Below are positions 1-64,000 of a DNA stretch of 64,000 bases, one piece after another. The notes under the pieces were generated by a model that ran no database searches, was not told the origin of the DNA, and saw only the letters and a program-made list of their open reading frames with translations. Source of the stretch: Roseibium sediminicola (GTDB lineage Bacteria; Pseudomonadota; Alphaproteobacteria; Rhizobiales; Stappiaceae); NCBI RefSeq assembly GCF_023156505.1, contig NZ_JALNMJ010000003.1, forward strand, positions 248,001-312,000. The letters are read 5' to 3'. A program made the position numbers and the translations under genes. Position 1 is the first letter of the stretch. Each line of letters starts with the position of its first letter.

Positions 1-232
1 GAACGTAAGTGCCCCCGGACAATTTCCAATGCAGGGAATTGCACCGGTGAGGTGCAAAAATGCGCCGCCAATACCAAGGTATCCGGATTGTTTATAAAAT
101 TAAACAAAGGTGATAAAAAATTACGATTTGTCTTCATTTGTTAGAAAAGTCTCAACTAGTTGATTTTGTGGGCAAATGGCTTTTTGAGGCGCCCTAAGCC
201 GTCGCGTCTGCTGTCCCGCAGTCTAGAAAACA

Positions 233-258
233 GCTCCTGACAGGGGACTGTCAGGAGC
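233..258. terminator. Perfect 11-bp hairpin, weak terminator candidate
   Basis: GCTCCTGACAG (233-243) and CTGTCAGGAGC (248-258) pair perfectly around a GGGA loop. Only a short T stretch (gttt) follows, so it may be a weak terminator for a transcript entering from the left or simply a structured leader. Confidence 0.35.
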
Positions 259-288
259 GTTTGCGAGCCTCCTTCACGTTGGCGTGAA

Positions 289-329
289 CGTCCGTTCGGC
301 ACGCAATGAGCCGACAGTGGGAACGGACG
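289..329. repeat. Spaced inverted repeat CGTCCGTTC / GAACGGACG
   Basis: CGTCCGTTC at 289-297 is repeated inverted as GAACGGACG at 321-329. A nested TCGGC/GCCGA pair lies at 296-300 and 311-315. The left arm also sits in a small palindrome, GAACGTCCGTTC (286-297). It could fold as a leader hairpin or hold two regulator half-sites ahead of the TetR gene. Confidence 0.35.
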
Positions 330-365
330 ACTTGACGGATTGGGGCAAATGTCCTAGATGGCTAA

Positions 366-381
366 TAGGTCAATTGTCCTA
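366..381. promoter_or_regulatory. Palindromic operator candidate for the TetR regulator
   Basis: The sequence TAGGTCAATTGTCCTA is palindromic except for one central T-T pair, and it lies 43 bases before the TetR start codon. TGTCCTAG also occurs directly repeated at 350-357 and 375-382. TetR-family proteins usually bind such palindromes in their own promoters, so autoregulation is inferred. Confidence 0.45.
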
Positions 382-424
382 GTCGGGCAAGGGGCAGTTT
401 CAATCCGATCGGAAGGCAGGAGAG

Positions 425-1009
425 ATGGCGGCCGGAGACACACGGAAGCAGATAATCGATGCGGCGGACGACCTGTTCTACGGGCTGGGCTTTTCCCAGA
501 CATCCTTTGCGGATATTGCCGCGGCGGTGAACATCTCGCGCGGCAACTTCTATTATCATTTCAAGACCAAGGACGAGATCCTCGAGGCCGTGATCGACAA
601 GCGTCTCGCGGACCGGGAAACCTTGCTGAGCCGTTGGGACGAAACCGCCGCGCGGCCGGAAGACCGAATCGCCTGCTTCATCAGGATCGTCATCGCCAAC
701 CAGACGAAGATCATGGCTTACGGCTGCCCGGTCGGCACCCTGACCACGGAATTGAGCAAGCTCGATCACCCGGCGAAAGACAAGGCCAACCGCATCATGG
801 CCCTGTTTCGCGACTGGCTCGTGCGCCAGTTCGAGGTTCTGGGAACCGGCGCGCTGGCAAAAGACCATGCCTTGCATGTTCTCGGCTGGAGCCAGGGCGT
901 CGCGACCCTGGCGCAGGCGTTCAAGGACGAGGCCTATGTCCAGCGCGAAGTCGACAGCATTCTCGCCTGGCTGGACGGCGTTCGCAGCGCGGCTCAGGCA
1001 GCCGGCTGA
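425..1009 (+). CDS. TetR/AcrR-family transcriptional regulator
   Basis: A 194-residue protein of usual TetR size. Residues about 8-55 form the N-terminal helix-turn-helix, with the typical pattern of FADIAAAVNISRGNFYYHF followed by K-K-E. The remainder should be the helical ligand-binding and dimer domain, containing a C-P-V-G-T-L-T-E stretch seen in one TetR subgroup. The ATG at 425 has GGAAGG at 411-416 as ribosome binding site. A YciI-like gene follows 29 bases after the stop and is probably co-transcribed. A palindrome at 366-381 suggests self-repression. The ligand cannot be told from sequence. Confidence 0.9.
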   Translation: MAAGDTRKQIIDAADDLFYGLGFSQTSFADIAAAVNISRGNFYYHFKTKDEILEAVIDKRLADRETLLSRWDETAARPEDRIACFIRIVIANQTKIMAYGCPVGTLTTELSKLDHPAKDKANRIMALFRDWLVRQFEVLGTGALAKDHALHVLGWSQGVATLAQAFKDEAYVQREVDSILAWLDGVRSAAQAAG

Positions 1010-1038
1010 TTTCATTCCTTTAGACATGGAGACACGCG

Positions 1039-1326
1039 ATGTATGTGGTGACCCTGACATTTTCCGAAAACAAGGCCCGCGCGGGTGAGCTGATGGACGG
1101 TCACAAGGCCTGGATCCGGCAGGGGTTCGACCGGGGCCTGTTCCTGATGGTCGGCAGCCTGCAGCCCAACCGGGGCGGGGGCATCCTGGCCCATGGCGCG
1201 GACCGGGAGACGCTTGAGGCCTTTGTCGCCGAGGATCCCTTTGTGGTCGAGGAGGTGGTGACCGCCGATATTCTGGAAATCACCCCGGCGCGGCTGGACG
1301 AGCGGCTGGAGTTTCTCGCGGCCTGA
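1039..1326 (+). CDS. YciI-like small protein
   Basis: A 95-residue protein matching the YciI family (dimeric alpha/beta ferredoxin-like fold) in length and pattern: an N-terminal beta strand (YVVTLTFSENKA), a central VGSLQPNRGGG stretch, and an acidic block FVAEDPFVVEEVV before the last strand. YciI proteins are thought to be small enzymes or sensors, but most lack a known substrate. GGAG at 1028-1031 serves the ATG at 1039. It lies directly behind the TetR gene, so the two likely form a stress- or compound-responsive unit. This pairing is common, but no function is proven here. Confidence 0.8.
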   Translation: MYVVTLTFSENKARAGELMDGHKAWIRQGFDRGLFLMVGSLQPNRGGGILAHGADRETLEAFVAEDPFVVEEVVTADILEITPARLDERLEFLAA

Positions 1327-1368
1327 TACGGGCCCGATACGAGCCCGATACGAGCCCGATACGAGAAC
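1325..1368. repeat. Four tandem copies of an 11-bp unit
   Basis: GATACGRGCCC is repeated head to tail at 1325-1335, 1336-1346 and 1347-1357, with a variant copy GATACGAGAAC at 1358-1368. The array starts inside the stop codon of the YciI-like gene. It looks like a short minisatellite prone to slippage. Confidence 0.85.
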
Positions 1369-1461
1369 GTGTTCACGGCGTGCTTCCGGAGGTTGCCAGA
1401 GGATACGGTTTGATGGCACTGGTTTTGTCGGGACAAACAATCGACACAGAGCGGCGCCAAC

Positions 1462-1537
1462 TAGTGTGGTGAATTTGAAATTCGCCTCATTGTTGCAGCG
1501 ACCATCGAAGCGAATTTCAAATTCGAAAACCACACTA
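1462..1537. repeat. Structured inverted repeat, copy 1 (two-part stem)
   Basis: The outer arm TAGTGTGGT (1462-1470) pairs with ACCACACTA (1529-1537). The inner arm GAATTTGAAATTCG (1471-1484) pairs with CGAATTTCAAATTC (1511-1524). A four-base bulge (GAAA, 1525-1528) sits on the right side and a 26-base loop in the middle. It is directly followed by a related element at 1551-1628. Confidence 0.85.
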
Positions 1538-1550
1538 AATACTTATGCTT

Positions 1551-1628
1551 GCTAGTCACCCTTTTGAATCTGAAGCTCGTTCCGAGTGTGCCGGGAAATA
1601 AGACGAACTTCAGATTCGGGTGACTAGC
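1551..1628. repeat. Structured inverted repeat, copy 2 (two-part stem)
   Basis: The outer arm GCTAGTCACCC (1551-1561) pairs with GGGTGACTAGC (1618-1628). The inner arm GAATCTGAAG (1566-1575) pairs with CTTCAGATTC (1608-1617). A four-base bulge (TTTT) is now on the left side. The inner motif GAATYTGAARYTCG is shared with copy 1 while the outer arms differ but remain self-complementary. It ends 27 bases before the dapA paralogue start. Confidence 0.85.
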
Positions 1629-1655
1629 CCCTTAAAAGCTCTGGGAGGACGCCGC

Positions 1656-2534
1656 ATGCTCGACATCAAGGGATCTCTGCCCGCTCTCGTGACCCCGTTC
1701 AAGGACGGCAAGGTCGACCTTGACGCGCTTGAGCGCCTGGTCGAGTGGCATATCGCAGAAGGCAGCGACGGTCTGGTAGCCGTCGGCACCACAGGGGAGA
1801 GCCCAACGGTGTCCAAGGTTGAGCACAAGGAAGTCATCACACGCGTCGTGGATCTTGTCGCCGGCCGGGTGCCGGTGATTGCAGGGACAGGGTCGAATGC
1901 CACCGCCCAGTCACTGGACATGCTGCAGCATGCCGAGGCCGCCGGTGCAGACGCCGCCCTGGTGGTGACCCCCTATTACAACAAGCCCAATCAGGCAGGT
2001 CTGTTGAGCCACTACAAGGTGCTGCATGACAACAGCAACCTGCCGATCATCCTTTACAACATTCCCGGCCGCTGCGTGATCGATATCCTGCCGGAGACGA
2101 TGGCGGAGATGGCAAGCTGGCCGCGGATCATCGGTGTGAAGGACGCCACCGGCAGCATGGAGCGGGTCAGCCAGCAGCGGGCGCTCTGTGGCAAGGCCTT
2201 TGTCCAGTTGAGCGCGGAAGATGCTGCCGCGCTCGGCTTCAACGCCCATGGCGGCCGGGGCTGCATCTCGGTCACTGCCAATATTGCCCCGCGTTTGTGC
2301 GCGGAGTTTCAGAAGGCGTCGCTCGCCGAAGACCTGGAGCTTGCGCGCGATTATCAGGATCGGCTGTTGCCGCTTCATTCGGCGGTGTTCCTGGAACCGC
2401 CTGCCGCTTGTGTCAAATACGCCCTGTCGCGGCTCGGCCTTTGTCAGGAAGATGTCCGACTGCCGCTGACGCCGGTAACGGCGGAGACCCGACGGGTGCT
2501 CGACACCGCCATGGAACACGCGGGCCTCGTCTGA
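1656..2534 (+). CDS. 4-hydroxy-tetrahydrodipicolinate synthase paralogue (DHDPS/NAL family)
   Basis: A 292-residue class I aldolase of the dihydrodipicolinate synthase/N-acetylneuraminate lyase family. It keeps the TTGES motif (T45, T46), the YNIPGR motif with Tyr134, and the Schiff-base lysine K162 in GVKDATGS. DapA condenses pyruvate with aspartate semialdehyde on the way to lysine and diaminopimelate. The start at 1656 is chosen because GGGAGG (1643-1648) precedes it. A second, very similar gene sits beside smpB at 47116, the usual housekeeping context, so this copy may be a specialised or redundant paralogue. Arg140 following Gly in IPGR supports a DapA-type substrate. Confidence 0.85.
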
Positions 2535-2554
2535 CGGCCGCCGCGAAGCGGCCG
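2535..2554 (+). terminator. Short GC hairpin after the dapA paralogue
   Basis: CGGCCGC (2535-2541) and GCGGCCG (2548-2554) flank a six-base loop directly after the stop codon. There is no real U-tract, so this is only a possible terminator. Confidence 0.35.
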
Positions 2555-2674
2555 CCATTTCCTAAAATGCGCAAGGACATGTTCACGGGCTGGCAAAGTT
2601 CAGCTTGGAAATATCGTATTTAGTCGTGTCCCGATGATCCGAATATGCCATCTTTCCGATGCGGAAGGTCATTT

Positions 2675-2690
2675 TGTGATGTTCGTCACA
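2675..2690. promoter_or_regulatory. CRP/FNR-superfamily site upstream of hcp
   Basis: TGTGATGTTCGTCACA is a perfect TGTGA-N6-TCACA palindrome, the form bound by CRP-type regulators. It lies about 130 bases upstream of the sigma-54 promoter of hcp. Which regulator uses it is unknown. Confidence 0.5.
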
Positions 2691-2727
2691 CTTTCACTGC
2701 GCATGTTTGTTCGCATCAACTGGAGGA

Positions 2728-2747
2728 CTGTGCAGAAATCTGCACAG
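2728..2747. promoter_or_regulatory. Palindrome, possible enhancer site for sigma-54 activator
   Basis: CTGTGCAG (2728-2735) and CTGCACAG (2740-2747) form a perfect inverted repeat with a four-base spacer. It lies about 75 bases upstream of the -24 element, the usual place for a bacterial enhancer-binding protein. Confidence 0.5.
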
Positions 2748-2822
2748 TTGCACATTTTAACACTTTCGCCTTGAAGGGATTTTCTCTCTAAATATCAACG
2801 AACTGAGAAAGTCTCGCCAAGT

Positions 2823-2837
2823 TGGCACACCTGTTGC
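2823..2837 (+). promoter_or_regulatory. Sigma-54 (RpoN) promoter for hcp
   Basis: TGGCACACCTGTTGC matches the -24/-12 consensus TGGCAC-N5-TTGC, with GG and GC separated by ten bases. It sits 97 bases upstream of the hcp start codon and in the right orientation. Confidence 0.75.
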
Positions 2838-2934
2838 AATTCTGTTTGCATCGGCACCGGACAACACGGCGCCCCGGAAATCGAAAAGACAACAGGCAGT
2901 ACAGACACCAACGCAAGATCCAAGGAGACTGAAA

Positions 2935-3447
2935 ATGTCCAACATCGCATATGTCACTATCAAAGGCGCAACCCAGGGCGACATGACGTCCGACGCCACC
3001 ACCGCCGACAGCATCGGCAATCTGTGGCAGGAAGGCCATGAAGGCGAATCCTTGGTCTATGCCTTCGAACAGCACGCCGTTGTGCCGCGGGATCCGCAAT
3101 CCGGCTCCATCATCGCCACACGCCGCCACATGCCGACCACCTTCATGAAGCCGGTCGACAAGTCCACACCGTTGATGTGGCAGGCACTGGCCACCGGCGA
3201 GTCCCTGGAAATCGAAGTCCAGTTCTGGCGCACCTCTACCTCGGGCGTTCAGGAGCATTACTACACGATCAAGTACGAGGACGCCGTCCTGGTCGAAGGC
3301 AAGACGATCCTGCCGGACGTCAACGACGAAGCCAACGCCTCCCGCGGCGATTGCGACAAGTGGTCCTTCACCTATCGCAAATGCGTCTGGACGCACGAGA
3401 AGGCCGGTACCAACGCTTCCGACGACTACCGCGCTCCGGTCACCTGA
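2935..3447 (+). CDS. hcp: Type VI secretion tube protein Hcp
   Basis: A 170-residue Hcp-family protein. It begins with the typical AYVTIKGATQGDMT strand and contains the family's ATRRHMPTTFMKPVDKSTPLM core and the YYTIKYEDAVLVEGK beta strands. Hcp hexamers stack into the tube that the type VI sheath propels out of the cell, and they can carry small effectors. AAGGAG at 2922-2927 precedes the ATG. The gene stands alone, with a sigma-54 promoter upstream and a terminator behind, away from any tss sheath or baseplate genes in the window. A cargo/spike module lies at the far right end (57143-64000). RpoN control of hcp is known from other bacteria. Confidence 0.93.
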   Translation: MSNIAYVTIKGATQGDMTSDATTADSIGNLWQEGHEGESLVYAFEQHAVVPRDPQSGSIIATRRHMPTTFMKPVDKSTPLMWQALATGESLEIEVQFWRTSTSGVQEHYYTIKYEDAVLVEGKTILPDVNDEANASRGDCDKWSFTYRKCVWTHEKAGTNASDDYRAPVT

Positions 3448-3464
3448 TCGACCGCTTGAAACCC

Positions 3465-3494
3465 GATGGACCGCGCCCTGCAACGCGGTCCATC
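3465..3494. repeat. 11-bp perfect hairpin after hcp
   Basis: GATGGACCGCG (3465-3475) pairs with CGCGGTCCATC (3484-3494) around an eight-base loop. Without a T-tract it may stabilise the 3' end of the hcp mRNA ahead of the terminator at 3526. Confidence 0.6.
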
Positions 3495-3525
3495 CTGCCG
3501 GAAGGATGCCCCTCCTGTCGGCGCG

Positions 3526-3561
3526 AACCGCCCGGTCCCACCACCGGGCGGTTTCTTTTTT
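3526..3561 (+). terminator. Rho-independent terminator of hcp
   Basis: AACCGCCCGG (3526-3535) pairs with CCGGGCGGTT (3544-3553) and is followed by TTCTTTTTT to 3561. Confidence 0.85.
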
Positions 3562-3584
3562 GGAACAAGCGTCCTCCCTCCGGT

Positions 3585-3733
3585 GTCACCCCGGACGAGC
3601 ATCGCGAGATCCGGGGCCTACTCATTTCCAGAGCGCCTTGATTTTCGGCACGGCCGGGCTGCAAATTGGCACCGCCTCAACAAGCGGTACCGCGAGTGGG
3701 CCCCGGCTCTGCGCTGCGCTTGGCCGGGGTGAC
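3585..3733. repeat. Dispersed intergenic palindromic element, type A
   Basis: GTCACCCCGG (3585-3594) and CCGGGGTGAC (3724-3733) form perfect terminal inverted repeats. Inside, the ends continue as GATCCGGGGCC and GGCCCCGGCTC. A second type A element lies at 25474-25604. No gene is contained. Confidence 0.65.
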
Positions 3734-3859
3734 GCCGGGGTTCAGGCGCTGGCTTCGATCAATTCCGGCGGCGCCAATTTCCTACCCAAATGTCTCACCT
3801 CTTCGAGCTCTACGGTCAGGTTCTCCCGGACTTGTCCGCATGACCTCACAGGGATTGAG

Positions 3860-3902
3860 TCCAACAAAAAAGGCGCCCCGCTGGAGCGCCTTTTTTGTTG
3901 GA
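3860..3902. terminator. Bidirectional terminator between hcp region and metG
   Basis: A perfect 17-bp stem (3860-3876 with 3886-3902) has a GGCGC/GCGCC core flanked by six A and six T. It works as an A/T-flanked terminator on both strands and lies ten bases beyond the metG stop codon. Confidence 0.9.
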
Positions 3903-3912
3903 TGTCAGAAGC

Positions 3913-5433
3913 TCACTGAACTCTCGGATAAAGCGTTTCGATCTCGCCGAGATCGCTGTCGCCTTGAAGCCGGTCCAGTTCCGGTGTCCAAGGGCCGGCA
4001 ATCTCCGGTGCGTTCAGCATGGCGAGCGCCTTGCCGGCCGATCCCGGAATGACCTGGGTGAGGGCTTCCATAACGACGCGCAGGCAGTCGAGCGTCACGT
4101 AGATCACCGTCTGGCAGCGCTCTTTGGTGTCCTCGTTCTTGATGAGCTCCCACGGCGCCTGTTCGGCGAAATAGTTGTTCATCTCGTCGGCGACAGTGAT
4201 GATCGCCTGGGTCCTGGCCGGGATCTCGGCAAGGTTGATCCAGCCGCCGAACCCGGCGGTCGCGTCAAGCACGGACTTGCGGATGGCTTCGTCCGCGGGC
4301 GACAGGGCACCTGGTGCCGGCAGCTTGCCGTCAAACCGGGCCTTGGAGAATTTGGCCGCCCGCGACAAGAGGTTGCCGATCTTGTTGCCGAGCTCGCTGT
4401 TATAGGTCTGGGTGATCAGGTCGACCGAGATCTGGCTGTCGCTGTCGGCGCGCATGTGCCGGGCAAGGTACCAGCGCAGGGCATCGACGCCGAGCTTCTC
4501 GATCACCTCGAGCGGATCGACCACATTGCCGATGGATTTCGACATTTTCACACCGCCGGCACCGACCCAGTGGCTGTGCACGGAGAGTTTCTTCGGCAGC
4601 GGCAGGCCGGCGGCCATCAGCATGATCGGCCAGTAGACGCCGTGCGGCTTCAGGATGTCCTTGCCGATCAGATGCTCGCATTCGGCCCACCAGGACGCAT
4701 AGCTGTCGTCCGGCCAGTCGATATTGGTCAGGTAGTTGGTCAGTGCGTCGAACCAGACATAGGTGACGAAGTCCGCGTCGAAGGGCAGTTCGACGCCGAG
4801 GGTCACGCGGGTCTTCGGCCGGGAGATGCACAGATCTTCCAGCGGCTCGGACAGCATCTGCTTGAGCTCGTTCTTGAACGCTTCGGGCTGCACAAAATCC
4901 GGATTGTCGGCAATATGTTTCAGCAGGCGCTCGCGGAACGGCTCCATCTTCAGGAAATAGTTTGTTTCCTCGGTCTGCTCGACCTTCATGGTCGGGTGCA
5001 GCGGGCACTGGCCTTCCTCGGTGAGATCGCTCTCCTTCTTGAACTCCTCGCAGCCCTTGCAGTAGGTGCCGGTGTAGTTCTTCTTGACGATCAGGTCCTT
5101 GTCGAAGATCGACTGTTCCATGCCGGCGACAGCCTGTTTGTGGCCCTCGCGGCTGGTGCGCACGAAATAGTCGTAGGTGACGTCGAGCTGGTCGAACACG
5201 TCCCGGAACTCCTTGCAGCGCATGTCGAGGAATTCCTCGACCGGCAGACCCAGGTCCTGGGCGGCTTCCTGGTTCTTCTGGCCATGCTCGTCCACGCCGG
5301 TCGACAGCATCAGCTCATAACCCAGCGCCTGGCGGTTGCGTTTCAGGATATCGGCCATGATCGAGGTGAAGGCATGACCGATATGCGGGGAACCGTTGAC
5401 GTAATAGATCGGGGTGGTGATGTAGCTTTTCAT
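3913..5433 (-). CDS. metG: Methionine-tRNA ligase
   Basis: A 506-residue class I aminoacyl-tRNA synthetase that charges tRNA-Met. The HIGH signature appears as PHIGHAFTS near residue 17 and the KMSKS loop as GGVKMSKSIGN around residue 300. A cysteine knuckle (TYCKGCEEF and GQCPLHP) with one lost Cys pair is seen around residues 125-148. There is no C-terminal tRNA-binding (EMAP-like) extension, as in many alphaproteobacterial enzymes. The start MKSYITTPIYYVNG is the standard N-terminus. It is a single leftward gene ending in a strong bidirectional terminator. Confidence 0.95.
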   Translation of the reverse strand: MKSYITTPIYYVNGSPHIGHAFTSIMADILKRNRQALGYELMLSTGVDEHGQKNQEAAQDLGLPVEEFLDMRCKEFRDVFDQLDVTYDYFVRTSREGHKQAVAGMEQSIFDKDLIVKKNYTGTYCKGCEEFKKESDLTEEGQCPLHPTMKVEQTEETNYFLKMEPFRERLLKHIADNPDFVQPEAFKNELKQMLSEPLEDLCISRPKTRVTLGVELPFDADFVTYVWFDALTNYLTNIDWPDDSYASWWAECEHLIGKDILKPHGVYWPIMLMAAGLPLPKKLSVHSHWVGAGGVKMSKSIGNVVDPLEVIEKLGVDALRWYLARHMRADSDSQISVDLITQTYNSELGNKIGNLLSRAAKFSKARFDGKLPAPGALSPADEAIRKSVLDATAGFGGWINLAEIPARTQAIITVADEMNNYFAEQAPWELIKNEDTKERCQTVIYVTLDCLRVVMEALTQVIPGSAGKALAMLNAPEIAGPWTPELDRLQGDSDLGEIETLYPRVQ

Positions 5434-5843
5434 CCAGATGCTTTCGAATTTCCGGCTGATGTTGGCGGACCGCCTTCAAAACGTTGCCGTGCGGTCGCTG
5501 GGGCAGACCCAAAAAGTGAAGTCGCTGCTATATTTCACACTCACGGGAGCAAGAAAAGCCCCGGCCTTGCTTTCTACGCTCAAAGTGGGTGATCGGACCG
5601 GGATCTCAAGGGAGGCAACGTGAGGCGCTACGTCGCTCTCTCAGGTGCGACGCTGCCGAGACACTTCCCTCCCGGTTCGTCCTTGCCGGGCTTGACCCGG
5701 CAATCCATGCCGTGACATCGCCCCGAAATCTAAGACTCTCCATGTAGCGCTGAAACGGCATGGATGCCATGGTCAAGCCATGGCATGACGAAGCTGGGAA
5801 GGTGAAACCAAATCGATCCATTCTCACTGACCCCACCGGCAAG
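5434..5843. other. Intergenic region between metG and yeiH-type gene
   Basis: This 410-base stretch must hold the metG promoter on its left side. Most of the right half is a dispersed palindromic element (5676-5792). No gene or RNA was recognised. Confidence 0.5.
5676..5792. repeat. Dispersed intergenic palindromic element, type B
   Basis: The ends read TTCGTCCT and ATGACGAA. Each side holds its own hairpin (TTGCCGGGCTTGACCCGGCAA on the left; GCCATGGTCAAGCCATGGC on the right), joined by the inverted pair ATCCATGCCGT/ACGGCATGGAT. A second copy of the same design is at 8739-8853. Confidence 0.7.
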
Positions 5844-6839
5844 TCACCCGATCAGCCAGATTCCTCCGAGCACGAACAGCGCCAGGAACGCGGTCTGGGT
5901 GACCAGCATCCAGATGGCCGGGCCGCCGACTTCCAGGAGTTTCGGGATCGAGGTCTTCATGCCGACGGCGGCGATCGCCGCCAGCAGAGCCCAGCGGGAG
6001 ACGTGACCGGCCAGGTCCTTGACCATTTCCGGGATCAGGCCGAGAGAATTCAGCGCGGCCAGCACCAGGAAGGCGACGACAAAGGCCGGCATGATCGGCG
6101 GACGGGCTCCGCCGGGTTCCGCGTGCTTGCGCAGGATCAGGGCCGCGACGAGCACGATCGGCGCCAGCATGGTGACGCGGATGAGCTTGACCAGCGTGGA
6201 CAGATCGCCGGTTTCCTCAGAGATCGAAAATCCCGCACCGACCACCTGGGCGACATCGTGGATCGTGCCGCCGAGAAAGACGCCGGTCGCATCCTGGGAC
6301 AGGCCCAGAGAGGACGTCAGGATCGGATAGAAGATCATCGCCAGGGTGGAGAGCACGGTCACGGTGATCACCGTGAAGGCAAGATCGCGTTCGGCATGCT
6401 CGCGCTTGGGCAGGATAGAGCCGATGGCCATGGCGGCCGACGCGCCGCAAATGGCGACCGCGCCACCGGAGAGAAACGAAAACAGCCGGTCGCGGCCGAA
6501 CAGACCGCCAATCAGAAGCGAGAAGCCGATCGTCGCCAGAACGCCGACGATCACAAGAAGCAGAAACGGCAGGCCGAGCTGCTGCACCATCTCCACGCTG
6601 ATGCGCACACCCAGGAGAGCCACTCCGACCCGGAGCAGCGTGCGCGCGGAAAAGGCGATGCCGGCGCCGGTGCGTTGTTCCTCGGAGAGAAAGTTGAGCG
6701 GCATGCCCAGAAGGATTGCCATCAGCATGGCCGGCGCGCCGTAATGCTCGTTCAGGAACTGGGCGGCAATCGCCACCAGACCGGCAATCGCAATGCCCGG
6801 GAACAGCCGGTTCGCCCGGTCTTTCAATGGTGACACCAT
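5844..6839 (-). CDS. YeiH-family putative sulfate/sulfite exporter
   Basis: A 331-residue integral membrane protein with about ten hydrophobic helices. It contains the family's internal hallmark stretches LLRVGVALLGVRIS, SGGAVAICGASAAMAI and GGTIHDVAQVVGAG. The YeiH group (UPF0324, putative sulfate exporter family) is thought to export sulfur oxyanions, but transport is rarely proven. AAGGA precedes the ATG at 6839. Its start lies 18 bases behind the stop of the di-heme cytochrome c gene, so the two are likely one transcription unit. The desulfonation-type cluster about 2 kb away would release sulfite, which offers a rationale, though the genes are not in the same operon. Confidence 0.85.
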   Translation of the reverse strand: MVSPLKDRANRLFPGIAIAGLVAIAAQFLNEHYGAPAMLMAILLGMPLNFLSEEQRTGAGIAFSARTLLRVGVALLGVRISVEMVQQLGLPFLLLVIVGVLATIGFSLLIGGLFGRDRLFSFLSGGAVAICGASAAMAIGSILPKREHAERDLAFTVITVTVLSTLAMIFYPILTSSLGLSQDATGVFLGGTIHDVAQVVGAGFSISEETGDLSTLVKLIRVTMLAPIVLVAALILRKHAEPGGARPPIMPAFVVAFLVLAALNSLGLIPEMVKDLAGHVSRWALLAAIAAVGMKTSIPKLLEVGGPAIWMLVTQTAFLALFVLGGIWLIG

Positions 6840-6857
6840 TTTGCGTCCTTGTGTTGA

Positions 6858-8174
6858 TTAACGGTCGACCGGAAGGCCGCTCGGGACAGTCTCGGGAATG
6901 CCGAAGGGCGGGGCCGACACAGAGCTTGTGCCGGTCAGGCTTTTCAGGAAAGCCACCAGATCGGCGATCTCGGTATCGGTGAGCGCGACGGGCTCAATAT
7001 CGCGGAAACGGGCCTGGCGCGCCATCTCACGAGCGTCATTCCAGACCACAAAATCGATGGCCGCGAGCCAGGGCGCTTGCGGCAGCGCGGCTGTTTCGGG
7101 TGTCCAGCGGGCCAGCATTCCGTCCGGATCGAGATGATGGCGGACGATGCCTTCCAGGGTCGGATAGGCGCCGTTATGGCCGTAAGGCGCGGTGAGTTCG
7201 ACGTTGCGCAGCATGGGCGTACGGAAGCGGTAGGCATCCTCCAGACGGTCGGTTTCGCCCATCACCCCGACATCGCGCACCATCGGATCGAACCGGCGGG
7301 TGCGGCCCGGACCGAAAGGCGGCAGGCCGAGGGCGTGGAATTGCTGGTCGCTCAGCAGCTTGCCGGAATGACAGCCGGAGCAGCCCGCCTTGCCGTAGAA
7401 AAGCTCAAGACCGCGCGTCTGGCCCGCATCGAGCGCGGCTTTGTCACCGCCGAGATACCGGTCGAACGGACTGTCGAAGCTCTGCCATTCCACCGCCTGG
7501 AACGCGGCTAGCGCATTGGCGATCTCGACGATGGTCACCTGGTCCGGCGTGTCGATGTGATCGAAGGCCTCAACAAACAGTCGGCCGTATTCGGGGATCA
7601 CACGCACCCTTTTGGCGAGGATCGGCCAGGCATTGTCGATCCGGTCGTGAATGGCACCGGCGACCTCGTTTTCTTTCGGATTGCCGGCCATTTCGAACTG
7701 GGCGGTCACCGGGAACACCGCTTGGGCGGCGAGCAGGGAATTGAAGCCGGTTGGCAGCCATTCCTCGGCCGGGGAGTTGAAGCCGTTTTCATAGGTATCG
7801 GCGATGGAAAGGCGGCCATCATGGAACAGGGTATGAAGCTCTTTTGCGCCGAGATTCCAAAGGCCTGGAGCGTTTCTCGGAATCCGTTTCTTGATCCGGC
7901 GGTCGCCGGATCCGGCAACACGCTCCGGACCCAGCCCTTCGCCGCCTTCACCGATCCCGAGCGACAGCCGGTCGCCGGTCCCGAGCCGGGGATGATGGCA
8001 ACCGGCACAGGCAATATTCCTGTTGCCGGACAGGATCTTGTCGTAAAAAAGGAGCTGACCGAGCGCCGCCTGCTTGCGGTCGAACGCGAGAAAGTCGTCC
8101 TGCGTCAGCGGCGCGGGCAAGTCAGAAGCCGCGGCAGGCGCCGCCAGACAGAAAGCCAGAGGGATCCAGCGCAA
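6858..8174 (-). CDS. Di-heme cytochrome c peroxidase / MauG-family protein
   Basis: About 438 residues, exported to the periplasm. Two CXXCH haem sites are visible, CAGCHHPRLGTGD in the N-terminal half and CSGCHSGKL in the C-terminal half, together with the family stretches NAPGLWN, LFHDGR, FRTPMLRNV and PYGHNGAYPTLE. The family includes peroxide-reducing CcpA and cofactor-maturing MauG. No ATG gives a sensible N-terminus. A TTG at 8174 yields a short signal peptide (MRWIPLAFCLAAPAAAS), so the start is uncertain; a GTG further upstream is the alternative. This start lies four bases from that of the divergent Sel1 gene. It is probably co-transcribed with the YeiH-type exporter. Confidence 0.85.
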   Translation of the reverse strand: MRWIPLAFCLAAPAAASDLPAPLTQDDFLAFDRKQAALGQLLFYDKILSGNRNIACAGCHHPRLGTGDRLSLGIGEGGEGLGPERVAGSGDRRIKKRIPRNAPGLWNLGAKELHTLFHDGRLSIADTYENGFNSPAEEWLPTGFNSLLAAQAVFPVTAQFEMAGNPKENEVAGAIHDRIDNAWPILAKRVRVIPEYGRLFVEAFDHIDTPDQVTIVEIANALAAFQAVEWQSFDSPFDRYLGGDKAALDAGQTRGLELFYGKAGCSGCHSGKLLSDQQFHALGLPPFGPGRTRRFDPMVRDVGVMGETDRLEDAYRFRTPMLRNVELTAPYGHNGAYPTLEGIVRHHLDPDGMLARWTPETAALPQAPWLAAIDFVVWNDAREMARQARFRDIEPVALTDTEIADLVAFLKSLTGTSSVSAPPFGIPETVPSGLPVDR

Positions 8175-8177
8175 CCC

Positions 8178-8660
8178 ATGCAGACCAAACTGAAAACCGC
8201 CTTGCTTGTCCTGACGCTTCTTTCGTCGCCCGCTTTGGCCGAAATCGAACACGCGCGCGACCTGATGGAGGCCAACCGCTACGAAGAGGCAATGAAGGAA
8301 CTCTGGCCGGCTGCGCGTTCCGGCAATGCCGACGCCGAGGAGCTGATCGGTGTCATGTATGCCATGGGGCTCGGCGTCGAGCGCGACGACCAGCGGGCCT
8401 TCGAGTGGTACTTGAGAAGCGCCATGAAGGGCCATCCCGGCGCCCAGTCCGGTATCGGCTGGTACTATGAGGTCGGCCGCGGCATGCCGGCGCCCGATCT
8501 TGTCCGGGCCTACATGTGGTACACGCTCTCGGCCATCGGGGGCGATCCTGATGCGGCGATCTCTCTGGAAGAGGTGGTCAAAAAAATGACCAAGGAAGAG
8601 ATTGAAAAGGCGCATATCCTCGTCGGCGATTACAAGGTCTGGATGTATCCGTTCAATTGA
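8178..8660 (+). CDS. Secreted Sel1-like repeat protein
   Basis: A 160-residue protein with a clear signal peptide ending in SSPALA-E. It is followed by about three Sel1-type helical repeats, recognisable by AEELIGVMYAMGLGV, AFEWYLRSAMKGHPGAQSGIG and AYMWYTLSAIGGDPDA. Sel1 proteins serve as periplasmic adaptors or signalling scaffolds. The specific partner is unknown. AGAGGG about 12-15 bases upstream can act as ribosome binding site. It diverges from the di-heme peroxidase with practically no intergenic space, so its promoter must lie within that gene's 5' part or the starts are misplaced. Confidence 0.8.
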   Translation: MQTKLKTALLVLTLLSSPALAEIEHARDLMEANRYEEAMKELWPAARSGNADAEELIGVMYAMGLGVERDDQRAFEWYLRSAMKGHPGAQSGIGWYYEVGRGMPAPDLVRAYMWYTLSAIGGDPDAAISLEEVVKKMTKEEIEKAHILVGDYKVWMYPFN

Positions 8661-8673
8661 AACTGTCCAATCG

Positions 8674-8703
8674 GCCCAGGGCTCGGGTCTGGGAGCCCTG
8701 GGC
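8674..8703. repeat. 10-bp hairpin downstream of Sel1 gene
   Basis: GCCCAGGGCT (8674-8683) pairs with AGCCCTGGGC (8694-8703). No T-tract follows. Confidence 0.6.
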
Positions 8704-8738
8704 GGAGGGGACGAATGATGACGCCCTTCTTTCTTTCC

Positions 8739-8853
8739 TTCGTCATCCCATGGCTTGACCATGGGATCCATGCCGTTTCCTGTCCAGAGACGAGAGCCGT
8801 GATTGAGGCAAGGTCACGGCATGGATTGCAGGGTGAAGCCCTGCAATGACGAA
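8739..8853. repeat. Dispersed intergenic palindromic element, type B
   Basis: Termini TTCGTCAT (8739-8746) and ATGACGAA (8846-8853) are perfect inverted repeats. The arms carry separate hairpins (CCCATGGCTTGACCATGGG left; TTGCAGGGTGAAGCCCTGCAA right) and the shared ATCCATGCCGT/ACGGCATGGAT pair found at 5676-5792. Confidence 0.75.
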
Positions 8854-8867
8854 GCAAGAGAAAGTAG

Positions 8868-8908
8868 ACACCGCGCCAAATGACTATTGGGCGCGGTGTT
8901 TTTCGTTT
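8868..8908. terminator. Bidirectional terminator between Sel1 gene and dctP
   Basis: ACACCGCGCC (8868-8877) pairs with GGCGCGGTGT (8890-8899). TTTTTCGTTTT follows on the plus strand; pyrimidine-rich sequence follows on the minus strand. It terminates the rightward Sel1 gene and the leftward TRAP operon. Confidence 0.8.
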
Positions 8909-9966
8909 TAGTTCAGATCCGCGTCACGCGAGGCGTTGACGTCGGCTTCCGCTGCCGCAACGGCCTCTTCCAGGGCACCGAAGATCTCGCCGCCACGGGC
9001 AACGTTTTCCTGGAACCAGGCATAGACCGGGGTTGCGGCTTCCTTGAAGGCGGCCTTCTGTTCCGGGGTCGGCACGTAGAGATCGCCGCCACCGGCCACG
9101 AAGTCCTCATAGGCCTTGATCGACTTGCGCTTCGGCGAGGCGAAGGTGGCCTGCTGCAGGGCATAGAAGCCGTCGACGACAACGCGGCGCAGGTCTTCCG
9201 GCATGGACAGGAACTTCTCGTTGTTCATCCACCACAGCGCGCCCATATAGGCGTGGCCGTCCAGGGTGACATATTGCAGGCCGGCATCCGGGAACTTCAT
9301 GCCCATGATGTCGGTGATGCCGTTCTTGGAACCTTCGACAACGCCGGTCTGGAAGGAGGTGAACAGCTCCGGCCACGGGATCGGGGTCGGGGAAGCGCCA
9401 AGGGCCTTGACCAGCTCCTGCGGCAGGTCGGCGACCACAGTGCGGATTTTCAGACCTTCCATATCGGCCGGCATGGCGACGCGGCGCTTGGTGTTGGCGA
9501 AGTTGCGCCAGCCGCCGGTATTACCGATGGTCATCAGGCGGATCGCATTATCGCTGTCTTCCAGGGCCATGTCGCGCATGGTGCGGGTGAACTGGCCGGA
9601 CAGAACATGTTCGGCGATACGGTCGTCGCTCATCATGTAAGGCAGGTCGAGAACCTGCACATACGGGAAGATGCCCGACGCGCCGCCGGAGGTGGAAATG
9701 TAGATGTCGATCGCGCCGCCGGCGACGCCCTGCAGGCATTCCGCGCCGTTGGAGCAGAGCTGCGTGCCGATGAAGAGTTCGACTTCGATGGCGCCGTTGG
9801 AGGCGGCTTCGACGAAGTTCTTGAAGACCACCAGGCCGTCATAGTCCTCGTCGTTCTCGTTGGAGTTGGCGGTTGCGCGCAGCGTATAATCCGCGGCAAT
9901 CGCGCTGAGGCTCGAGCCGGCGAGCATAGCCGCGACGGTGAGCGTTTTGAGGGCAGTTTTGAGCAT
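8908..9966 (-). CDS. dctP: TRAP transporter substrate-binding protein (DctP type)
   Basis: A 352-residue periplasmic receptor with a signal peptide ending in SAIA-A. The TRAP hallmarks include the conserved arginine segment KIRTVVADLPQELVKALGASPTPIPWPELFTSFQTGVVEG and the WWMNNEKF stretch near the C-terminal lobe. It captures an anionic organic substrate for the membrane subunits encoded just upstream. AGGGAGG precedes the ATG and the gene lies 26 bases behind dctM. It closes the operon that begins with the flavin monooxygenase, so its substrate is probably the monooxygenase substrate, inferred to be an organosulfonate such as sulfoquinovose. A family-level fit to dicarboxylates cannot be excluded. 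Confidence 0.92.
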   Translation of the reverse strand: MLKTALKTLTVAAMLAGSSLSAIAADYTLRATANSNENDEDYDGLVVFKNFVEAASNGAIEVELFIGTQLCSNGAECLQGVAGGAIDIYISTSGGASGIFPYVQVLDLPYMMSDDRIAEHVLSGQFTRTMRDMALEDSDNAIRLMTIGNTGGWRNFANTKRRVAMPADMEGLKIRTVVADLPQELVKALGASPTPIPWPELFTSFQTGVVEGSKNGITDIMGMKFPDAGLQYVTLDGHAYMGALWWMNNEKFLSMPEDLRRVVVDGFYALQQATFASPKRKSIKAYEDFVAGGGDLYVPTPEQKAAFKEAATPVYAWFQENVARGGEIFGALEEAVAAAEADVNASRDADLN

Positions 9967-9992
9967 GAGGTTCCTCCCTAAGTAAGCTCAAA

Positions 9993-11468
9993 TCAGTTGG
10001 CAAATCCGGTCAGACGCGGGATCGTCATGGAAAGTGCCGGGATATAGGTGATCAGGAAGATCACGGCGATCTCCACCGCGAGAAACGGCAGAATGGCTTT
10101 GGCGATGGTTTCGACCCGTTCCTTTGAAACCGAGGCCGCGACGAACAACACCAGCCCCATGGGCGGTGTGGCCAGGCCGATGGTCAGGTTGACGCTCATG
10201 ATGATGGCGAAGTGAATCGGATCGACGCCCATCTCGATGAAAATCGGGCCGAGGATAGGTCCGAGAATGATGATGGCCGGACCCGCGTCCAGGAACATGC
10301 CGACCACAAACAGGAGCAGGTTGATCAGGAACAGCAGGATCAGCGGGTTGTCAGACAGGGTCAGCACGAAGTCGGCCATGATTTCGGGTGCATGGCTGAG
10401 ACTGACCACGGTCTTGAAGGCCATCGCCGCGCCGACCAGCAGAAGCACGACGGCGGAGGTGATGCCGGCCCGGTTCAGGATGCCGGGCAGGTCGTTCAGC
10501 CTGATCGAATGCAGCACGAAGAAGCCGATGATCAGCGCATAGGCGACGGCGACAGCGGCCGCTTCCGTCGGCGTGAACACACCGATCAGGATACCGCCCA
10601 GAATGATGATCGGTGTCTGCAACGGCGCGACCGCCTTTTTGCAGACGGTGCGGAAATCCGCGGAGACGGCCTTGCGCAGGCTCAGCAGGATGCCGTGCGA
10701 GACTGCCAACAGCACCAGGAAGAGAACGATAGCCGTCACGCCCGACAAATCCACAAAGGCCGTGGCTACCATCATGAGCAGCGTTGCCAGATTGAGGCGC
10801 AGCAGCAGCAGGGACACCCAGTATTCGACCGGGGCCATTTTCTGGCCCGGATTGACGATCCGCTGGGCTTTCGGCAGGTCGTATTTGTCCGCCATGAAGC
10901 GCACCATCAGCATCAGGCCGATGCCCACCATAACGCCCGGTACGATCCCGGCCAGGAATAGGGCGGCGACGCTCTCACCCATGACATAGGCGTAGATGAT
11001 CATGATGCCGGAGGGCGGGATGATCGGACCGATCACCGAGGAGGCCGCGGTGACGGCCGCCGCGAACTTGCGGGTATAACCCTGCTTTTCCATCGCTGGG
11101 ATCAGCATGGAGCCGAGCGCGGAGGTATCGGCGACGGCGGATCCCGAAAGGCCCGCGAACAGCATCGACGACAGGATGTTCACATGGGCGAGGCCGCCGC
11201 GCAGATGGCCCATCAGCGCCTGCGAGAATTCCACCAGGCGGGTGGTGATGCCGCCCTTGTTCATCATCTCGCCCGCGAGCATGAAGAACGGAATCGCCAT
11301 CAGAGGAAAGCTGTCCATGCCGTTGTAGACGTTGCGGTAGAGCAGCGTGATGTCGCGTTCCTGGCCGTTCAGCCACAACAGCATGCCGGGCGCGGCCAGA
11401 AGGCCGAAGAACACCGGCAGACCGATCATCAGGAAGACGAGAAAGACGGGAAGAAACCAGATCAGCAT
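9993..11468 (-). CDS. dctM: TRAP transporter large permease (DctM type)
   Basis: A 491-residue membrane protein with the DctM signatures PLMAIPFFMLAGEMM, SAVADTSALGSMLIP, IGPIIPPSGIMII and the C-terminal GLATPPMGLVLFV. It is the sodium-coupled transport subunit. It is longer than the common 425-430 residues: an extra hydrophobic stretch lies at about residues 205-270, between the two transport halves. Its start overlaps the dctQ stop by one base (TGATG), which indicates translational coupling. Confidence 0.92.
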   Translation of the reverse strand: MLIWFLPVFLVFLMIGLPVFFGLLAAPGMLLWLNGQERDITLLYRNVYNGMDSFPLMAIPFFMLAGEMMNKGGITTRLVEFSQALMGHLRGGLAHVNILSSMLFAGLSGSAVADTSALGSMLIPAMEKQGYTRKFAAAVTAASSVIGPIIPPSGIMIIYAYVMGESVAALFLAGIVPGVMVGIGLMLMVRFMADKYDLPKAQRIVNPGQKMAPVEYWVSLLLLRLNLATLLMMVATAFVDLSGVTAIVLFLVLLAVSHGILLSLRKAVSADFRTVCKKAVAPLQTPIIILGGILIGVFTPTEAAAVAVAYALIIGFFVLHSIRLNDLPGILNRAGITSAVVLLLVGAAMAFKTVVSLSHAPEIMADFVLTLSDNPLILLFLINLLLFVVGMFLDAGPAIIILGPILGPIFIEMGVDPIHFAIIMSVNLTIGLATPPMGLVLFVAASVSKERVETIAKAILPFLAVEIAVIFLITYIPALSMTIPRLTGFAN

Positions 11469-12058
11469 CAGTCAGCCCCCGCCATGTCCGCGTCCGGAAT
11501 GATCGGCAGGCGTTCGCCGCCGCCGAGCAGTGAGATCAGGTTGCGCAGGACCAGTTCGATATTGACCAGGACCAGCAGGATCACGCCGACAAACAGCGAC
11601 AACATCATCCAGCTGCGCGGGACGCGGATCCATTGGTCAAAGGTCAGGCTGCCCGGCACATAAAGCGAGGCGGTGGCGAATTTGCCGCCGAAACCGGTGA
11701 CCTCGCCATAACCGATCTGGACCGCAACCACGAGCACGGCGAGAGAGATCAGCAGCAGGACAAGGGAGAGCAGATTTCCAAGAATCCGGGGCAGGGCATG
11801 GGTCAGCATGTCGATGGCGACAAATCCGCCGCGCCGGAAGGCCGTCGGCGCCATCAGGCCGGTCATCCAGAGCATGCAGAACCGGGCAGCTTCGTCCGGC
11901 CAGGGCAGGGCATTGTTGAAGACGTAGCGGGCGACGACCTGAACCAGGATCGCCACCACCATCAGTGCCACGGCAAGGATGCCGATCCAGCGGCCGATCC
12001 GCAACAGATGCGAATTGAGCCAGTCGAGCGGTGCAAGGACCGCCAGCATAATGCCCAT
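11468..12058 (-). CDS. dctQ: TRAP transporter small permease (DctQ type)
   Basis: A 196-residue protein with four predicted membrane helices, the usual DctQ topology. It has the conserved VARYVFNNALPWPDEAARFCMLWMTGL region between helices two and three, where the W-x-E(D)-E motif is recognisable. It forms the membrane complex with DctM. The unusually hydrophilic tail ends in a short acidic stretch. It follows the flavin reductase gene by 58 bases and overlaps dctM by one base. Confidence 0.9.
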   Translation of the reverse strand: MGIMLAVLAPLDWLNSHLLRIGRWIGILAVALMVVAILVQVVARYVFNNALPWPDEAARFCMLWMTGLMAPTAFRRGGFVAIDMLTHALPRILGNLLSLVLLLISLAVLVVAVQIGYGEVTGFGGKFATASLYVPGSLTFDQWIRVPRSWMMLSLFVGVILLVLVNIELVLRNLISLLGGGERLPIIPDADMAGAD

Positions 12059-12116
12059 CTGGGCTCCTCCCTAAGTTCCCTCCGGAACGGGGCGTTCGCC
12101 GCCCCGGTTTCCGCGC

Positions 12117-12632
12117 TTATTCTGGCGCGATTTGGCCGAGCTTGCCCGCAAAAAAGGTCAATGCATCTCCCTGGCGCATTTCCGCCTGCATGACTTCGCC
12201 GAGCACGATCAGATGGTCGCCGCCTTCATAGGCGGCATAGCGTTTGCACTCGAACCGGGCGAGGCAGTTTTCGATCAGGGGCACGCCCTTGTCGTCGATC
12301 CGGTGCGGCAGCTGGTCAAAGGCGTGGGCGTTGCGCACGAAACCGTTGCAGACCTCGGCCTGGTGATGACTGAGCACGTGGATCGCATAGTGTTTGGCGG
12401 TCTCGAAATAGCGGAACCGGCGCGAGCCCTTGTCGGGCATCCACAGTACCAGCGGCGGGTCCAGCGACACGGACGAGAAACTGTTGGCGGTAATGCCAAC
12501 AGGGCCGTCCGCCGAATGGGTGGTCACCACCGTGACCCCGGTCGCGAAACGCCCGAAGGCATCGCGCAGGAGGCGGGTGTTGTCCGTATCCGGTTCGAAT
12601 GTAACGGGATGATTGGCGTTCTGCATGGTCAT
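12117..12632 (-). CDS. NAD(P)H:flavin reductase, SmoA/HpaC-like
   Basis: A 171-residue protein of the flavin reductase-like FMN-binding family. The split-barrel signature FATGVTVVTT, GITANSFSSVSLDPPLVLW and the C-terminal GDHLIVLGEV are all present. Such enzymes supply reduced flavin to a two-component monooxygenase, here almost certainly the LLM-family enzyme at the head of the same operon. Its start codon overlaps the stop of the aldo/keto reductase by one base. In the known sulfoquinovose monooxygenase pathway this role is filled by SmoA. Function as a flavin reductase is well supported; the partner is inferred from context. Confidence 0.88.
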   Translation of the reverse strand: MTMQNANHPVTFEPDTDNTRLLRDAFGRFATGVTVVTTHSADGPVGITANSFSSVSLDPPLVLWMPDKGSRRFRYFETAKHYAIHVLSHHQAEVCNGFVRNAHAFDQLPHRIDDKGVPLIENCLARFECKRYAAYEGGDHLIVLGEVMQAEMRQGDALTFFAGKLGQIAPE

Positions 12633-13522
12633 CAGGGCACCTCTTGTCCAAGGGCCGCCTCGTAGAGGCGATACCAGGTTTGCCGGTCAAGATTGACTTT
12701 CAGGGCATCGGAAATCCGGGAGACCCGTTCCACATTGTTGGTGCCCATGACCGGCAGGAGTTTTGCCGGATGAGCAAGCAGGAAGGCGACGGCAACCGCG
12801 GACCGGTCGACGCCATGTTCAAGCGCCAGTTCGTCCATGATCTTGCCGAGCGGGCCGCCTTCTGTGATCAGAGATCCGCCGCCGAGCGGCGACCAGGCCA
12901 TCAGCTTGGTGCCGAGGCGCTGGTGGAAGGCAAGATCGCCATTGGTGAAGGGCGAAATCTCCTTCAACGAAATCTCGATCTGGTTGGTGACCAGCTTGCC
13001 CGACATGGCGGATTGCAGCAGTTCCCAGTCCCAGGGGCGGAAATTGGAAACGCCAACGTTTCTCACCTTGCCGCTCTTGACCAGATCGTCGAGCGCGGCG
13101 CCGGTTTCCTGATGGTCCATGAACGGATCGGGCCGGTGGATCAGCAGGAGATCGATGGTCTCGATGCCCATGTCGGCAAGCGAGTACTCGACCGCGCGTT
13201 CGATATGGGCGCGCGAGGTGTCATAATATTTCACCTTGGCATCGGCATAACGCCCCATCGGCGCGACGATGTCGCACTTGGTGACGATTTCCATTTTGGA
13301 CCGCAGCGCCGGATTGGCCTTCAGCGCGCCACCCAGCACGGCCTCGGCCGCATAGCCGCCATAGATGTCGGCCTGGTCGAAGGTGGTGATGCCCTGGTCG
13401 AGGCAGGCCTGGATCTTGCGTTCCACATGGGCCGGCGAGGTGTCGCTGTCGTCGCCAAGGCGCCACATGCCATAGATCAGGCGGGAAAATTCAAGCGTTT
13501 CAGAGAGTTTGACGCGTTCCAT
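12632..13522 (-). CDS. Aldo/keto reductase, YdhF/SmoB-like
   Basis: A 296-residue AKR barrel. It has the D-x-A-x-x-Y-G-G catalytic segment (FDQADIYGGY), the lysine in EIVTKCDI, the histidine in LLIHRPDP and the cofactor loop SPLGGGSL, placing it in the YdhF-like subgroup. SmoB of the sulfoquinovose monooxygenase pathway, which reduces 6-oxo-glucose to glucose, belongs to the same subgroup. The reading frame is open further upstream, but the ATG at 13522 overlaps the previous stop (TAATG), showing coupled translation. The middle position between monooxygenase and flavin reductase strongly suggests it handles the aldehyde product. The exact substrate is inference. Confidence 0.88.
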   Translation of the reverse strand: MERVKLSETLEFSRLIYGMWRLGDDSDTSPAHVERKIQACLDQGITTFDQADIYGGYAAEAVLGGALKANPALRSKMEIVTKCDIVAPMGRYADAKVKYYDTSRAHIERAVEYSLADMGIETIDLLLIHRPDPFMDHQETGAALDDLVKSGKVRNVGVSNFRPWDWELLQSAMSGKLVTNQIEISLKEISPFTNGDLAFHQRLGTKLMAWSPLGGGSLITEGGPLGKIMDELALEHGVDRSAVAVAFLLAHPAKLLPVMGTNNVERVSRISDALKVNLDRQTWYRLYEAALGQEVP

Positions 13523-14676
13523 TAACGGCGGACTCCGTTTCCGAGCGGGGTGGCGGGGGTTTCTGCCGGAACGCGGCCATAGGCATGCGGAAGCGAGCAG
13601 GTCTTCAGATTCGGCAGCACGCGGGCGCCGAAATGCTTGGCTTCTTCCAGATGCGGATAGCCGGAGAAGATGAAGGCGCGGATACCCATCTTCTGGTAGC
13701 CCTCGATCTTGGACATGACCTGGTCGGTGGAGCCGACCAGCGCGGCGCCGCAGCCCGAACGGGCCCGGCCGACGCCGGTCCACAGGTTCTGTTCGATATA
13801 GCCGAACGCGTCGGCGACCTCGCGGTTCTTGGCCTGGTGGCTAACCCCGAGGGACTTGGCATCAAGGGCGCGTTCGCGGATGGCCGTGCCTTGGTCGTCA
13901 TCCAGCTTGGAGACGATGTAGTCGGCATATTCCTGCGCTTCCTTCTCGGTGTCGCGCACGATCATGTGGACGCGCAGGCCATAGTCGAGCGTGCGGTCAT
14001 ATTTCTCGGCGACCGCATGGACGGCCTTCATGCGGCCTTCCAGCTCTTCCATCTTTTCCGGCCACATCAGATAGACGTCGCAATGCTGGCCGCACAGGTC
14101 CAGGGCCGCCGGCGAATAACCGCCGAAATAGAGCAGGGGGCCGCCGGTCTGATAGGGGCGGACCGGATCGGTGGTCAGGCCCTTGAAATTGTAGACCTCG
14201 CCCTCGTAATTGATCTCGTCCCGGGTCCAGGCCTGTTTCAGGATCTCGACCACTTCGCGCGAGCGCTGGTAGCGGTAGCCGCTGTCGGCCTGCTCGCCCG
14301 GGAAGTCGGAGGAAATGATGTTGACCGTCAGCCGGCCCTTCAGCATGTGATCGAGCGTCGCAATGGTGCGCGCCAGCATGATCGGCTGCATCTCGCCGCA
14401 ACGCACGGCCGCCAGAAGATTGATTTTCTCGGTGATTGGCGCGCATCCGGCGACAAAGCTCAGCGTGTCCTGGCCCACCTGATAGGAGGACGGACACAGG
14501 ATGTTGCGGAAGCCCTGCGCCTCGGCGGTCTTCACGATGGACGAGCAATGCTCCCAGCTCGAGCGCAAGTGGCCTTCGGGAACCCCCAGAAACTGATAGT
14601 CGTCGGAACACAATGCAGCAAACCAGGATACCTCCGCTGCATCGAGATCCGGTGACGTGACTGGGACTGCGGTCAT
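13522..14676 (-). CDS. LLM-class flavin-dependent monooxygenase, SmoC/SsuD-like
   Basis: A 384-residue luciferase-like (bacterial LLM) monooxygenase related to alkanesulfonate monooxygenase. Typical stretches are EVSWFAALCSDDYQFLG, LARTIATLDHMLKGRLTVNIIS and GGPLLYFGGYSPAA. These enzymes use FMNH2 and O2 to cleave C-S bonds, giving an aldehyde and sulfite. The start at 14676 is chosen because GGGGAGGAA lies directly before it. It heads an operon with an aldo/keto reductase, flavin reductase and TRAP importer, the enzyme set of the sulfoquinovose SMO pathway. Another LLM function, for instance on a different sulfonate, remains possible. Confidence 0.85.
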   Translation of the reverse strand: MTAVPVTSPDLDAAEVSWFAALCSDDYQFLGVPEGHLRSSWEHCSSIVKTAEAQGFRNILCPSSYQVGQDTLSFVAGCAPITEKINLLAAVRCGEMQPIMLARTIATLDHMLKGRLTVNIISSDFPGEQADSGYRYQRSREVVEILKQAWTRDEINYEGEVYNFKGLTTDPVRPYQTGGPLLYFGGYSPAALDLCGQHCDVYLMWPEKMEELEGRMKAVHAVAEKYDRTLDYGLRVHMIVRDTEKEAQEYADYIVSKLDDDQGTAIRERALDAKSLGVSHQAKNREVADAFGYIEQNLWTGVGRARSGCGAALVGSTDQVMSKIEGYQKMGIRAFIFSGYPHLEEAKHFGARVLPNLKTCSLPHAYGRVPAETPATPLGNGVRR

Positions 14677-14815
14677 GAAATTCCTCCCCGGGATCAACCG
14701 TTTGAATGGCGAAGCACTCGTGCCGCCCGCATTTGAACGATTGAGGTTTCGCTATTTTCGTTTGTTTTCGATTGGCTTCACTTTGCCGTCGATTTCCTCT
14801 TGCATATCACCCGGT

Positions 14816-14829
14816 TTGATGTAAATCAA
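14816..14829. promoter_or_regulatory. Inverted repeat in the divergent promoter, GntR operator candidate
   Basis: TTGAT-N4-ATCAA lies in the AT-rich 192-base gap between the leftward desulfonation-type operon and the rightward GntR gene, 40 bases before the latter's start. It is the best palindrome in the gap. Confidence 0.4.
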
Positions 14830-14868
14830 TAGTGTATCAATTTCGAAAGACAGGCAACCGGAAACATC

Positions 14869-15579
14869 ATGCCCACCGCTTCGCAGTCGCCCAACGCGCT
14901 GCCGCTCTATGTGCAGATAAGTGAGCTTTTGATTAGGGATATCGCCGCTGGACGGCTGATTGACGGCGAGAGATTGCCGCCCGAAAGAGACATGGCCGAG
15001 GATCTTGGCATCTCCATCGGCACATTGCGCAAGGCGCTGGCGGATCTTACGGAAAAAGGCTTACTCGAGCGGATCCAGGGTTCGGGGAACTACATACGTC
15101 AGGGCGGCACCCAGGAAAGCGTCTACGCCATGTTTCGCCTGGAGCTTCTGTCGGGCGGCGGTCTGCCGCGCGCCGACATTCTGGACGTGACGCGATTGGC
15201 CAAGCCGGACGATCTGCCGGCCTTCGGTACAAGCGGCGAGGGAACCCGCATCCGCCGTCTCAGATATCTGAATGACGTGATGATCGCGGTCGAGGAAATC
15301 TGGCTCGACGGCGATGCCGGCACGGTCCGCCGCGATCTCCTGTCCGATTCTCTCTACCGCTACTACCAGAAACAGCTCGGTTTCTGGATCGCGCGCGCCG
15401 AGGACCGGGTGACCATCGGCAAGGTGCCTGACTGGGCGCCGGAGGTCTTTTCCCTCGTCCCGGGTACCGTCACCGGTTTCATCGAACGCTTCAGCTGGGC
15501 CGACCGGCCCAAGCCAATCGAATATTCGCGAACCTGGTTCGACACGAACCGGGCGCATTACGTTCAGCGACTGAAATAG
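14869..15579 (+). CDS. GntR-family regulator (HutC subfamily)
   Basis: A 236-residue regulator. Residues about 10-77 form the winged helix, with LPPERDMAEDLGISIGTLRKALADLTEKGLLERIQGSGNYI as the defining block. The rest matches the UTRA/chorismate-lyase-like ligand domain of HutC-type GntR proteins, which sense small metabolites such as sugars. It is transcribed divergently from the monooxygenase-TRAP operon and together with the Gfo/Idh gene 34 bases downstream. It therefore probably controls both directions, as a repressor relieved by the substrate or an intermediate. Confidence 0.9.
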   Translation: MPTASQSPNALPLYVQISELLIRDIAAGRLIDGERLPPERDMAEDLGISIGTLRKALADLTEKGLLERIQGSGNYIRQGGTQESVYAMFRLELLSGGGLPRADILDVTRLAKPDDLPAFGTSGEGTRIRRLRYLNDVMIAVEEIWLDGDAGTVRRDLLSDSLYRYYQKQLGFWIARAEDRVTIGKVPDWAPEVFSLVPGTVTGFIERFSWADRPKPIEYSRTWFDTNRAHYVQRLK

Positions 15580-15613
15580 GTGGGCCGCAAACCCGCCGCA
15601 CAAGGAGAATGAA

Positions 15614-16738
15614 ATGCCTGCAAAGGTACGTTACGGGGTCATTGGCTGCGGCATGATGGGGCAGGAACACCTGCGCAACATCGCATTGTTGCCGGACACC
15701 GAGGTCACTGTGATTTTCGAGCCCGACGCCGGCATGGCCGCCGAGGCTGCGCGCTTCGCGCCCAACGCCATATTCGTGGACTCGGTTGCGGAGCTGTTGG
15801 ATGTCGACGCGCTCGATTGCATCCTGATCGCCAGCCCCAACCATTGCCACGTGCCGCAGATGGAGGAAATCCGCAGGAAGCGCCCGCTGCCGCTGCTTGT
15901 CGAAAAGCCGCTCTTCACCGACCCGAAGGATCTCGCCGAGCTCGACACCTTCAAGGCGAATTACCCGGCACCGGTCTGGGTGGCAATGGAGTACCGCTAT
16001 ATGCCGCCGATCGCGGCCCTGATCGACCAGGCCGAAGCGGCGACGGGCGGCATCAAGATGCTGACCATTCGCGAGCACCGCTTCCCGTTCCTCGACAAGG
16101 TCGGCGCCTGGAACCGCTTCAACAAGTATTCCGGCGGAACCTTCGTTGAGAAATGCTGCCATTTCTTCGACCTGATGCGCCTGATCATGAAGGCCGAACC
16201 GGTGCGCGTGATGGCCTCCGCCGGTCAGGACGCCAACCACAAGGACGAGGTTTATGACGGCGCGCAGCCGGACATTCTCGACAATGGTTATGTGATCGTC
16301 GATTTCGAAAACGGCGCCCGCGCCATGCTGGAACTCTGCATGTTCGCAGAAGGCTCGCGCTACCAGGAAGAGGTGGTCGCCGTCGGGCCGCAGGGCAAGA
16401 TCGAAGCCTTTGTACCGGGCCCGGGACGGTTCTGGCCGGAAGAACTCGGCGAGCCGCCTGTGCCGCAGCTGGTCGTTTCGCCGCGCAGCCCGAAAGGACC
16501 GCGCCAGATCGATATCCCGGTCGATCCGACCATACTCGACGCGGGCGACCACAACGGCTCGACCTTCTATCAGCATGAGGGGTTTGTCGCCGTCGTGCGC
16601 GGTGAGAAGGCCCTGCCGGAAGTCACGCTAGAGGACGGCCGCCGGGCGGTGGAAATGGGCCTCGCCGCGCAGCAATCCGCGCGCACCGGGCAGGCTGTTC
16701 TGATCAGGCCGCAGTCTCTTTCCTCGGTCGCCTGCTAG
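15614..16738 (+). CDS. Gfo/Idh/MocA-family oxidoreductase; candidate NAD-dependent glycosidase
   Basis: A 374-residue protein with the N-terminal Rossmann motif GVIGCGMMG and the EKP motif (residues 97-99) that carries the family's lysine. The C-terminal half shows GGTFVEKCCHFFDLMRL. Members are NAD(P)-dependent sugar dehydrogenases, but some are NAD-dependent glycosidases, including the sulfoquinovosidases of family GH188 (SqgA). The gene follows the GntR regulator and starts with a strong AAGGAG site. Because the cluster lacks a classical GH31 sulfoquinovosidase, this protein is a good candidate for releasing the sulfo-sugar from its glycoside. It could equally oxidise a sugar intermediate. 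Confidence 0.8.
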   Translation: MPAKVRYGVIGCGMMGQEHLRNIALLPDTEVTVIFEPDAGMAAEAARFAPNAIFVDSVAELLDVDALDCILIASPNHCHVPQMEEIRRKRPLPLLVEKPLFTDPKDLAELDTFKANYPAPVWVAMEYRYMPPIAALIDQAEAATGGIKMLTIREHRFPFLDKVGAWNRFNKYSGGTFVEKCCHFFDLMRLIMKAEPVRVMASAGQDANHKDEVYDGAQPDILDNGYVIVDFENGARAMLELCMFAEGSRYQEEVVAVGPQGKIEAFVPGPGRFWPEELGEPPVPQLVVSPRSPKGPRQIDIPVDPTILDAGDHNGSTFYQHEGFVAVVRGEKALPEVTLEDGRRAVEMGLAAQQSARTGQAVLIRPQSLSSVAC

Positions 16739-16812
16739 GGTTCATAATCCTGGCGAGGCAGTGTTTCCTCAGGGGCATCGGCCGGCGTGACACAGGTCTC
16801 GCCGGTCTATTT

Positions 16813-17244
16813 TTACCAGCTGTCGTCCGGCAGCAGAGAGCCGATGGCATCCGTGCTGAAGCCGTCCCGGCCGCGGCGCATGTTGAGCGCGCGGATCGGC
16901 ACCTTGTATTCCCGTCCCGTATCCGTCTTGCGGCATTGCTGTTTGCGATAGGCGAAGTTGTCCGGAACATCGCGGGTGTTCTGCACCAGAACGCAGAAAA
17001 GGTCATAGCGGCCGTTTATTGCCACCTCGCGCCGGGCGCCTTGGGCGACGATCACCTGTCGGTGGCGGCTGAAGGAGCGGTCGAAAAGCAGAAAATTGCA
17101 ATATTTGGCGCTGCCATTCGGGCTGCGCGTGCTCTGGCAATAGAAGATTTCCGCGCGGGCACTGCCCGCGGAGACAAGGGAGACCAGACCGGAGAACAGC
17201 AATGCCGCAAGACAAAGCAAGGCGGCGCGGTAGGCGAAAGGCAT
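16813..17244 (-). CDS. Small secreted protein of unknown function
   Basis: A 143-residue protein with a clear signal peptide (hydrophobic residues 5-28, ending SARA-E). The mature part is basic and contains four cysteines, in FYCQSTRS, AKYCNFLLF, DLFCVLVQN and QQCRKTD, which could form two disulphides. No family is recognised. The AGGAG site 8 bases before the ATG supports the call. It lies alone between the Gfo/Idh gene and the SH3 protein gene, on the opposite strand to both. Confidence 0.65.
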   Translation of the reverse strand: MPFAYRAALLCLAALLFSGLVSLVSAGSARAEIFYCQSTRSPNGSAKYCNFLLFDRSFSRHRQVIVAQGARREVAINGRYDLFCVLVQNTRDVPDNFAYRKQQCRKTDTGREYKVPIRALNMRRGRDGFSTDAIGSLLPDDSW

Positions 17245-17467
17245 CGGAAGGGCTCCTGAAATCGACGCGAACTGCGTTGAGTGTCACCATGCAGTCAAAA
17301 TATGAACTTACCAAGCGTTAGGAAGATGTGTTGCGCGGCACTGGACATTTTTTCGCCCCTTGCGCAGGATCTTATTCTGACGTCACGGTTGCTCTCGCTG
17401 CAGATGGCAACTGGCACTGTGCACGCGTTCCGACCGGACAAACCGGCCCTGCCTAAGGGAGCCCCCT

Positions 17468-20152
17468 ATGCGCAAGTTTCTTTCAGTCTTTCTTTCGTCC
17501 ACCCTCGTTTTCCAGACGGTTCTCGTAAACGGCGCTCTGGCCGCGCCTGCGGTGACCACGGCCAATGTCAATTTCCGCCAGGGACCTGGCACCGGCTTCG
17601 GCTCGCTCGGCACAGTTCCGAACGGCACCCAGGTCGAGCTTGAAAACTGCGACGATAACGGCGCCTGGTGCTCGATCAGTTACAACGGTCAGAACGGCTT
17701 TGTCAGCGGCCAGTATCTGCAGCTGAGCGAACCGGAACAGACCACTGGCTGGCCGCGCTCGTTTGAGACCGATGCCGGCGCGACGCTGGTGCTCTATCAG
17801 CCGCAATTCACCGAGTGGGACAATTTCAAGACCCTCAAGGCACTGATCGCCGCCGAATATATCAAGGACAAGGATGCCAAGCCGATCTTCGGCGTCATCG
17901 GTGTCAGCGGCACGACCGTTGCGGACACGGAGAACGGCGAGGTAGATGTCAGCCAGATCCAGGTGACCCAACTTGATTTTTCGTCTCTCGACCGGACGTC
18001 GCTGACGGACCTGTCACTGCAGGTCGGCAAGATCATGCCGACCGGTTCGATCACCGTGAAGGAAGACCGGATCACGGCAGGCCTCGCCGAATACCAGCGC
18101 ATGGACGATGTTCAGGGCCTGAACAGCGAAGCGCCGCCAATCTTCATCACAACCGAGCCGTCCATTCTAGTGCAGACCGAAGGCGCGCCGATCTTGGCGC
18201 CCGTCAAAGGCGACCAGGGCCTCAGTTTCGTGATCAACACCAACTGGGACATTCTCAAGATCGACGACACGGGCGAGCTTTACCTGCGCGACCAGACCTC
18301 GTGGCTGACGACCAAGGACGTCTCCAGCGGCTGGCAGCCGGTCGACAAACTCCCCGATCTGATCAACTCGCTGCCGGATGACGACAATTGGAAGGAAACG
18401 AAGGAAGCCATACCGGGCGAACCTTTCCCGGACAACAAGCCCCCAAAGGTGATCTATTCCGACACGCCGGCGGAAATGATCGTCTTCGAAGGCGAACCCA
18501 AGCTGGAGCCTGTCGAAGGCACCGATCTGGAATGGGCGTCCAACACCGACAGCGACGTCTTCTTCCTGAAGTCCACGTCCACCTGGTACATCCTGGTCTC
18601 GGGCCGCTGGTTCAAGTCGACCTCGCTTAAGGGCCCCTGGACCTTCACGACGCCTGATATGCCGTCCGATTTCCAGAACATATCCGAAGACGCATCCTAT
18701 TATTCGGTGCTCTCCTCGATTCCCGGCACGTCGGAGGCGGAACAAGCCCGGCTCAAGGCCTCCATTCCATCTACGGCGCGGGTTGAGATCGGCTCTGTCT
18801 CGGCGGAGGTCGCCTATGCGGGGGATCCGGAATTCGAGACAATCGAGGGCACGTCGATGTCCTACGCGGTCAACACCAATGACCAGGTGATCCAGGTCGG
18901 CGCGAAATATTACGTGCTTCAGGACGGGGTCTGGTTTGTCGGCGACAGCCCGGAAGGCCCGTTCCAGGTGGCGACCGCGGTGCCGGATGAGATCTACACC
19001 ATCCCGCCGTCCTCGCCGGTCTACAACACCACCTATGTGCGCATCTATGAAAGCGAACCGGACGCCGTCTGGTACGGTTACACGATGGGTTACCTGACCG
19101 GCTTCCTGGCCTGGGGCACCTTCGTCTACGGGACCGGCTACTACTACCGGCCCTGGTATCGGCCCGGTTTGCGCCCGATCTACTTCCCGCGTCCGGTGAG
19201 CTACGGCATCGGCGCCTTCTACAATCCGATCCGCGGCACCTATGGCCGCTACGGCTACGCCTATGGTCCGTTGCGCGGCATTGCCGGCGGTGGGATCTAC
19301 AATCCGCGCACCGGCGGCTATATCCGCGGCGGTGCGATCAGCGGCCCGCGCGGCAGTGCCGGCTTCATTTCCGCCTATAACCCGCGCACGGGCAACCGGG
19401 TCGTCGTGGGCGGCGCCCGTGGCATCTACGGCTCCTGGGGCGGCAAGGTTGTGACCGGGCCGCAATGGTCCCGGACCCGTGACCTGCAGACCGGGGCTGC
19501 CAAACGCTGGAAGCAGGACGGCAATCTCGGCCGTGTTGCCAATCTCGACCGGCGCGGCGATGTCTTTGCCGGCCGGGACGGATCGGTCTATCGCCGCGAC
19601 GGCGACAAGTGGTCGAAATTCGAGGGCGGCCGCTGGGGCGATGTTGCCGCCCCCTCGCGTGACAACATCCAGGACCGCCTGGGTGATCTCGGCGCCGGGG
19701 CCGCGATTGGGGCCGGCGTTGGTGCGGCGCTTGCCAACCGGCCAATTGGCGACAAGCTTCAGAACCGGCCGAATGCAGGCAACCGGCCCAACATCCAACG
19801 GCCCACAAACCTGCCGGCCGGCCAGAAACCGAATGTTCAACGGCCGAATGTGCAGAAACCCAATGTGCAAAAACCGAATGTACAGCGGCCGGCGAAACCG
19901 CCAAGCGTCCAGAAGCCGAATGTACAAAGACCGGCGCAGCGCCCGGCGGTGAACAAGCCGAATGTGCAGCGCCCGGCGCAACGGCCTCAGGCGCCTGCGC
20001 ATCTGAACCGGGACCGTCAGGCCCGCCAGGCGGGCAACAAACAGGTCAACCGCCAGCGCAACGTCCAGCGCTCGCGCCCGCAGCAGGCGCGGCCGCAGCG
20101 GGGCGGTGGTGGCGGCGCTGCCAAACGCCGGGGCGGCGGCCGGCGGCGGTAG
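17468..20152 (+). CDS. Large exported SH3-domain repeat protein with basic tail
   Basis: An 894-residue protein. A signal peptide (to about residue 25) is followed by a bacterial SH3 domain (about 28-87, with NVNFRQGPGTGFGSLGTVPNGTQVEL). Three related modules of roughly 90-110 residues follow between about 225 and 515, each with the pattern G-x-P-x-(L/F)-x-P-(V/I)-x-G-T, NT-x-(D/W) and (W/Y)-x-G-x-W-F. A Gly/Tyr-rich region (520-650) and a basic tail of KPNVQRP-type repeats (about 770-860) end the protein. SH3b domains bind cell-wall or other ligands. AAGGGAG precedes the start. The role is unknown; a cell-envelope or wall-associated function is inferred. Confidence 0.8.
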   Translation: MRKFLSVFLSSTLVFQTVLVNGALAAPAVTTANVNFRQGPGTGFGSLGTVPNGTQVELENCDDNGAWCSISYNGQNGFVSGQYLQLSEPEQTTGWPRSFETDAGATLVLYQPQFTEWDNFKTLKALIAAEYIKDKDAKPIFGVIGVSGTTVADTENGEVDVSQIQVTQLDFSSLDRTSLTDLSLQVGKIMPTGSITVKEDRITAGLAEYQRMDDVQGLNSEAPPIFITTEPSILVQTEGAPILAPVKGDQGLSFVINTNWDILKIDDTGELYLRDQTSWLTTKDVSSGWQPVDKLPDLINSLPDDDNWKETKEAIPGEPFPDNKPPKVIYSDTPAEMIVFEGEPKLEPVEGTDLEWASNTDSDVFFLKSTSTWYILVSGRWFKSTSLKGPWTFTTPDMPSDFQNISEDASYYSVLSSIPGTSEAEQARLKASIPSTARVEIGSVSAEVAYAGDPEFETIEGTSMSYAVNTNDQVIQVGAKYYVLQDGVWFVGDSPEGPFQVATAVPDEIYTIPPSSPVYNTTYVRIYESEPDAVWYGYTMGYLTGFLAWGTFVYGTGYYYRPWYRPGLRPIYFPRPVSYGIGAFYNPIRGTYGRYGYAYGPLRGIAGGGIYNPRTGGYIRGGAISGPRGSAGFISAYNPRTGNRVVVGGARGIYGSWGGKVVTGPQWSRTRDLQTGAAKRWKQDGNLGRVANLDRRGDVFAGRDGSVYRRDGDKWSKFEGGRWGDVAAPSRDNIQDRLGDLGAGAAIGAGVGAALANRPIGDKLQNRPNAGNRPNIQRPTNLPAGQKPNVQRPNVQKPNVQKPNVQRPAKPPSVQKPNVQRPAQRPAVNKPNVQRPAQRPQAPAHLNRDRQARQAGNKQVNRQRNVQRSRPQQARPQRGGGGGAAKRRGGGRRR

Positions 20153-20186
20153 TCATTAAGCCTTGGCGGCCAGCGCATGCACTGGA

Positions 20187-20313
20187 GCGCGGGCCACATA
20201 TTCAACGTCATCCTGAGGAGGACTGAAAGGTCCCTCTCGAAGGATCCGCTGCACATTCTCGAACAAGGGGCAAATCCTTCGAGACAGCGCTGGCGCGCTT
20301 CCTCAGGATGACG
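20187..20313. repeat. Dispersed intergenic palindromic element, type C
   Basis: CGTCATCCTGAGG (20206-20218) and CCTCAGGATGACG (20301-20313) are perfect inverted ends. The flank GCCACATATTCA just outside the left end is also found, inverted, beside the two type C copies at 23207-23585, so the mobile or duplicated unit includes it. Internally TCGAAGGAT and ATCCTTCGA pair. Confidence 0.75.
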
Positions 20314-20357
20314 GTGTCTTTTGTGGAAAGGTAATTGTCGACCGAACTGGTCCGCAG

Positions 20358-20819
20358 CTAAATCGGCAGGTCCCGCGCGTCCGCTATGGCTTCCATGGTC
20401 ATGTAGGAGGTGACAGTGTCCAGATCGACCCGCTCGATCAGGCGCTGGTAGACCCGGTCGAAGGCGTTCATGTCCTCGACGATTACCTTCAGCATGTAGT
20501 CGTAATCACCGGCGATCCGGTAGAAGTCGATCACGTTGGCGATCGCCAAAACCTCGCCGCGGAAGGTCTCCAGCCAGTCCTTGGAATGGTGCCGTGTGCG
20601 GATCATCACGAAGACCGTGAGATCCAGCCCGAGCCGTTCCGGATCGAGCCGGATCGTATGGCCCTCGATCAGCCCGCTTTCATAGAGCGTCTTGAGACGC
20701 CGCCAGCAGGCGTTCTGGGAAAGACCGACCTTGTCGGCAAGCTCCCGTTGCGACAGGCGGGCATCCCGTTGCAGGGCACGCAGAAGCGCACGGTCAATCT
20801 GATCGAATTTTTTATCCAT
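20358..20819 (-). CDS. Lrp/AsnC-family transcriptional regulator
   Basis: A 153-residue regulator of standard size. The N-terminal helix-turn-helix (LLRALQRDARLSQRELADKVGLSQNACWRRLKTLYESGLI) is followed by the ligand-binding RAM domain containing GDYDYMLKVIVEDMNAFDRVYQRLI. These proteins sense amino acids. It is divergent to an aminotransferase gene 105 bases away and probably controls it and itself. An AT-rich spacer (about 20820-20870) would be the binding region. Confidence 0.92.
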   Translation of the reverse strand: MDKKFDQIDRALLRALQRDARLSQRELADKVGLSQNACWRRLKTLYESGLIEGHTIRLDPERLGLDLTVFVMIRTRHHSKDWLETFRGEVLAIANVIDFYRIAGDYDYMLKVIVEDMNAFDRVYQRLIERVDLDTVTSYMTMEAIADARDLPI

Positions 20820-20924
20820 AGACGATCAAATGACACAAAATTTTTGGGTGTGCAATTGAACAAGGTGAAGAATACTGCTCTGAAAGGGTCGTATGATCTG
20901 CGCAAATAGCAATCGGAGCAGCAG

Positions 20925-22391
20925 ATGACCCACGGAACCGGCACGGCACTCGATCATTTTCGCGACGGCCTGAAAGGCCCGGACCTGATTGCGCGCCTGC
21001 GCGCAGGCCTGATCGGCGAGGGCGCGACCATCACCGGACCATTCGGTGAGAGGGACCTGATCTATGCCGACTACGTCGCCTCGGGCCGTGCGCTGCGCCA
21101 GATCGAGGAATTCGTGCTGGAGGAAGTGCTGCCTGTCTATGCCAACAGCCACACCGAGGCGTCCTACTGCGGCAGCGTCATGACCCGCATGCGCGAGGCG
21201 GCCCGCTCCGAAATCGCCCGCATGTGCGGTGCGGACGAGGCGTTTGCCACCGTCTTTTGCGGTTCGGGCGCAACGGCCGGATTGAACCGGCTGGTGCATC
21301 TGCTCGGCGTTACCGGGGCAGCGGAACGGGGAGAAAACCCGCTGGTTGTCATCGGCCCCTATGAGCATCATTCCGACATTCTGCCCTGGCGGGAAAGCGG
21401 CGCCGAAGTTATCGAGATCGCCGAGGCGGTCGATGGCGGACCGGATCTCGCCATGCTGGAAGAGGTGCTGCGCAAGGCCGGCAAGGGCCGGCTGATCGTC
21501 GGCGCGTTTTCGCTGATGTCCAATGTCACCGGCATCGTTACGGATGAGGACGCCGTCACAAGGCTCCTGAAACATCATGGAGCGCTCAGCGTCTGGGACT
21601 GCGCGGGCTCCGGTCCCTATCTGCCGATTGACATGAAGGCCGGAACGGATGCGGAGAAGGACGCGATTGTCGTTTCGCCGCACAAGTTCATTGGCGGTCC
21701 GGCGGCCTCCGGCGTCATGATCCTGCGCAAGAAAGCAGTCCAAAAAACGACGCCGGTGTTCCCGGGCGGCGGCACCGTCCGCTTCGTCTCGCCCTGGGCG
21801 CATGACTATTCCGCCAATATCGCGGCGCGCGAGGAGGCAGGCACGCCCAATGTCATCGGCGATATCCGGGCCGCGCTCGCCTTTCTGGTCAAGGAAGCGA
21901 TCGGCGACCGGCTGATGGCGGAACGCAATGCCGCCTGGCGCGCCAAGGCGCTTGCCGTCTGGCAGGACAATCCGGCAATCGAGATCCTCGGCAACGCCAA
22001 GGCCCGGCACGTGCTCCCGGTATTTTCCTTCCGTATCCGTGACCTGGAGCGCGGCGGCTACATCCACCAGCAGCTGGTCACCCGCATGCTGTCGGATCTT
22101 TACGGAGTACAGGCGCGCGGCGGCTGCGCCTGCGCCGGGCCTTACGCACACCGGTTGCTGGACATCGGTCAGGCCGAGTCCGAAGCCCTGCGCCAGGGCA
22201 TCCTGTCCGGTGAAGAGCTGAAGAAACCGGGCTGGACGCGCCTCAATTTTTCGGTGCTGATGTCGACGGAAAAAGCCGACAAGATCATTGCCGCGGTCGA
22301 GGATCTGGCAATGAACCCTTATCCAGTTGCGGATTATTATGCTTGCGACACGTCCACGGCCCGTTTCAAGGCCGTCCGGGACGCAGCTTGA
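20925..22391 (+). CDS. Class V aminotransferase-fold PLP enzyme
   Basis: A 488-residue PLP-dependent enzyme of the class V aminotransferase/cysteine desulfurase fold. The cofactor lysine is K254 in VVSPHKFIGGPAASG. Other landmarks are IYADYVASGRALRQIE near residue 45 and VFCGSGATAGLNRLVHLL. It is about 100 residues longer than typical cysteine desulfurases. GGAG precedes the ATG at 20925. A class II glutamine amidotransferase gene follows by only 13 bases and an Lrp regulator diverges, so an amino-acid or thiol-compound reaction is likely. The product is unknown. Confidence 0.85.
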   Translation: MTHGTGTALDHFRDGLKGPDLIARLRAGLIGEGATITGPFGERDLIYADYVASGRALRQIEEFVLEEVLPVYANSHTEASYCGSVMTRMREAARSEIARMCGADEAFATVFCGSGATAGLNRLVHLLGVTGAAERGENPLVVIGPYEHHSDILPWRESGAEVIEIAEAVDGGPDLAMLEEVLRKAGKGRLIVGAFSLMSNVTGIVTDEDAVTRLLKHHGALSVWDCAGSGPYLPIDMKAGTDAEKDAIVVSPHKFIGGPAASGVMILRKKAVQKTTPVFPGGGTVRFVSPWAHDYSANIAAREEAGTPNVIGDIRAALAFLVKEAIGDRLMAERNAAWRAKALAVWQDNPAIEILGNAKARHVLPVFSFRIRDLERGGYIHQQLVTRMLSDLYGVQARGGCACAGPYAHRLLDIGQAESEALRQGILSGEELKKPGWTRLNFSVLMSTEKADKIIAAVEDLAMNPYPVADYYACDTSTARFKAVRDAA

Positions 22392-22404
22392 GGAACAGCA
22401 AAAC

Positions 22405-23202
22405 ATGTGTCGTTGGGCAGCCTGGAGCGGGGCTCCGAAATATCTGGAAGAAATCATCTGCGATCCCGATCATTCGCTGATCGACCAAAGCCGCAACGCG
22501 CTGTCCTGCAAGACCTCGGTCAACGCGGACGGCTTTGGCGTTGCCTGGTACGGTGACCGGGAAACGCCTTGCGTCTACAAGGACGTGCGTCCGGCCTGGT
22601 CGGACCCGAACCTTCTGCAGATCGCGACCCATATCCGTTCCGGTCATTTTCTGGCCCATGTGCGTGCGTCCACGGGCACGGCGACGACACGCGACAATTG
22701 CCATCCTTTCACCCATGAGCGCTGGACCTTCATGCACAACGGCCAGGTCGGCGGTTATGACAAGGTCCGCCGCCGCCTCGACAACATGATCCCGGACGAT
22801 CTCTACCGGAACCGGATCGGCGCCACCGACAGCGAAAGCCTGTTCCTGGTGGCGCTTGCCTATGGTCTGAAACAGCATCCGCGTGCGGCCATGGCCCGTG
22901 CCGTCTTCGAGGCCGAGGCCCTGTCGCGCTATGCCGGCACCACACCGCATATGCGCTTTGCCGCCGGCTGGTCCGATGGCGATGCGCTTTACGCCGCCCG
23001 CTACGCGTCGGACAATTTCGCGCCTTCGCTCTATTACCGGGTCTATGACGACGGTGTCATGGTGGTCTCCGAGCCGCTGGACGAAGCCCGCAATTGCTGG
23101 ATGGAAGTGCCCCAGGGCCAGATGATCGAGGTCCGGGACGGCAAGGTTATCCAGACGGCGTTTCTGAGTGACGAGGAGCTGGCCGAGGCGTCAGGCCGTT
23201 GA
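22405..23202 (+). CDS. Class II glutamine amidotransferase (YafJ/EgtC-like)
   Basis: A 265-residue Ntn hydrolase. The nucleophile is Cys2 (MCRWAAWSG), and the class II landmarks HIRSGHFLAHVRAST, NCHPFTHERWTFMHNGQVGG and TDSESLF follow. It should hydrolyse a gamma-glutamyl amide or glutamine. In ergothioneine synthesis, EgtC of this type cooperates with a PLP lyase (EgtE); a similar pairing occurs here, but the ergothioneine synthase EgtB is absent from the window. The start is set at 22405 so that Cys follows Met. It is co-transcribed with the upstream PLP enzyme. Confidence 0.88.
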   Translation: MCRWAAWSGAPKYLEEIICDPDHSLIDQSRNALSCKTSVNADGFGVAWYGDRETPCVYKDVRPAWSDPNLLQIATHIRSGHFLAHVRASTGTATTRDNCHPFTHERWTFMHNGQVGGYDKVRRRLDNMIPDDLYRNRIGATDSESLFLVALAYGLKQHPRAAMARAVFEAEALSRYAGTTPHMRFAAGWSDGDALYAARYASDNFAPSLYYRVYDDGVMVVSEPLDEARNCWMEVPQGQMIEVRDGKVIQTAFLSDEELAEASGR

Positions 23203-23206
23203 AAAG

Positions 23207-23360
23207 AATATGCTGAGCTAACTTCAAAAAAGTCGGCATCCTGAGGAGCCTCGACAGCGGCGTCTCGAAGGATCTGCAGCTTGCTCCTGAATGTGCAGCC
23301 CGTCCTTCGAGACGGACCTGTCGGTCCTCCTCAGGATGACGCTGAATATGTGGCGCGGCG
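23207..23360. repeat. Dispersed intergenic palindromic element, type C
   Basis: GGCATCCTGAGGA near 23236 and TCCTCAGGATGAC ending at 23340 are near-perfect inverted ends, followed by TGAATATGTGGCGCGG. The left flank (TATGCTG, then AAAAAAGTC) is shared with the next copy at 23430-23585, so the two form a spaced direct duplication. Confidence 0.7.
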
Positions 23361-23429
23361 GTCGTAAATACCTGGCCCTGTTCTCGCTCTCCTTTTGGCA
23401 CTCGGCAATTTTCTGGAGGCCGATTGGCA

Positions 23430-23585
23430 CTGATATGCTGCCCTGGCTCCAAAAAAAGTCGTCATCCTGAGGAAGCGCGAAAGCGCTGACTCAAAGGATC
23501 GGCCACTCGCTCTTCTATTCGCAACCGGCCTTCGAGACGGACCTGACGGCCCTGCTCAGGATGACGATGAATACGTGGCGCGGTT
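23430..23585. repeat. Dispersed intergenic palindromic element, type C
   Basis: CGTCATCCTGAGG (23460-23472) and GCTCAGGATGACG (ending 23566) are the inverted ends, followed by TGAATACGTGGCGCGG, almost the same flank as the preceding copy. Together the two copies fill the 400-base gap 23203-23608, which holds no gene. Confidence 0.7.
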
Positions 23586-23608
23586 CGGGAGCCTTACCCA
23601 GGTAACGA

Positions 23609-23974
23609 TCAACTCTCCACCCAGTGCCAGGCAATGTCGATCTCGTCCTTGTCGAAATGCTTTTCCTGGATGCCGACCATCTTGGCGAAGGTGGCGTCGA
23701 CCGCCACCAGGGCGGCCAGAAGCTTGCTGTCGGTGACGATGGCGACCTTGTTCATATGCTGCATGTTGGCGAGCACCCATTTGATGTCCGCCGCCGCGGC
23801 TTCGAGGGAAACACCGGCATGCGCGCCGATGACCACCAGGACGCTGATCTTGCCGTGATCCTCGATCAGCTCCTCGGCCTTGGCGATCAGTTCCTTTTCC
23901 TGATCGATGCCGATCTTGCCGGTGATCTCGACACCGAGCACCGGTCCCTGGCTGCGGGGCAGGATCTCATACAT
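23609..23974 (-). CDS. SpoIIAA-like STAS-domain protein
   Basis: A 121-residue single-domain protein matching the SpoIIAA-like (STAS-type) family. Its pattern includes GVEITGKIGIDQEKELIAKAEELI, ISVLVVIGAHAGVSLEAA and KVAIVTDSKLLAALVAVDATF. The known members are found in many marine bacteria with no firm role; lipid-binding or anti-anti-sigma-like functions have been suggested. GGGAG nine bases upstream favours the ATG at 23974 over upstream starts. It stands alone. Confidence 0.8.
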   Translation of the reverse strand: MYEILPRSQGPVLGVEITGKIGIDQEKELIAKAEELIEDHGKISVLVVIGAHAGVSLEAAAADIKWVLANMQHMNKVAIVTDSKLLAALVAVDATFAKMVGIQEKHFDKDEIDIAWHWVES

Positions 23975-24116
23975 GGCATTAGCTCCCAGACGACGCATGC
24001 GCGCGTTTTCAACCGGAAGAAGGATATGCGCAGCTTTCAGGCGGGATCAAGGAAAGCCGGGGGGCTGAGTGTTACTGCGTAGGGCCGGCCGAAACACAGG
24101 TTTCAATGTCCTGGGG

Positions 24117-24737
24117 TCAGGCCGGTTCCTGTGCCAGCCTGTCGATAACGGCCCGGGTCTGCCGGTCGACTTCCTCACGGATCTGCCGGGTGAGGGGGGC
24201 GTAGTCCGTCCGGTCCCGCCCGTAGCCCAAATTAAAATCAAAAAAGATCACGTCGCCGTCCGGCATTAACAGGTGCTGCAGCATGGTTTCCAGCTTGTCG
24301 AAGGCCTTGGCGAGTTTCGCCTCGGCACTTTCGGCAGCGGTATACTCGTCCCACAATGCCAGCAACTCACCGGCAAGGTCTTCGGGAAGCGGAGCGCACA
24401 ATGTCTGAAAGTCGCGCCGCTCCCGGGCCTCGCGGTCATCGCCGGGCGTCTGGAACGGCGCGGGGACATCGCCGGAGATCGCCTCGCCGAGATCATGGAC
24501 AAGGCAGAGTTTCAGCAGTCTTGAGACGTCAAGCTCCATCAGGTCTTTCTCGAAGACCAGCACCATCAGCGCCAGGCGCCAGCTGTGTTCCGCTGTGCTT
24601 TCCGGCCGTCCCTGGCGGGTCGAGCCTGAGCGAAGCGTGTCTTTCAACTGCTCGGCGGCCTGCAGAAAATCCAGAATGCCGGTGAGTCGAGCAGGATCAA
24701 TGGCCAGCGGCGAGGAGGGGAGATCGGTCTGTGTCAT
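24117..24737 (-). CDS. HD-domain hydrolase (YfbR-like)
   Basis: A 206-residue HD-superfamily protein. The metal-binding histidines and aspartates are in the motifs STAEHSWRLAL and LVHDLGEAISGD, with a further Asp in AKAFDKLETMLQH. This subgroup resembles the 5'-deoxynucleotidase YfbR, which removes phosphate from deoxyribonucleoside monophosphates, but the substrate here is not proven. The start MTQTDLPSS at 24737 is the first reasonable one. It is followed downstream by an unrelated STAS gene. Confidence 0.85.
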   Translation of the reverse strand: MTQTDLPSSPLAIDPARLTGILDFLQAAEQLKDTLRSGSTRQGRPESTAEHSWRLALMVLVFEKDLMELDVSRLLKLCLVHDLGEAISGDVPAPFQTPGDDREARERRDFQTLCAPLPEDLAGELLALWDEYTAAESAEAKLAKAFDKLETMLQHLLMPDGDVIFFDFNLGYGRDRTDYAPLTRQIREEVDRQTRAVIDRLAQEPA

Positions 24738-24785
24738 GGGGCGAGGGTAGCGGTCGCGGTCGGCGTGCACGAGCCGATGAATATT

Positions 24786-25352
24786 TTATGCGGCGGCTTG
24801 TTCGCGCACCAGGCGCGCAAAACGTCCATCGGAGAGCGGCAGCCGCGAAATTCGAATGCGGCTTTCCGGGATGGTCATCTCGGGATAGTCGACCCGCTCC
24901 GTCTCATAAAGAATGTCCGGGCTGTCCGGCTCGAACCAGCCGTGATCGGCCAGACTGTGCTCTGCCCTGCGGATGCCCTCCGAGGCGAAGCGCCACAGCG
25001 GCCGGTTGAGAAACTCGGAGACCGGCAGATGCCACTCCGCCTGCCGGGCGGGAGACATGGCGAGCAGCCGGTGTGTCAAGTCGCAGACCAGATGAACCGG
25101 CTCATAGGACTGCGACACGAGATCGAGCAGCGCCCGGTCGGCCGCGGTCGCGGGCCGGGCGCGCAAAAGCTGGGTGATTTTCAGAAGGTGCCGGCCGTCC
25201 GGCCGCGCCTGGCCGCTTTCCCATCTGGAGATGCGCGTTTGCGACACGCCGAGATCCCGCGCCAGCACCTCCTGCTTGACGCGGTTCAAAAGCCGCCACC
25301 GGCGCAGCGACGGGCCGAGACTGGATTGGAGAACGGCGGTTTCTGTCGGCAT
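24786..25352 (-). CDS. XRE-type helix-turn-helix regulator with PAS-like domain
   Basis: A 188-residue regulator. Residues about 14-65 form the XRE helix-turn-helix (LRRWRLLNRVKQEVLARDLGVSQTRISRWESGQARPD). The C-terminal part (about 85-165) resembles a small PAS-like sensor (VHLVCDLTHRLLAMSPARQAEWHLP). The start at 25352 is chosen because upstream residues run into repeat-like, low-complexity sequence. It lies 48 bases upstream of the HD-domain gene on the same strand and may be co-transcribed with it. Confidence 0.75.
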   Translation of the reverse strand: MPTETAVLQSSLGPSLRRWRLLNRVKQEVLARDLGVSQTRISRWESGQARPDGRHLLKITQLLRARPATAADRALLDLVSQSYEPVHLVCDLTHRLLAMSPARQAEWHLPVSEFLNRPLWRFASEGIRRAEHSLADHGWFEPDSPDILYETERVDYPEMTIPESRIRISRLPLSDGRFARLVREQAAA

Positions 25353-25473
25353 GGCCGCAAGGATACAGCGTATTCGGTTGAACGGCACCGGAAAAGGAAC
25401 AGGTGAAATGCTTCCTTCAGTCGAGAGGACAACGAAGCTCAACGAATTTGAAGTGTCCTCAAACCTTTCATTC

Positions 25474-25604
25474 CTCATCCCGGCCAAGCGCAGCGCGAGC
25501 CTTGACCGGGGAGCCACCGTGTCGTGTCTCGCGCTCTTTTTTAGCAATCGCCGATCCGGGCTCCCCGGTCCCGGATCTCCGCTACGCTGCGTCCGGGATG
25601 ACGA
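25474..25604. repeat. Dispersed intergenic palindromic element, type A
   Basis: CTCATCCCGG (25474-25483) and CCGGGATGACGAG (about 25593-25605) form the ends. The interior carries the complementary stretches CCGGGGAGCC and GGCTCCCCGG. The same design, with GTCACCCCGG ends, occurs at 3585-3733. Confidence 0.7.
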
Positions 25605-25640
25605 GAACGGTCGTTTTTGTTCTGGCTTGAAGACCGTGTT

Positions 25641-26267
25641 TTACCTGTACTTCTCGATAAACCCGTCAATCGGCAGGGTCCGGAAATCGGGCAGGCGCTC
25701 CTTCAGCTGGTCATGGCTCCAGTCCCACCAGGCAATTTCCATCAGGGCGTCTTCCTGGGCTTCCGTGAAACGCCGCTTGATCGGTTTGGCGGCGACACCT
25801 CCGACCACCGTGTAGGGCGCAACATCCTTGGAGACGACGGCGCCCGCGGCGACGATCGCGCCGGTGCCGATGGTGACACCGGCCAGCACGGTGACATTGT
25901 GGCCGATCCAGACGTCATGGCCGAGCGTGACCCAGTCATCCTTGCGCCACTGGAAGAAGTCGCCGTCATCCTCACCGAGCCCGTAGGCCGCCGCCCGGTA
26001 GGTGAAATGATGCTGAGACGCCCGCCAGGTGGCGTGATTGCCGGGATTGAGCCGCACCCGCCGGGCGATGGAGCAGAACTTGCCGATGGTCGACCAGACC
26101 ACGTCGCCGTCCTGCACGATATAGGAATAGTCGCCCATCTGGCTCTCGCGCATGTCCGTGCGCGCGCCGACTTCGGTCCAGACGCCAAGCTCGCAGTTCA
26201 GGACCGTGGCCTCCGGATGGACATTCGGGGCTTCGGACAGGGACGGTTTCTGGTGGGGGGCGGACAT
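25641..26267 (-). CDS. Hexapeptide-repeat acetyltransferase of phosphonate loci
   Basis: A 208-residue left-handed beta-helix transferase of the xenobiotic acetyltransferase type. The repeats run from [16 protein letters not shown] to [24 protein letters not shown], with the catalytic-type [15 protein letters not shown] loop inserted. A subgroup of these is consistently encoded within phosphonate (phn) loci, which fits this position divergent to phnCDE. The substrate is unknown; a phosphonate or its intermediate is plausible. A PHO-box array on the minus strand (26332-26360) lies 65 bases upstream, so the gene should respond to phosphate limitation. Confidence 0.85.
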
Positions 26268-26331
26268 GCGGGCTCCATACGCTTTGTGACGGGATCGGCA
26301 GGGGTTTTAGCCGGGCAGGCAGGACACGGAG

Positions 26332-26360
26332 TGACGATTTGATGACAAAGCCGTGACTGT
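26332..26360 (-). promoter_or_regulatory. PHO box array for the acetyltransferase gene
   Basis: Read on the minus strand, three seven-base units CAGTCAC, TTGTCAT and TCGTCAC are spaced by exactly four bases. This is the PhoB-binding layout of 11-bp periodic CTGTCAT-like repeats. Confidence 0.75.
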
Positions 26361-26547
26361 TTTGATTTTTTTCAAATCCCTGGACAACGGGGAAAGCCTG
26401 GGACGGATCGATTTTGTTTCGGAAAACCTGTTTGAAGTTGCGGGAATATGAAGCTGTGCAAGTTATTGTTGAGAGGCCGGAGAAGCTTCTGAGAGCGCTG
26501 CGGAAATGGTCGCCTCCCATGTGCCTCTGCTCGTTTCTGAGATGGCT

Positions 26548-26576
26548 ATGTCATTGTTCTGTCATAAATCTTTGAC
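26548..26576 (+). promoter_or_regulatory. PHO box array for phnCDE1E2
   Basis: ATGTCAT, CTGTCAT and CTTTGAC are spaced by exactly four bases each; the middle unit matches the PhoB consensus perfectly. It lies 87 bases before the phnC start. A weak fourth unit (CGGTCAA, 26581-26587) continues the same period. Confidence 0.85.
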
Positions 26577-26662
26577 GTTTCGGTCAAGAGACCGTCATCA
26601 ACCTGTAATCGTTCGATGGCTCATGTCGCCCAGCACAAATCAAACACGAACAGGGCTGGCGC

Positions 26663-27496
26663 GTGATTCAGTTTCAGGATGTCACCAAGACCTTCGGGTC
26701 TCGGACCGCGGTCAACAGGGCAAGTTTTAATATCGACCGGCCGCAGATGGTCGGCATCATCGGTCGATCCGGCGCGGGCAAATCGACCCTGCTGCGCATG
26801 ATCAATCGGCTGACACCTGCAACGAGTGGACAGATCCTGTTCGAGGGACGGGACATACTGAGCCTTCGGGGCGGCATGATGCGCCGTTGGCAGCGCGACT
26901 GCGCCATGGTGTTCCAGCAATTCAACCTGGTGCCGCGGCTTGATGTGGTCACCAATGTCATGCTCGGCCGTTTGAACGGCCACGGCACCCTGAAGAGCCT
27001 GTTCAACGTTTTCAGCGCCGACGATGTCAATTCGGCATTGGCCGCGCTGGACCGACTGGGCATCGCCCAGGAGGCCACGAAACGCGCCGAGGAACTGTCC
27101 GGCGGACAGCAGCAGCGTGTCGCCATTGCCCGCGCTCTGATGCAGGACCCGCACATGATCCTGGCGGACGAGCCGATCGCCTCGCTCGATCCGATGAACG
27201 CCAAGATCGTCATGGATTCGCTGCGCCAGATTCACGAGCGCGACAACAAGATCGTCCTTTGCAATCTACACACGCTCGATACGGCCCGCAGCTACTGCGA
27301 CCGCGTCATCGGTATGCGCGACGGCTTCATCGTCTTTGACGGCAAGCCAGACGAGCTGACCACGGAAGCCGCGCGCGAAATTTACGGGGCGGATGAAAGC
27401 TTTAATGAGGCGGCGACGTCCACCGCCATCGACACCGGCCAGTCCGGCTTCAAAGAATCCGCCGGTGCGATGGCCCCGGCGGCAGCAGCGGTCTGA
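26663..27496 (+). CDS. phnC: Phosphonate ABC transporter ATP-binding protein
   Basis: A 277-residue ABC ATPase with Walker [10 protein letters not shown] (K40), the signature LSGGQQQR and Walker B MILADEP, followed by the D-loop ASLDPMN. The family hallmark [18 protein letters not shown] near the C-terminus identifies PhnC. It powers uptake of phosphonates or, in some bacteria, phosphate esters. Translation starts with GTG at 26663, before MIQFQDVTK. It is the first gene of phnCDE1E2 and follows a strong PHO-box array. The tail after residue 250 is low-complexity and family-untypical. Confidence 0.95.
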
Positions 27497-27552
27497 TCCG
27501 GCTGCGCCCATTTAACGTCATCAAGATTGAGAACTCTCGGGGAGTGTCCCAC

Positions 27553-28467
27553 ATGAAAATCGTTGCTAAAGTTGCTGCGCTGGCCGCAGTCAGCATGATC
27601 GCTCTGAACGCCTCTGCAGCAGGCGCTTCTGAAATCACCGAATTCCGCATCGGCATCCTGGGCGGCGAAAACGCTTCCGACCGCCTGCGTGCCTACGAGT
27701 GCCTGGAAGAAAAAACCGCTGATCTGCTCGGCGTCCCGGTCAAGCTGTTCGCACCGGCCGATTATAACGGCGTCATCGAAGGTCTACTCGGCGGCAACCT
27801 GGACATGGCCTGGCTGGGCGCTTCCGGCTACGCGAAAGTCTACCTGACCGACCCGGAAGCCGTTGAGCCGGTTCTGGTCAAGGTCAACAACGATGGCAGC
27901 TACGGCTATTATTCCATCGGTTTTGCCCGCGTTGACAGCGAGATCAACTCCCTCGACGACATGAAGGGCAAGGTCTTCGGCTTTGGCGACCCGAACTCCA
28001 CCTCCGGTTACCTGATCCCGTCCATCGAAATCCCGAAACTCGGCTACTCCATGAAGCCGGGCGAGTATTTCGCTGACGTGAAGTTCACCGGCGGTCACGA
28101 GCAGACCATCGTTGCGGTCTTCAACGGCGACATCGACGGCGGCGTAACCTGGGCCGACGGCCTGGGCGAATGGGAAGACGGCTACAATTCCGGCGCCCTG
28201 CGCAAGGCCACCGATGCCGGTCTCGTCGACATGACCGAGATCCACGAAATCTGGCGTTCGCCGGTGATCCCGGAAGGCCCGGTTGTTCTGTCCAAGAAAC
28301 TGCCGGAAGACGTCAAGACCAAGATGACCGACCTGATGGCCAACCTCGTCAAGGAAGACAAGGAATGCGGCTACGGCGTGATGGCTGGTGAAGCCCGCGG
28401 TTTCGAGCCGATCACCCACGAGGCCTACACCTCGATCATCGAAGCTCGCAAGTCCAAGAGCCAGTAA
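27553..28467 (+). CDS. phnD: Phosphonate ABC transporter substrate-binding protein
   Basis: A 304-residue periplasmic receptor with a signal peptide (to about residue 22, NASAAGA). It contains FRIGILGGENASDRL, the phosphonate-loop stretches DMAWLGASGYAKVY and GFGDPNSTSGYLIPS, which include the conserved Ser-Thr-Ser-Gly. The start at 27553 has GGGGAG about eight bases upstream. It lies 56 bases behind phnC. A strong hairpin with T-tract (28487-28514) follows and would let the receptor be made in excess over the permeases. Confidence 0.95.
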   Translation: MKIVAKVAALAAVSMIALNASAAGASEITEFRIGILGGENASDRLRAYECLEEKTADLLGVPVKLFAPADYNGVIEGLLGGNLDMAWLGASGYAKVYLTDPEAVEPVLVKVNNDGSYGYYSIGFARVDSEINSLDDMKGKVFGFGDPNSTSGYLIPSIEIPKLGYSMKPGEYFADVKFTGGHEQTIVAVFNGDIDGGVTWADGLGEWEDGYNSGALRKATDAGLVDMTEIHEIWRSPVIPEGPVVLSKKLPEDVKTKMTDLMANLVKEDKECGYGVMAGEARGFEPITHEAYTSIIEARKSKSQ

Positions 28468-28486
28468 TCCGGTTGCCGGATGCATG

Positions 28487-28514
28487 CGCGGGCCGGTCTC
28501 CGGCCCGCGTTTTT
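28487..28514 (+). terminator. Intra-operon attenuator between phnD and phnE1
   Basis: CGCGGGCCGG (28487-28496) pairs with CCGGCCCGCG (28500-28509) around a three-base loop and is followed by TTTTT. Being inside the operon, it should reduce transcription of the permease genes rather than stop it. Confidence 0.8.
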
Positions 28515-28539
28515 ATGAACGATCCTTTTAGGGAATAAC

Positions 28540-29391
28540 ATGATGGCCGTTGCTGCTCTCGAGCAGGAAATCCTGTCCATGCGCAAGCGCCGACAGCTCT
28601 ATTCGATGATGGGGCTGCTCCTGGTGATTGCGGTTCTGGTCTCCGGATATTCCAAATCCAATGAGATGAATTCCGGCGGATTTCTGCAAGGCCTCAGCAA
28701 GTTCTTCGACTATCCCGGCGAGATTGTTGCCGAAGCCGTCGCGGCCGGTCCTGGCTTTTTTGCCCTGATCCTGCAATTCGTTCCGGCCATGCTGGAAACG
28801 CTCAACATTGCCGGTGTTGCGACACTGTTGGGTGGCGCGCTTGCCGTGGTGCTGGCCATGGCCTCGACCCGTAATGTCGACAGCTGGGGCCCGCTCATTC
28901 CGGTGGTCCGCCGGATGATGGACATCATGCGCGCGTTCCCGGAGCTGATCATTGCCCTGTTCCTGATCTTCGTGCTCGGCTCCAGCCCGGTGCCGGCGAT
29001 GATTGCCGTTGCCTTTCACACGGCGGGCGCGCTGGGCAAATTGTTTTCCGAAGTGAATGAGAACATTGACCGCAAGCCGATCGAGGGCCTGTCGGCATGC
29101 GGCGCCAGCTGGCTGCAGCGGATCCGGTTCGCGGTTCTGCCGCAAGTCGCGCCGAACTATCTCAGCTATTTTCTGCTCCGCCTTGAAATCAACGTGCGCG
29201 CCTCGGCCATTCTCGGCTTTGTCGGTGCCGGCGGTATCGGCCAGGAGCTGCGCCGCACCATCGGCTGGGGCAAGGGCGCCGGCGACGAAACCGCCGCGAT
29301 TTTCGTGCTTCTGTTTGTCACCATCATGGTCATCGACCAGCTGTCGTCCTACCTGCGCGGCAAGCTCGTCGGCTCCGGCCGGGCGCATTGA
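28540..29391 (+). CDS. phnE: Phosphonate ABC transporter permease 1
   Basis: A 283-residue permease of the PhnE type with six or so membrane helices. The cytoplasmic EAA loop reads EGLSACGASWLQRIRFAVLPQVAP. The family pattern GFVGAGGIGQELRRTIGWGKG occurs near the C-terminus. The start has two neighbouring ATG codons (28540, 28543); AGGGA upstream serves either. It is one half of the heterodimeric permease with phnE2. Confidence 0.93.
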   Translation: MMAVAALEQEILSMRKRRQLYSMMGLLLVIAVLVSGYSKSNEMNSGGFLQGLSKFFDYPGEIVAEAVAAGPGFFALILQFVPAMLETLNIAGVATLLGGALAVVLAMASTRNVDSWGPLIPVVRRMMDIMRAFPELIIALFLIFVLGSSPVPAMIAVAFHTAGALGKLFSEVNENIDRKPIEGLSACGASWLQRIRFAVLPQVAPNYLSYFLLRLEINVRASAILGFVGAGGIGQELRRTIGWGKGAGDETAAIFVLLFVTIMVIDQLSSYLRGKLVGSGRAH

Positions 29392-29402
29392 GGGATTTGA
29401 CC

Positions 29403-30737
29403 ATGGCTATCGATACTCTTGAGCCGGTGATCACCCCCGATCTGGTCTGGAAACAGGTCCGCCACCGGGCGCGCGTGACACTGCTTGTGCCGTTCGCGAT
29501 CGTGGCATACCTCGTCTATACGTGGTTCGCCTTCGGCGTGCCGGACCTGTTGATGCGGGCGCAGCCCGAGCGGGCCGTGATCCTTGCGACCGATACGGTC
29601 GCCTACAAGGTCCATGTCACCAGAAGCTTCCGGACCAACGAGTTTGAGGTCGCCACCGAGGGCGAACGCACCGCGACCTATGACAATTCCGACGTGCCGG
29701 ACTGGGTGCGTCTCGACGGCGACAATGCAATGATCGATCTCGGCGACGGCTATTCGGTTGAGATCGTCGGCAAGACCGCGCTGTTCACCATCCCCGGCTA
29801 TGGGGTGATCGAGGGCACCGCGACCGCTAACGGCGTCGAAACCGTTCTGCCCGAGAGCGACGCGCCGGACTGGGTCAAGGTCGATCCGCGCAAGCTGGAT
29901 GTGCGCCCGACCCTCGACCGGCGTCTGCAGGTCACCAAGACCAAGATCGAGGTGCATAATTATTTCGGCGGCTGGGAAAACTTCTGGTTCCCGTTCCGCT
30001 CGCCGCTCTGGGGCATGTCCTTCAGCGAACTCTACGCGCTCGCCCTCAGTTCCGACCGGATGGATCCGGACTATTCGAATCTCTGGTTCATCGTGCATGA
30101 ATTCCTGGAAAACCCGGACTGGCAGCACGGCACGGTGTTCGTGGCCCTGTTCGAAACCATCATGATGGCGGTGCTCGGCACGCTGACGGCCGCGATTTTC
30201 GGCCTGCCTCTGGCTTTCCTCGCCGCGCGCAATTTCACGCCATCGAAGATCCTGCGCTTCGGCACCCGCCGCCTGTTCGACTTCCTGCGCGGCATCGACA
30301 TGCTGATCTGGTCGCTGATCTTCATCCGCGCCTTCGGCCTCGGTCCGCTGACCGGCGCGCTGGCGATTGCCTTCACCGACACCGGCTCGCTCGGCAAGCT
30401 CTTCTCAGAAGCGCTTGAGAACATCGACAACAAGCAGGTCGAAGGCGTACGCGCCACCGGCGCCAGCCAGATCCAGCGCTACCGCTTCGGCGTCATCCCC
30501 CAGATCCTGCCGGTGTTTGTCTCCCAGGTGCTCTACTATCTGGAATCGAACACCCGCTCGGCAACCGTCATCGGCGCGCTTGGCGCGGGTGGTATCGGCC
30601 TGTTGCTGGTCGAGACCATGAAGACGTCCAGGGACTGGGAAAACACCAGCTACATCATCATCCTGACGATCGTGGTGGTGATCCTGATGGACCAGACCTC
30701 CGGCTGGCTGCGCCGCAAACTGATCGAGGGCAAGTAG
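29403..30737 (+). CDS. phnE: Phosphonate ABC transporter permease 2, with inserted periplasmic-type domain
   Basis: A 444-residue PhnE-type permease, about 160 residues longer than its partner. After the first membrane helix (residues about 20-42) comes a soluble stretch (about 45-215) rich in beta strands. Then follows the normal transmembrane part with FGLPLAFLAARNF, the EAA loop EGVRATGASQIQRYRFGVIPQILP and GALGAGGIGLLLVETM. The long form is a recurrent type in this bacterial group. GAGGGA precedes the ATG at 29403. It ends the phn transcript, with a terminator at 30763-30791. No C-P lyase genes are in the window. Confidence 0.92.
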   Translation: MAIDTLEPVITPDLVWKQVRHRARVTLLVPFAIVAYLVYTWFAFGVPDLLMRAQPERAVILATDTVAYKVHVTRSFRTNEFEVATEGERTATYDNSDVPDWVRLDGDNAMIDLGDGYSVEIVGKTALFTIPGYGVIEGTATANGVETVLPESDAPDWVKVDPRKLDVRPTLDRRLQVTKTKIEVHNYFGGWENFWFPFRSPLWGMSFSELYALALSSDRMDPDYSNLWFIVHEFLENPDWQHGTVFVALFETIMMAVLGTLTAAIFGLPLAFLAARNFTPSKILRFGTRRLFDFLRGIDMLIWSLIFIRAFGLGPLTGALAIAFTDTGSLGKLFSEALENIDNKQVEGVRATGASQIQRYRFGVIPQILPVFVSQVLYYLESNTRSATVIGALGAGGIGLLLVETMKTSRDWENTSYIIILTIVVVILMDQTSGWLRRKLIEGK

Positions 30738-30762
30738 GTCTCGAAGCATCGACGAACCTGGA

Positions 30763-30791
30763 AACCCGGCATCAATCGGTGCCGGGTTTTT
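30763..30791 (+). terminator. Terminator of the phnCDE1E2 operon
   Basis: AACCCGGCA (30763-30771) pairs with TGCCGGGTT (30780-30788) and runs into a TTTTTC tract. Confidence 0.85.
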
Positions 30792-30895
30792 CTTGCTTAG
30801 TCCTTGATAACTGCCCCAGGCGTCTTCCTGCCGCATTTCCGTCGCGCTAGCGTGTCAGCGTAATGGAAGACGATTCAGAGCTGGAGGAGGGGGCT

Positions 30896-32092
30896 GTGCC
30901 TCAGCGGATCAGGAACGCTATTCTGGGATTGGTGGTCGGCGGCCTGACGGCCGGGACAGCGAGCGGCTCCGCCCTCGCCATCGACAGCTGTGTGGCCTCG
31001 CTGAAGAAACAGGCGATTGCCGCCGGGGTCCGCCCGGAGATTGCCGAACAGATGCTCGGCAAGGCGTCGTACGACGAAAAAGTCATTCGCTTCTCCACCT
31101 CGCAGCCGGAACACAAGACCGAGATCTGGGACTACATGGCCTTTCTGGTTGATGCGCAGCGGATTGAGGACGGCAAGAAATACCTGAAAGAGCACAATCG
31201 CACGCTGAGTTCGATCGAGAAGCGCTATGGCGTCAATCGGCACGTGGTGCTGGCCGTCTGGGGAATCGAGAGCGATTTCGGCAATTTCCGCGGCGATTTC
31301 TATACGCCTCACGCCCTGGCCAACCTGGCCTGTGCCGGCAAGCGCCGGCAGAAATATTTCCGCGGCGAACTGATCAAGACCCTGCAGATCGCCTCGCGCG
31401 GGGATGTCCCGGCGAAGGATTTCGTTGGCTCCTGGGCCGGAGCCTTCGGCCAGACCCAGTTCATGCCGAGCACCTATAACAGTCTCGCGGTCGATTTTGA
31501 CGGCGACGGCCGCAAGGATCTGGTCAATTCGGTGCCTGACGCCCTGGCCTCGACGGCGAATTTTCTGAAAAACGCCGGTTGGCGGGACAGCCGTCCCTGG
31601 GGTTTCGAGGTCACGGTCCCTGGCGGCTATTCGGGCCCGTCCGGGCGCACCAAATACGCGTCCCTGTCGACCTGGGGCAAACGTGGCCTCAAGAAAATCG
31701 ACGGCGGCGGTCTGTCCGGCAAGCTTGAGGCGGCATTGATCCAGCCCGCGGGCGCCAAGGGACCGGCCTTCCTGGTGACCCGCAACTTCCGGGCGCTCCG
31801 TTCCTACAACGCTTCGACCTCCTACGGTCTTGCGATTGCCTTGCTGTCCGAACTTGTCGCCGGCCGCGAACCGTTCAAGACACCCTGGCCGACCAACAAT
31901 CCGGGCCTGTCGCGGGCGCAGCGCTGGGAATTGCAGAAGCTGCTTAACAAGAACGGCTTCAATGTCGGCACGCCCGACGGCAAGGTTGGTCCGGCCACCC
32001 GCGAGGGCATCCGCAAGGCGGAGGCAAAATACGGTCTGCCCGTCACCGGCCGCCCGTCCTGGAATGTATACTACGCCCTCGGCGGCAGGTAA
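30896..32092 (+). CDS. Lytic murein transglycosylase (MltB-like) with peptidoglycan-binding domain
   Basis: A 398-residue secreted enzyme. A signal peptide ends near ALA-I at about residue 29. The catalytic domain has the essential Glu in VVLAVWGIESDFG and the family pattern SWAGAFGQTQFMPSTY with a D-x-D-G-D-G stretch (VDFDGDGRKDL). A C-terminal PG_binding_1 domain (about 330-395) contains LQKLLNKNGFNVGTPDGKVGPATREGI. It cleaves peptidoglycan to anhydromuropeptides. GTG at 30896 is preferred to the ATG at 30863 because GGAGGAGGGG stands right before it and the signal peptide then fits. Confidence 0.92.
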   Translation: MPQRIRNAILGLVVGGLTAGTASGSALAIDSCVASLKKQAIAAGVRPEIAEQMLGKASYDEKVIRFSTSQPEHKTEIWDYMAFLVDAQRIEDGKKYLKEHNRTLSSIEKRYGVNRHVVLAVWGIESDFGNFRGDFYTPHALANLACAGKRRQKYFRGELIKTLQIASRGDVPAKDFVGSWAGAFGQTQFMPSTYNSLAVDFDGDGRKDLVNSVPDALASTANFLKNAGWRDSRPWGFEVTVPGGYSGPSGRTKYASLSTWGKRGLKKIDGGGLSGKLEAALIQPAGAKGPAFLVTRNFRALRSYNASTSYGLAIALLSELVAGREPFKTPWPTNNPGLSRAQRWELQKLLNKNGFNVGTPDGKVGPATREGIRKAEAKYGLPVTGRPSWNVYYALGGR

Positions 32093-32109
32093 GGCCCGGC
32101 AAGCCCGGT

Positions 32110-33759
32110 TCAGGACGCGTCCTGCGTGATTGAGCGGTAGACGCTGGAATGCAGGCAGTATGTGTTGCGGCCCGATTTCTTGGCCTGATACATGGCTTCG
32201 TCGGCTGTGCGCAGCAACTCGTATTCCAGGAGCGGGCCGGCTTCCTGCACGGATGCGCCGGCGCTGGCGCCCACGCATTTTTGCTGGGCGCCCTTGAAGC
32301 TCATCGGCAGGTTCACTTCCCGGATGATCTCCTCGGCAAGAGCGGTCAGGTCGTCCAGGCCTGTCCTATCGGCGGTCAGGATCAGAAATTCGTCGCCGCC
32401 CATCCGGACCAGTGTCTCGCCGTCCTGCAGCAGGGCGGACAGACGCAGCGCAACGGTCCTGATCACCAGGTCGCCGATGGAATGGCCGTCCTGGTCGTTG
32501 ATGCTCTTGAACCGGTCGAGATCGATCAAGATGGCCGAGATCTTGGTCCCGGCCTCCATGGTCGCCTCCACAGTTTCGAAAAACCGGGCCATCATGCGCC
32601 GGTTGCCGATCCCGGTGAGCGCGTCATGGAGCGCATTGTGTTCGATCTGTGCGTTGAGATCGCGCAGTGCCTCGTTGGCGACCCGCAGCTCCAGGTTTAG
32701 CGCTTCGGTCTTGGTGCGCAACTCGCGTTCATAGTCGGCCTTGCTGTTGGCGAGGCGGAACTCCAGGCGGTTCCTGAAATCGTTGCTTTGGCGTTCCGTT
32801 TCCTCCGAGACCAGTTTTTGCTGCAGCTCCACATAGGCCTTCAGATAGTTGAGTGCCGTGCGATGTTCCGCCAGGGCCTCGTGAGTCTGGGAAAGTTTCA
32901 GGTAGAAATTCCGGGTCCAGTGATTGTAGTCGGCACCGGCCGCGTTCAGGAGCCCGTTCTCAAGTTCCGCCCGGGCTTCGTCATAGCGAAGTTCTTCCAG
33001 GTAACTCAGGCCGAGAACATAATAGAGATGGCAGGCGACCCGGTGATCCTGGCTGAACTGTGCGGCCCTGAGACCCATGCGGGCGCAACGCCTGGCCTCC
33101 TTCAGCTCACCTGTTTCCACCAGGGCGGCGCCCAATACTTCATAGGCGTAAGGCAGATTGACCGCATTTCGGGTCGCCAGCGACTGCTCTAGGCAGGCCT
33201 GACCGGCTTCAACGGCCGCTTCCGCCCGGCCGTTGCGCAGTTCCGCGCGCGACAGGGTTTGCAGGATGTGGGCGCGCTCGAAGTCTCGGCCCAGCTTGTC
33301 GGCGATCGCCATGGCGTCCCGCAATTTGTTCTGCGCCTTGTCGTAGTCGTTGTAATAGGCGCACATATTCGCCAGCACTGTCAGCGGCTCAATGCCGGCC
33401 TTGCCGTGAACCGCGGGCCCCAGAACCTCAAGGCTTTCGCCGAGGATTTCGTCGGCGAGGCTCAATTCGCCCAGGCTGTAGACACAGACGGACTTGATGA
33501 CCAGCAGTTCCGACCACCCTTCAGGATCCCGGTCGGGGCTCATTTGCGAAAAAGCGTCTTCGGTCAGCTTCATCGCCGCGTCGTAATGGCCGGACCATCG
33601 TTCCAGCCAGGCGAGGTTGAATTGCAATGGCCGCGCCCCGGCCGGAGGTGTCTGTGCCTCCTCTAAAGCGCCGTAGAGCAAGCGTTTGCAAAATGCGGGA
33701 TTGCGCCACCGCAACGCCCAGCTCCGCTCTTGCAAATCCTTCAGACCGGCCTCCTTCAA
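32110..33759 (-). CDS. TPR-GGDEF diguanylate cyclase
   Basis: A roughly 549-residue cytoplasmic protein. The first 330 residues are tetratricopeptide-like helical repeats, followed by a short coiled-coil (about 340-375) and a GGDEF domain with an intact GGDEF active site at 454-458, so c-di-GMP synthesis is likely. No RxxD inhibitory site is seen five residues upstream, so product feedback may be absent. Only TTG starts fit (33759, or 33738 with AAGGAT upstream), leaving the N-terminus uncertain. It is convergent with the transglycosylase (17-base gap) and divergent from an orphan ParA-like gene. Confidence 0.88.
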   Translation of the reverse strand: MKEAGLKDLQERSWALRWRNPAFCKRLLYGALEEAQTPPAGARPLQFNLAWLERWSGHYDAAMKLTEDAFSQMSPDRDPEGWSELLVIKSVCVYSLGELSLADEILGESLEVLGPAVHGKAGIEPLTVLANMCAYYNDYDKAQNKLRDAMAIADKLGRDFERAHILQTLSRAELRNGRAEAAVEAGQACLEQSLATRNAVNLPYAYEVLGAALVETGELKEARRCARMGLRAAQFSQDHRVACHLYYVLGLSYLEELRYDEARAELENGLLNAAGADYNHWTRNFYLKLSQTHEALAEHRTALNYLKAYVELQQKLVSEETERQSNDFRNRLEFRLANSKADYERELRTKTEALNLELRVANEALRDLNAQIEHNALHDALTGIGNRRMMARFFETVEATMEAGTKISAILIDLDRFKSINDQDGHSIGDLVIRTVALRLSALLQDGETLVRMGGDEFLILTADRTGLDDLTALAEEIIREVNLPMSFKGAQQKCVGASAGASVQEAGPLLEYELLRTADEAMYQAKKSGRNTYCLHSSVYRSITQDAS

Positions 33760-33901
33760 CTGCTATGCCTAAAAAATTGCCATTGGTGATCATAGCTATT
33801 TTTTCGATTGAGCAAGGGAATTTCGTTGGGATAAGCATTAGATTTGTTGCAATGCGAAAGGTTGCGGCGCAAACTATTGGTGTTTTTCTGGAGGGATTTG
33901 G

Positions 33902-34543
33902 ATGTCTGGACGGATTTTGACTGTTGCACAGCAAAAAGGCGGGTCCGGCAAGACGACATTGGCGGTCCACCTCGCGGTTGCATTGGCAGCCCAGTCCGGG
34001 GAACCGGTCGCCATTCTCGATGTCGACCCGCAAGGGTCCCTCGGCACCTGGTATGAGGCCCGCGAGGACCGGCTCGGTGAAGACGGCACCGGCCTGGAAT
34101 TTCGCACGGCGTCGGGCTGGGGCGCGCGCCGGGAGGCCAGATCGCTGGCCCGGTCCCACGGATATGTCATCGTGGACACGCCTCCCAAGACGGATGTCGA
34201 CGCCAAGCCTGCCATTGACGCAGCCGACTTTGTGATTGTTCCAGTTCAGCCGACGCCAGTCGATTTGTGGGCGACGTCGCAAACCTTCGAAATGGCCGCC
34301 CGGGAAGACACGCCCGCGCTCCTGGTGCTCAACCGGGTGCCGCCGCGGGCATCCCTCACGGCGGCAATGGCCGAGGCGATCACTGAATCAGGTTACGATG
34401 CGCTGGCAGCCCGTCTCGGTAACCGGACGCTGTTTGCGTCGGCGATGGGGCAGGGCGCCGCGGTGACCGAAGCCGCCCCCTCAAGCAAGGCAGCCCTGGA
34501 AGTTGCTTCCCTGATCGATGAACTGATCGGCCGGATCGGATAG
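33902..34543 (+). CDS. Orphan ParA/MinD-type ATPase
   Basis: A 213-residue deviant Walker ATPase. The P-loop is KGGSGKTT (within [16 protein letters not shown]), the A' motif is [11 protein letters not shown], and Walker B is [11 protein letters not shown]. It is short, lacking the HTH extension of plasmid ParA and a neighbouring parB, which places it with orphan positioning ATPases that organise protein cargo or polar complexes. GGAGGG at 33891-33896 serves the ATG. It diverges from the diguanylate cyclase gene. The cargo is unknown. Confidence 0.9.
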
Positions 34544-34699
34544 CCCGCTCCGGAGCCTGTTTTAGCCAAATGACGCCAAATGAGCGCGACAGGCTCTCGC
34601 CGTTGCGTCAGCAGAGACGCGATTGAGACACTTTTTGCCTTGTCCTTGTCACGATCCGGTGCCTTGATAGGGAAAATTCCCAGCCCCGGAGGACTGGCC

Positions 34700-37600
34700 A
34701 TGTCCGTTTATTCGATTGTTTTCAAACATGTTCACCAGACGCTTGGCGCGATGGCCAAGCCGCTCGCAAGACCCCTTCAAATTGCCGTTGTCGGCGCCGG
34801 AGCGGTTGGGCTGCTGGCCTTGCCCGCCGCCGCGCAGGACAAGCGCATTGTCACCATTGATGACGCGGATTATTTCGGGGCCGACTATCGCACGGTAAAG
34901 GATGTCGATCTGGACGCCTGCAAATCCGCCTGTCTCGATGACAAGCAGTGCCGGGCCTTCACTTTCAACACCTCCGCGGGCTGGTGTTTTCTGAAATCCG
35001 ATTTCGGGGAATTGCAGAGTTTCGTCGGAGCCGTTGCCGGACGCGTCGTCGAGGTTCAGGCACCGCGGGCGGACCTGAGCGCCGACCGGAAAGCCGAACT
35101 CCTCTTCGTGCCGTTGTCGCAGCTGGAAAGCGCGGAAACCTATTCGCAAAGCATCGCCAATTCCGTCAGTGCCGCCGGGCAGACCGCGGCGCAGCTCCGC
35201 CAGAGCGGGCTCGTGGCTCTGAGCCAGCGGCAGGGAACCTTCGCAGAAGCGGATTTCCTGCAGGTGATCAAGCTGGACCCGGGCGACTACAAGGCCTGGA
35301 CTCATCTTGCAACGGCGCTCTTGATGCAGGATCCGGACGATTGGGAGGCCAAGCAGACCAAGCGCAAGAACGCGATTTCCGCATCGATCAACGCCTATTT
35401 GAGATCCGTCGGCGAAGAGGAGCAGGCGCTTGCGCTCGAACTGCTCGCCCGGTCCCTGGTCGTCCGCAGTGAATACAAGACGGCGATCAAGGCCTATCGC
35501 GCCTCCCTGGCCTTGCAAGAAAACAGCAGCATCCGCTATCGCTACAACGAACTGATTGCCGAACACGGTTTCCGCATTGTCGATCACCAGGTCGACAGCG
35601 ACAGCGCGTCACCGCGCGTCTGCCTGGTGTTCTCGCAGAAATTGCCGGTCGGTGAGGACATGAGCCCCTATGTCTCCGTCGACGGCGAGGGCACATTCGC
35701 GATCGAATCGGAAGAGAACCAGATCTGTGCCGACGGCCTGAAACATGGTGCGCGCTACCGGATCACCGCCCGCAGCGGCCTGCCGGCGGGCGATGGTGAA
35801 AAGATCGAAAAAAACGCGGAACTGTCCGTTTACGTCAAGGACCGCTCGCCGTCGGTGAATTTCCTCAGCCGGTCTTATGTCCTGCCTTCGGGCGGCAACC
35901 CGACCATCCCGATCGTGTCGGTCAACACCAATGAGGTCGAAGCCACGATCTACCGTGTCGGCAACCGCTCGGTCGCCGATATCCTCAGGGACAACCGGTT
36001 CCTGCGTCAGCTGGACAGTTATCAGGCCGACCAGATCGAGGACGAGCTCGGTGAAAAGGTCTGGTCGGGCATTGTCGAGACCGGCAACGAGCTCAACCAG
36101 GACATGGTCACGGCGATGCCCGTGTCGGAGACCGGCATCGAATTGAAACCGGGTGTCTACGCCATGACCGCCCGGTCCAAGCTGGATCAGCAGAACCGCT
36201 GGGGCGCACTGGCAACTCAGTGGTTCCTTGTGTCGGATCTCGGTGTGACGGCGCTGACCGGAGACACCGGCATTGCCGCGAATATCCGTTCGCTCTCCTC
36301 GGCGGAAGCGCTGGAAGGCGTGAACGTGCGCCTGCTGGCGGTCAACAACGAAATCCTCGGCGAGACAGTCACCAACGCGGACGGCTTTGCCGAATTTGCT
36401 GCAGGCCTCACCCGAGGCCGCGGCGGGCGTGCGCCCGGCGTCCTGGTGGCTGAAACGCAGGCCGGGGATTATTCCTTCCTCGACCTGCGCAAACCCGCAT
36501 TTGACCTTTCAGACCGCGGTGTCGAGGGCCGTCCCGCGCCCGGGCCGCTCGATGTCTTCGCCTGGACGGACCGGGGCATCTACAAGGCCGGCGAAACCGT
36601 TTATGCCCAGGCCTTGCTGCGCAACGGCGCGGCGGTCGCCCAGGAGGACTTTCCGCTCACCTTCATCTTCACGCGGCCGGATGGCGTCGAGCACGCGCGC
36701 TTTACCGTCAATGACGGCGGTCTTGGCGGTCACCTGCAGGACCTGACCCTGGCATCGTCCGCCCAGCAGGGCATCTGGGCCTGGCGCGTGTTTGCCGATC
36801 CGAAGGGACGGGCCCTGTCGGAGCAGACCTTCCTGGTGGAGGACTACCAGCCGGAGCGGGTCGATTTCGATCTGGAAACCGATGCGGCCGCCTTCAGCCG
36901 GACGGCACCGACCGAAGTGACGCTCGAGGCGAAGTTCCTCTACGGGTCGCCCGCAAGCGGTCAGACATTGGAGGGAGACGTCATTGTCCGGCCCGTGCGC
37001 ACGCTCAAGGCCTATCCGGGCTACCAGTTCGGCGTGCCGGACGCGGATGCCTATTCAGAGCGCGGCTCGATTTCCTCGGGCCTGAAGACCGGCGACGACG
37101 GCAAACTGACCTTTGAGGTCTTCATGCCCGGACTGCCCGAAACGAGCATGCTTTACGATGCCTCGCTGATCACCCGCCTGGTCGAAGCCGGCGGCCGTTA
37201 TGTGGAACGCGATCTTGATTTGCCCGTGGCACAGGACAGCGCCCGCATTGGCATCAAGCCGGCCTTCGACGGCGGTGTCGACGAAGGCGGACCGGCGGAT
37301 TTCTCCGTGATTGTCGTTGGAACGGATGGTAAGGAGCTCGACGCGTCGGATCTTCACTGGACGCTTTCCAAGGTTGACCGCCGCTATCAGTGGTACCGCT
37401 ATGACGGCCGCTGGTCCTATGAACCGATCACGACGACCCGCCGGGTCGACAGCGGTGATTTCGATGTCACCGCCGGCCAGCCGGCGCGGCTGTCGCTTCC
37501 GGTGGACTGGGGTCAGTACCGGCTGGAGGTCGCCGGTAGCGGCACCCTGCAGACGACGACACAGGTCACCTTCAACGCCGGCTGGTACACGGCCGACGCC

Positions 37601-40240
37601 ACCTCGGACACACCCGACTATCTGGATGTCGGTCTCGACCGGACCAGCTATCGGCCCGGGGATGTCGCCAAATTGCGCCTGAAGCCGCAAATGGCGGGCA
37701 TTGCCGTGATCAATGTGGTCTCCGGCGGTCTCCTGGCCAGCCAGACCGTTGAGGTCAGCGGCGAGGAAACCGAGGTCGAGATCCCGGTCAGCGACGATTG
37801 GGGCGCCGGTGCCTATATCACCGCCAGCCTCTACCGGCCGATGGACCTGGACCAGAAACGCATGCCGTCGCGGGCCATGGGACTCTCCTGGCTGCAAGTG
37901 GATCCTGGCAAGCGGGCGCTCGATATCGAGCTTTCCACGCCCGATCACATGCTTCCGGAATCCACGCTCGAGGTACCGGTCAAACTGGCCGGCCTTGAAG
38001 CGGGAGACACAGCCTATCTCACCGTTGCGGCGGTGGATGTCGGTATTCTCAATCTGACCAATTACCAGACGCCCGATCCGGACAGCTGGTATTTCGGCCA
38101 GCGCCGTCTCGGCACGGATTTCCGCGATCTCTATGGACAGCTGATCGACCGCACCGCCGGAACCCTTGGACGCGTACGGTCCGGAGGTGATGCCGCGGGC
38201 ATGCGCCTGGATGCGCCGCCGCCGGACGAAGAGCCGGTGGCGCTGTTCTCCGGTCTGGTGGCCTTCGATGAGAATGGCGAAGCAACGGTCTCCTTCGATA
38301 TTCCGGCCTTCAATGGCGCCATCAAGCTGATGGCGGTTGCCTGGACCAAGGACGGTGTCGGCCATGCCGATCGGGAAGTGCAAGTGCGCTCGCCCGTGGT
38401 GATGACCGCCAGCGCGCCCGCCTTCCTGGCGCCTGGCGACCAGTCGCGGCTGGCCCTGGAAATCGACAATGTCGATGGCGCCCCGGGAACGTACCAGCTT
38501 GAGCTCTCCGTCGCCGAAGGCCTGAGCCTGGATGGCAGCGCCTCGTTCACGCGCTCGCTTGAGCTGGGCTCTGGTCAGAAGGAACTTGTCCTGACCAGCG
38601 TCACGGCGGGTGACAGCCTGACCGACGCGGAGGTCGTCGCCTCCCTGACGGGGCCGGATGGGGCGACCTATGTCAAACGCTTCGGCCTCGACGTCGAAGA
38701 CACCCAGCCCGAGGTGGTGCGCCGGTCCGTGTTCACGCTGGCCAAGGGCGATACCCTGAGCCTGACCGCCGACAGTTTCGACGGTCTGCGTGCGGACACC
38801 GTCGATATCACGCTGACGGCGGGCGGCGCGGCGAGCATCGACGTTGCCGGCCTGCTGGCCGCCCTCGACCGCTATCCCTATGGCTGCACCGAGCAGACCA
38901 CCAGCCGCGCTTTGCCGTTGCTCTATTTGAGTGAAGTGGCGGAAGCCGCGGGTCTCGGTGGCGATAGCGCCATCCGCGAGCGGGTGGTCAAGGCGATCGC
39001 CCGGGTTCTGTCGAACCAGTCGTCCTCGGGCGATTTCGGGCTCTGGTCCAGTTATGGCGACGGCGATACCTGGCTCGACGCCTATGTCTCCGATTTCCTG
39101 ACCCGGGCGCGGGAGCAGGGCTATGAGGTGCCGGAGCTTGCGTTCACGACGGCGCTGGACAATCTGGAAAACCGGCTCGCCTATGCCTCCGACTTCCAGG
39201 ATGGCGGGGAGGGCGTCGCCTATGCACTCTATGTGCTCGCCCGCAACGGCCGGGCGTCCATGGGCGACCTGCGTTATTATCTGGACGCCAAGCTGCAGCA
39301 TTTCGCAACACCGATGGCAAAGGCGCAAGTTGCGGCAGGTCTTGCCCTTTACGGAGAACAGGACCGGGCAGAGACCGGCTTCCAGGCGGCCTTGGCCGCA
39401 TTGCCGGCCGATACCACCAGTACCTATCGGAGCGACTATGGCTCCAAGCTGCGCGACAGTGCGGCGGTCACCGACTATGTGGTGTCTGCATCCATGGGAG
39501 ATAAGCTCAAGCAGGATGCCATTGACCGGTTGAAGACCGCACAGACCAGAGCGGCGGGCCAGTCGACGCAGGATATGGCCTGGTTGCTGCTGGCGGCCCA
39601 TACCTTGAATGAATCGGCTGCCGAAGCGCGGCTTTCCGTGCGCGGCGAGGAAACGCCCGGCCGTCTGGCCTGGTCGCTCGAAGGTAGCGAAGTCAGCCAG
39701 TTCCCTGCGGAGATCGCCAACAATGGCGATGCGGCGACCGAGCTTCTGGTCGCGGTTGCCGGACAGCCGCTGGTGCCCGAGCCCGCGGGCGGCAAGGACT
39801 ATTCGGTCGAGCGGACCGTCTATGATCTTGACGGCAATCCCGTCGATCCGACGGCCGTACCCGTCAACACAAGGCTTGCGGTGGTGGTGACGGTGCGGGC
39901 GCTCAGCGACCAGCCAGGCCGCCTGATGGTGGTCGACCGGTTGCCGGCCGGCCTTGTGATCGACAATCCGCGTCTTGTCCGGTCTGGCGATCTGGGCGGC
40001 CTGTCCTTCCTGGACACCGTCGACCAGCCCGAACATGCGGCTTTCTACAAGGACCGCTTCGAGGTCGCCGTCAATCAGACCCGCTGGAGCAGCCGGGAGC
40101 TGACCTTCGCCTATCTGGCCCGGGCCGCCACACCTGGCAACTACACCCATCCGCCGGCGTCGGTCGAGGACATGTACCGTCCGGACCGCCGCGCGATCAC
40201 CGCGACCGGCCGGTTTGTGGTGCTCGGTCCGACCCGATAA
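34700..40240 (+). CDS. Alpha-2-macroglobulin-like protein with PAN/Apple domain
   Basis: A 1846-residue exported protein. The N-terminal membrane/signal stretch (about 25-46) is followed by a PAN/Apple-like domain (about 50-115) with six cysteine-type landmarks (DACKSACLDDKQCRAF, GWCFLKS), TPR-like helices (180-270), many macroglobulin domains, and the thioester motif YGCTEQT with Cys1396. The motif identifies a thioester-bearing bacterial A2M that traps proteases entering the periplasm. The ATG at 34700 follows GGAGGA. pbpC lies 18 bases downstream, the usual partner that repairs peptidoglycan, so the pair probably defends the envelope against protease attack. Confidence 0.93.
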   Translation: MSVYSIVFKHVHQTLGAMAKPLARPLQIAVVGAGAVGLLALPAAAQDKRIVTIDDADYFGADYRTVKDVDLDACKSACLDDKQCRAFTFNTSAGWCFLKSDFGELQSFVGAVAGRVVEVQAPRADLSADRKAELLFVPLSQLESAETYSQSIANSVSAAGQTAAQLRQSGLVALSQRQGTFAEADFLQVIKLDPGDYKAWTHLATALLMQDPDDWEAKQTKRKNAISASINAYLRSVGEEEQALALELLARSLVVRSEYKTAIKAYRASLALQENSSIRYRYNELIAEHGFRIVDHQVDSDSASPRVCLVFSQKLPVGEDMSPYVSVDGEGTFAIESEENQICADGLKHGARYRITARSGLPAGDGEKIEKNAELSVYVKDRSPSVNFLSRSYVLPSGGNPTIPIVSVNTNEVEATIYRVGNRSVADILRDNRFLRQLDSYQADQIEDELGEKVWSGIVETGNELNQDMVTAMPVSETGIELKPGVYAMTARSKLDQQNRWGALATQWFLVSDLGVTALTGDTGIAANIRSLSSAEALEGVNVRLLAVNNEILGETVTNADGFAEFAAGLTRGRGGRAPGVLVAETQAGDYSFLDLRKPAFDLSDRGVEGRPAPGPLDVFAWTDRGIYKAGETVYAQALLRNGAAVAQEDFPLTFIFTRPDGVEHARFTVNDGGLGGHLQDLTLASSAQQGIWAWRVFADPKGRALSEQTFLVEDYQPERVDFDLETDAAAFSRTAPTEVTLEAKFLYGSPASGQTLEGDVIVRPVRTLKAYPGYQFGVPDADAYSERGSISSGLKTGDDGKLTFEVFMPGLPETSMLYDASLITRLVEAGGRYVERDLDLPVAQDSARIGIKPAFDGGVDEGGPADFSVIVVGTDGKELDASDLHWTLSKVDRRYQWYRYDGRWSYEPITTTRRVDSGDFDVTAGQPARLSLPVDWGQYRLEVAGSGTLQTTTQVTFNAGWYTADATSDTPDYLDVGLDRTSYRPGDVAKLRLKPQMAGIAVINVVSGGLLASQTVEVSGEETEVEIPVSDDWGAGAYITASLYRPMDLDQKRMPSRAMGLSWLQVDPGKRALDIELSTPDHMLPESTLEVPVKLAGLEAGDTAYLTVAAVDVGILNLTNYQTPDPDSWYFGQRRLGTDFRDLYGQLIDRTAGTLGRVRSGGDAAGMRLDAPPPDEEPVALFSGLVAFDENGEATVSFDIPAFNGAIKLMAVAWTKDGVGHADREVQVRSPVVMTASAPAFLAPGDQSRLALEIDNVDGAPGTYQLELSVAEGLSLDGSASFTRSLELGSGQKELVLTSVTAGDSLTDAEVVASLTGPDGATYVKRFGLDVEDTQPEVVRRSVFTLAKGDTLSLTADSFDGLRADTVDITLTAGGAASIDVAGLLAALDRYPYGCTEQTTSRALPLLYLSEVAEAAGLGGDSAIRERVVKAIARVLSNQSSSGDFGLWSSYGDGDTWLDAYVSDFLTRAREQGYEVPELAFTTALDNLENRLAYASDFQDGGEGVAYALYVLARNGRASMGDLRYYLDAKLQHFATPMAKAQVAAGLALYGEQDRAETGFQAALAALPADTTSTYRSDYGSKLRDSAAVTDYVVSASMGDKLKQDAIDRLKTAQTRAAGQSTQDMAWLLLAAHTLNESAAEARLSVRGEETPGRLAWSLEGSEVSQFPAEIANNGDAATELLVAVAGQPLVPEPAGGKDYSVERTVYDLDGNPVDPTAVPVNTRLAVVVTVRALSDQPGRLMVVDRLPAGLVIDNPRLVRSGDLGGLSFLDTVDQPEHAAFYKDRFEVAVNQTRWSSRELTFAYLARAATPGNYTHPPASVEDMYRPDRRAITATGRFVVLGPTR

Positions 40241-40258
40241 GACGGCAGGGACCTCAGG

Positions 40259-42373
40259 ATGCCGGTCCGGTGGCAAGACACTTGGGAAACAGCCCGGCGG
40301 TGGGGCGCCGCCGCCGGGCTGGCCTTTGCGACGGCCGGCTTCTGTGCTCAGCTCAAGGTCAGCCATGACTATCATGGGCTGGCACCGGTCCCGCAGGTCG
40401 GCGACCTGACACTGTCCACCGTTGTGCTTGATCGCGACGACAGGCTGTTGCGTGCCTTTACCAGCGCGGATGACAAATGGCGTCTTCCGGTTGAGCTCGA
40501 CGCGATAGATCCGCTGTATTTCCAGATGCTGCTCGCCTTCGAAGACAAGCGTTTTTACGACCATGGCGGCATCGACCCGGTCGCGATCGCGCGCTCGGGC
40601 CTGCAAAGCCTGCGGCATGGCCGGATCGTCTCCGGCGGCTCGACCTTGACCATGCAGGTGGCGCGGCTGCTCGACGAACGGCCGACGAAATCGCTGAAGC
40701 GCAAGTATGAGCAGGTCCTGCGGGCGATTCAGTTGGAGCACACCCGCTCCAAAGCCGACATTTTGAGGCTTTATGCCTTGCGCGCGCCGTTCGGCGGTAA
40801 CCTGGAGGGCATACGGGCGGCGAGCCTGACCTGGTTCGGCAAGGAACCCGGCCGTTTGACACCGGCCGAGGCCGCCCTTCTGGTGGCTTTGCCGCAAAGT
40901 CCGGAAGCCCGGCGGCCGGACCGGTTTCCAAGACAGGCCAAGATCGCCCGCGACCGGGTGCTCACCATTGCTGCCAAGGCCGGAGTACTGTCTACGGATG
41001 CCGCCATGTCGGCAATGGCTGAACCGATCCGGGCACGGCGTCATGCGATGCCCCTGCTGGCGCCGCACGAAAGCCGGCGGGCGCATTTGCGGGACCCCGG
41101 CAAACATATTCAGAAGCTGACCATCGACCGGGACCTGCAGGCCGCGCTCGAATCGCTGGCGCGCCGCAAGGCTGCTGTTTTGCCGCGGCCCGTCTCGCTC
41201 GCGATTCTTGTGGCGGACCATCAGACCGGTGAGATCCTGGCCAGCGTCGGGTCGCCTGACTTGCTGGATACGGCCCGGGAAGGTCATGTCGACATGACGC
41301 GCGCGATCCGCTCGCCCGGATCAACACTCAAGCCCTTCATCTACGGGCTGGCGTTTGAAGAAGGCATCGGTCTGCCGGACAGTTTCATCGTCGACCGGGC
41401 GACAGATATTGCCGGTTATCAACCGACCAATTTCGATCGGTCCTATCAGGGGACCGTAACCCTGCGCGAAGCGCTGCAACTGTCGCTCAACACGCCGGCG
41501 GTCAAACTGCTGGAAGCCGTCGGACCCGCACGGCTGATCGCGCGACTCAGGCGCGCCGGTGTTCAGCCTACCCTTGAAAAGGGAATCGCACCGGGCCTCG
41601 CGATCAGCCTTGGCGGGCTCGGATTGTCCTTGAAGGACCTGACACAGGTCTATGCCGCCCTGGCGCGGGAGGGAGAGCCGGTGACGCTGACAGTGTGCCG
41701 TGCTGACTGCAGTGGCGCTGGCGCCAACGGCGCACTTCCTGTTCTGAGCCGAAAAGCCGCCTGGATGGTCAGTGACATTCTACAAGGACTGCCGCAGCTT
41801 CGCAGCGCCGAAGCCTTCCACATCGCCTATAAGACAGGCACCGCCTACGGCTACCGGGACGCTTGGGCCATCGGCTTCGACGGCCGGCATGTGGTTGCTG
41901 TCTGGTCCGGGCGCGCGGATGGGACACCGGTCCCGGGGCAGACGGGGGCTTCGGCTGCCGTGCCGATCCTGTTTGAGGTTTTTCAGTCGCTGGGGCCCGC
42001 GCTGACACCATTGCCGGCAGCAGCACCGGAACTCCTTGGCGTCTTGAGCCGGGACGTTCCGGCTCCATTGAGATTCGCCCGGCTGCCAGAACGCCGCAGT
42101 GCCACGCCGGCAACGCATCGTTTGCATATTTCCTATCCGCCCGACGGCGCGGAACTCGAACTCGGTGCCTCGGCGCAAAGCGGTACACAGCCGCTGGTGG
42201 TGAAGTTCAAGGGCGGCGTCGGTCCGTTTTCCTTTCTCGTCAATGGCAAGCCTCTTGGCCTAAAGCAGGCCGACAGGCAGCTTGTCTGGCAGCCGGACGC
42301 GACAGGCTTCGCCGACGTCACGGTTCTGGATGCCAAGGGCGACAGCGCCGGCATAACCGTGCTGTTGCGCTGA
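40259..42373 (+). CDS. pbpC: Penicillin-binding protein 1C
   Basis: A 704-residue bifunctional peptidoglycan synthase. After a membrane anchor (about 17-31) comes the GT51 glycosyltransferase domain with Glu95 in FEDKRFYDHGG and GGSTLTMQ. The transpeptidase domain has the active-site serine 355 in SPGSTLKPF, SLN in LQLSLNTPAV, and KTGTA. The C-terminal domain (about 620-700) is the PBP1C-specific beta-sandwich. It is co-transcribed with the alpha-2-macroglobulin gene just upstream, a conserved arrangement. The start is 18 bases after that stop, with CAGGGA close by. Confidence 0.94.
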   Translation: MPVRWQDTWETARRWGAAAGLAFATAGFCAQLKVSHDYHGLAPVPQVGDLTLSTVVLDRDDRLLRAFTSADDKWRLPVELDAIDPLYFQMLLAFEDKRFYDHGGIDPVAIARSGLQSLRHGRIVSGGSTLTMQVARLLDERPTKSLKRKYEQVLRAIQLEHTRSKADILRLYALRAPFGGNLEGIRAASLTWFGKEPGRLTPAEAALLVALPQSPEARRPDRFPRQAKIARDRVLTIAAKAGVLSTDAAMSAMAEPIRARRHAMPLLAPHESRRAHLRDPGKHIQKLTIDRDLQAALESLARRKAAVLPRPVSLAILVADHQTGEILASVGSPDLLDTAREGHVDMTRAIRSPGSTLKPFIYGLAFEEGIGLPDSFIVDRATDIAGYQPTNFDRSYQGTVTLREALQLSLNTPAVKLLEAVGPARLIARLRRAGVQPTLEKGIAPGLAISLGGLGLSLKDLTQVYAALAREGEPVTLTVCRADCSGAGANGALPVLSRKAAWMVSDILQGLPQLRSAEAFHIAYKTGTAYGYRDAWAIGFDGRHVVAVWSGRADGTPVPGQTGASAAVPILFEVFQSLGPALTPLPAAAPELLGVLSRDVPAPLRFARLPERRSATPATHRLHISYPPDGAELELGASAQSGTQPLVVKFKGGVGPFSFLVNGKPLGLKQADRQLVWQPDATGFADVTVLDAKGDSAGITVLLR

Positions 42374-42761
42374 CTGATTGCTCCAGACCGGAATACGCTG
42401 AAGCGATTGCCCTGATTTGCGAATCTTCGACTTGGATTTCGCGGCTCTAATCCCCAAATCACCTGACGACCCTTCTGGGCGCGATGCGCAGGCCAGTGGA
42501 GCGGACAAATTGCGGGTTCTCGAACCTGACTTAAGGGAAAGTTCGCCGGGAAACAGTAAAATTCGACGAAAACTGTTTCAAATTGACTCCCTAAAGCCTC
42601 TAAGTAAAACCATAGAGAAAGTGACCTATAGTAGCTGCAATTTCTGCGTGTGGATTAAAGGTTTTGACTTTTTCTTCTTGATGACTTTTCTTTAAAAGAA
42701 ATGCTATCACATTAGGTCAGTTTTAGTAAGAAAAAGTATCGTGCTGCAGCATTGTGCAGTT

Positions 42762-42778
42762 TGATTAAGTATTAATCA
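42762..42778. promoter_or_regulatory. Perfect palindrome TGATTAA-GTA-TTAATCA
   Basis: Seven-base perfect arms with a three-base spacer lie in the AT-rich region 270 bases upstream of the porin 1 start. Suited to a homodimeric regulator; the protein is unknown. Confidence 0.45.
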
Positions 42779-42988
42779 CGACACTTTCCCTAAGGTTAAT
42801 AAAAGGCGAGTCAGATCAGTATGTTGCAGAAACAACACACAGAGATTTGACAGTGCTTGCGCAGGCCAGTTTGGGCTTGCTGCCGGGCGTTGAGTTTGGT
42901 TCTTAAGCTGTGCGACGGCGAGTAATCGCCAGTAAAAATGGTTTAGCTGAATTTCTTCTGGGCCGTTTTTCTACGAAATCGCGGGGAT

Positions 42989-43023
42989 GGAGCTCCGCAG
43001 GGAACAGTCCCGGTGACAGCTCC
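42989..43023 (+). other. Hairpin in the porin 1 5' leader
   Basis: GGAGCT (42989-42994) pairs with AGCTCC (43018-43023), with a nested GGGA/TCCC pair (43000-43003, 43008-43011). It ends 28 bases before the start codon and could stabilise the mRNA or affect translation. Confidence 0.4.
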
Positions 43024-43051
43024 AATGAAAATTGACTTTTGGAGGTCAGAT

Positions 43052-44197
43052 ATGAAACTCAAGAGCTTGATGCTCGGCGCGGCAGCAGTTGCTACCGCCA
43101 CCACCGCCCAGGCAGCCGACCTTCCGGTTGCTCCGGAGCCGGTTGACTACGTTCGCGTCTGCGACGCTTACGGCGCACGCTTCTACTACATCCCGGGCAC
43201 CGAAACCTGCCTGCGTGTTGGCGGCCGCGTTCGTACCCAGTTCGTCGTGAACAACGTTCTCGACAACGGCAACTGGGGCACCCGTAACTCTGACGGCTAC
43301 TCCTGGCTGTCCCGTGGTTACCTGTACCTCGACGCCCGCACCGCTACCGAATTCGGCACCCTGCGCGCTTACGTCTCCATGTACGCAACCAACGTCAACG
43401 GTGCAAACAGCACCACGCTTGACAATGCTTACATCCAGTGGGGCGGCCTGACGGCTGGTTACCTCGGTTCTAACTTCAACATCTACACCGGTCAGGTGTT
43501 CATGGGTGTTGTCACTCGTGACTGGGCAGACGCCACCGCGAACCAGATCGCTTACACCGCTGCTTTCGGCAACGGCCTGTCCGCTACGATCGCTCTGGAA
43601 GACCGCTCTGCACGTGAAGTCGGTTCCTACGGCGGCACGCGCGCTCCGGACGTCGTCGCAGCTCTCGGCATCTCCCAGGGTTGGGGTTCCGCACAGCTGT
43701 CCGGTGCTCTGCACCAGGTGTACCCGAACACTGCAAACAACCGCGCGACCGCTGGTGAAGATCAGCTCGGTTGGGCAGTCGGCGCAGGTGTGAACTTCAA
43801 CCTGCCGTTCGCATCTTCCGGTTCGAACATCTACTTCCAGGGCTTCTACGCTGACGGCGCTCTGTCCTACATCGGTAACGGCATCACCGGCGTGACCGGC
43901 GTGTCCGACTACACCAACGGCAGCACCAACAACGGCTTCTCCGTATCCGGTGGTGCTTACATCCAGGCAACCTCCACGATCGGCCTCGCCCTCGACGGTT
44001 CCTACGCTTCCGTTGACATGAACAACGCTGCCGCTATCGGCGACGTTGACCGTTGGGCAATCGACGGTTCCGTTCAGTGGTCCCCGGTTTCCGGTTTCGT
44101 CATGGGTGCGGACATCGGCTATGCCGACACCGACATCTCCGGTGGCACCGACACCGAAGCTCTGCTCTTCGGTGTTCGTATGCAGCGCACTTTCTAA
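43052..44197 (+). CDS. Omp2b-type porin, copy 1
   Basis: A 381-residue outer-membrane porin of the Brucella Omp2 (porin_2) family. The signal peptide ends in TAQA-A, and the mature protein starts DLPVAPEPVDYVRVCDAYG. It has paired cysteines in VCDAYG and ETCLRVGG and ends in Phe (QRTF), as required by the outer-membrane assembly machinery. The GGAGG before the ATG at 43052 is strong. It forms a trimeric barrel for small hydrophilic solutes. The second copy at 44641 differs by only six residues. The codon choice is unusually uniform, as in a highly expressed gene. Confidence 0.93.
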   Translation: MKLKSLMLGAAAVATATTAQAADLPVAPEPVDYVRVCDAYGARFYYIPGTETCLRVGGRVRTQFVVNNVLDNGNWGTRNSDGYSWLSRGYLYLDARTATEFGTLRAYVSMYATNVNGANSTTLDNAYIQWGGLTAGYLGSNFNIYTGQVFMGVVTRDWADATANQIAYTAAFGNGLSATIALEDRSAREVGSYGGTRAPDVVAALGISQGWGSAQLSGALHQVYPNTANNRATAGEDQLGWAVGAGVNFNLPFASSGSNIYFQGFYADGALSYIGNGITGVTGVSDYTNGSTNNGFSVSGGAYIQATSTIGLALDGSYASVDMNNAAAIGDVDRWAIDGSVQWSPVSGFVMGADIGYADTDISGGTDTEALLFGVRMQRTF

Positions 44198-44247
44198 TCA
44201 TCTGATTAGAATCTGACTGTGATTCTCTGAACTCCAGTCAGTCATGC

Positions 44248-44275
44248 GGCCCGGCAGGCTCCAATCTGCCGGGCC
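44248..44275 (+). terminator. Hairpin after porin 1
   Basis: GGCCCGGCAG (44248-44257) pairs with CTGCCGGGCC (44266-44275) around an eight-base loop. The following sequence is GTCCCCATTTTGG, a poor U-tract, so termination could be partial and allow readthrough into porin 2. Confidence 0.6.
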
Positions 44276-44640
44276 GTCCCCATTTTGGGGATCGATTCCT
44301 GGATCTTGCGCGGTGACTTGTCCCCGAGATGCCTTTGTCCGGCGGTTGAAACAGCCGCTGCGGACTGACTTTCCTAACAGTTTCTAAATTTCCGATCCGT
44401 TTTTGTGACATTCGCGCAACACCGGTTTTTGAAAACAGCCCCAGCGACAGGTGCAGGCTGCTTTCTGTGTTGAACCGGGAATGGGGATGCGTATGGTCAC
44501 TCTTGCGAGCGGCTTCGAGCCGCACTGATTTGCCTGCCTCGGACGTCCAACCTCCGGCCGGTGGTAAACTCAGAAACAATTCGCGGGGACAATGGTGCTT
44601 TTTGTTAGTGCCAATTGAAATGACTGATTGGAGGTCAGAT
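44276..44640. other. Porin 2 leader region
   Basis: This 365-base stretch holds the porin 2 promoter and leader. The last 30 bases, CAATTGAAATGACTGATTGGAGGTCAGAT-like, resemble the porin 1 leader (ending TGGAGGTCAGAT), while the rest is different. No gene is seen. Confidence 0.5.
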
Positions 44641-45786
44641 ATGAAACTCAAGAGCTTGATGCTCGGCGCGGCAGCAGTTGCCACCGCCACCACCGCCCAG
44701 GCAGCCGATCTTCCGGTTGCTCCGGAGCCGGTTGACTACGTTCGCGTCTGCGACGCTTACGGCGCACGCTTCTACTACATCCCGGGCACCGAAACCTGCC
44801 TGCGCGTTGGTGGCCGCGTTCGTACCCAGTTCGTCGTGAACAACGTTCTCGACAACGGCAACTGGGGCACCCGTAACTCTGACGGCTACTCCTGGCTGTC
44901 CCGTGGTTACCTGTACCTCGACGCCCGCACCGCTACCGAATTCGGTACCCTGCGCGCTTACGTCTCCATGTACGCAACCAACGTCAACGGCGTGAACAGC
45001 ACGACCCTCGACAATGCTTACATTCAGTGGGGCGGCCTGACGGCTGGTTACCTCGGTTCTAACTTCAACATCTACACCGGTCAGACGTTCATGGGTGTTG
45101 TCACTCGTGACTGGTCCGACGTGACCACCAACCAGATCGCTTACACCGCTGCTTTCGGCAACGGCCTGTCCGCTACGATCGCTCTGGAAGACCGTTCCAA
45201 CCGTGAAGTCGGTTCCTACGGCGGCACGCGCGCTCCGGACGTCGTCGCAGCTCTCGGCATCTCCCAGGGTTGGGGTTCCGCACAGCTGTCCGGTGCTCTG
45301 CACCAGGTGTACCCGAACACTGCAAACAACCGTGCGACCGCTGGTGAAGATCAGCTCGGTTGGGCAGTCGGCGCAGGTGTGAACTTCAACCTGCCGTTCG
45401 CATCTTCCGGTTCGAACATCTACTTCCAGGGCTTCTACGCTGACGGCGCTCTGTCCTACATCGGTAACGGCATCACCGGCGTGACCGGCGTGTCCGACTA
45501 CACCAACGGCAGCACCAACAACGGCTTCTCCGTATCCGGTGGTGCTTACATCCAGGCAACCTCCACGATCGGCCTCGCCCTCGACGGTTCCTACGCTTCC
45601 GTTGACATGAACAACGCTGCCGCTATCGGCGACGTTGACCGTTGGGCAATCGACGGTTCCGTTCAGTGGTCCCCGGTTTCCGGTTTCGTCATGGGTGCGG
45701 ACATCGGCTATGCCGACACCGACATCTCCGGTGGCACCGACACCGAAGCTCTGCTCTTCGGTGTTCGTATGCAGCGCACTTTCTAA
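44641..45786 (+). CDS. Omp2b-type porin, copy 2
   Basis: A 381-residue near-twin of the porin at 43052. It has the same signal peptide, cysteines and C-terminal QRTF. The six substitutions (GAN to GVN, GQV to GQT, WADATAN to WSDVTTN, SAR to SNR) all lie within about 75 residues (roughly 116-190), probably in one surface loop region. From about 43744/45333 to the stop codon I found no base difference. This points to a recent duplication or ongoing gene conversion, as described for the omp2 locus of Brucella. The reading frame is open further upstream, but GGAGG sets the start at 44641. A strong terminator follows. Confidence 0.93.
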   Translation: MKLKSLMLGAAAVATATTAQAADLPVAPEPVDYVRVCDAYGARFYYIPGTETCLRVGGRVRTQFVVNNVLDNGNWGTRNSDGYSWLSRGYLYLDARTATEFGTLRAYVSMYATNVNGVNSTTLDNAYIQWGGLTAGYLGSNFNIYTGQTFMGVVTRDWSDVTTNQIAYTAAFGNGLSATIALEDRSNREVGSYGGTRAPDVVAALGISQGWGSAQLSGALHQVYPNTANNRATAGEDQLGWAVGAGVNFNLPFASSGSNIYFQGFYADGALSYIGNGITGVTGVSDYTNGSTNNGFSVSGGAYIQATSTIGLALDGSYASVDMNNAAAIGDVDRWAIDGSVQWSPVSGFVMGADIGYADTDISGGTDTEALLFGVRMQRTF

Positions 45787-45810
45787 TCATCCCTCTCTCG
45801 AGGTTTGATG

Positions 45811-45840
45811 GAAAACCCGGCGGAAACGCCGGGTTTTCTT
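45811..45840 (+). terminator. Rho-independent terminator of porin 2
   Basis: GAAAACCCGGCG (45811-45822) pairs with CGCCGGGTTTTC (45827-45838) around a GAAA tetraloop, with a T-rich tail. Confidence 0.9.
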
Positions 45841-45851
45841 TGTTTTAATGG

Positions 45852-45882
45852 GGCTCTCTGAGCGTTGGACGCTCAGAGAGCC
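45852..45882 (-). terminator. Stem at the 3' end of the alpha/beta hydrolase gene
   Basis: GGCTCTCTGAGCG (45852-45864) pairs perfectly with CGCTCAGAGAGCC (45870-45882). The stem includes the last codons and stop of the leftward hydrolase gene. On the minus strand it is followed by CCCATTAAAAC, so it is a weak terminator. Confidence 0.5.
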
Positions 45883-46793
45883 TTCAAAAATTCTGCGACC
45901 TTCTCATGGGTTGCTGATTCCCAGAGAACGGGTGCATGGCCCTGGCCCGGGATCGTGGACACTTCCGCGTTCGGATGGCGCTCCAACATGGTGCGGCAGG
46001 TGTCTGTACTCAAAAGATCCGAATGTTCACCATGCAGAACCAGAACGGGCCGGTCGGTGAGCAGGTCGTAAAGGGGCCACAGGTCCGGAGCCGGCGTGGC
46101 ATCGTCGAGACTGGCGAGTTGATGAGCCAGCGCCGGATCGTAGTCCATCACAACTTCACCATCCCGTTCCGAGGCAAGCTGACCCGCCAGTTTCAACCAA
46201 TCCGCGTCCTCAAATGACGGAAACTGATGACCGAGCGTACGCTTCAAGGTGCCGGCAACGGCGTCCATCGACGCGTTTTTCATGTGATGCCCGAGAGTTG
46301 CGGCGATCCGATGGATGGCGCGCATCTCGATATGCGGTCCGACATCGTTGAAAATCACCGCCGCCATCCGGTCTGCCGGATAGCGATGCGCCATCACCAG
46401 TGCGTGCAAGCCTCCACGAGAGGTGCCCAGAACGGCAAACCGGTCGAGTCCCAGGGTCTCGATGGCGGCAGCAATGTCTTTTTCTTCCACCGGCAATGCG
46501 TAGTTGCGCCAATCGCTGTCCCAGTCGCTGTTGCCGCGCCCCCGGTAGTCCAGGGCGATCACGCGATGCCCCCTGGCTTGAAGGAAACAGGCAATCTCGC
46601 TGAAATCCCTGATATTTCTTGACAGGCCCGGGAGACAGAGCACGGGAATGGCTTGGCCGGTTCCAGTCTCTGCGGCGGGCCACTCCCGCCCGGCAAGGGT
46701 TAGGCCGTCCGGACTTTTCCAGGAGAAATCCCTTTCCTTGGGGGCAGGCGTCGCATTTGTGTGGTCGAGCGCATGCAGGGGCGCAGATGTCAT
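45873..46793 (-). CDS. Alpha/beta-hydrolase fold protein
   Basis: A 306-residue alpha/beta hydrolase. The nucleophile elbow is GTSRGG, the oxyanion-region pattern is CLPGLSRN, RVIALDYRGRGNSDW is the typical strand after it, and the catalytic His lies in PGQGHAPVLW. The Asp is probably in VLVLHGEHSD. Substrate unknown; the fold covers esterases, peptidases and haloperoxidases. AGGAG seven bases before the ATG at 46793 decides the start over two upstream ATGs. It is a single leftward gene facing the porins. Confidence 0.85.
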   Translation of the reverse strand: MTSAPLHALDHTNATPAPKERDFSWKSPDGLTLAGREWPAAETGTGQAIPVLCLPGLSRNIRDFSEIACFLQARGHRVIALDYRGRGNSDWDSDWRNYALPVEEKDIAAAIETLGLDRFAVLGTSRGGLHALVMAHRYPADRMAAVIFNDVGPHIEMRAIHRIAATLGHHMKNASMDAVAGTLKRTLGHQFPSFEDADWLKLAGQLASERDGEVVMDYDPALAHQLASLDDATPAPDLWPLYDLLTDRPVLVLHGEHSDLLSTDTCRTMLERHPNAEVSTIPGQGHAPVLWESATHEKVAEFLKAL

Positions 46794-47115
46794 GAGTGTC
46801 TCCTGGACCGTTTCCATCCTATTGAGCATGTCGCATTCATTTGGCTTATTCGCGCGGGACATGCTCTGGTTGTTTTTTGGAAAGATAAAGCTGTTTTGAA
46901 GCCTGTGCCAATAGGAAGAGTCCTTGCGGAAGCAGCCACTTGATCAAGGCAAACGTGACACCGGCGTGTCGCTGCGCAGAAAAGTCGCGAATGCGGACAC
47001 GGAAACCTCACGGAACCATTGCCCCGCGTCTGGCAGATGAGTATGTTGCGCCTCCGTTAACAGTTACCAGACGCTTGTCTGTCGAAAGCATGAAGCCCAC
47101 CAAGAGGAAACCGAG
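46794..47115. other. Divergent intergenic region (hydrolase / dapA)
   Basis: This 322-base gap must carry both promoters. No palindrome above seven bases or RNA element was noticed. Confidence 0.4.
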
Positions 47116-47994
47116 ATGTTCAAAGGCTCCATCCCAGCGCTGATTACCCCGTTCAAGGACGGAGCGCTTGATGAGAAACGGTTTCGTGACTTTGTGGACT
47201 GGCAGATTGCGGAAGGATCGACAGGACTGGTTCCGGTCGGCACCACCGGCGAAAGCCCGACCCTGACCCATACCGAGCACAAGCGGGTGATCGAAATCTG
47301 TGTTGAGGCTGCCGCCGGCCGGGTTCCCGTGATCGCCGGTGCAGGGTCCAACAACACAATCGAGGCGATCGATTTCGCTCAACACGCCGAAAAGGCCGGC
47401 GCGGATGCGCTGCTTGTTGTCACGCCGTACTACAACAAACCCAACCAGGCGGGTCTGAAAGCCCATTTCAAGGCGGTCAACGATGCGGTCGGCATACCGA
47501 TCCTGATCTACAACATCCCTGGCCGTTCGATTGTCGACATGACCCCGGAAACAATGGCTGAGCTTTTCGAGACTTGCGAAAACATCAAGGGCGTCAAGGA
47601 TGCGACCGCCGACATGGCCAAGGCGAGCCGCCAGCGTCATTTGTGCGGACCGGATTTCATCCAGCTGTCCGGCGAGGATATTTCCGCGCTTGCCTTTAAT
47701 GCCCATGGCGGTGTCGGCTGCATTTCCGTGACCGCGAATGTCGCGCCGCGCCTGTGTGCAGAATTTCAGGCCGCAACGCTGGCAGGCGACTTCAAGACGG
47801 CTCTGGAGTTGCAGGACCGGCTGGCGCCGCTTCATCGCGCCTTGTTCCTTGAGCCGAGCCCGGGCGGTGCGAAATACGCCCTGTCGCTGCTCGGGAAGGC
47901 GGATGAGGAATTGCGGTTGCCGCTCGTGCCGATTTCAGAAGCAGCGCGCGCGGAAGTCCGCGCGGCCATGGCCCATGCGGGCCTGATCAACTGA
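47116..47994 (+). CDS. dapA: 4-hydroxy-tetrahydrodipicolinate synthase
   Basis: A 292-residue DHDPS with T43/T44 in TTGES, Tyr132 in IYNIPGR and the Schiff-base K161 in GVKDATAD. It makes the first committed step to lysine and to diaminopimelate for peptidoglycan. The neighbour smpB 55 bases downstream is the common alphaproteobacterial arrangement, so this is regarded as the housekeeping copy. GAGGAAAC precedes the ATG. A second gene of the same length and close sequence is at 1656-2534. Confidence 0.93.
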
Positions 47995-48049
47995 CGAGAA
48001 CAGGATCTGGTGCGCGGGACCTGCGAGCCCCGCGCCAGGAAGGACAAAA

Positions 48050-48529
48050 ATGGCTCCCAAGAAGGGCGGCGATCCGGGACGGACGATTATTTCCGACAAC
48101 CGGAAGGCCCGGTTCAATTTCGAGATCGAGGATACGTTTGAGGCGGGGATCGAGCTGAAGGGCACGGAAGTGAAATCCCTGCGCAACGGCAAGGCCAATA
48201 TCGCCGAAGCCTATGCGGCTGAATATGGCGGCGAGATCTGGATCTACAACGTCTTTATCCCGGAATACCTGCAGGCCAATCGGTTCAACCATGAACCGCG
48301 CCGGCCGCGCAAACTCCTTCTGCACAAGCGCGAGATCGGCAAGCTGGCCGGTGCGGTCCAGAAGGAAGGCAAGACCATTGTTCCGCTCAAGCTCTATTTT
48401 AATGACAAGGGGCGGGCGAAGCTGGAATTGGCCCTGGCGCGCGGCAAGAAGCTGCATGACAAGCGCGAGACCGAGAAGAAGCGCGACTGGCAGCGCGAAA
48501 AGTCGCGCATTATGAAGACCTTCTCATAA
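48050..48529 (+). CDS. smpB: SsrA-binding protein SmpB
   Basis: A 159-residue SmpB. It has the family stretches [35 protein letters not shown] and [15 protein letters not shown], and the basic C-terminal tail [36 protein letters not shown]. It binds tmRNA and brings it to stalled ribosomes for trans-translation. AGGA precedes the ATG at 48050. It follows dapA. No tmRNA gene was recognised in the window. Confidence 0.96.
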
Positions 48530-48534
48530 TCCAG

Positions 48535-48633
48535 ATATCCACATAGGCAGGATGTAACAGTTTGATGACTGTGGGGAACCTGTGCGCAAGTTGCGCATAG
48601 GTTGTGGAGTTCCTGTGCGCAGGCTGTGGATGC
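48535..48633. other. Cluster of DnaA-box-like nonamers
   Basis: ATATCCACA (48535-48543), TGTGGGGAA (48570-48578), TGTGGAGTT (48603-48611) and TGTGGATGC (48625-48633) each resemble TTATCCACA or its complement with one to three changes. A partial direct repeat of CTGTGCGCA also occurs here. This may be a DnaA-titration or control site. Confidence 0.35.
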
Positions 48634-48716
48634 GGCGGTCGCCGGTCAACATCTTATCCTGTGTGTTATTTGTGATCGGCCGATTGAATTCCCTTAGCTG
48701 GCGAAAGACACGGATC

Positions 48717-49175
48717 CTAACCCGTCAAACTTGCTAATATGAGGCGCTTTTCCTCTGGAATGGCGGTCGGACGGCGCGTCTGGCGATCGACATGTACATG
48801 CACAAAACGCCCGTGAGCGGCTGTGCTTGAAGCTTCGCCGGCAAACAGACCAACCCGGAAGACCACAGAGCTTGAGCCAAGTTTTTCAATTCTGAGACCC
48901 GCGGAAACGACACCTGGAAAGGTCAGTTCGCTGAAATAGTTGCAACCGGTTTCGACCACCAGGAAGATGTCCCGGCTATGGATCGGGTCAAGCAGGCCCT
49001 GGTCCACATACCAACTGTTCACGGCGGTGTCGAAGAAGCTCAAATACTGCACATTGTTGACGTGGCCATAGATGTCCACATCCATCCACCGGGTGGGGAT
49101 TTGTTGAAAGCTTTTGAATTCGGACCGGTTCATAGGTTCCGGTCGCGCCATCTGTGGAAAAGCTGTTGAATTCAT
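48717..49175 (-). CDS. Acyl-CoA thioesterase (4HBT/YbgC hotdog family)
   Basis: A 152-residue hotdog-fold thioesterase with the signature RWMDVDIYGHVNNVQYLSFFD, in which the Asp acts in catalysis. The remaining pattern SVVFRVGLFAGEAS and RFVHVHVDRQTRRPTAIP is typical of this family. It should hydrolyse acyl-CoA thioesters. Its start overlaps the alcohol dehydrogenase stop by four bases (ATGA), so the genes are translationally coupled and may act on the same pathway. Confidence 0.87.
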   Translation of the reverse strand: MNSTAFPQMARPEPMNRSEFKSFQQIPTRWMDVDIYGHVNNVQYLSFFDTAVNSWYVDQGLLDPIHSRDIFLVVETGCNYFSELTFPGVVSAGLRIEKLGSSSVVFRVGLFAGEASSTAAHGRFVHVHVDRQTRRPTAIPEEKRLILASLTG

Positions 49176-50335
49176 AGAGCGGCCTTGTAGATCTGAAGCG
49201 CATCCGCCTCACGAAGCTCCCGCGGATTGTTCACCAGAAGGCGGGTCTGCTTCATGGCGTCCGCAGCGAGTTTTGGCAGGTCGGTTTCCCGAATGCCGAC
49301 CTCTCTTAGGCAGGTCTGCAGCCCTAGGTCCTCCGCGAGTTCAGCCAGCTTGCCGGCAAACCGGTCGGCGCGTTCATCGGCATCCTGGATGGCGGCAAGC
49401 TCGGGAAACGGTACCGCCGCGATTTCCGCGTAGGTCTTCGCCGCCACTTTGTTGTTGAACTTCAGAACATGTGGCAGGACGAGGGCATTGGACAACCCAT
49501 GGGGAACGTGAAACGTGCCGCCGATCGGGTAGGCAAGGGCGTGCACGGCCGCCACGGGCGAGTTGGCAAAGGCCATGCCGGCAAGCATGGAGCCGAGCAG
49601 CATCGCGCCGCGTGCCTCCACATCCGCCGGAGAAAAGACCGCTGTCTGGATATGGGTTCCAAGCAGGCGTAGCGCTTCGACCGCAAGTGTGCGGGACACG
49701 GGGTTGTTGTTGGCAGAAGTCGACGCATAACCCTCGATGGCATGGACCATCGCGTCGATACCGGTTGCCGCGGTCACCGGTCCGGGCAGTCCGAGCGTCA
49801 GCAAGGGATCGAGAACGGCAAGGTCCGGCAACAAAAACGGAGAGACCACACCGCGTTTTTCCTCTTCGCCGACGGTGATGATCGAGATCGGGGTCACTTC
49901 AGAACCCGTTCCGGCCGTTGTCGGCACGAGGATCAGTGGCAGGCGCGGGCCCTTGGCATTGCCGACGCCCCAGGCATTGTCGAGATCTTCGCCGCTCCCC
50001 AGAAGCAGGGCAACCAGTTTGGCGACATCGAGCGAGGAGCCTCCACCGAAGCCAATGACGGAAGTCGCGCCATGCGCTTTCGCGGATTCCACGGCCGCCT
50101 CCACCAAAATTCTTGGTGGATCTGCAATGACGTCGGTGAAGCGTCCCGGGTGGCAGCCGGCCGAATGAAGAGCTGCTTCGCAGGGAGCGTGCAGGTCGAG
50201 CGATACTATGCCGGGATCTGTCACAAGAAAGGGGCGGGCCCCAAGAAAGGGAGCCGCGTGCTCGCCGAGTTTTGCCGCCGATCCGTTTTCAAACACGATC
50301 CGCTGACTGGTGTTGAAGGTAAAGGCCCCGATCAT
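49172..50335 (-). CDS. Iron-containing alcohol dehydrogenase
   Basis: A 387-residue class III (Fe-dependent) alcohol dehydrogenase. The NAD-binding motif GFGGGSSLDVAK, the TTAGTGSEVT loop and metal-ligand segments GIDAMVHAIEGYAS and YPIGGTFHVPHGLSNALVLPHV (three His and one Asp) are all present. It interconverts alcohols and aldehydes or ketones. GGGAGG precedes the ATG. It is followed by and coupled with a thioesterase gene; the natural substrate is unknown. Confidence 0.9.
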   Translation of the reverse strand: MIGAFTFNTSQRIVFENGSAAKLGEHAAPFLGARPFLVTDPGIVSLDLHAPCEAALHSAGCHPGRFTDVIADPPRILVEAAVESAKAHGATSVIGFGGGSSLDVAKLVALLLGSGEDLDNAWGVGNAKGPRLPLILVPTTAGTGSEVTPISIITVGEEEKRGVVSPFLLPDLAVLDPLLTLGLPGPVTAATGIDAMVHAIEGYASTSANNNPVSRTLAVEALRLLGTHIQTAVFSPADVEARGAMLLGSMLAGMAFANSPVAAVHALAYPIGGTFHVPHGLSNALVLPHVLKFNNKVAAKTYAEIAAVPFPELAAIQDADERADRFAGKLAELAEDLGLQTCLREVGIRETDLPKLAADAMKQTRLLVNNPRELREADALQIYKAAL

Positions 50336-50423
50336 GTGTCCTCCCGAATGCTTCGGGAGCAGAGTGCCCGCAAAAGCCCCACCGCGTCGAGAGGGAAAGG
50401 GTCAGACTTTGGTGGCGATGTCC

Positions 50424-50831
50424 TTATCCGTGCATTTTCGCGCCCTTGGAAATCTTGTCGGCGATCTTCTTTTCGGTATGAAAGGCCAGGCCGACAACCT
50501 TGGCGTCCTCGGGCGAAAATCTGCCAAAGACCTCCCGGTTGGCCGTGTCGTGGCCGGTGACGAACATTTCCTCGATGTAGAGACTTGCGGGCACGTCACG
50601 TTGCAGCGTGCGCTGGTGGATCTTTGCAATGGTTGCGGCGTCGGCACTCAGAATGATGATCGGCTGAACACTCATCGGATGATAGACATTGCCGTCCGCG
50701 TCGCGGTAAGTCTCACCGATGATCCCGGGATTTGCGGCGGCAACTCCGGTCGACAGGAAGGCCGTTACATTCAGCTTTTGCCAGGCAGCAAGGTCTTCGC
50801 GGACAACGATGACAAATTTGGTATCGAACAT
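50424..50831 (-). CDS. DUF2000-family protein
   Basis: A 135-residue protein matching the DUF2000 family. It starts MFDTKFVIVVREDLAAWQKLNVTAFL, has the central YHPMSVQPIIILSA and the C-terminal VGLAFHTEKKIADKISKGAKM, the usual extent of the family. The biochemical role is unknown. The start at 50831 follows GTGGAG. Its start codon overlaps, on the opposite strand, the best start codon of an AraC regulator, so the two form a tight divergent pair. Confidence 0.82.
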   Translation of the reverse strand: MFDTKFVIVVREDLAAWQKLNVTAFLSTGVAAANPGIIGETYRDADGNVYHPMSVQPIIILSADAATIAKIHQRTLQRDVPASLYIEEMFVTGHDTANREVFGRFSPEDAKVVGLAFHTEKKIADKISKGAKMHG

Positions 50832-51735
50832 GAACGTCAACTCCACTCTGGGGATTCACAAAGATCGGAGTGGAGAGATAGCGGCGGCCAGCGGTCCCGG
50901 TCTTGAACGTTTGTGCAGACCGGCTTCCGACGGGATCCGCGTCTCACCTTGCGAAAAGGGGATCGAACGGATCGAAGCGCGGTTTCAGGGCAATGGCTTC
51001 GCCCCCCACCGGCACGACACCTATGCCATCGGTCTCACAATGACTGGCGTTCAGACTTTCAGCTATCGGGGAGAACAGCGCGCCTCGCTGCCCGGCCAGG
51101 TGATCGTCATTCATCCGGATGAACTGCACGACGGCGGCGCGGGAACGGAGGAGGGGCTGCGCTACCGGATGCTCTATATCGCGCCAGAGCAGATTGCCGA
51201 GGTGTTGGCGGCGGCCGGTGCACCCGGTTTGCCCTTCGTTCCGGCCCCGGTGCTCTCGGACACCCGTTTCCGTCACGATCTCGGGGGCGCTCTTTCGGAT
51301 ATCGACGTTGAATTGGGTGACCTCAAGCGAGATTGCCTGATTGCCGACCTGGCGGACTGTCTGAGCCGGCATTCCGACCGTGGCGGAAGCTCAAAGACGT
51401 CTCTGAGCTGGCCCGGCCTGAAACGTTGCGCGGAATTCTTGAAGGAGAATTGCGCTGACCAGGTGCGCATGGATGAGCTGGAGGGTCTGGCGCAGCTGGA
51501 CCGATTCTCGTTGTCGCGGCAGTTCCGGGCCGTTTTCGGCACCAGTCCACATCGCTATCTGGTGATGCGCCGGCTGGATCGGGCGAAAGCGGAACTCGGG
51601 GCGGGGGCAACTCTCGCGGATGCGGCAGCCGCCAGCGGCTTTGCCGACCAGAGCCACATGACACGGCATTTCAAGAAGGCCTATGGCATGACACCGGGCC
51701 AGTGGCGGCGGCTGAGCGCCGCCGCCAGCGTTTGA
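50830..51735 (+). CDS. AraC-family transcriptional regulator
   Basis: About 301 residues. The N-terminal cupin sensor (HRHDTYAIGLTMTGVQTFSYRGEQRASLPGQVIVIHPDELHDG) precedes the two helix-turn-helix motifs (FLKENCADQVRMDELEGLAQLDRFSLSRQFRAVFGTSPHRYL and SGFADQSHMTRHFKKAYGMTPGQWRR). It likely senses a small compound and controls the divergent DUF2000 gene. The ATG at 50830 overlaps the start codon of that gene and lacks a good ribosome binding site, so a downstream start remains possible. It is convergent with parC, with four bases between. Confidence 0.85.
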   Translation: MNVNSTLGIHKDRSGEIAAASGPGLERLCRPASDGIRVSPCEKGIERIEARFQGNGFAPHRHDTYAIGLTMTGVQTFSYRGEQRASLPGQVIVIHPDELHDGGAGTEEGLRYRMLYIAPEQIAEVLAAAGAPGLPFVPAPVLSDTRFRHDLGGALSDIDVELGDLKRDCLIADLADCLSRHSDRGGSSKTSLSWPGLKRCAEFLKENCADQVRMDELEGLAQLDRFSLSRQFRAVFGTSPHRYLVMRRLDRAKAELGAGATLADAAAASGFADQSHMTRHFKKAYGMTPGQWRRLSAAASV

Positions 51736-51739
51736 GACC

Positions 51740-53992
51740 CTAGAGTTTATTCGGCCCGAACTTGTTCGAACGCGGGAAACCGGTGGGCGGCAGGCGTCCG
51801 GCCTGGCCGCGTTCGCCGCGCCAGTCGGCGAGCTCTTCCAGAGACCGCGTGAAGCTGCGGCCGGAGCTGTCGGTCCAGGTCAGGCCTTCCTCGCCCTTGA
51901 AGACGCGGATGTCGGAGATGAGACCGTCCCGGTAGCGCTGCAGGCGCACGCCGCGGCCGCGGCCCATTTGCGGGATCTGTGTCATCGGGAAGACCAGCAG
52001 CTTGCGATTCTCGCCGATGATCGCCACCTGGTCGCCCGTCGCCTCGACACAGATCGAGGCTTCCGCCGGCAGGGTCAGGTTCAGCACCTGCTTGCCCTTG
52101 CGGGTGTTGGCGATGACATCGTCCTCGCAGACCACAAAACCGCGCGCTTCGGTGCTGGCTAGCAGCAGGTTGCGGCCAGGCTTGTAGACGAAGGCATTGA
52201 CCACGTCCTGGGCCTCGTCCATCTCGACCATGAGCCTGATCGGCTCGCCATGGCCGCGTCCGCCGGGCAGGCGGTCCGCGCCGACGGTGAAGAACTTGCC
52301 ACCGGAAGAGAACAGCAGGATCTTGTCTGTCGTCTCCGCATGGAAGGACAGTTTCAGCTTGTCGCCCTGCTTGAAACTGAGTGTGGACAGGTCGGCCTGA
52401 TGTCCCTTGAGTGCCCGGATCCAGCCCTTTTCGGAGATGATGACGGTGATCGGTTCTTTCTCGATCATCGCCTGCTGGATATCGACCAGATCGGCTTCAG
52501 GTGCTTCGGCCTTGTCGGTGCGGCGCTTGCCGATTTCGGTCTCCGGGCCATAGACCTTGGAAATCTCGTTGATTTCCTTGGAAATCTTGGTCCACTGGCG
52601 GGTATCCGATCCGAGCAGTTTGGTCAGGTCGTCCTTTTCATCGGTAAGCTTGTCATGCTCCTTGCGGATTTCCATCTCTTCCAGCTTGCGCAGGGAGCGC
52701 AGGCGCATGTTCAAGATGGCTTCCGCCTGGACGTCGGTCAGCTCGAAGGTCCGGATCAGTTCGGCCTTTGCATCGTCCTCCTCGCGGATGATGCGGATGA
52801 CCTCGTCGAGGTTCAGATAGGCGACCAGATAGCCTTCCAGAACCTCCAGCCGGTGGTTGATCTGGCCGAGCCGGTATTCGGAGCGCCGGATCAGAACCAC
52901 CTTGCGGTGATCGAGCCACTCGCGCAGGACCTGTTTGAGCCCCATCACCATGGGCACCTTGCCCATTGACAGAACGTTCATGTTCAATGAGAACCGGTTT
53001 TCCAGGTCCGTCAGCTTGAACAGGGATTCCATCAAGAGGTTGGCATCGACATTGCGCGAACGCGGCACCAGGACGATGCGGATGTCTTCCGCGGATTCAT
53101 CGCGAACGTCGTCCAGCAGCGGCAGCTTGCGGGCGGTCAGCAGCTCGGCGATCTTCTCGATCAGGCGCGACTTCTGCACCTGATAAGGGATTTCGGTGAC
53201 GACGATGGCCCATTGGCCGCGGCCGAGGTCCTCGACCTCCCAACGCGCGCGGACGCGGAAACTGCCGCGGCCGGTGGCATAGGCTTCCCGGATGGACCCC
53301 TGGTCGGATACCAGGAGGCCGCCGGTCGGGAAATCCGGGCCCTTGATGAATTCCAGAAGCTCGTCGACCTCGGCATTCGGGTTCTTGATCAGGTGTTGGC
53401 TGGCCTGGCACAGCTCGAAGGCATTGTGCGGCGGGATCGAGGTCGCCATGCCGACGGCGATGCCGGAAGAGCCGTTGCCGAGCAGGTTGGGAAAGCCGCC
53501 CGGCAGGACAATCGGTTCCTTATCCTCGCCGTCATAGGTCTCGCGGAAATCGACCGCATCCTCGTCGAGGCCATCCAGCAGGCGCTTGGCCGTGTCGGTC
53601 ATGCGCGCTTCGGTGTATCGCATGGCGGCGGCGTTATCGCCGTCGACATTGCCGAAATTGCCCTGGCCATCGATCAGCGGATAGCGCTGCGCGAAGTCCT
53701 GGGCGAGACGGACAAGGGCGTCATAGACCGCCTGGTCGCCATGCGGATGGTATTTACCGATGACGTCGCCGACCACACGTGCACATTTCTTGAAGCCCGC
53801 GCCCGGATCCAGCTTCAAAAGGCGCATGGCGTAGAGCAGGCGCCGGTGCACCGGCTTCAGACCGTCGCGCACATCGGGCAGGGCCCGGTGCATGATGGTC
53901 GACAATGCGTAAGCCAGATAGCGCTCTTCCAGCGCATCCTTCAGATTGATGCCTTCGGTGCCGCTTGGCGGCGGTGTCGTCTCTTTTCCCAT
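51740..53992 (-). CDS. parC: DNA topoisomerase IV subunit A
   Basis: A 750-residue type IIA topoisomerase A subunit. The breakage-reunion domain carries the active-site Tyr126 in [11 protein letters not shown] and the [17 protein letters not shown] region. ParC rather than GyrA is indicated by the short C-terminal beta-pinwheel (about 500-740) and the absence of a GyrA-box. It decatenates chromosomes together with ParE, which is not in the window. The end and the AraC stop are four bases apart. Confidence 0.93.
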
Positions 53993-54208
53993 AGTTGCTT
54001 GCTAGCCGTTTCCGGCTCCCGGCGCAATTCGCTTGGGGGGAGGGAGTGCCGGGATCGGCGGATTTTCAACGGAAATCGCAGTCCCTGTGGGCAAATTCAC
54101 CTTGGCAAAGGACGTTTTCTGATCCTAGCGAAACCGTTGCTTCGAAGACCGGCTGGAACGCTAAGTCATTCAGACCTTCAGTGAAATTTATCTCCATTCC
54201 TTAAGGTC

Positions 54209-56317
54209 ATGTCAATTCAGGCACGATATGAGGCAATTGAGCCGAAAATTGTCGATGGCAAGCAATACGTGAAACACATGCGGATGGGCACAGCCCGGAT
54301 CACTTCTGCCTTAAAGGCCCTCATGAGCTGGTTTCAGGCAGAAAGCGGCGACCCGGACGTGGCACGCGCCCAGTATCAGCTGATCCAGCGCCAGACCCCT
54401 TTCCTATACCTGATGAGTCTCGCCGGTGGCTGGGCGCTTGTTGCGACGCATTGGTCGGTGGCGCCGCTGGGAGTCACGCTGGTTCTGCCGTCCTTGATCA
54501 CTGCCTTTGCTCTCTTCCGTATCGCGACCCTGCGCCGGCGCCAGAAAGAAACGCCCAGTTTCGAAGGCATTCTCAAGTGGCAGAAACACGCCATGGTGTT
54601 GTCTGTCGTCTCGCCGGGACTGTTGTCGATCTGGGCCCTGTCCCTGTTTCCCTATGGTGGCCCTTATCTGCAGCTGCAGGTCGTCTTCACGATCGCCGTG
54701 GTCAATCTGGTGGTGCTGTTCTGCCTGATCCATTTCAGGAAGGTCGCGATCATCAACGCGTTCTGCGCGAACTCCTTGTATTTTCTTTACTTTCTGATCA
54801 ACGGGGAGCCTATTTTTACCTATTTCGCGCTTTACGGCATTTGCGCGTCGATCGGCGCCTTCTTCATCCTCAACAACCACTACCGGGATTTTATCAGGCT
54901 TGTTCATTCCAGCCGGGACCTCAGGAACCAGGCCGTTGAGCTGGAGCGCCGGCAGGACGAGACGCAGAAGCTGAGCGACCTCAACTACCACATCGCCAAT
55001 TACGACCACTTGACCGGCTTGCCGAACCGCAGGTGTTTCCTGGCCGAGCTTGAGACCCGTTTCAAGGCGACGCGGGACCAAAACGCCTCTGTGTCGCTTT
55101 GTGTCTTCGACCTCGGCGGTCTGCGGGCCATCAACTCTATTTACGGCGTCAAGACGGGCGATGACATCCTGTCCGAAGTGGTCCGGCGGTTGCGTTCCCG
55201 ACTGAGCGCTGAAACGTTCGCGGCGCGACTTGCCGGTGACGAATTCGCCCTTCTGTCACCGTCGGGAAGCCCCGATCTGGCGCGCCCGTCGGCCCTGTTC
55301 GAAGATCTCTTCGAGGAAGCCTGCCAATTGCCGGAAAGCAGCGTTCGTCTGAATTTCTTTGCCGGGATTGCAATCACCGATATGGCGCTGACCTCCGCAA
55401 CGGAGCTCCTGGAGCGGGCGGTCTATGCCATGCAGGAGGCCAAGCAGAACCGTAACAATCCGATTGTGGTATTCGGTCATAGGCACCTGGAGCATATGGG
55501 CTTTCAGACACGGATTACACAGGCGCTGCAGGCCGCCGACATCGAGCGCGAGTTTTCCGTCGCCTTTCAGCCGATTGTCGATGTCAATTCGAACCGCATC
55601 ACGGGGGTCGAATGTCTGGCCCGCTGGACGAGCCCGCTCTTGGGGCAGGTGCCGCCGGGCGATTTCATCACGGTGGCCGAACGTTCGGGGATGATCAACA
55701 AGCTGACCCTGGTCCTGCTCGGAAAGGCGCTTGTTGCCGCGCGGGACTGGCCGTTGGATCTCAAGGTGTCCTTCAATCTGTCGGCCAGCAACCTGTCCTC
55801 GCGAGGGTTTGTACGGGAATTTCTGAAGCTCTTGAAGGACCACGCCTTCGACCCGGTGCGTCTGAATTGTGAAGTCACCGAAACCTCGGTCATGTGGGAT
55901 TTCGCGGAAGCCAACCGGGCGATTGCCATCCTGAAAAACGCGGGCATCCGTTTGTCGCTGGATGACTTCGGCACCGGCTATTCAAGCCTGTCCCATGTCC
56001 ACCAGTTGCCGCTTGATTGCATCAAGGTGGACCGGAGTTTCGTTCAGGGCATCAAGCCGGACACGATCGGCTACGGCATCGTCAAATCGCTGCTTGCCAT
56101 GAGCCGTGAAATGGGCATTTCCTGCGTGGTTGAAGGGGTGGAAACCGAAGAGGAACTGGCCGTCCTCAGAAGCCTTGGCACGAGCGAAGTCCAGGGCTAT
56201 CTGTTTTCCAAGCCGGTCGGAGCACCGGAGCTGGAAGCATTGCTGAACGGAAAGGCCAGTTTGGGCGGCCAATCCGGCGCAAGACCGGCCTCTGCGACCA
56301 AGGCACTTACGGCCTGA
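54209..56317 (+). CDS. Membrane-bound GGDEF-EAL protein
   Basis: A 702-residue protein with about five membrane helices (about 70-230), a GGDEF domain and an EAL domain. The GGDEF motif is AGDEF (342-346), which in some proteins still binds or makes c-di-GMP. The EAL motif is ECL (468-470), and the other catalytic residues are present (NLSASN, DDFGTGYSS, IKVDRSF, VVEGVE, QGYLFSKP), so phosphodiesterase activity is likely. It lies alone, with a weak site at the start 54209. TAAGG sits just upstream. The signal sensed by the membrane part is unknown. Confidence 0.88.
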   Translation: MSIQARYEAIEPKIVDGKQYVKHMRMGTARITSALKALMSWFQAESGDPDVARAQYQLIQRQTPFLYLMSLAGGWALVATHWSVAPLGVTLVLPSLITAFALFRIATLRRRQKETPSFEGILKWQKHAMVLSVVSPGLLSIWALSLFPYGGPYLQLQVVFTIAVVNLVVLFCLIHFRKVAIINAFCANSLYFLYFLINGEPIFTYFALYGICASIGAFFILNNHYRDFIRLVHSSRDLRNQAVELERRQDETQKLSDLNYHIANYDHLTGLPNRRCFLAELETRFKATRDQNASVSLCVFDLGGLRAINSIYGVKTGDDILSEVVRRLRSRLSAETFAARLAGDEFALLSPSGSPDLARPSALFEDLFEEACQLPESSVRLNFFAGIAITDMALTSATELLERAVYAMQEAKQNRNNPIVVFGHRHLEHMGFQTRITQALQAADIEREFSVAFQPIVDVNSNRITGVECLARWTSPLLGQVPPGDFITVAERSGMINKLTLVLLGKALVAARDWPLDLKVSFNLSASNLSSRGFVREFLKLLKDHAFDPVRLNCEVTETSVMWDFAEANRAIAILKNAGIRLSLDDFGTGYSSLSHVHQLPLDCIKVDRSFVQGIKPDTIGYGIVKSLLAMSREMGISCVVEGVETEEELAVLRSLGTSEVQGYLFSKPVGAPELEALLNGKASLGGQSGARPASATKALTA

Positions 56318-56434
56318 ACGACCTGCGTATGAGGTGCGCCTGTGGCCCAGCCAAAAATTGCATATCTCCCTTGAACTGCTAAACAAGATGACAGCAGGGT
56401 CAGGCCCTTCGGCCCGTACCGCTTAGGATCCGTC

Positions 56435-57127
56435 ATGGCTTCCAGCCGCACTTCTTATCTCGTTCCCGGGCTGCTTCTGGTGGCGGTGATCCTTCTCGGG
56501 CTGGCCATTTCCTGGAACAATTTTTTTCTTCTGAGGGTCAAGCCCTACAGCATGCCGGCCGGCAGCATGGAACCGACGCTTGAGGTCGGGGACATGTTTC
56601 TTGTCGAACAGCTGTCGCCAGCCGTCGGCGAAAGCAAAGTGCCGGTGCGTGGGGATATTGTTGTGTTTTTCCTGCCGGGTGATCCCAGGATTGCTTATGT
56701 GAAACGTTTGATCGGTTTGCCGGGCGACAACCTGCAAATGCATGAAGGCAAAGTGATCCTCAACGGGACGCCTTTGACCTACGACCGGATCGACGACTAT
56801 GTCGGCGAAAATGCGTCCGGGGCGAAGGTAAGCGTGCAAAGATACCGGGAAACCCTGCCGGGTGGCAGGGTCTACGAGATCCTTGATCTGACGCCTGACG
56901 GCATGATGGACAATACGAACACATATTCAGTGCCAGAGGGCCATGTGTTCGTGCTGGGCGACAACCGCGACAATTCCATCGACAGCCGTTTCAAAGGCCA
57001 GGTGGGTTTCGTTCCGATTGAAAATGTGTCGGGTGTCGCAAAGGACGTCTATTTCTCCGGTGCCGGCGAACAATTCACCTGGCGCTCGGTTGTGCCATCG
57101 GGCAAGGGCGCCTCGCTGGAACGGTGA
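56435..57127 (+). CDS. lepB: Signal peptidase I
   Basis: A 230-residue signal peptidase with one N-terminal membrane anchor (about 8-27). The catalytic Ser44 stands in PAGSMEPT and Lys90 in YVKRLIGLPGD. The late box GDNRDNSIDSR is intact. It removes signal peptides from secreted proteins. It is shorter than the E. coli enzyme, having one rather than two anchors, and a YSMPAGSMEPT pattern. The gene ends 15 bases from the convergent TPR gene. Whether it is the main LepB or an additional paralogue cannot be told. Confidence 0.9.
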   Translation: MASSRTSYLVPGLLLVAVILLGLAISWNNFFLLRVKPYSMPAGSMEPTLEVGDMFLVEQLSPAVGESKVPVRGDIVVFFLPGDPRIAYVKRLIGLPGDNLQMHEGKVILNGTPLTYDRIDDYVGENASGAKVSVQRYRETLPGGRVYEILDLTPDGMMDNTNTYSVPEGHVFVLGDNRDNSIDSRFKGQVGFVPIENVSGVAKDVYFSGAGEQFTWRSVVPSGKGASLER

Positions 57128-57142
57128 GCGCATGAGCTCCGC

Positions 57143-59059
57143 TTAGCCCGATATCAATTCCGCTTCCCTTGATGCATGCGCGCCGATCGCGTTCAGGAGC
57201 GGTTCTGTGGCCTCTTCCATCAGGCTGGCCCAGTGGCCGAACCGCTTGCTCTTCAGAACCTGAACGGAGGGATACCAGGTCGCCTTGCCGTCCTGGGCGT
57301 GCCAGTACCAGGGATGCGCCGGCTGGGTCAGAACAACGGCGGGACGCTCCATGGCGCCGGCGACATGCAGCGGCAGGCCGTCTGGTCCGATGAGCAGGTC
57401 GACTTCGGCCAACAGGGCGGCGAGATCGGAGAGCGACTGGAAATGCCTTCCGGCATCGATGAGGTCCGGCCAGTCCGCCAGCTGACGCCGGGCGTCGTCC
57501 CACATAACGCTGATAGAAGTCCCCTGGAAGCCCTGAAAGGCGTCCAGAAGAGGGCGGTAATCGTCAAGAAGAAGTCCAGACCGCCCGGAGTTCCAGGAAA
57601 ACGCAATCAGCGGGCGCGGCAGATCCTCGAGAGATGCTCTCCAGACCTGCTGCCGGTCGGCATCGGGCCGGACATAGGAACCCGTTTTCCGAAGCTGACG
57701 AAGCCGGTCGGAAGGAAGGAACAAGGCATCGCTTAGCGGCACGACGTTTTCGGGGGTGGCGACCGCATGCACCCATTCGGGGGTCCCCGTGCTGTTGAAA
57801 ATACTGTCCGGAAACAGATCCGAGACGGGAGACAAATAGTCCGGGCCGAATATGCGACGGCGCTTTCTGCCCGTCGGGGTCTGAACGCCAAATCGCAACA
57901 GAACCAGGGCTTCCAGGCTGGTTAGCCCCGGTTCTATGAACAGGTCCGCCGTCTCGAGCTGAAGGCGGTCTTCGGTGGAATATGCCGCGCCGGGGGCAGG
58001 AGAGGCGTGGCCGGGAACCGTTGCTGAAGGGGCGGAACTCTGCTCCGGGATCCGGTCCAGGCTTTCAAGGGCATCGGAGGCCAACGCGCAGTCGCGGTAG
58101 AGCGCCAGGACATCGCGATAAAGGTTATGCTCGATCTTGCCGGCGGCACCGACGAGAGGCTGCAGCAACCGCAGAGACTGGTCATGATCGCCTTTCTGCC
58201 GATAAGCGGTGGCAAGCGCCAGCAGCGCCGATGGCTTGTCCTTGTGCAGTTTCACCCGTTGAAGGAACTCCGGGAACGTGTCGCTCTCGACGCCGAGGAG
58301 AGTTTCGGTCCTCATAAGCAGTAGCCAGGCAGCGAGCAGGTCCGGGAATTGCAGGGTCAGGCGCTTTGCGAGCAGCCTCGCATCGACGACTTGACCTGTC
58401 TGCGCCTGGCAGTCGGCCAGGTGAAGCATGAGGATCGGGTCGGCCGGCAGCTTGAGATGGGCTTCTTCGAGGAGGGCCAGCGCCTTGTCATGATTGCCCG
58501 TCTCCGCAAGGATGCAGCCGAGCGTGGCGAGATGCTGTGGATCGTCGGGCGCTTTCGAGACGGCCTGTTGTGCCAGATCCAGGGCGGCTGCGCTGTGTTT
58601 CACCCGCGCGTAGAGGCCAGCGAGCGCCGACATGAGATCCGCCTCTTCCGGGTGCTGTTCCAAAGCGCCGCGCAGCTGCCTCTCGGCCCGCTCGAACCGT
58701 CCTGACCGCAAGAATTGCTCGGCGCGAAGGACACTGGCCGCCGGGTGATGCGGATCGAGGACAAGCGTTTCCTCGATCAGTTTTTCCGCGTCCCGGGAAT
58801 TGCCATTTACCTGTTGCAGCGAGGCCATCAGCACCCGTGCGTCACAATCCGCCGGATCTCGGGTCAGGGCCTCCTGCAGCAATTTGGCCGCAGCCTCGGA
58901 ATTTCCCTCTTCAAGCCGGATTTCGGCCAGGGCCCTCAAGGCGGCTCCATGACCCGGTGACATGAACAGAACGGCTTCGTAGAGCGAAGCGGCGCTCAGC
59001 CGGTCGCCGAATGTTCTGTGCTGTGCTGCCGCCTTGAGGCGGTCATCGACCGACATCAT
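57143..59059 (-). CDS. TPR protein with glycosyltransferase-like C-terminus
   Basis: A 638-residue protein. About 330 residues of tetratricopeptide repeats are followed by a linker (350-385). The C-terminal 240 residues resemble the second lobe of heptosyltransferase/OGT-type GT-B enzymes (VDLLIGPDGLPLHVAGAMERPAVVLTQPAHPWYWHAQDG, WYPSVQVLK). It may glycosylate a protein or sugar, or have lost activity. AGGAGG precedes the start, and it stands 57 bases after the DUF3540 gene at the end of a type VI-related gene string, so it may be the cargo or a maturation factor of that module. Two start ATGs (59059, 59056) are adjacent. Confidence 0.75.
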   Translation of the reverse strand: MMSVDDRLKAAAQHRTFGDRLSAASLYEAVLFMSPGHGAALRALAEIRLEEGNSEAAAKLLQEALTRDPADCDARVLMASLQQVNGNSRDAEKLIEETLVLDPHHPAASVLRAEQFLRSGRFERAERQLRGALEQHPEEADLMSALAGLYARVKHSAAALDLAQQAVSKAPDDPQHLATLGCILAETGNHDKALALLEEAHLKLPADPILMLHLADCQAQTGQVVDARLLAKRLTLQFPDLLAAWLLLMRTETLLGVESDTFPEFLQRVKLHKDKPSALLALATAYRQKGDHDQSLRLLQPLVGAAGKIEHNLYRDVLALYRDCALASDALESLDRIPEQSSAPSATVPGHASPAPGAAYSTEDRLQLETADLFIEPGLTSLEALVLLRFGVQTPTGRKRRRIFGPDYLSPVSDLFPDSIFNSTGTPEWVHAVATPENVVPLSDALFLPSDRLRQLRKTGSYVRPDADRQQVWRASLEDLPRPLIAFSWNSGRSGLLLDDYRPLLDAFQGFQGTSISVMWDDARRQLADWPDLIDAGRHFQSLSDLAALLAEVDLLIGPDGLPLHVAGAMERPAVVLTQPAHPWYWHAQDGKATWYPSVQVLKSKRFGHWASLMEEATEPLLNAIGAHASREAELISG

Positions 59060-59116
59060 TGCCTGGTTTTCCTCCTGTTGGGTGAACCGTCCGGGGCCGG
59101 TTGTTCCGAGGCTCAG

Positions 59117-59758
59117 CTACCCGAGACTGATCCGCTCCCCATCGACGCGTACATCCTGCTTGGCTTTGATCAGGGCGATCTCGCTGTTCTGCAGGGCGAC
59201 ACCGTCAATCTTCTGGATGAGCGTGCCGGCCGACATGGTGTCGGTTTTCTCGATTCTCGTTGACCGGTTTTCCGCCTTCACCGTGAGCGTGCGCGTGGAG
59301 CTGAATTTCTCGACAATTGTCTCCACAACGCTCTTGGCATGAAGCGCGACCGAGCCGGCACTTTGGGCCAGGACCTCGGCAAGTAGAGCAAGCTTGTCCG
59401 CTTTCAGCCGCACCAGTTTGCCCGTGAGTTCCAGCTCCTCCGCCGCCACGACCCGCAGCGATTTAGCCCCCGGTACGGAAATATCCGGTGTGCGCTCGGC
59501 GTCAGCCCGGACCAAAACGGACAACACAAAGGCGTCATCGCCGTCCTGATAAACGAGCACCTTGTCGCCGACCGCGGGCGCAAGCAGGCAGCTGCCTGCT
59601 TGCCGGGCGAAGAGTTCTTCTCCGTCCTCCGTCGTCAGGGCGAGATCCAGGTCGGACATGGTCAATGTGACCAAGGCGGTTTTGAGCCCGGTCTTCGGGA
59701 CATCCCCGGCAGCCGCAATGTCGGCACGTCTGGCGAGTTTCAAGTCTTTCTGGCGCAT
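59117..59758 (-). CDS. DUF3540-family type VI accessory protein
   Basis: A 213-residue protein of the DUF3540 family, which is found with DUF4150, DUF2169 and pentapeptide genes in type VI spike modules. It has the family stretches VGDKVLVYQDGDDAFVLSVLVR and a long helical segment with repeated L/A heptads (VRLKADKLALLAEVLAQSAGSVALHAKSVVETI). The start 59758 (MRQKDLK) has GGAGG ten bases before. GTG at 59794 overlapping the upstream stop is an alternative. It probably helps load or fold the spike-associated protein encoded just upstream. Confidence 0.8.
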   Translation of the reverse strand: MRQKDLKLARRADIAAAGDVPKTGLKTALVTLTMSDLDLALTTEDGEELFARQAGSCLLAPAVGDKVLVYQDGDDAFVLSVLVRADAERTPDISVPGAKSLRVVAAEELELTGKLVRLKADKLALLAEVLAQSAGSVALHAKSVVETIVEKFSSTRTLTVKAENRSTRIEKTDTMSAGTLIQKIDGVALQNSEIALIKAKQDVRVDGERISLG

Positions 59759-59790
59759 CTGGAAAGATCCTCCGTTTGCCTGTTTCCGGG

Positions 59791-60861
59791 TCACAGATAC
59801 AGATGCAGCAGGGCCGCCCGATTGGCGTTCATCTGAGTTGTGTTGATGCCGATTTTTTTCTTGTTCAGATCGATTTCACTCTTGAGGAATTTGAAGCGTT
59901 CGTCTGCAAGACTGAGCATGTCCTTGTTGATGACGGTCTGCCCGTCCTTGATCTGGAGCATTTCCTTGCGAAGATCGAGCAACTTGTCTTCAACAGAGAC
60001 TTCCTTTTTCTCGAAAACGAATTTCGAGACCTCGAATTTCTTGATCCGGAACGCGATGTCGACATTGGCGATCTTGAACTTGAAGGAGATGCTGACACTC
60101 AGGCCGATTCCCAGCGTGAAACTCGAGACGCCCCCGACCGTGACCGCCACCTGATTGCCGAAACACATGAAATGCTCGGATCCGAGCGTGACAAAGGTCT
60201 TGGTCCCTTCGGTAATGCCGACCGTGTCGCCCTTTGTGTAACCGATGCTGTCACCTTCGGTGAGCGTAATGTCATGCCAAAGGAACTCCTTTGTCGACGT
60301 GGCGGCTTTCATGTTGATGTCGCCATTGTTGGAGTTCAGCGTGATGTCCCGGCTGTCCTCGTCGTCATCTCTTCCGGAGCGGATGACGATTTTCTTGCCG
60401 CTTTCGATTTTGATTTCATCGTCGGACCGCAGAAAGGTCTTCTCGCAGGACTTGACCAGGATTTGCCCGTCGCAGGACAGAAGAATGCCGCCTTTGCCGG
60501 TGGCGCTGCCCGCGGCATCCTCATAGGCCTTGGTGTTGTCGCCGGCATCGGCGACAAATTGCTCCGGATAAAGCACTTCGGCCTTTGCCTCGGTATCCGC
60601 GGCTGTCTCGATATCGCAATAGCTGCCCAGGCGGAACAGCACACCCGGTGTCGTCTTGTCGTTGGAGCCGTCGTTTCTGGGCACAAACAGGAACGCGCTC
60701 TTGTCCGAGGTGTCGATATCCACGTTGCTGTCGCCCGTGATCGAGTCTGGCGAAATATCCGTGATGTCAACGTCGAGTACGCCAGAGCCGCTGCAGGTCG
60801 TGCAGGTTGCGGAATTCAAGCTGCCTGTTCCGCCGCAGGTCGTGCATGTAATTGTCGTCAT
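59791..60861 (-). CDS. Zinc-finger/VgrG-like repeat protein of a type VI module
   Basis: A 356-residue protein of unusual build. It starts with two CXXCXG-type cysteine pairs (C6-C9 and C20-C23, TCTTCGGTG and TCTTCSGSG), like half of a DnaJ zinc-binding domain. The middle (about 135-260) has short repeated strands with the IKIESGKKIVIRSGRD pattern seen in the VgrG/gpV beta-helix needle. The end (about 280-355) is a helical coiled-coil. It could be a spike extension or a secreted effector of the module. GGGGGA precedes the ATG at 60861. No known family was recognised for the whole protein. Confidence 0.72.
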   Translation of the reverse strand: MTTITCTTCGGTGSLNSATCTTCSGSGVLDVDITDISPDSITGDSNVDIDTSDKSAFLFVPRNDGSNDKTTPGVLFRLGSYCDIETAADTEAKAEVLYPEQFVADAGDNTKAYEDAAGSATGKGGILLSCDGQILVKSCEKTFLRSDDEIKIESGKKIVIRSGRDDDEDSRDITLNSNNGDINMKAATSTKEFLWHDITLTEGDSIGYTKGDTVGITEGTKTFVTLGSEHFMCFGNQVAVTVGGVSSFTLGIGLSVSISFKFKIANVDIAFRIKKFEVSKFVFEKKEVSVEDKLLDLRKEMLQIKDGQTVINKDMLSLADERFKFLKSEIDLNKKKIGINTTQMNANRAALLHLYL

Positions 60862-60979
60862 TTCGAAGTCCCCCTGATCAATTGCCGCCCCAGTCCCGCC
60901 GATTTGCTTGGGCTCGCCCACGTGTTCGAGCCCGCCCTGATCGCGAGCCGCAGCCGTCGGCCGCGGCTTGGTGTTCGCC

Positions 60980-61384
60980 TCAGGCGCTCGGGTTCATCAC
61001 CTTGCTCTGCGACGGCGAAACAGTGTTGCCGACAGAGTTGGGGACCTTGCCGTTTTGAACGGTCGGGTCCATCAGCGCGCGCGTGGCTGGCGCGTTCTGG
61101 AAGACCAGCTTTGTCGAGCATTTGACGTTTTTCGAGGACGAGCAGACTTCGCTGGAGATCATGCCGCGTCCGGGGCCGCTGATCGTCAGCGGGGCCTCGT
61201 CCATGATCGTATGGGCCGAGGTGCCTTGAACGATCACTCGGGTGCACAGCGGCACTTCGGTCGTGCGCATCCCCGTGCTGGGACAGACCAGCGGGATTTC
61301 TCCGGTTGGAGTAACTTGCATATAGGGGTCCACCGGTGACAGGTCGATGCCCGGCAGGGGACCTTGAGAGTTGATAAACGACAT
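60980..61384 (-). CDS. DUF4150 PAAR-like protein
   Basis: A 134-residue protein of the DUF4150 family, a PAAR-like fold that forms the tip of the type VI spike. It includes DPYMQVTPTGEIPLVCPSTGMRTTEVPLC and SKNVKCSTKLVFQNAPATRAL, with three to four cysteines that may help shape the tip. The start (MSFINSQG) follows AAGGA. There is no C-terminal effector domain, so the cargo must be a separate protein, possibly encoded directly downstream. The gene is next to pentapeptide and DUF3540 genes, as usual for this module. Confidence 0.85.
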   Translation of the reverse strand: MSFINSQGPLPGIDLSPVDPYMQVTPTGEIPLVCPSTGMRTTEVPLCTRVIVQGTSAHTIMDEAPLTISGPGRGMISSEVCSSSKNVKCSTKLVFQNAPATRALMDPTVQNGKVPNSVGNTVSPSQSKVMNPSA

Positions 61385-61474
61385 GGCGTTTTGATCCTTC
61401 ACGTTTGATTGAGATTTGCCCCTTTGGCCTGATCCTCCTGGTGTCCTGTTCCCTGCAACGGTGACTGATGGCAG

Positions 61475-62617
61475 TTAGCCGGCCGATTTCATCTGCGGCC
61501 GGAGTGATCCGTAGGTTTCCTCGTGGTCGAGCACGACAATTTTGGGGGTGTAGACCTCCGCGATCCGGCGATCCTGGTCCGTTCCAAGCACCTTGCCCCG
61601 GGCACCGTCAAAAAGGCTGTCTGCGGTCTCCGCGCCGTGAAACTTGGTGTTGAAGAATTCCGCGGCGCCGAAATTGGCAGCTGTGAGGTCCGCGTGGGTC
61701 AGGTCCGCCTGCCGCAGGTCCGTGCGTTCGAAACGGGCGGCCTTGCAGTTCGTGCCCTGAAGCATCGCGGACCACATCACGGCGTCGGTGAAGTTGACGG
61801 CACGCAGGCTCGATCCTGAGAAACCAGCCATCAGCAGATTGCTCTGGCTGAGATCGGCGCCGTCGAGCGTGCAATTCATGAAGGCGGTCAGCTTGGCGCT
61901 GCTTTTGGACAAAACGGCCTTGCTCAGGTCGCAGTCAATGAACATCGACTGCCCGAGCGTTGCCTCCGCCAGATTGGTTCCGGCGAGATTTGCGTTCGAA
62001 AACCTGCAGCGTTGCAGCGATTTTCCGGCAAGGTCCTTGCCCGACAGATCCGTCTCGGCAAAGACGGCGGTATCTATCCGAAGCCCCTTGAGCTCGACAC
62101 TCTTCAGGTCCGCGTTGGTGAGCACGAAGTTTGAAAGAGCGGCGTCCGCCAGCGTCAGGTTTTCAATGTTGCAATCCAGCAGCAAAGCCTGGTCGGCGTG
62201 CGCTGCCGTCAGGTTTGCCTCCGCCAGATCGGTTTGGGCCAAGATGATGTCGTCGAGCTGGGTTTCCTGAAGTTGCAGCCTTTCCGCGGAACAAGCGATC
62301 AACTGAGCCTCAGAAAGGGTGCATCCGATAAAATCCGCTGAGCTGAGGTCGCAGGAGATGAAGCTTGTTTCGTGAAGATGCGCATCCGAAAACACGGTAT
62401 CCCTCAGGCTGGAGGACAGGAATTGTGCCTCCGAGAGGTCTGCTCCCGAGAAGTCGCAGGCTGTGAAGTCGCATTCGAGCCAGACGGATGTCCTAAGATC
62501 CAGCCCTGCGAGCGAGACGCCGCGCAAGTCCTTGAAGGGAATCGCCTGACTGTGGGCAACGTACTCCAGCACTTCGGAAGCGGAGATCGGCATCAGATCC
62601 GGATTGCGATTGGTCAA
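61475..62617 (-). CDS. Pentapeptide-repeat protein 1
   Basis: A 380-residue protein composed mostly of A(D/N)LXX pentapeptides (about residues 35-340), predicted to fold as a right-handed quadrilateral beta-helix. Stretches such as ADLSEAQF, ADLTHADLTAANF and ANLAGTNLAEATL show the pattern. TTG at 62617 is preferred over ATG at 62593 because AAGGAG lies 12 bases before it. It precedes the DUF4150 gene and follows a second pentapeptide gene by 43 bases. Such genes accompany DUF2169 adaptors in type VI spike modules. Confidence 0.85.
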   Translation of the reverse strand: MTNRNPDLMPISASEVLEYVAHSQAIPFKDLRGVSLAGLDLRTSVWLECDFTACDFSGADLSEAQFLSSSLRDTVFSDAHLHETSFISCDLSSADFIGCTLSEAQLIACSAERLQLQETQLDDIILAQTDLAEANLTAAHADQALLLDCNIENLTLADAALSNFVLTNADLKSVELKGLRIDTAVFAETDLSGKDLAGKSLQRCRFSNANLAGTNLAEATLGQSMFIDCDLSKAVLSKSSAKLTAFMNCTLDGADLSQSNLLMAGFSGSSLRAVNFTDAVMWSAMLQGTNCKAARFERTDLRQADLTHADLTAANFGAAEFFNTKFHGAETADSLFDGARGKVLGTDQDRRIAEVYTPKIVVLDHEETYGSLRPQMKSAG

Positions 62618-62660
62618 TGGCGTTTTTCTCCTTTCATTTGTCTGGAGCCGGATGGGCGTG

Positions 62661-64000
62661 TCACAGCGCGTGATTGCCCTGGGCAATGTTGGTGTTGGTC
62701 AGATTGGCGTCGGTTAGATCGCAGCCCGCCAACCGGGCCTCCATGAAGTCGGTGGCGTAGAGGTTGGCGTGGCGCAGCGAAGCCAGCCTGAGGTCGGACT
62801 GACTGAGCGAGGCCGAAAAGAAATTCGCCGCGCAGAAATCGCCGTATTTCAGGTCTGACTGAAGAAAGCGGCACTCCTTGAAGGACGCGGCCCGCCCATC
62901 CACCGATTGCAGATTGCACTTGTTGAAGAGGCTGGCCCGACAATCGGCCCTGAGGAAAAGGGCTTCCTCCAGCACGGCATTGTTCCAGGAGGTCTGCGTT
63001 GCCTTGACGGATTCGAAATGGGTGGCGGTGAGGTTGCAATTGCCGTGGAAGCCGGTCTCCGCGAGCTGCGCCCTGGAAAAGACCGCTTCGGGAGCCTCGA
63101 CCATGGTGAAGGCCACCCGGTTCATTTTCGCGCAGGAAAAATCGGCTTCGCTCATCGGCAGTTCCAGGAAAACCGCCTGTTCGAAAACGGCGTTGCAGAA
63201 GCGCAGTTTGATGGCGGATCCCCGGACGACAGTTAGATCTGTGACCTGGGCTCCGCTGAAATCGGCGAAGTCCAGTTTGCAATCCATGAGCGTCAGATGG
63301 TTCAGGGTTGCCCCGAGGACACTGGCACCGCTCAGATCCGCGCCCATGACGGTGGCGTCCGACAGACGGACAGCGTTGAGACGCGCTGAGCGAAGGTTGG
63401 CTCCGCTGAAATTGGTGCTGGCCAGGCTGCTCCCGGAAAAATCCGCATCTTCCAGGCGTGCCGACGTAAAGACGGCCCCGTCCAAACAGCAATCGGCAAA
63501 GGATGCGCCCGTCAGGTCCGCCTGTTCAAAGAAGGTCCCGGAGAGGTCCTTGCCGGAAAAATCGAGGCCGCGAAGGTTGAGGCCCGCAAGGTCTGCCCCT
63601 TTGAAATCATGTCCGTCCGCCAGGCCTTTGCGGACCATGGCGCCGACCTTCAGGGTAGTCTCCGGAAAATACGGATCCATCGGAAACAGGGCAGCCGGTG
63701 ACATCCGTCGTCCGGTCGCCAGCAAGGCCTCGACACTGGTTTCGCTTTCTTCCAGTGCGGACACCATCGTGTCGCCGCTGTCACGGATCTTGTCCCGAAT
63801 CGACAGTTCGGCCTCGCCATCCTGCAGTGAAGGCGCGGTCTCAAGCATCGCCATGAGGTTTGACAATGGCTTGTTCGGGTCGTCGCCGGCCAAACTGGGG
63901 TTGAGCTCGGCAAGCAGGCCGGCGGCCCTGTTCATTGCCGACGCCGACCCGGCCTTCATCCGGTCAGTGTCCTCGACCCGGTCGGTCACGCTCTCCGGCA
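62661..64000 (-). CDS. Pentapeptide-repeat protein 2 (N-terminus cut by window edge)
   Basis: At least 446 residues; the frame stays open to the window edge. A GTG at 63989 could be a start, but the upstream residues are also coding-like, so the protein probably extends beyond the window. Residues after the first 130 are pentapeptide repeats (ADLAGLNLRGLDFSGKDLSG and similar). The first part is helical and could be the end of a DUF2169 or similar adaptor domain. It is the first gene of the visible module; the neighbour beyond the edge is expected to be DUF2169 or VgrG. Confidence 0.8.
   Translation of the reverse strand, partial: PESVTDRVEDTDRMKAGSASAMNRAAGLLAELNPSLAGDDPNKPLSNLMAMLETAPSLQDGEAELSIRDKIRDSGDTMVSALEESETSVEALLATGRRMSPAALFPMDPYFPETTLKVGAMVRKGLADGHDFKGADLAGLNLRGLDFSGKDLSGTFFEQADLTGASFADCCLDGAVFTSARLEDADFSGSSLASTNFSGANLRSARLNAVRLSDATVMGADLSGASVLGATLNHLTLMDCKLDFADFSGAQVTDLTVVRGSAIKLRFCNAVFEQAVFLELPMSEADFSCAKMNRVAFTMVEAPEAVFSRAQLAETGFHGNCNLTATHFESVKATQTSWNNAVLEEALFLRADCRASLFNKCNLQSVDGRAASFKECRFLQSDLKYGDFCAANFFSASLSQSDLRLASLRHANLYATDFMEARLAGCDLTDANLTNTNIAQGNHAL

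Follow-up and report, generated by a model that had tools for sequence, protein, structure and literature searches.

Sulfoquinovose (SQ) is the sulfur sugar of plants and algae, and uptake determines the set of bacteria that compete for it. In the available portions of the sources cited here, its production is estimated at 10 billion tons a year (PMC10755693). The sulfo-SMO cluster of Agrobacterium tumefaciens includes an ABC importer for SQ-glycerol as well as a sulfoquinovosidase (PMC9594981, PMC8873060), and GH188 is described as near-universal in the sulfo-SMO clusters of Roseobacters (Kaur et al. 2023, PMC10755693). A genome rule given for sulfo-SMO is the presence of SmoB plus SmoC within 10 ORFs (PMC13372026). 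Import of SQ has been attributed to ABC transporters (PMC12421959, PMC12133307, PMC8873060), while MFS transporters are listed for E. coli (PMC12608037); the available portions of these four papers on SQ transport hold no description of import by a TRAP transporter.

The window, a stretch of 64,000 nucleotides of Roseibium sediminicola DNA, contains a cluster at 8908-16738 that is very probably a sulfo-SMO (sulfo-ASMO) operon acting on SQ and SQ glycosides, with a TRAP importer of its own. Oxidative desulfonation of SQ with such an importer had been proposed in the first-pass annotation and is supported by the bit-score gaps of the SmoC- and SmoB-like proteins, by GH188 and by the linkage of the importer. 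Six genes lie on the - strand (monooxygenase, aldo/keto reductase, flavin reductase and DctQ-DctM-DctP), with GntR and Gfo/Idh genes divergent on the + strand. ORF coordinates, together with the Pfam and NCBIfam profile searches by which families were assigned, confirmed this gene set, its layout and the families as first called. The three overlaps of start and stop codons, from which tight coupling was claimed, are likewise real: TAATG where the smoB ATG overlaps the smoC stop, and TGATG both between the aldo/keto reductase and flavin reductase genes and between dctQ and dctM. The span first given was right in its coordinates but omitted the left neighbours (5844-8660), namely Sel1-repeat, di-haem cytochrome and YeiH exporter genes, which join the same core in many relatives. 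Among the 80 nearest loci, outside which Agrobacterium's own cluster falls, matches were identified to the flavin reductase in 77, SmoB in 79, GntR in 80 and SqgA in 76, contig ends truncating some loci. With core genes matched in 76-80 of 80 loci, the linkage is not due to chance.

The smoC-like gene (13522-14676, - strand; 384 aa, PF00296) encodes a predicted FMNH2-dependent SQ monooxygenase of the LLM class. Its start is an ATG behind a GGAGG-type site, with an alternative, longer TTG start at 14697. In a phmmer search of the PDB the protein scored 702/697 bits to 7OH2/7OLF, which we take to be SmoC chains, a sequence match that places it with the FMN-dependent SQ monooxygenases; the next chain was 7JV3 (190 bits), SsuD scored 180 bits, and NTA-type and RutA chains scored below 40 bits. 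On these scores NTA-type, RutA-type and plain SsuD identities were rejected, and a grouping with another LLM clade, named beforehand as grounds for abandoning the SQ reading, was not seen. The protein also fell far under the cut-offs of the NCBIfam models for SsuD and SfnG. The adjacent smoB-like gene (12632-13522, - strand; PF00248) encodes an AKR-family oxidoreductase predicted to convert 6-dehydroglucose to glucose, so that SmoB and SmoC occur well within 10 ORFs of each other. Its product scored 419 bits to 7BBZ/7BBY, presumably SmoB chains, the next four chains of the PDB search scoring 208-211 bits (YdhF, at 208, among these). On its own, a SmoB-like reductase does not diagnose the pathway: three rhizobial plasmid loci (matches of 59-63%, 19 kb opened) hold orphan reductases with no smoC match, and the protein was discarded as a sufficient marker. 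The third enzyme (12117-12632, - strand), a predicted supplier of reduced FMN, was assigned by family PF01613 only, its closest NCBIfam model being FerA (202 bits, cut-off 260). SsuE-type flavin reductases belong to another family. Of the trio SmoC, SmoB and SmoA first proposed, the bit-score gaps bear out SmoC and SmoB; a flavin reductase is present, but it is of the PF01613 and not the SsuE type.

The Gfo/Idh-fold protein (15614-16738, + strand) is assigned to GH188 as a putative NAD+-dependent sulfoquinovosidase, SqgA, by its match to characterised SqgA enzymes and by its residues. A PDB search gave 551 bits to 8ZN9 and 372/367 to 8QC2/8QC3, the best chain beyond these scoring 53 bits. When the sulfonate and catalytic residues named for ArSqgA (K107, Y136, E163, R166, L170, K172, E189, H193 and H321) were compared, eight of the nine were kept at one fixed offset (K98, Y127, R156, L160, K162, E179, H183 and H313), including the sulfonate site R156, L160 and K162; the exception, E163, is unmatched in FlSqgA too. 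No signal peptide was seen by eye. An inositol dehydrogenase was rejected on scores (IolG 99 bits against a cut-off of 355; GH188 chains at least 367). The lack of a GH31 gene in the cluster, as first noted, stands, but the cluster does not lack a glycosidase: one is present as GH188. A sulfoquinovosidase role was dismissed for the one GH31 match of the genome, which lies on a different contig and has alpha-glucosidases as its best PDB matches; the 47 PDB matches listed for it (E up to 1e-30) include none named as a sulfoquinovosidase or YihQ.

The importer, all on the - strand, consists of the small permease DctQ (11468-12058; PF04290), the large permease DctM (9993-11468; PF06808 and TIGR00786, both over cut-off) and the solute receptor DctP (8908-9966; PF03480), a putative binder of SQ or SQ-glycerol with an N-terminal signal judged by eye. 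This confirms a TRAP version, which had been thought a distinct variant, but it is not rare: 64 of the 80 nearest loci have TRAP genes, seven have ABC genes in the same slot (one a remnant) and nine have neither, one of these nine being truncated by a contig end. The annotated plasmid regions opened (8 of 23 records) comprised seven of TRAP type and one of ABC type. In a survey of 385 alphaproteobacterial genomes, this one included, SmoC matches of at least 74% occurred in eight other genomes and DctP matches of at least 80% in ten others, seven being common to both (hypergeometric 4e-12, uncorrected for kinship); this count leaves out 12 further genomes, none of them among the DctP genomes, whose SmoC-like protein matches at 48-53%. 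The three DctP-positive genomes without SmoC (G022, G117 and G222) carry an orthologous DctQMP (DctP about 82%) beside GH188 in a sulfo-EMP2-like cluster, together with an SQ-isomerase-like protein, a PfkB kinase, a LacD-like aldolase, a mutarotase and an aldehyde dehydrogenase. The families of that cluster were profile-tested for locus L125 only, and the SQ-isomerase-like protein scored 252 against a cut-off of 700, so that the sulfo-EMP2-like pathway is itself putative. As the cluster is chemically unrelated, its orthologous DctQMP and GH188 in three genomes argue that the importer follows the sugar and not the chemistry. Established here are the gene identities, the conserved residues, the conserved linkage and the fact that one importer accompanies two pathways. 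A more distant TRAP importer (DctP 50%) lies at locus L129 beside relatives of the sulfo-EMP2-like isomerase, aldolase and kinase, with no GH188 match found at that locus. In genome G310 the SQ-type TRAP genes and smoC are on separate contigs, and no smoB, reductase or sqgA match was found alongside smoC.

An alignment of 19 sequences showed R154, R175, N215 and W198 of DctP to be invariant. They equal positions 152, 173, 213 and 196 of 4P47 at +2, which are named in the available part of PMC11668362, and are the counterparts of the residues that clamp the sulfonate or carboxylate. AlphaFold, run on 19 sequences, gave a poor model of DctP (mean pLDDT 64.8).

If the enzymes act on SQ, the TRAP importer could still be a mere neighbour that imports another compound, such as an aldonic or uronic acid. 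Carboxylates are the usual ligands of TRAP receptors, to which a conserved arginine is said to restrict them (PMC4646407, in part), and SQ has none; the isethionate receptor IseP is a sulfonate precedent against that rule. The clamp arginines and asparagine are present in DctP but family-wide, and smoC can occur without a TRAP importer of this type, as in the nine loci with neither importer. We nevertheless regard a mere neighbour as improbable: the same slot holds TRAP or ABC genes in otherwise alike operons, the same TRAP accompanies a different SQ-type pathway with GH188, and seven of the eight other SmoC genomes also have a DctP ortholog. The filling of one slot by either importer and the sharing with a second pathway type support the assignment of the TRAP importer to the SQ pathway. 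The whole cluster might also serve another sulfonated sugar, such as sulfofucose, since the substrate specificity of all its parts is deduced from sequence and Paracoccus has a known pathway for sulfofucose (PMC12421959). However, the sulfofucose clusters described in the available part of that paper have sulfofucolytic ED-type enzymes, all with ABC importers, and the close SmoC, SmoB and GH188 matches, the last with its sulfonate site kept, make a sugar other than SQ very improbable.

Between smoC and the divergent gene for a GntR/UTRA regulator (14869-15579, + strand; PF00392 and PF07702) lies an operator-like element of 27 bp (14816-14842, - strand), AATTGATACAC(T/C)ATTGAT(C/T)TACATCAA. It was found within four substitutions in 77 of the 80 loci and in none of 1600 shuffles. 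Doubt as to its user arises from the TTGAT-N4-ATCAA inside it, which we take to resemble an FNR-type box, and from the more distant SMO loci L107, L109, L110 and L191, from which the element is absent, yet in three of which (L107, L110 and L191) smoC adjoins a GntR gene. A global regulator of the FNR/CRP type, in place of the GntR protein, is for these reasons conceivable but rather unlikely, as the full element has a single match in the 6.35 Mb genome at up to three mismatches and no copy turned up in the TRAP clusters under DeoR control, L125-L127.

The reactions, substrate and regulation of the SQ operon are proposed from sequence as follows. DctP would capture SQ, or sulfoquinovosyl glycerol as the more useful ligand, with R154, R175 and N215 gripping the sulfonate, and DctQM would import it, driven by an ion gradient. 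Cytoplasmic SqgA may then release SQ from the glycoside with catalytic NAD+. With O2 and FMNH2 from the PF01613 reductase, SmoC is predicted to cleave the C-S bond, giving sulfite together with 6-dehydroglucose, which SmoB would reduce to glucose. Sulfite may be exported via YeiH or oxidised. The GntR protein would sit on the 27-bp element and let go upon build-up of a ligand.

The putative sulfate (sulfite) exporter YeiH (5844-6839, - strand) matches PF03601 with 222 bits and TIGR00698 with 128 bits, below the cut-off of 232.6. It was identified in 20 of the 80 loci, including all seven of ABC type; in one of the 20, L056, it lies on the opposite side of smoC. Two PF00174 (sulfite-oxidase fold) genes occur in the genome. 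The yeiH gene starts 18 bp after a gene for a MauG-like protein of the di-haem cytochrome c peroxidase family (6858-about 8174, - strand, start codon uncertain), which has two CXXCH motifs and PF03150. All NCBIfam models were below cut-off for this protein, the best being TIGR03981 (247 bits, cut-off 340); the MauG model TIGR03791 (TTQ maturation) gave 120 bits against 443.85. Convergent with dctP is a Sel1-repeat gene (8178-8660, + strand; PF08238) whose product has a signal-like N-terminus; its start lies a few bases from a likely TTG. Apart from this genome, the survey genomes with a di-haem gene are precisely the ten that have a DctP ortholog, and the Sel1 gene was found in 49 of 49 loci with a long di-haem match. 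The di-haem gene is dispensable, and an essential role for the TRAP importer was rejected: among 27 genomes (loci without TRAP or di-haem gene, plus a few having them), seven have DctP of at least 83% without a di-haem ortholog of at least 61%, and two have DctP of 68-69% without one. It may tentatively be suggested that DctQMP, Sel1 and the MauG-like enzyme form a movable periplasmic SQ-uptake module in Alphaproteobacteria, especially marine species, and that this module can be combined with SQ pathways of unrelated chemistry (monooxygenase, sulfo-EMP2). The di-haem/Sel1 pair would have a specific role in this uptake, for instance in using peroxide to modify or protect a partner in the periplasm.

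Were the importer to carry SQ or SQ-glycerol, DctP would count as a TRAP receptor whose ligand is a sulfonated sugar lacking a carboxylate. It would then also mark the use of SQ by several pathways, even in genomes whose enzymes lie elsewhere or are different. In annotated records the pathway is masked by generic names (C4-dicarboxylate TRAP, Gfo/Idh oxidoreductase, LLM oxidoreductase).

Set against published descriptions, the cluster shares with the sulfo-SMO (sulfo-ASMO) of Agrobacterium tumefaciens a SmoC-like monooxygenase, a SmoB-like reductase and a flavin reductase. Unlike it, the Roseibium cluster has DctQMP in place of an ABC importer, and GH188 in place of GH31, which we take to be the family of the Agrobacterium sulfoquinovosidase. 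The Arg-Arg-Asn clamp of DctP, with Trp at the bottom of the site, corresponds to that of IseP, in which these residues hold the sulfonate (PMC11668362, in part), although IseP binds a C2 sulfonate in a sulfate reducer and is not the receptor nearest to DctP by sequence (8T9T 92 bits, 4P47 114 bits). The di-haem protein resembles MauG and MbnH in PF03150, in its two CXXCH motifs and in matching the models of both below cut-off; unlike them, it has no known partner protein, and its neighbours are the TRAP receptor and the Sel1 protein. The Roseobacter-clade clusters of Kaur et al. 2023 have the same enzymes, SqgA included (PMC10755693); the words TRAP, transport and permease are absent from the available main text. 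The importer, the operator and the di-haem/Sel1 pair are what the present analysis adds to that description. Enzymes of this type are already known from SQ pathways; a TRAP importer for this sugar is not described in the available portions of the papers cited, and the haem-protein pair often adjoins it.

Gene calls in the genome concerned (6.35 Mb in 62 contigs) bore out the gene order of the first-pass annotation, with the SmoC-like monooxygenase (13522-14676), SmoB-like reductase (12632-13522), flavin reductase (12117-12632) and DctQMP (TRAP) importer genes on the - strand, as well as its three start/stop overlaps, found as TAATG, TGATG and TGATG. dctQ and dctP each follow a short gap and are preceded by a GGAGG-type site. 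The predicted SsuD/SmoC-like nature of the monooxygenase agrees with scores of 702 and 697 bits to two solved chains (7OH2/7OLF), the next being 7JV3 (190 bits) and SsuD (180 bits); against other LLM clades (NTA-type and RutA chains) it scored below 40 bits. The putative YdhF/SmoB-like reductase showed 419 bits to 7BBZ/7BBY, with the next four chains, including YdhF, at 208-211. We take the former pair to be SmoC and the latter SmoB, from work on Agrobacterium; a literature search found no relevant paper naming these PDB codes. The flavin reductase was assigned to PF01613 by domain search. An SsuE homolog is carried by many such clusters and absent from others, according to the available part of a review (PMC9594981). 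SmoB and SmoC of the window lie within ten ORFs of each other, the co-localisation on which a published rule for sulfo-SMO genomes relies in its accessible text (PMC13372026).

The view that the cluster lacks a glycosidase and encodes a plain Gfo/Idh protein had to be abandoned, as this protein (SqgA; + strand, 15614-16738) matches the GH188 sulfoquinovosidases 8QC2/8QC3. Its top PDB chains are 8ZN9 (551 bits) and 8QC2/8QC3 (372/367 bits), while the remaining Gfo/Idh chains score 53 bits or less. In the available text of Kaur et al. (PMC10755693), 8QC2 and 8QC3 are NAD+-dependent enzymes, and eight of nine residues named there are kept in the SqgA-like protein with a single constant offset. 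The remaining residue, E163, finds no counterpart at that offset, nor does it in FlSqgA. No signal peptide was seen on this protein by eye. As SqgA needs NAD+ and shows no such signal, a glycoside, if used, would have to be carried inside by the importer.

The distribution of the importer was assessed among 385 evenly drawn alphaproteobacterial genomes, including that of the window, scoring in each genome no more than the 4-5 candidates that ranked best at first look. SmoC (>=74%) was identified in eight other genomes and DctP (>=80%) in ten, seven being common to both; 12 genomes with SmoC-like proteins at 48-53% and two with DctP-like proteins at 44-50% were left uncounted. The two genes are contiguous in five of the seven shared genomes (loci L105-L108 and L111), split at a contig end in genome G193 and on separate contigs in G310. 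The eighth SmoC genome (G349) gave no DctP match, and its contig ends inside smoB. In the three DctP genomes with no counted SmoC (alphaproteobacterial loci L125, L126 and L127), DctQMP precedes another SQ-type gene set encoding a PfkB kinase, LacD-like aldolase, SQ-isomerase-like protein, GH188, mutarotase and aldehyde dehydrogenase, with a DeoR regulator; Sel1 and di-haem genes are also present. Scored with the SQ isomerase model, the L125 isomerase reaches 252 bits (cut-off 700); the L125 aldolase is of the tagatose-bisphosphate type. From gene content these clusters are read as sulfo-EMP2-like. The best support for SQ or SQ-glycerol as the probable cargo of the importer is its occurrence with two SQ pathways of unrelated chemistry, both of which include GH188. 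Hypergeometric probabilities, both ignoring kinship, were 4e-12 (DctP and SmoC) and 6e-20 (DctP and the di-haem gene). A second SmoC-like group of about 50% identity (L092-L103, 12 survey genomes) has a SmoB-like gene upstream in most loci and a GH188-like match in many.

DctP (- strand, 8908-9966), whose closest relative among the matches listed is from Roseibium sp. Sym1 (95% identical), has R154, R175, N215 and W198 invariant in an alignment of 19 reaching down to 68% identity. These align with 152, 173, 213 and 196 of 4P47 at a constant +2, which are carboxylate-binding and aromatic residues; their equivalents in IseP, the isethionate TRAP receptor, contact isethionate (PMC11668362, available text). 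Judged by these residues DctP could hold a sulfonate, and as they are family-wide they do not indicate which one. C71, C77 and a polar stretch at about residues 30-43 are likewise invariant.

A monooxygenase scan confirmed at least 580 relatives. The best 80, kept as loci, comprise 64 with TRAP, seven in which an ABC importer takes its place and nine with neither (one cut off by a contig end). These 80 stand nearest to the query, and their record titles point mostly to Roseibium and Roseobacter-group genera, so the TRAP share describes them rather than the whole pathway. One of the seven ABC importers, that of L061, is a remnant, with only pieces of its binding protein and ATPase left in the usual slot. 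From 23 plasmid records, eight regions were opened: seven hold TRAP (Rhizobium sp. SL42, Paracoccus seriniphilus, Qingshengfaniella, Salipiger, Roseivivax, Roseicitreum and Ruegeria TM1040) and one ABC (Marinovum). In the latter (L191, Marinovum algicola pMaD9) an acetyl-esterase-like gene (11566-12462), perhaps serving acylated SQ lipids, lies between the flavin reductase and the importer. L189 (Qingshengfaniella plasmid, TRAP directly after smoC), L109 (G310) and L080 have smoC with no adjoining smoB, flavin reductase or sqgA match, possibly reflecting sulfur scavenging or decay. Rhizobial plasmid loci L198, L199 and L200 encode SmoB-like reductases (59-63%), with no smoC match within the 19 kb opened.

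A 27-bp element (14816-14842) was identified between smoC and the divergent GntR/UTRA regulator gene (+ strand, 14869-15579). With up to four substitutions it occurs in 77 of 80 such gaps, L020, L025 and L069 being the exceptions, and none of 1600 mononucleotide shuffles gave a match; the genome holds a single occurrence at <=3 mismatches. It is found in 6/7 ABC-type loci. Of the SMO loci further removed, L105, L106, L108, L111 and 7/8 plasmid loci have it, and L107, L109, L110 and L191 do not. The GntR protein is the natural candidate to act on it. The dyad inside the element resembles what we take to be an FNR-type box, making a second regulator possible.

The genes beyond dctP on its left side are a Sel1-repeat gene (8178-8660, + strand, opposite to dctP), a MauG-like di-haem gene (6858-8174, - strand) and, 18 bp beyond, a YeiH/PF03601-type exporter gene (5844-6839, - strand). 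The annotation of Ruegeria sp. TM1040 gives the same order: TRAP, Dabb protein, TPR protein, cytochrome c peroxidase and putative sulfate exporter. YeiH genes occur in 20/80 loci (in L056 on the far side), including all seven ABC-type ones; export of sulfite or sulfate would suit a pathway that releases sulfite. In Roseibium loci L013 and L019, which have no TRAP, this gene directly follows the flavin reductase.

Of 60 TRAP loci with 7.4 kb or more of downstream sequence, 49 have both the di-haem and the Sel1 gene; 0/7 ABC and 0/9 other loci have them. In the survey, a di-haem gene (>=61%) was found in exactly the ten other genomes holding DctP. It lies no further than about 1.3 kb from dctP there, whether the setting is monooxygenase, EMP2-like or stand-alone; three further genomes have only a 49-50% homolog. 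Thirteen genomes checked with no TRAP or with ABC (L013, L019, L020, L025, L027, L041, L053, L055, L061, L064, L069, L078 and L082) gave no di-haem match above 49% and no DctP match at E <=1e-80. L010 has a di-haem ortholog and no DctP match, its dctM running off the contig. Against a necessary role stand seven genomes with DctP >=83% and two with DctP at 68-69% that lack a di-haem ortholog, and Pacificibacter loci L066 and L079, where the gene is reduced to a 46-residue match. The di-haem gene appears to be a dedicated accessory that can be dispensed with. The di-haem and Sel1 proteins track the SQ-type TRAP across pathways.

Among the best literature matches for MauG, cytochrome c peroxidase or Sel1 with SQ, none mentions SQ. 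The searched text of the sulfo-SMO, sulfo-ASMO and SQ monooxygenase literature does not mention a TRAP transporter: in that of PMC12421959 'trap' is only a chromatography or instrument word, and in that of further SQ papers it means ion trap, trap column or trapping a complex. The link of TRAP with an SQ pathway may already be in print elsewhere. The sulfo-SMO enzymes and GH188 are already published for the Roseobacter clade, GH188 being near-universal in marine Roseobacter sulfo-SMO clusters according to the available text of Kaur et al. (PMC10755693).
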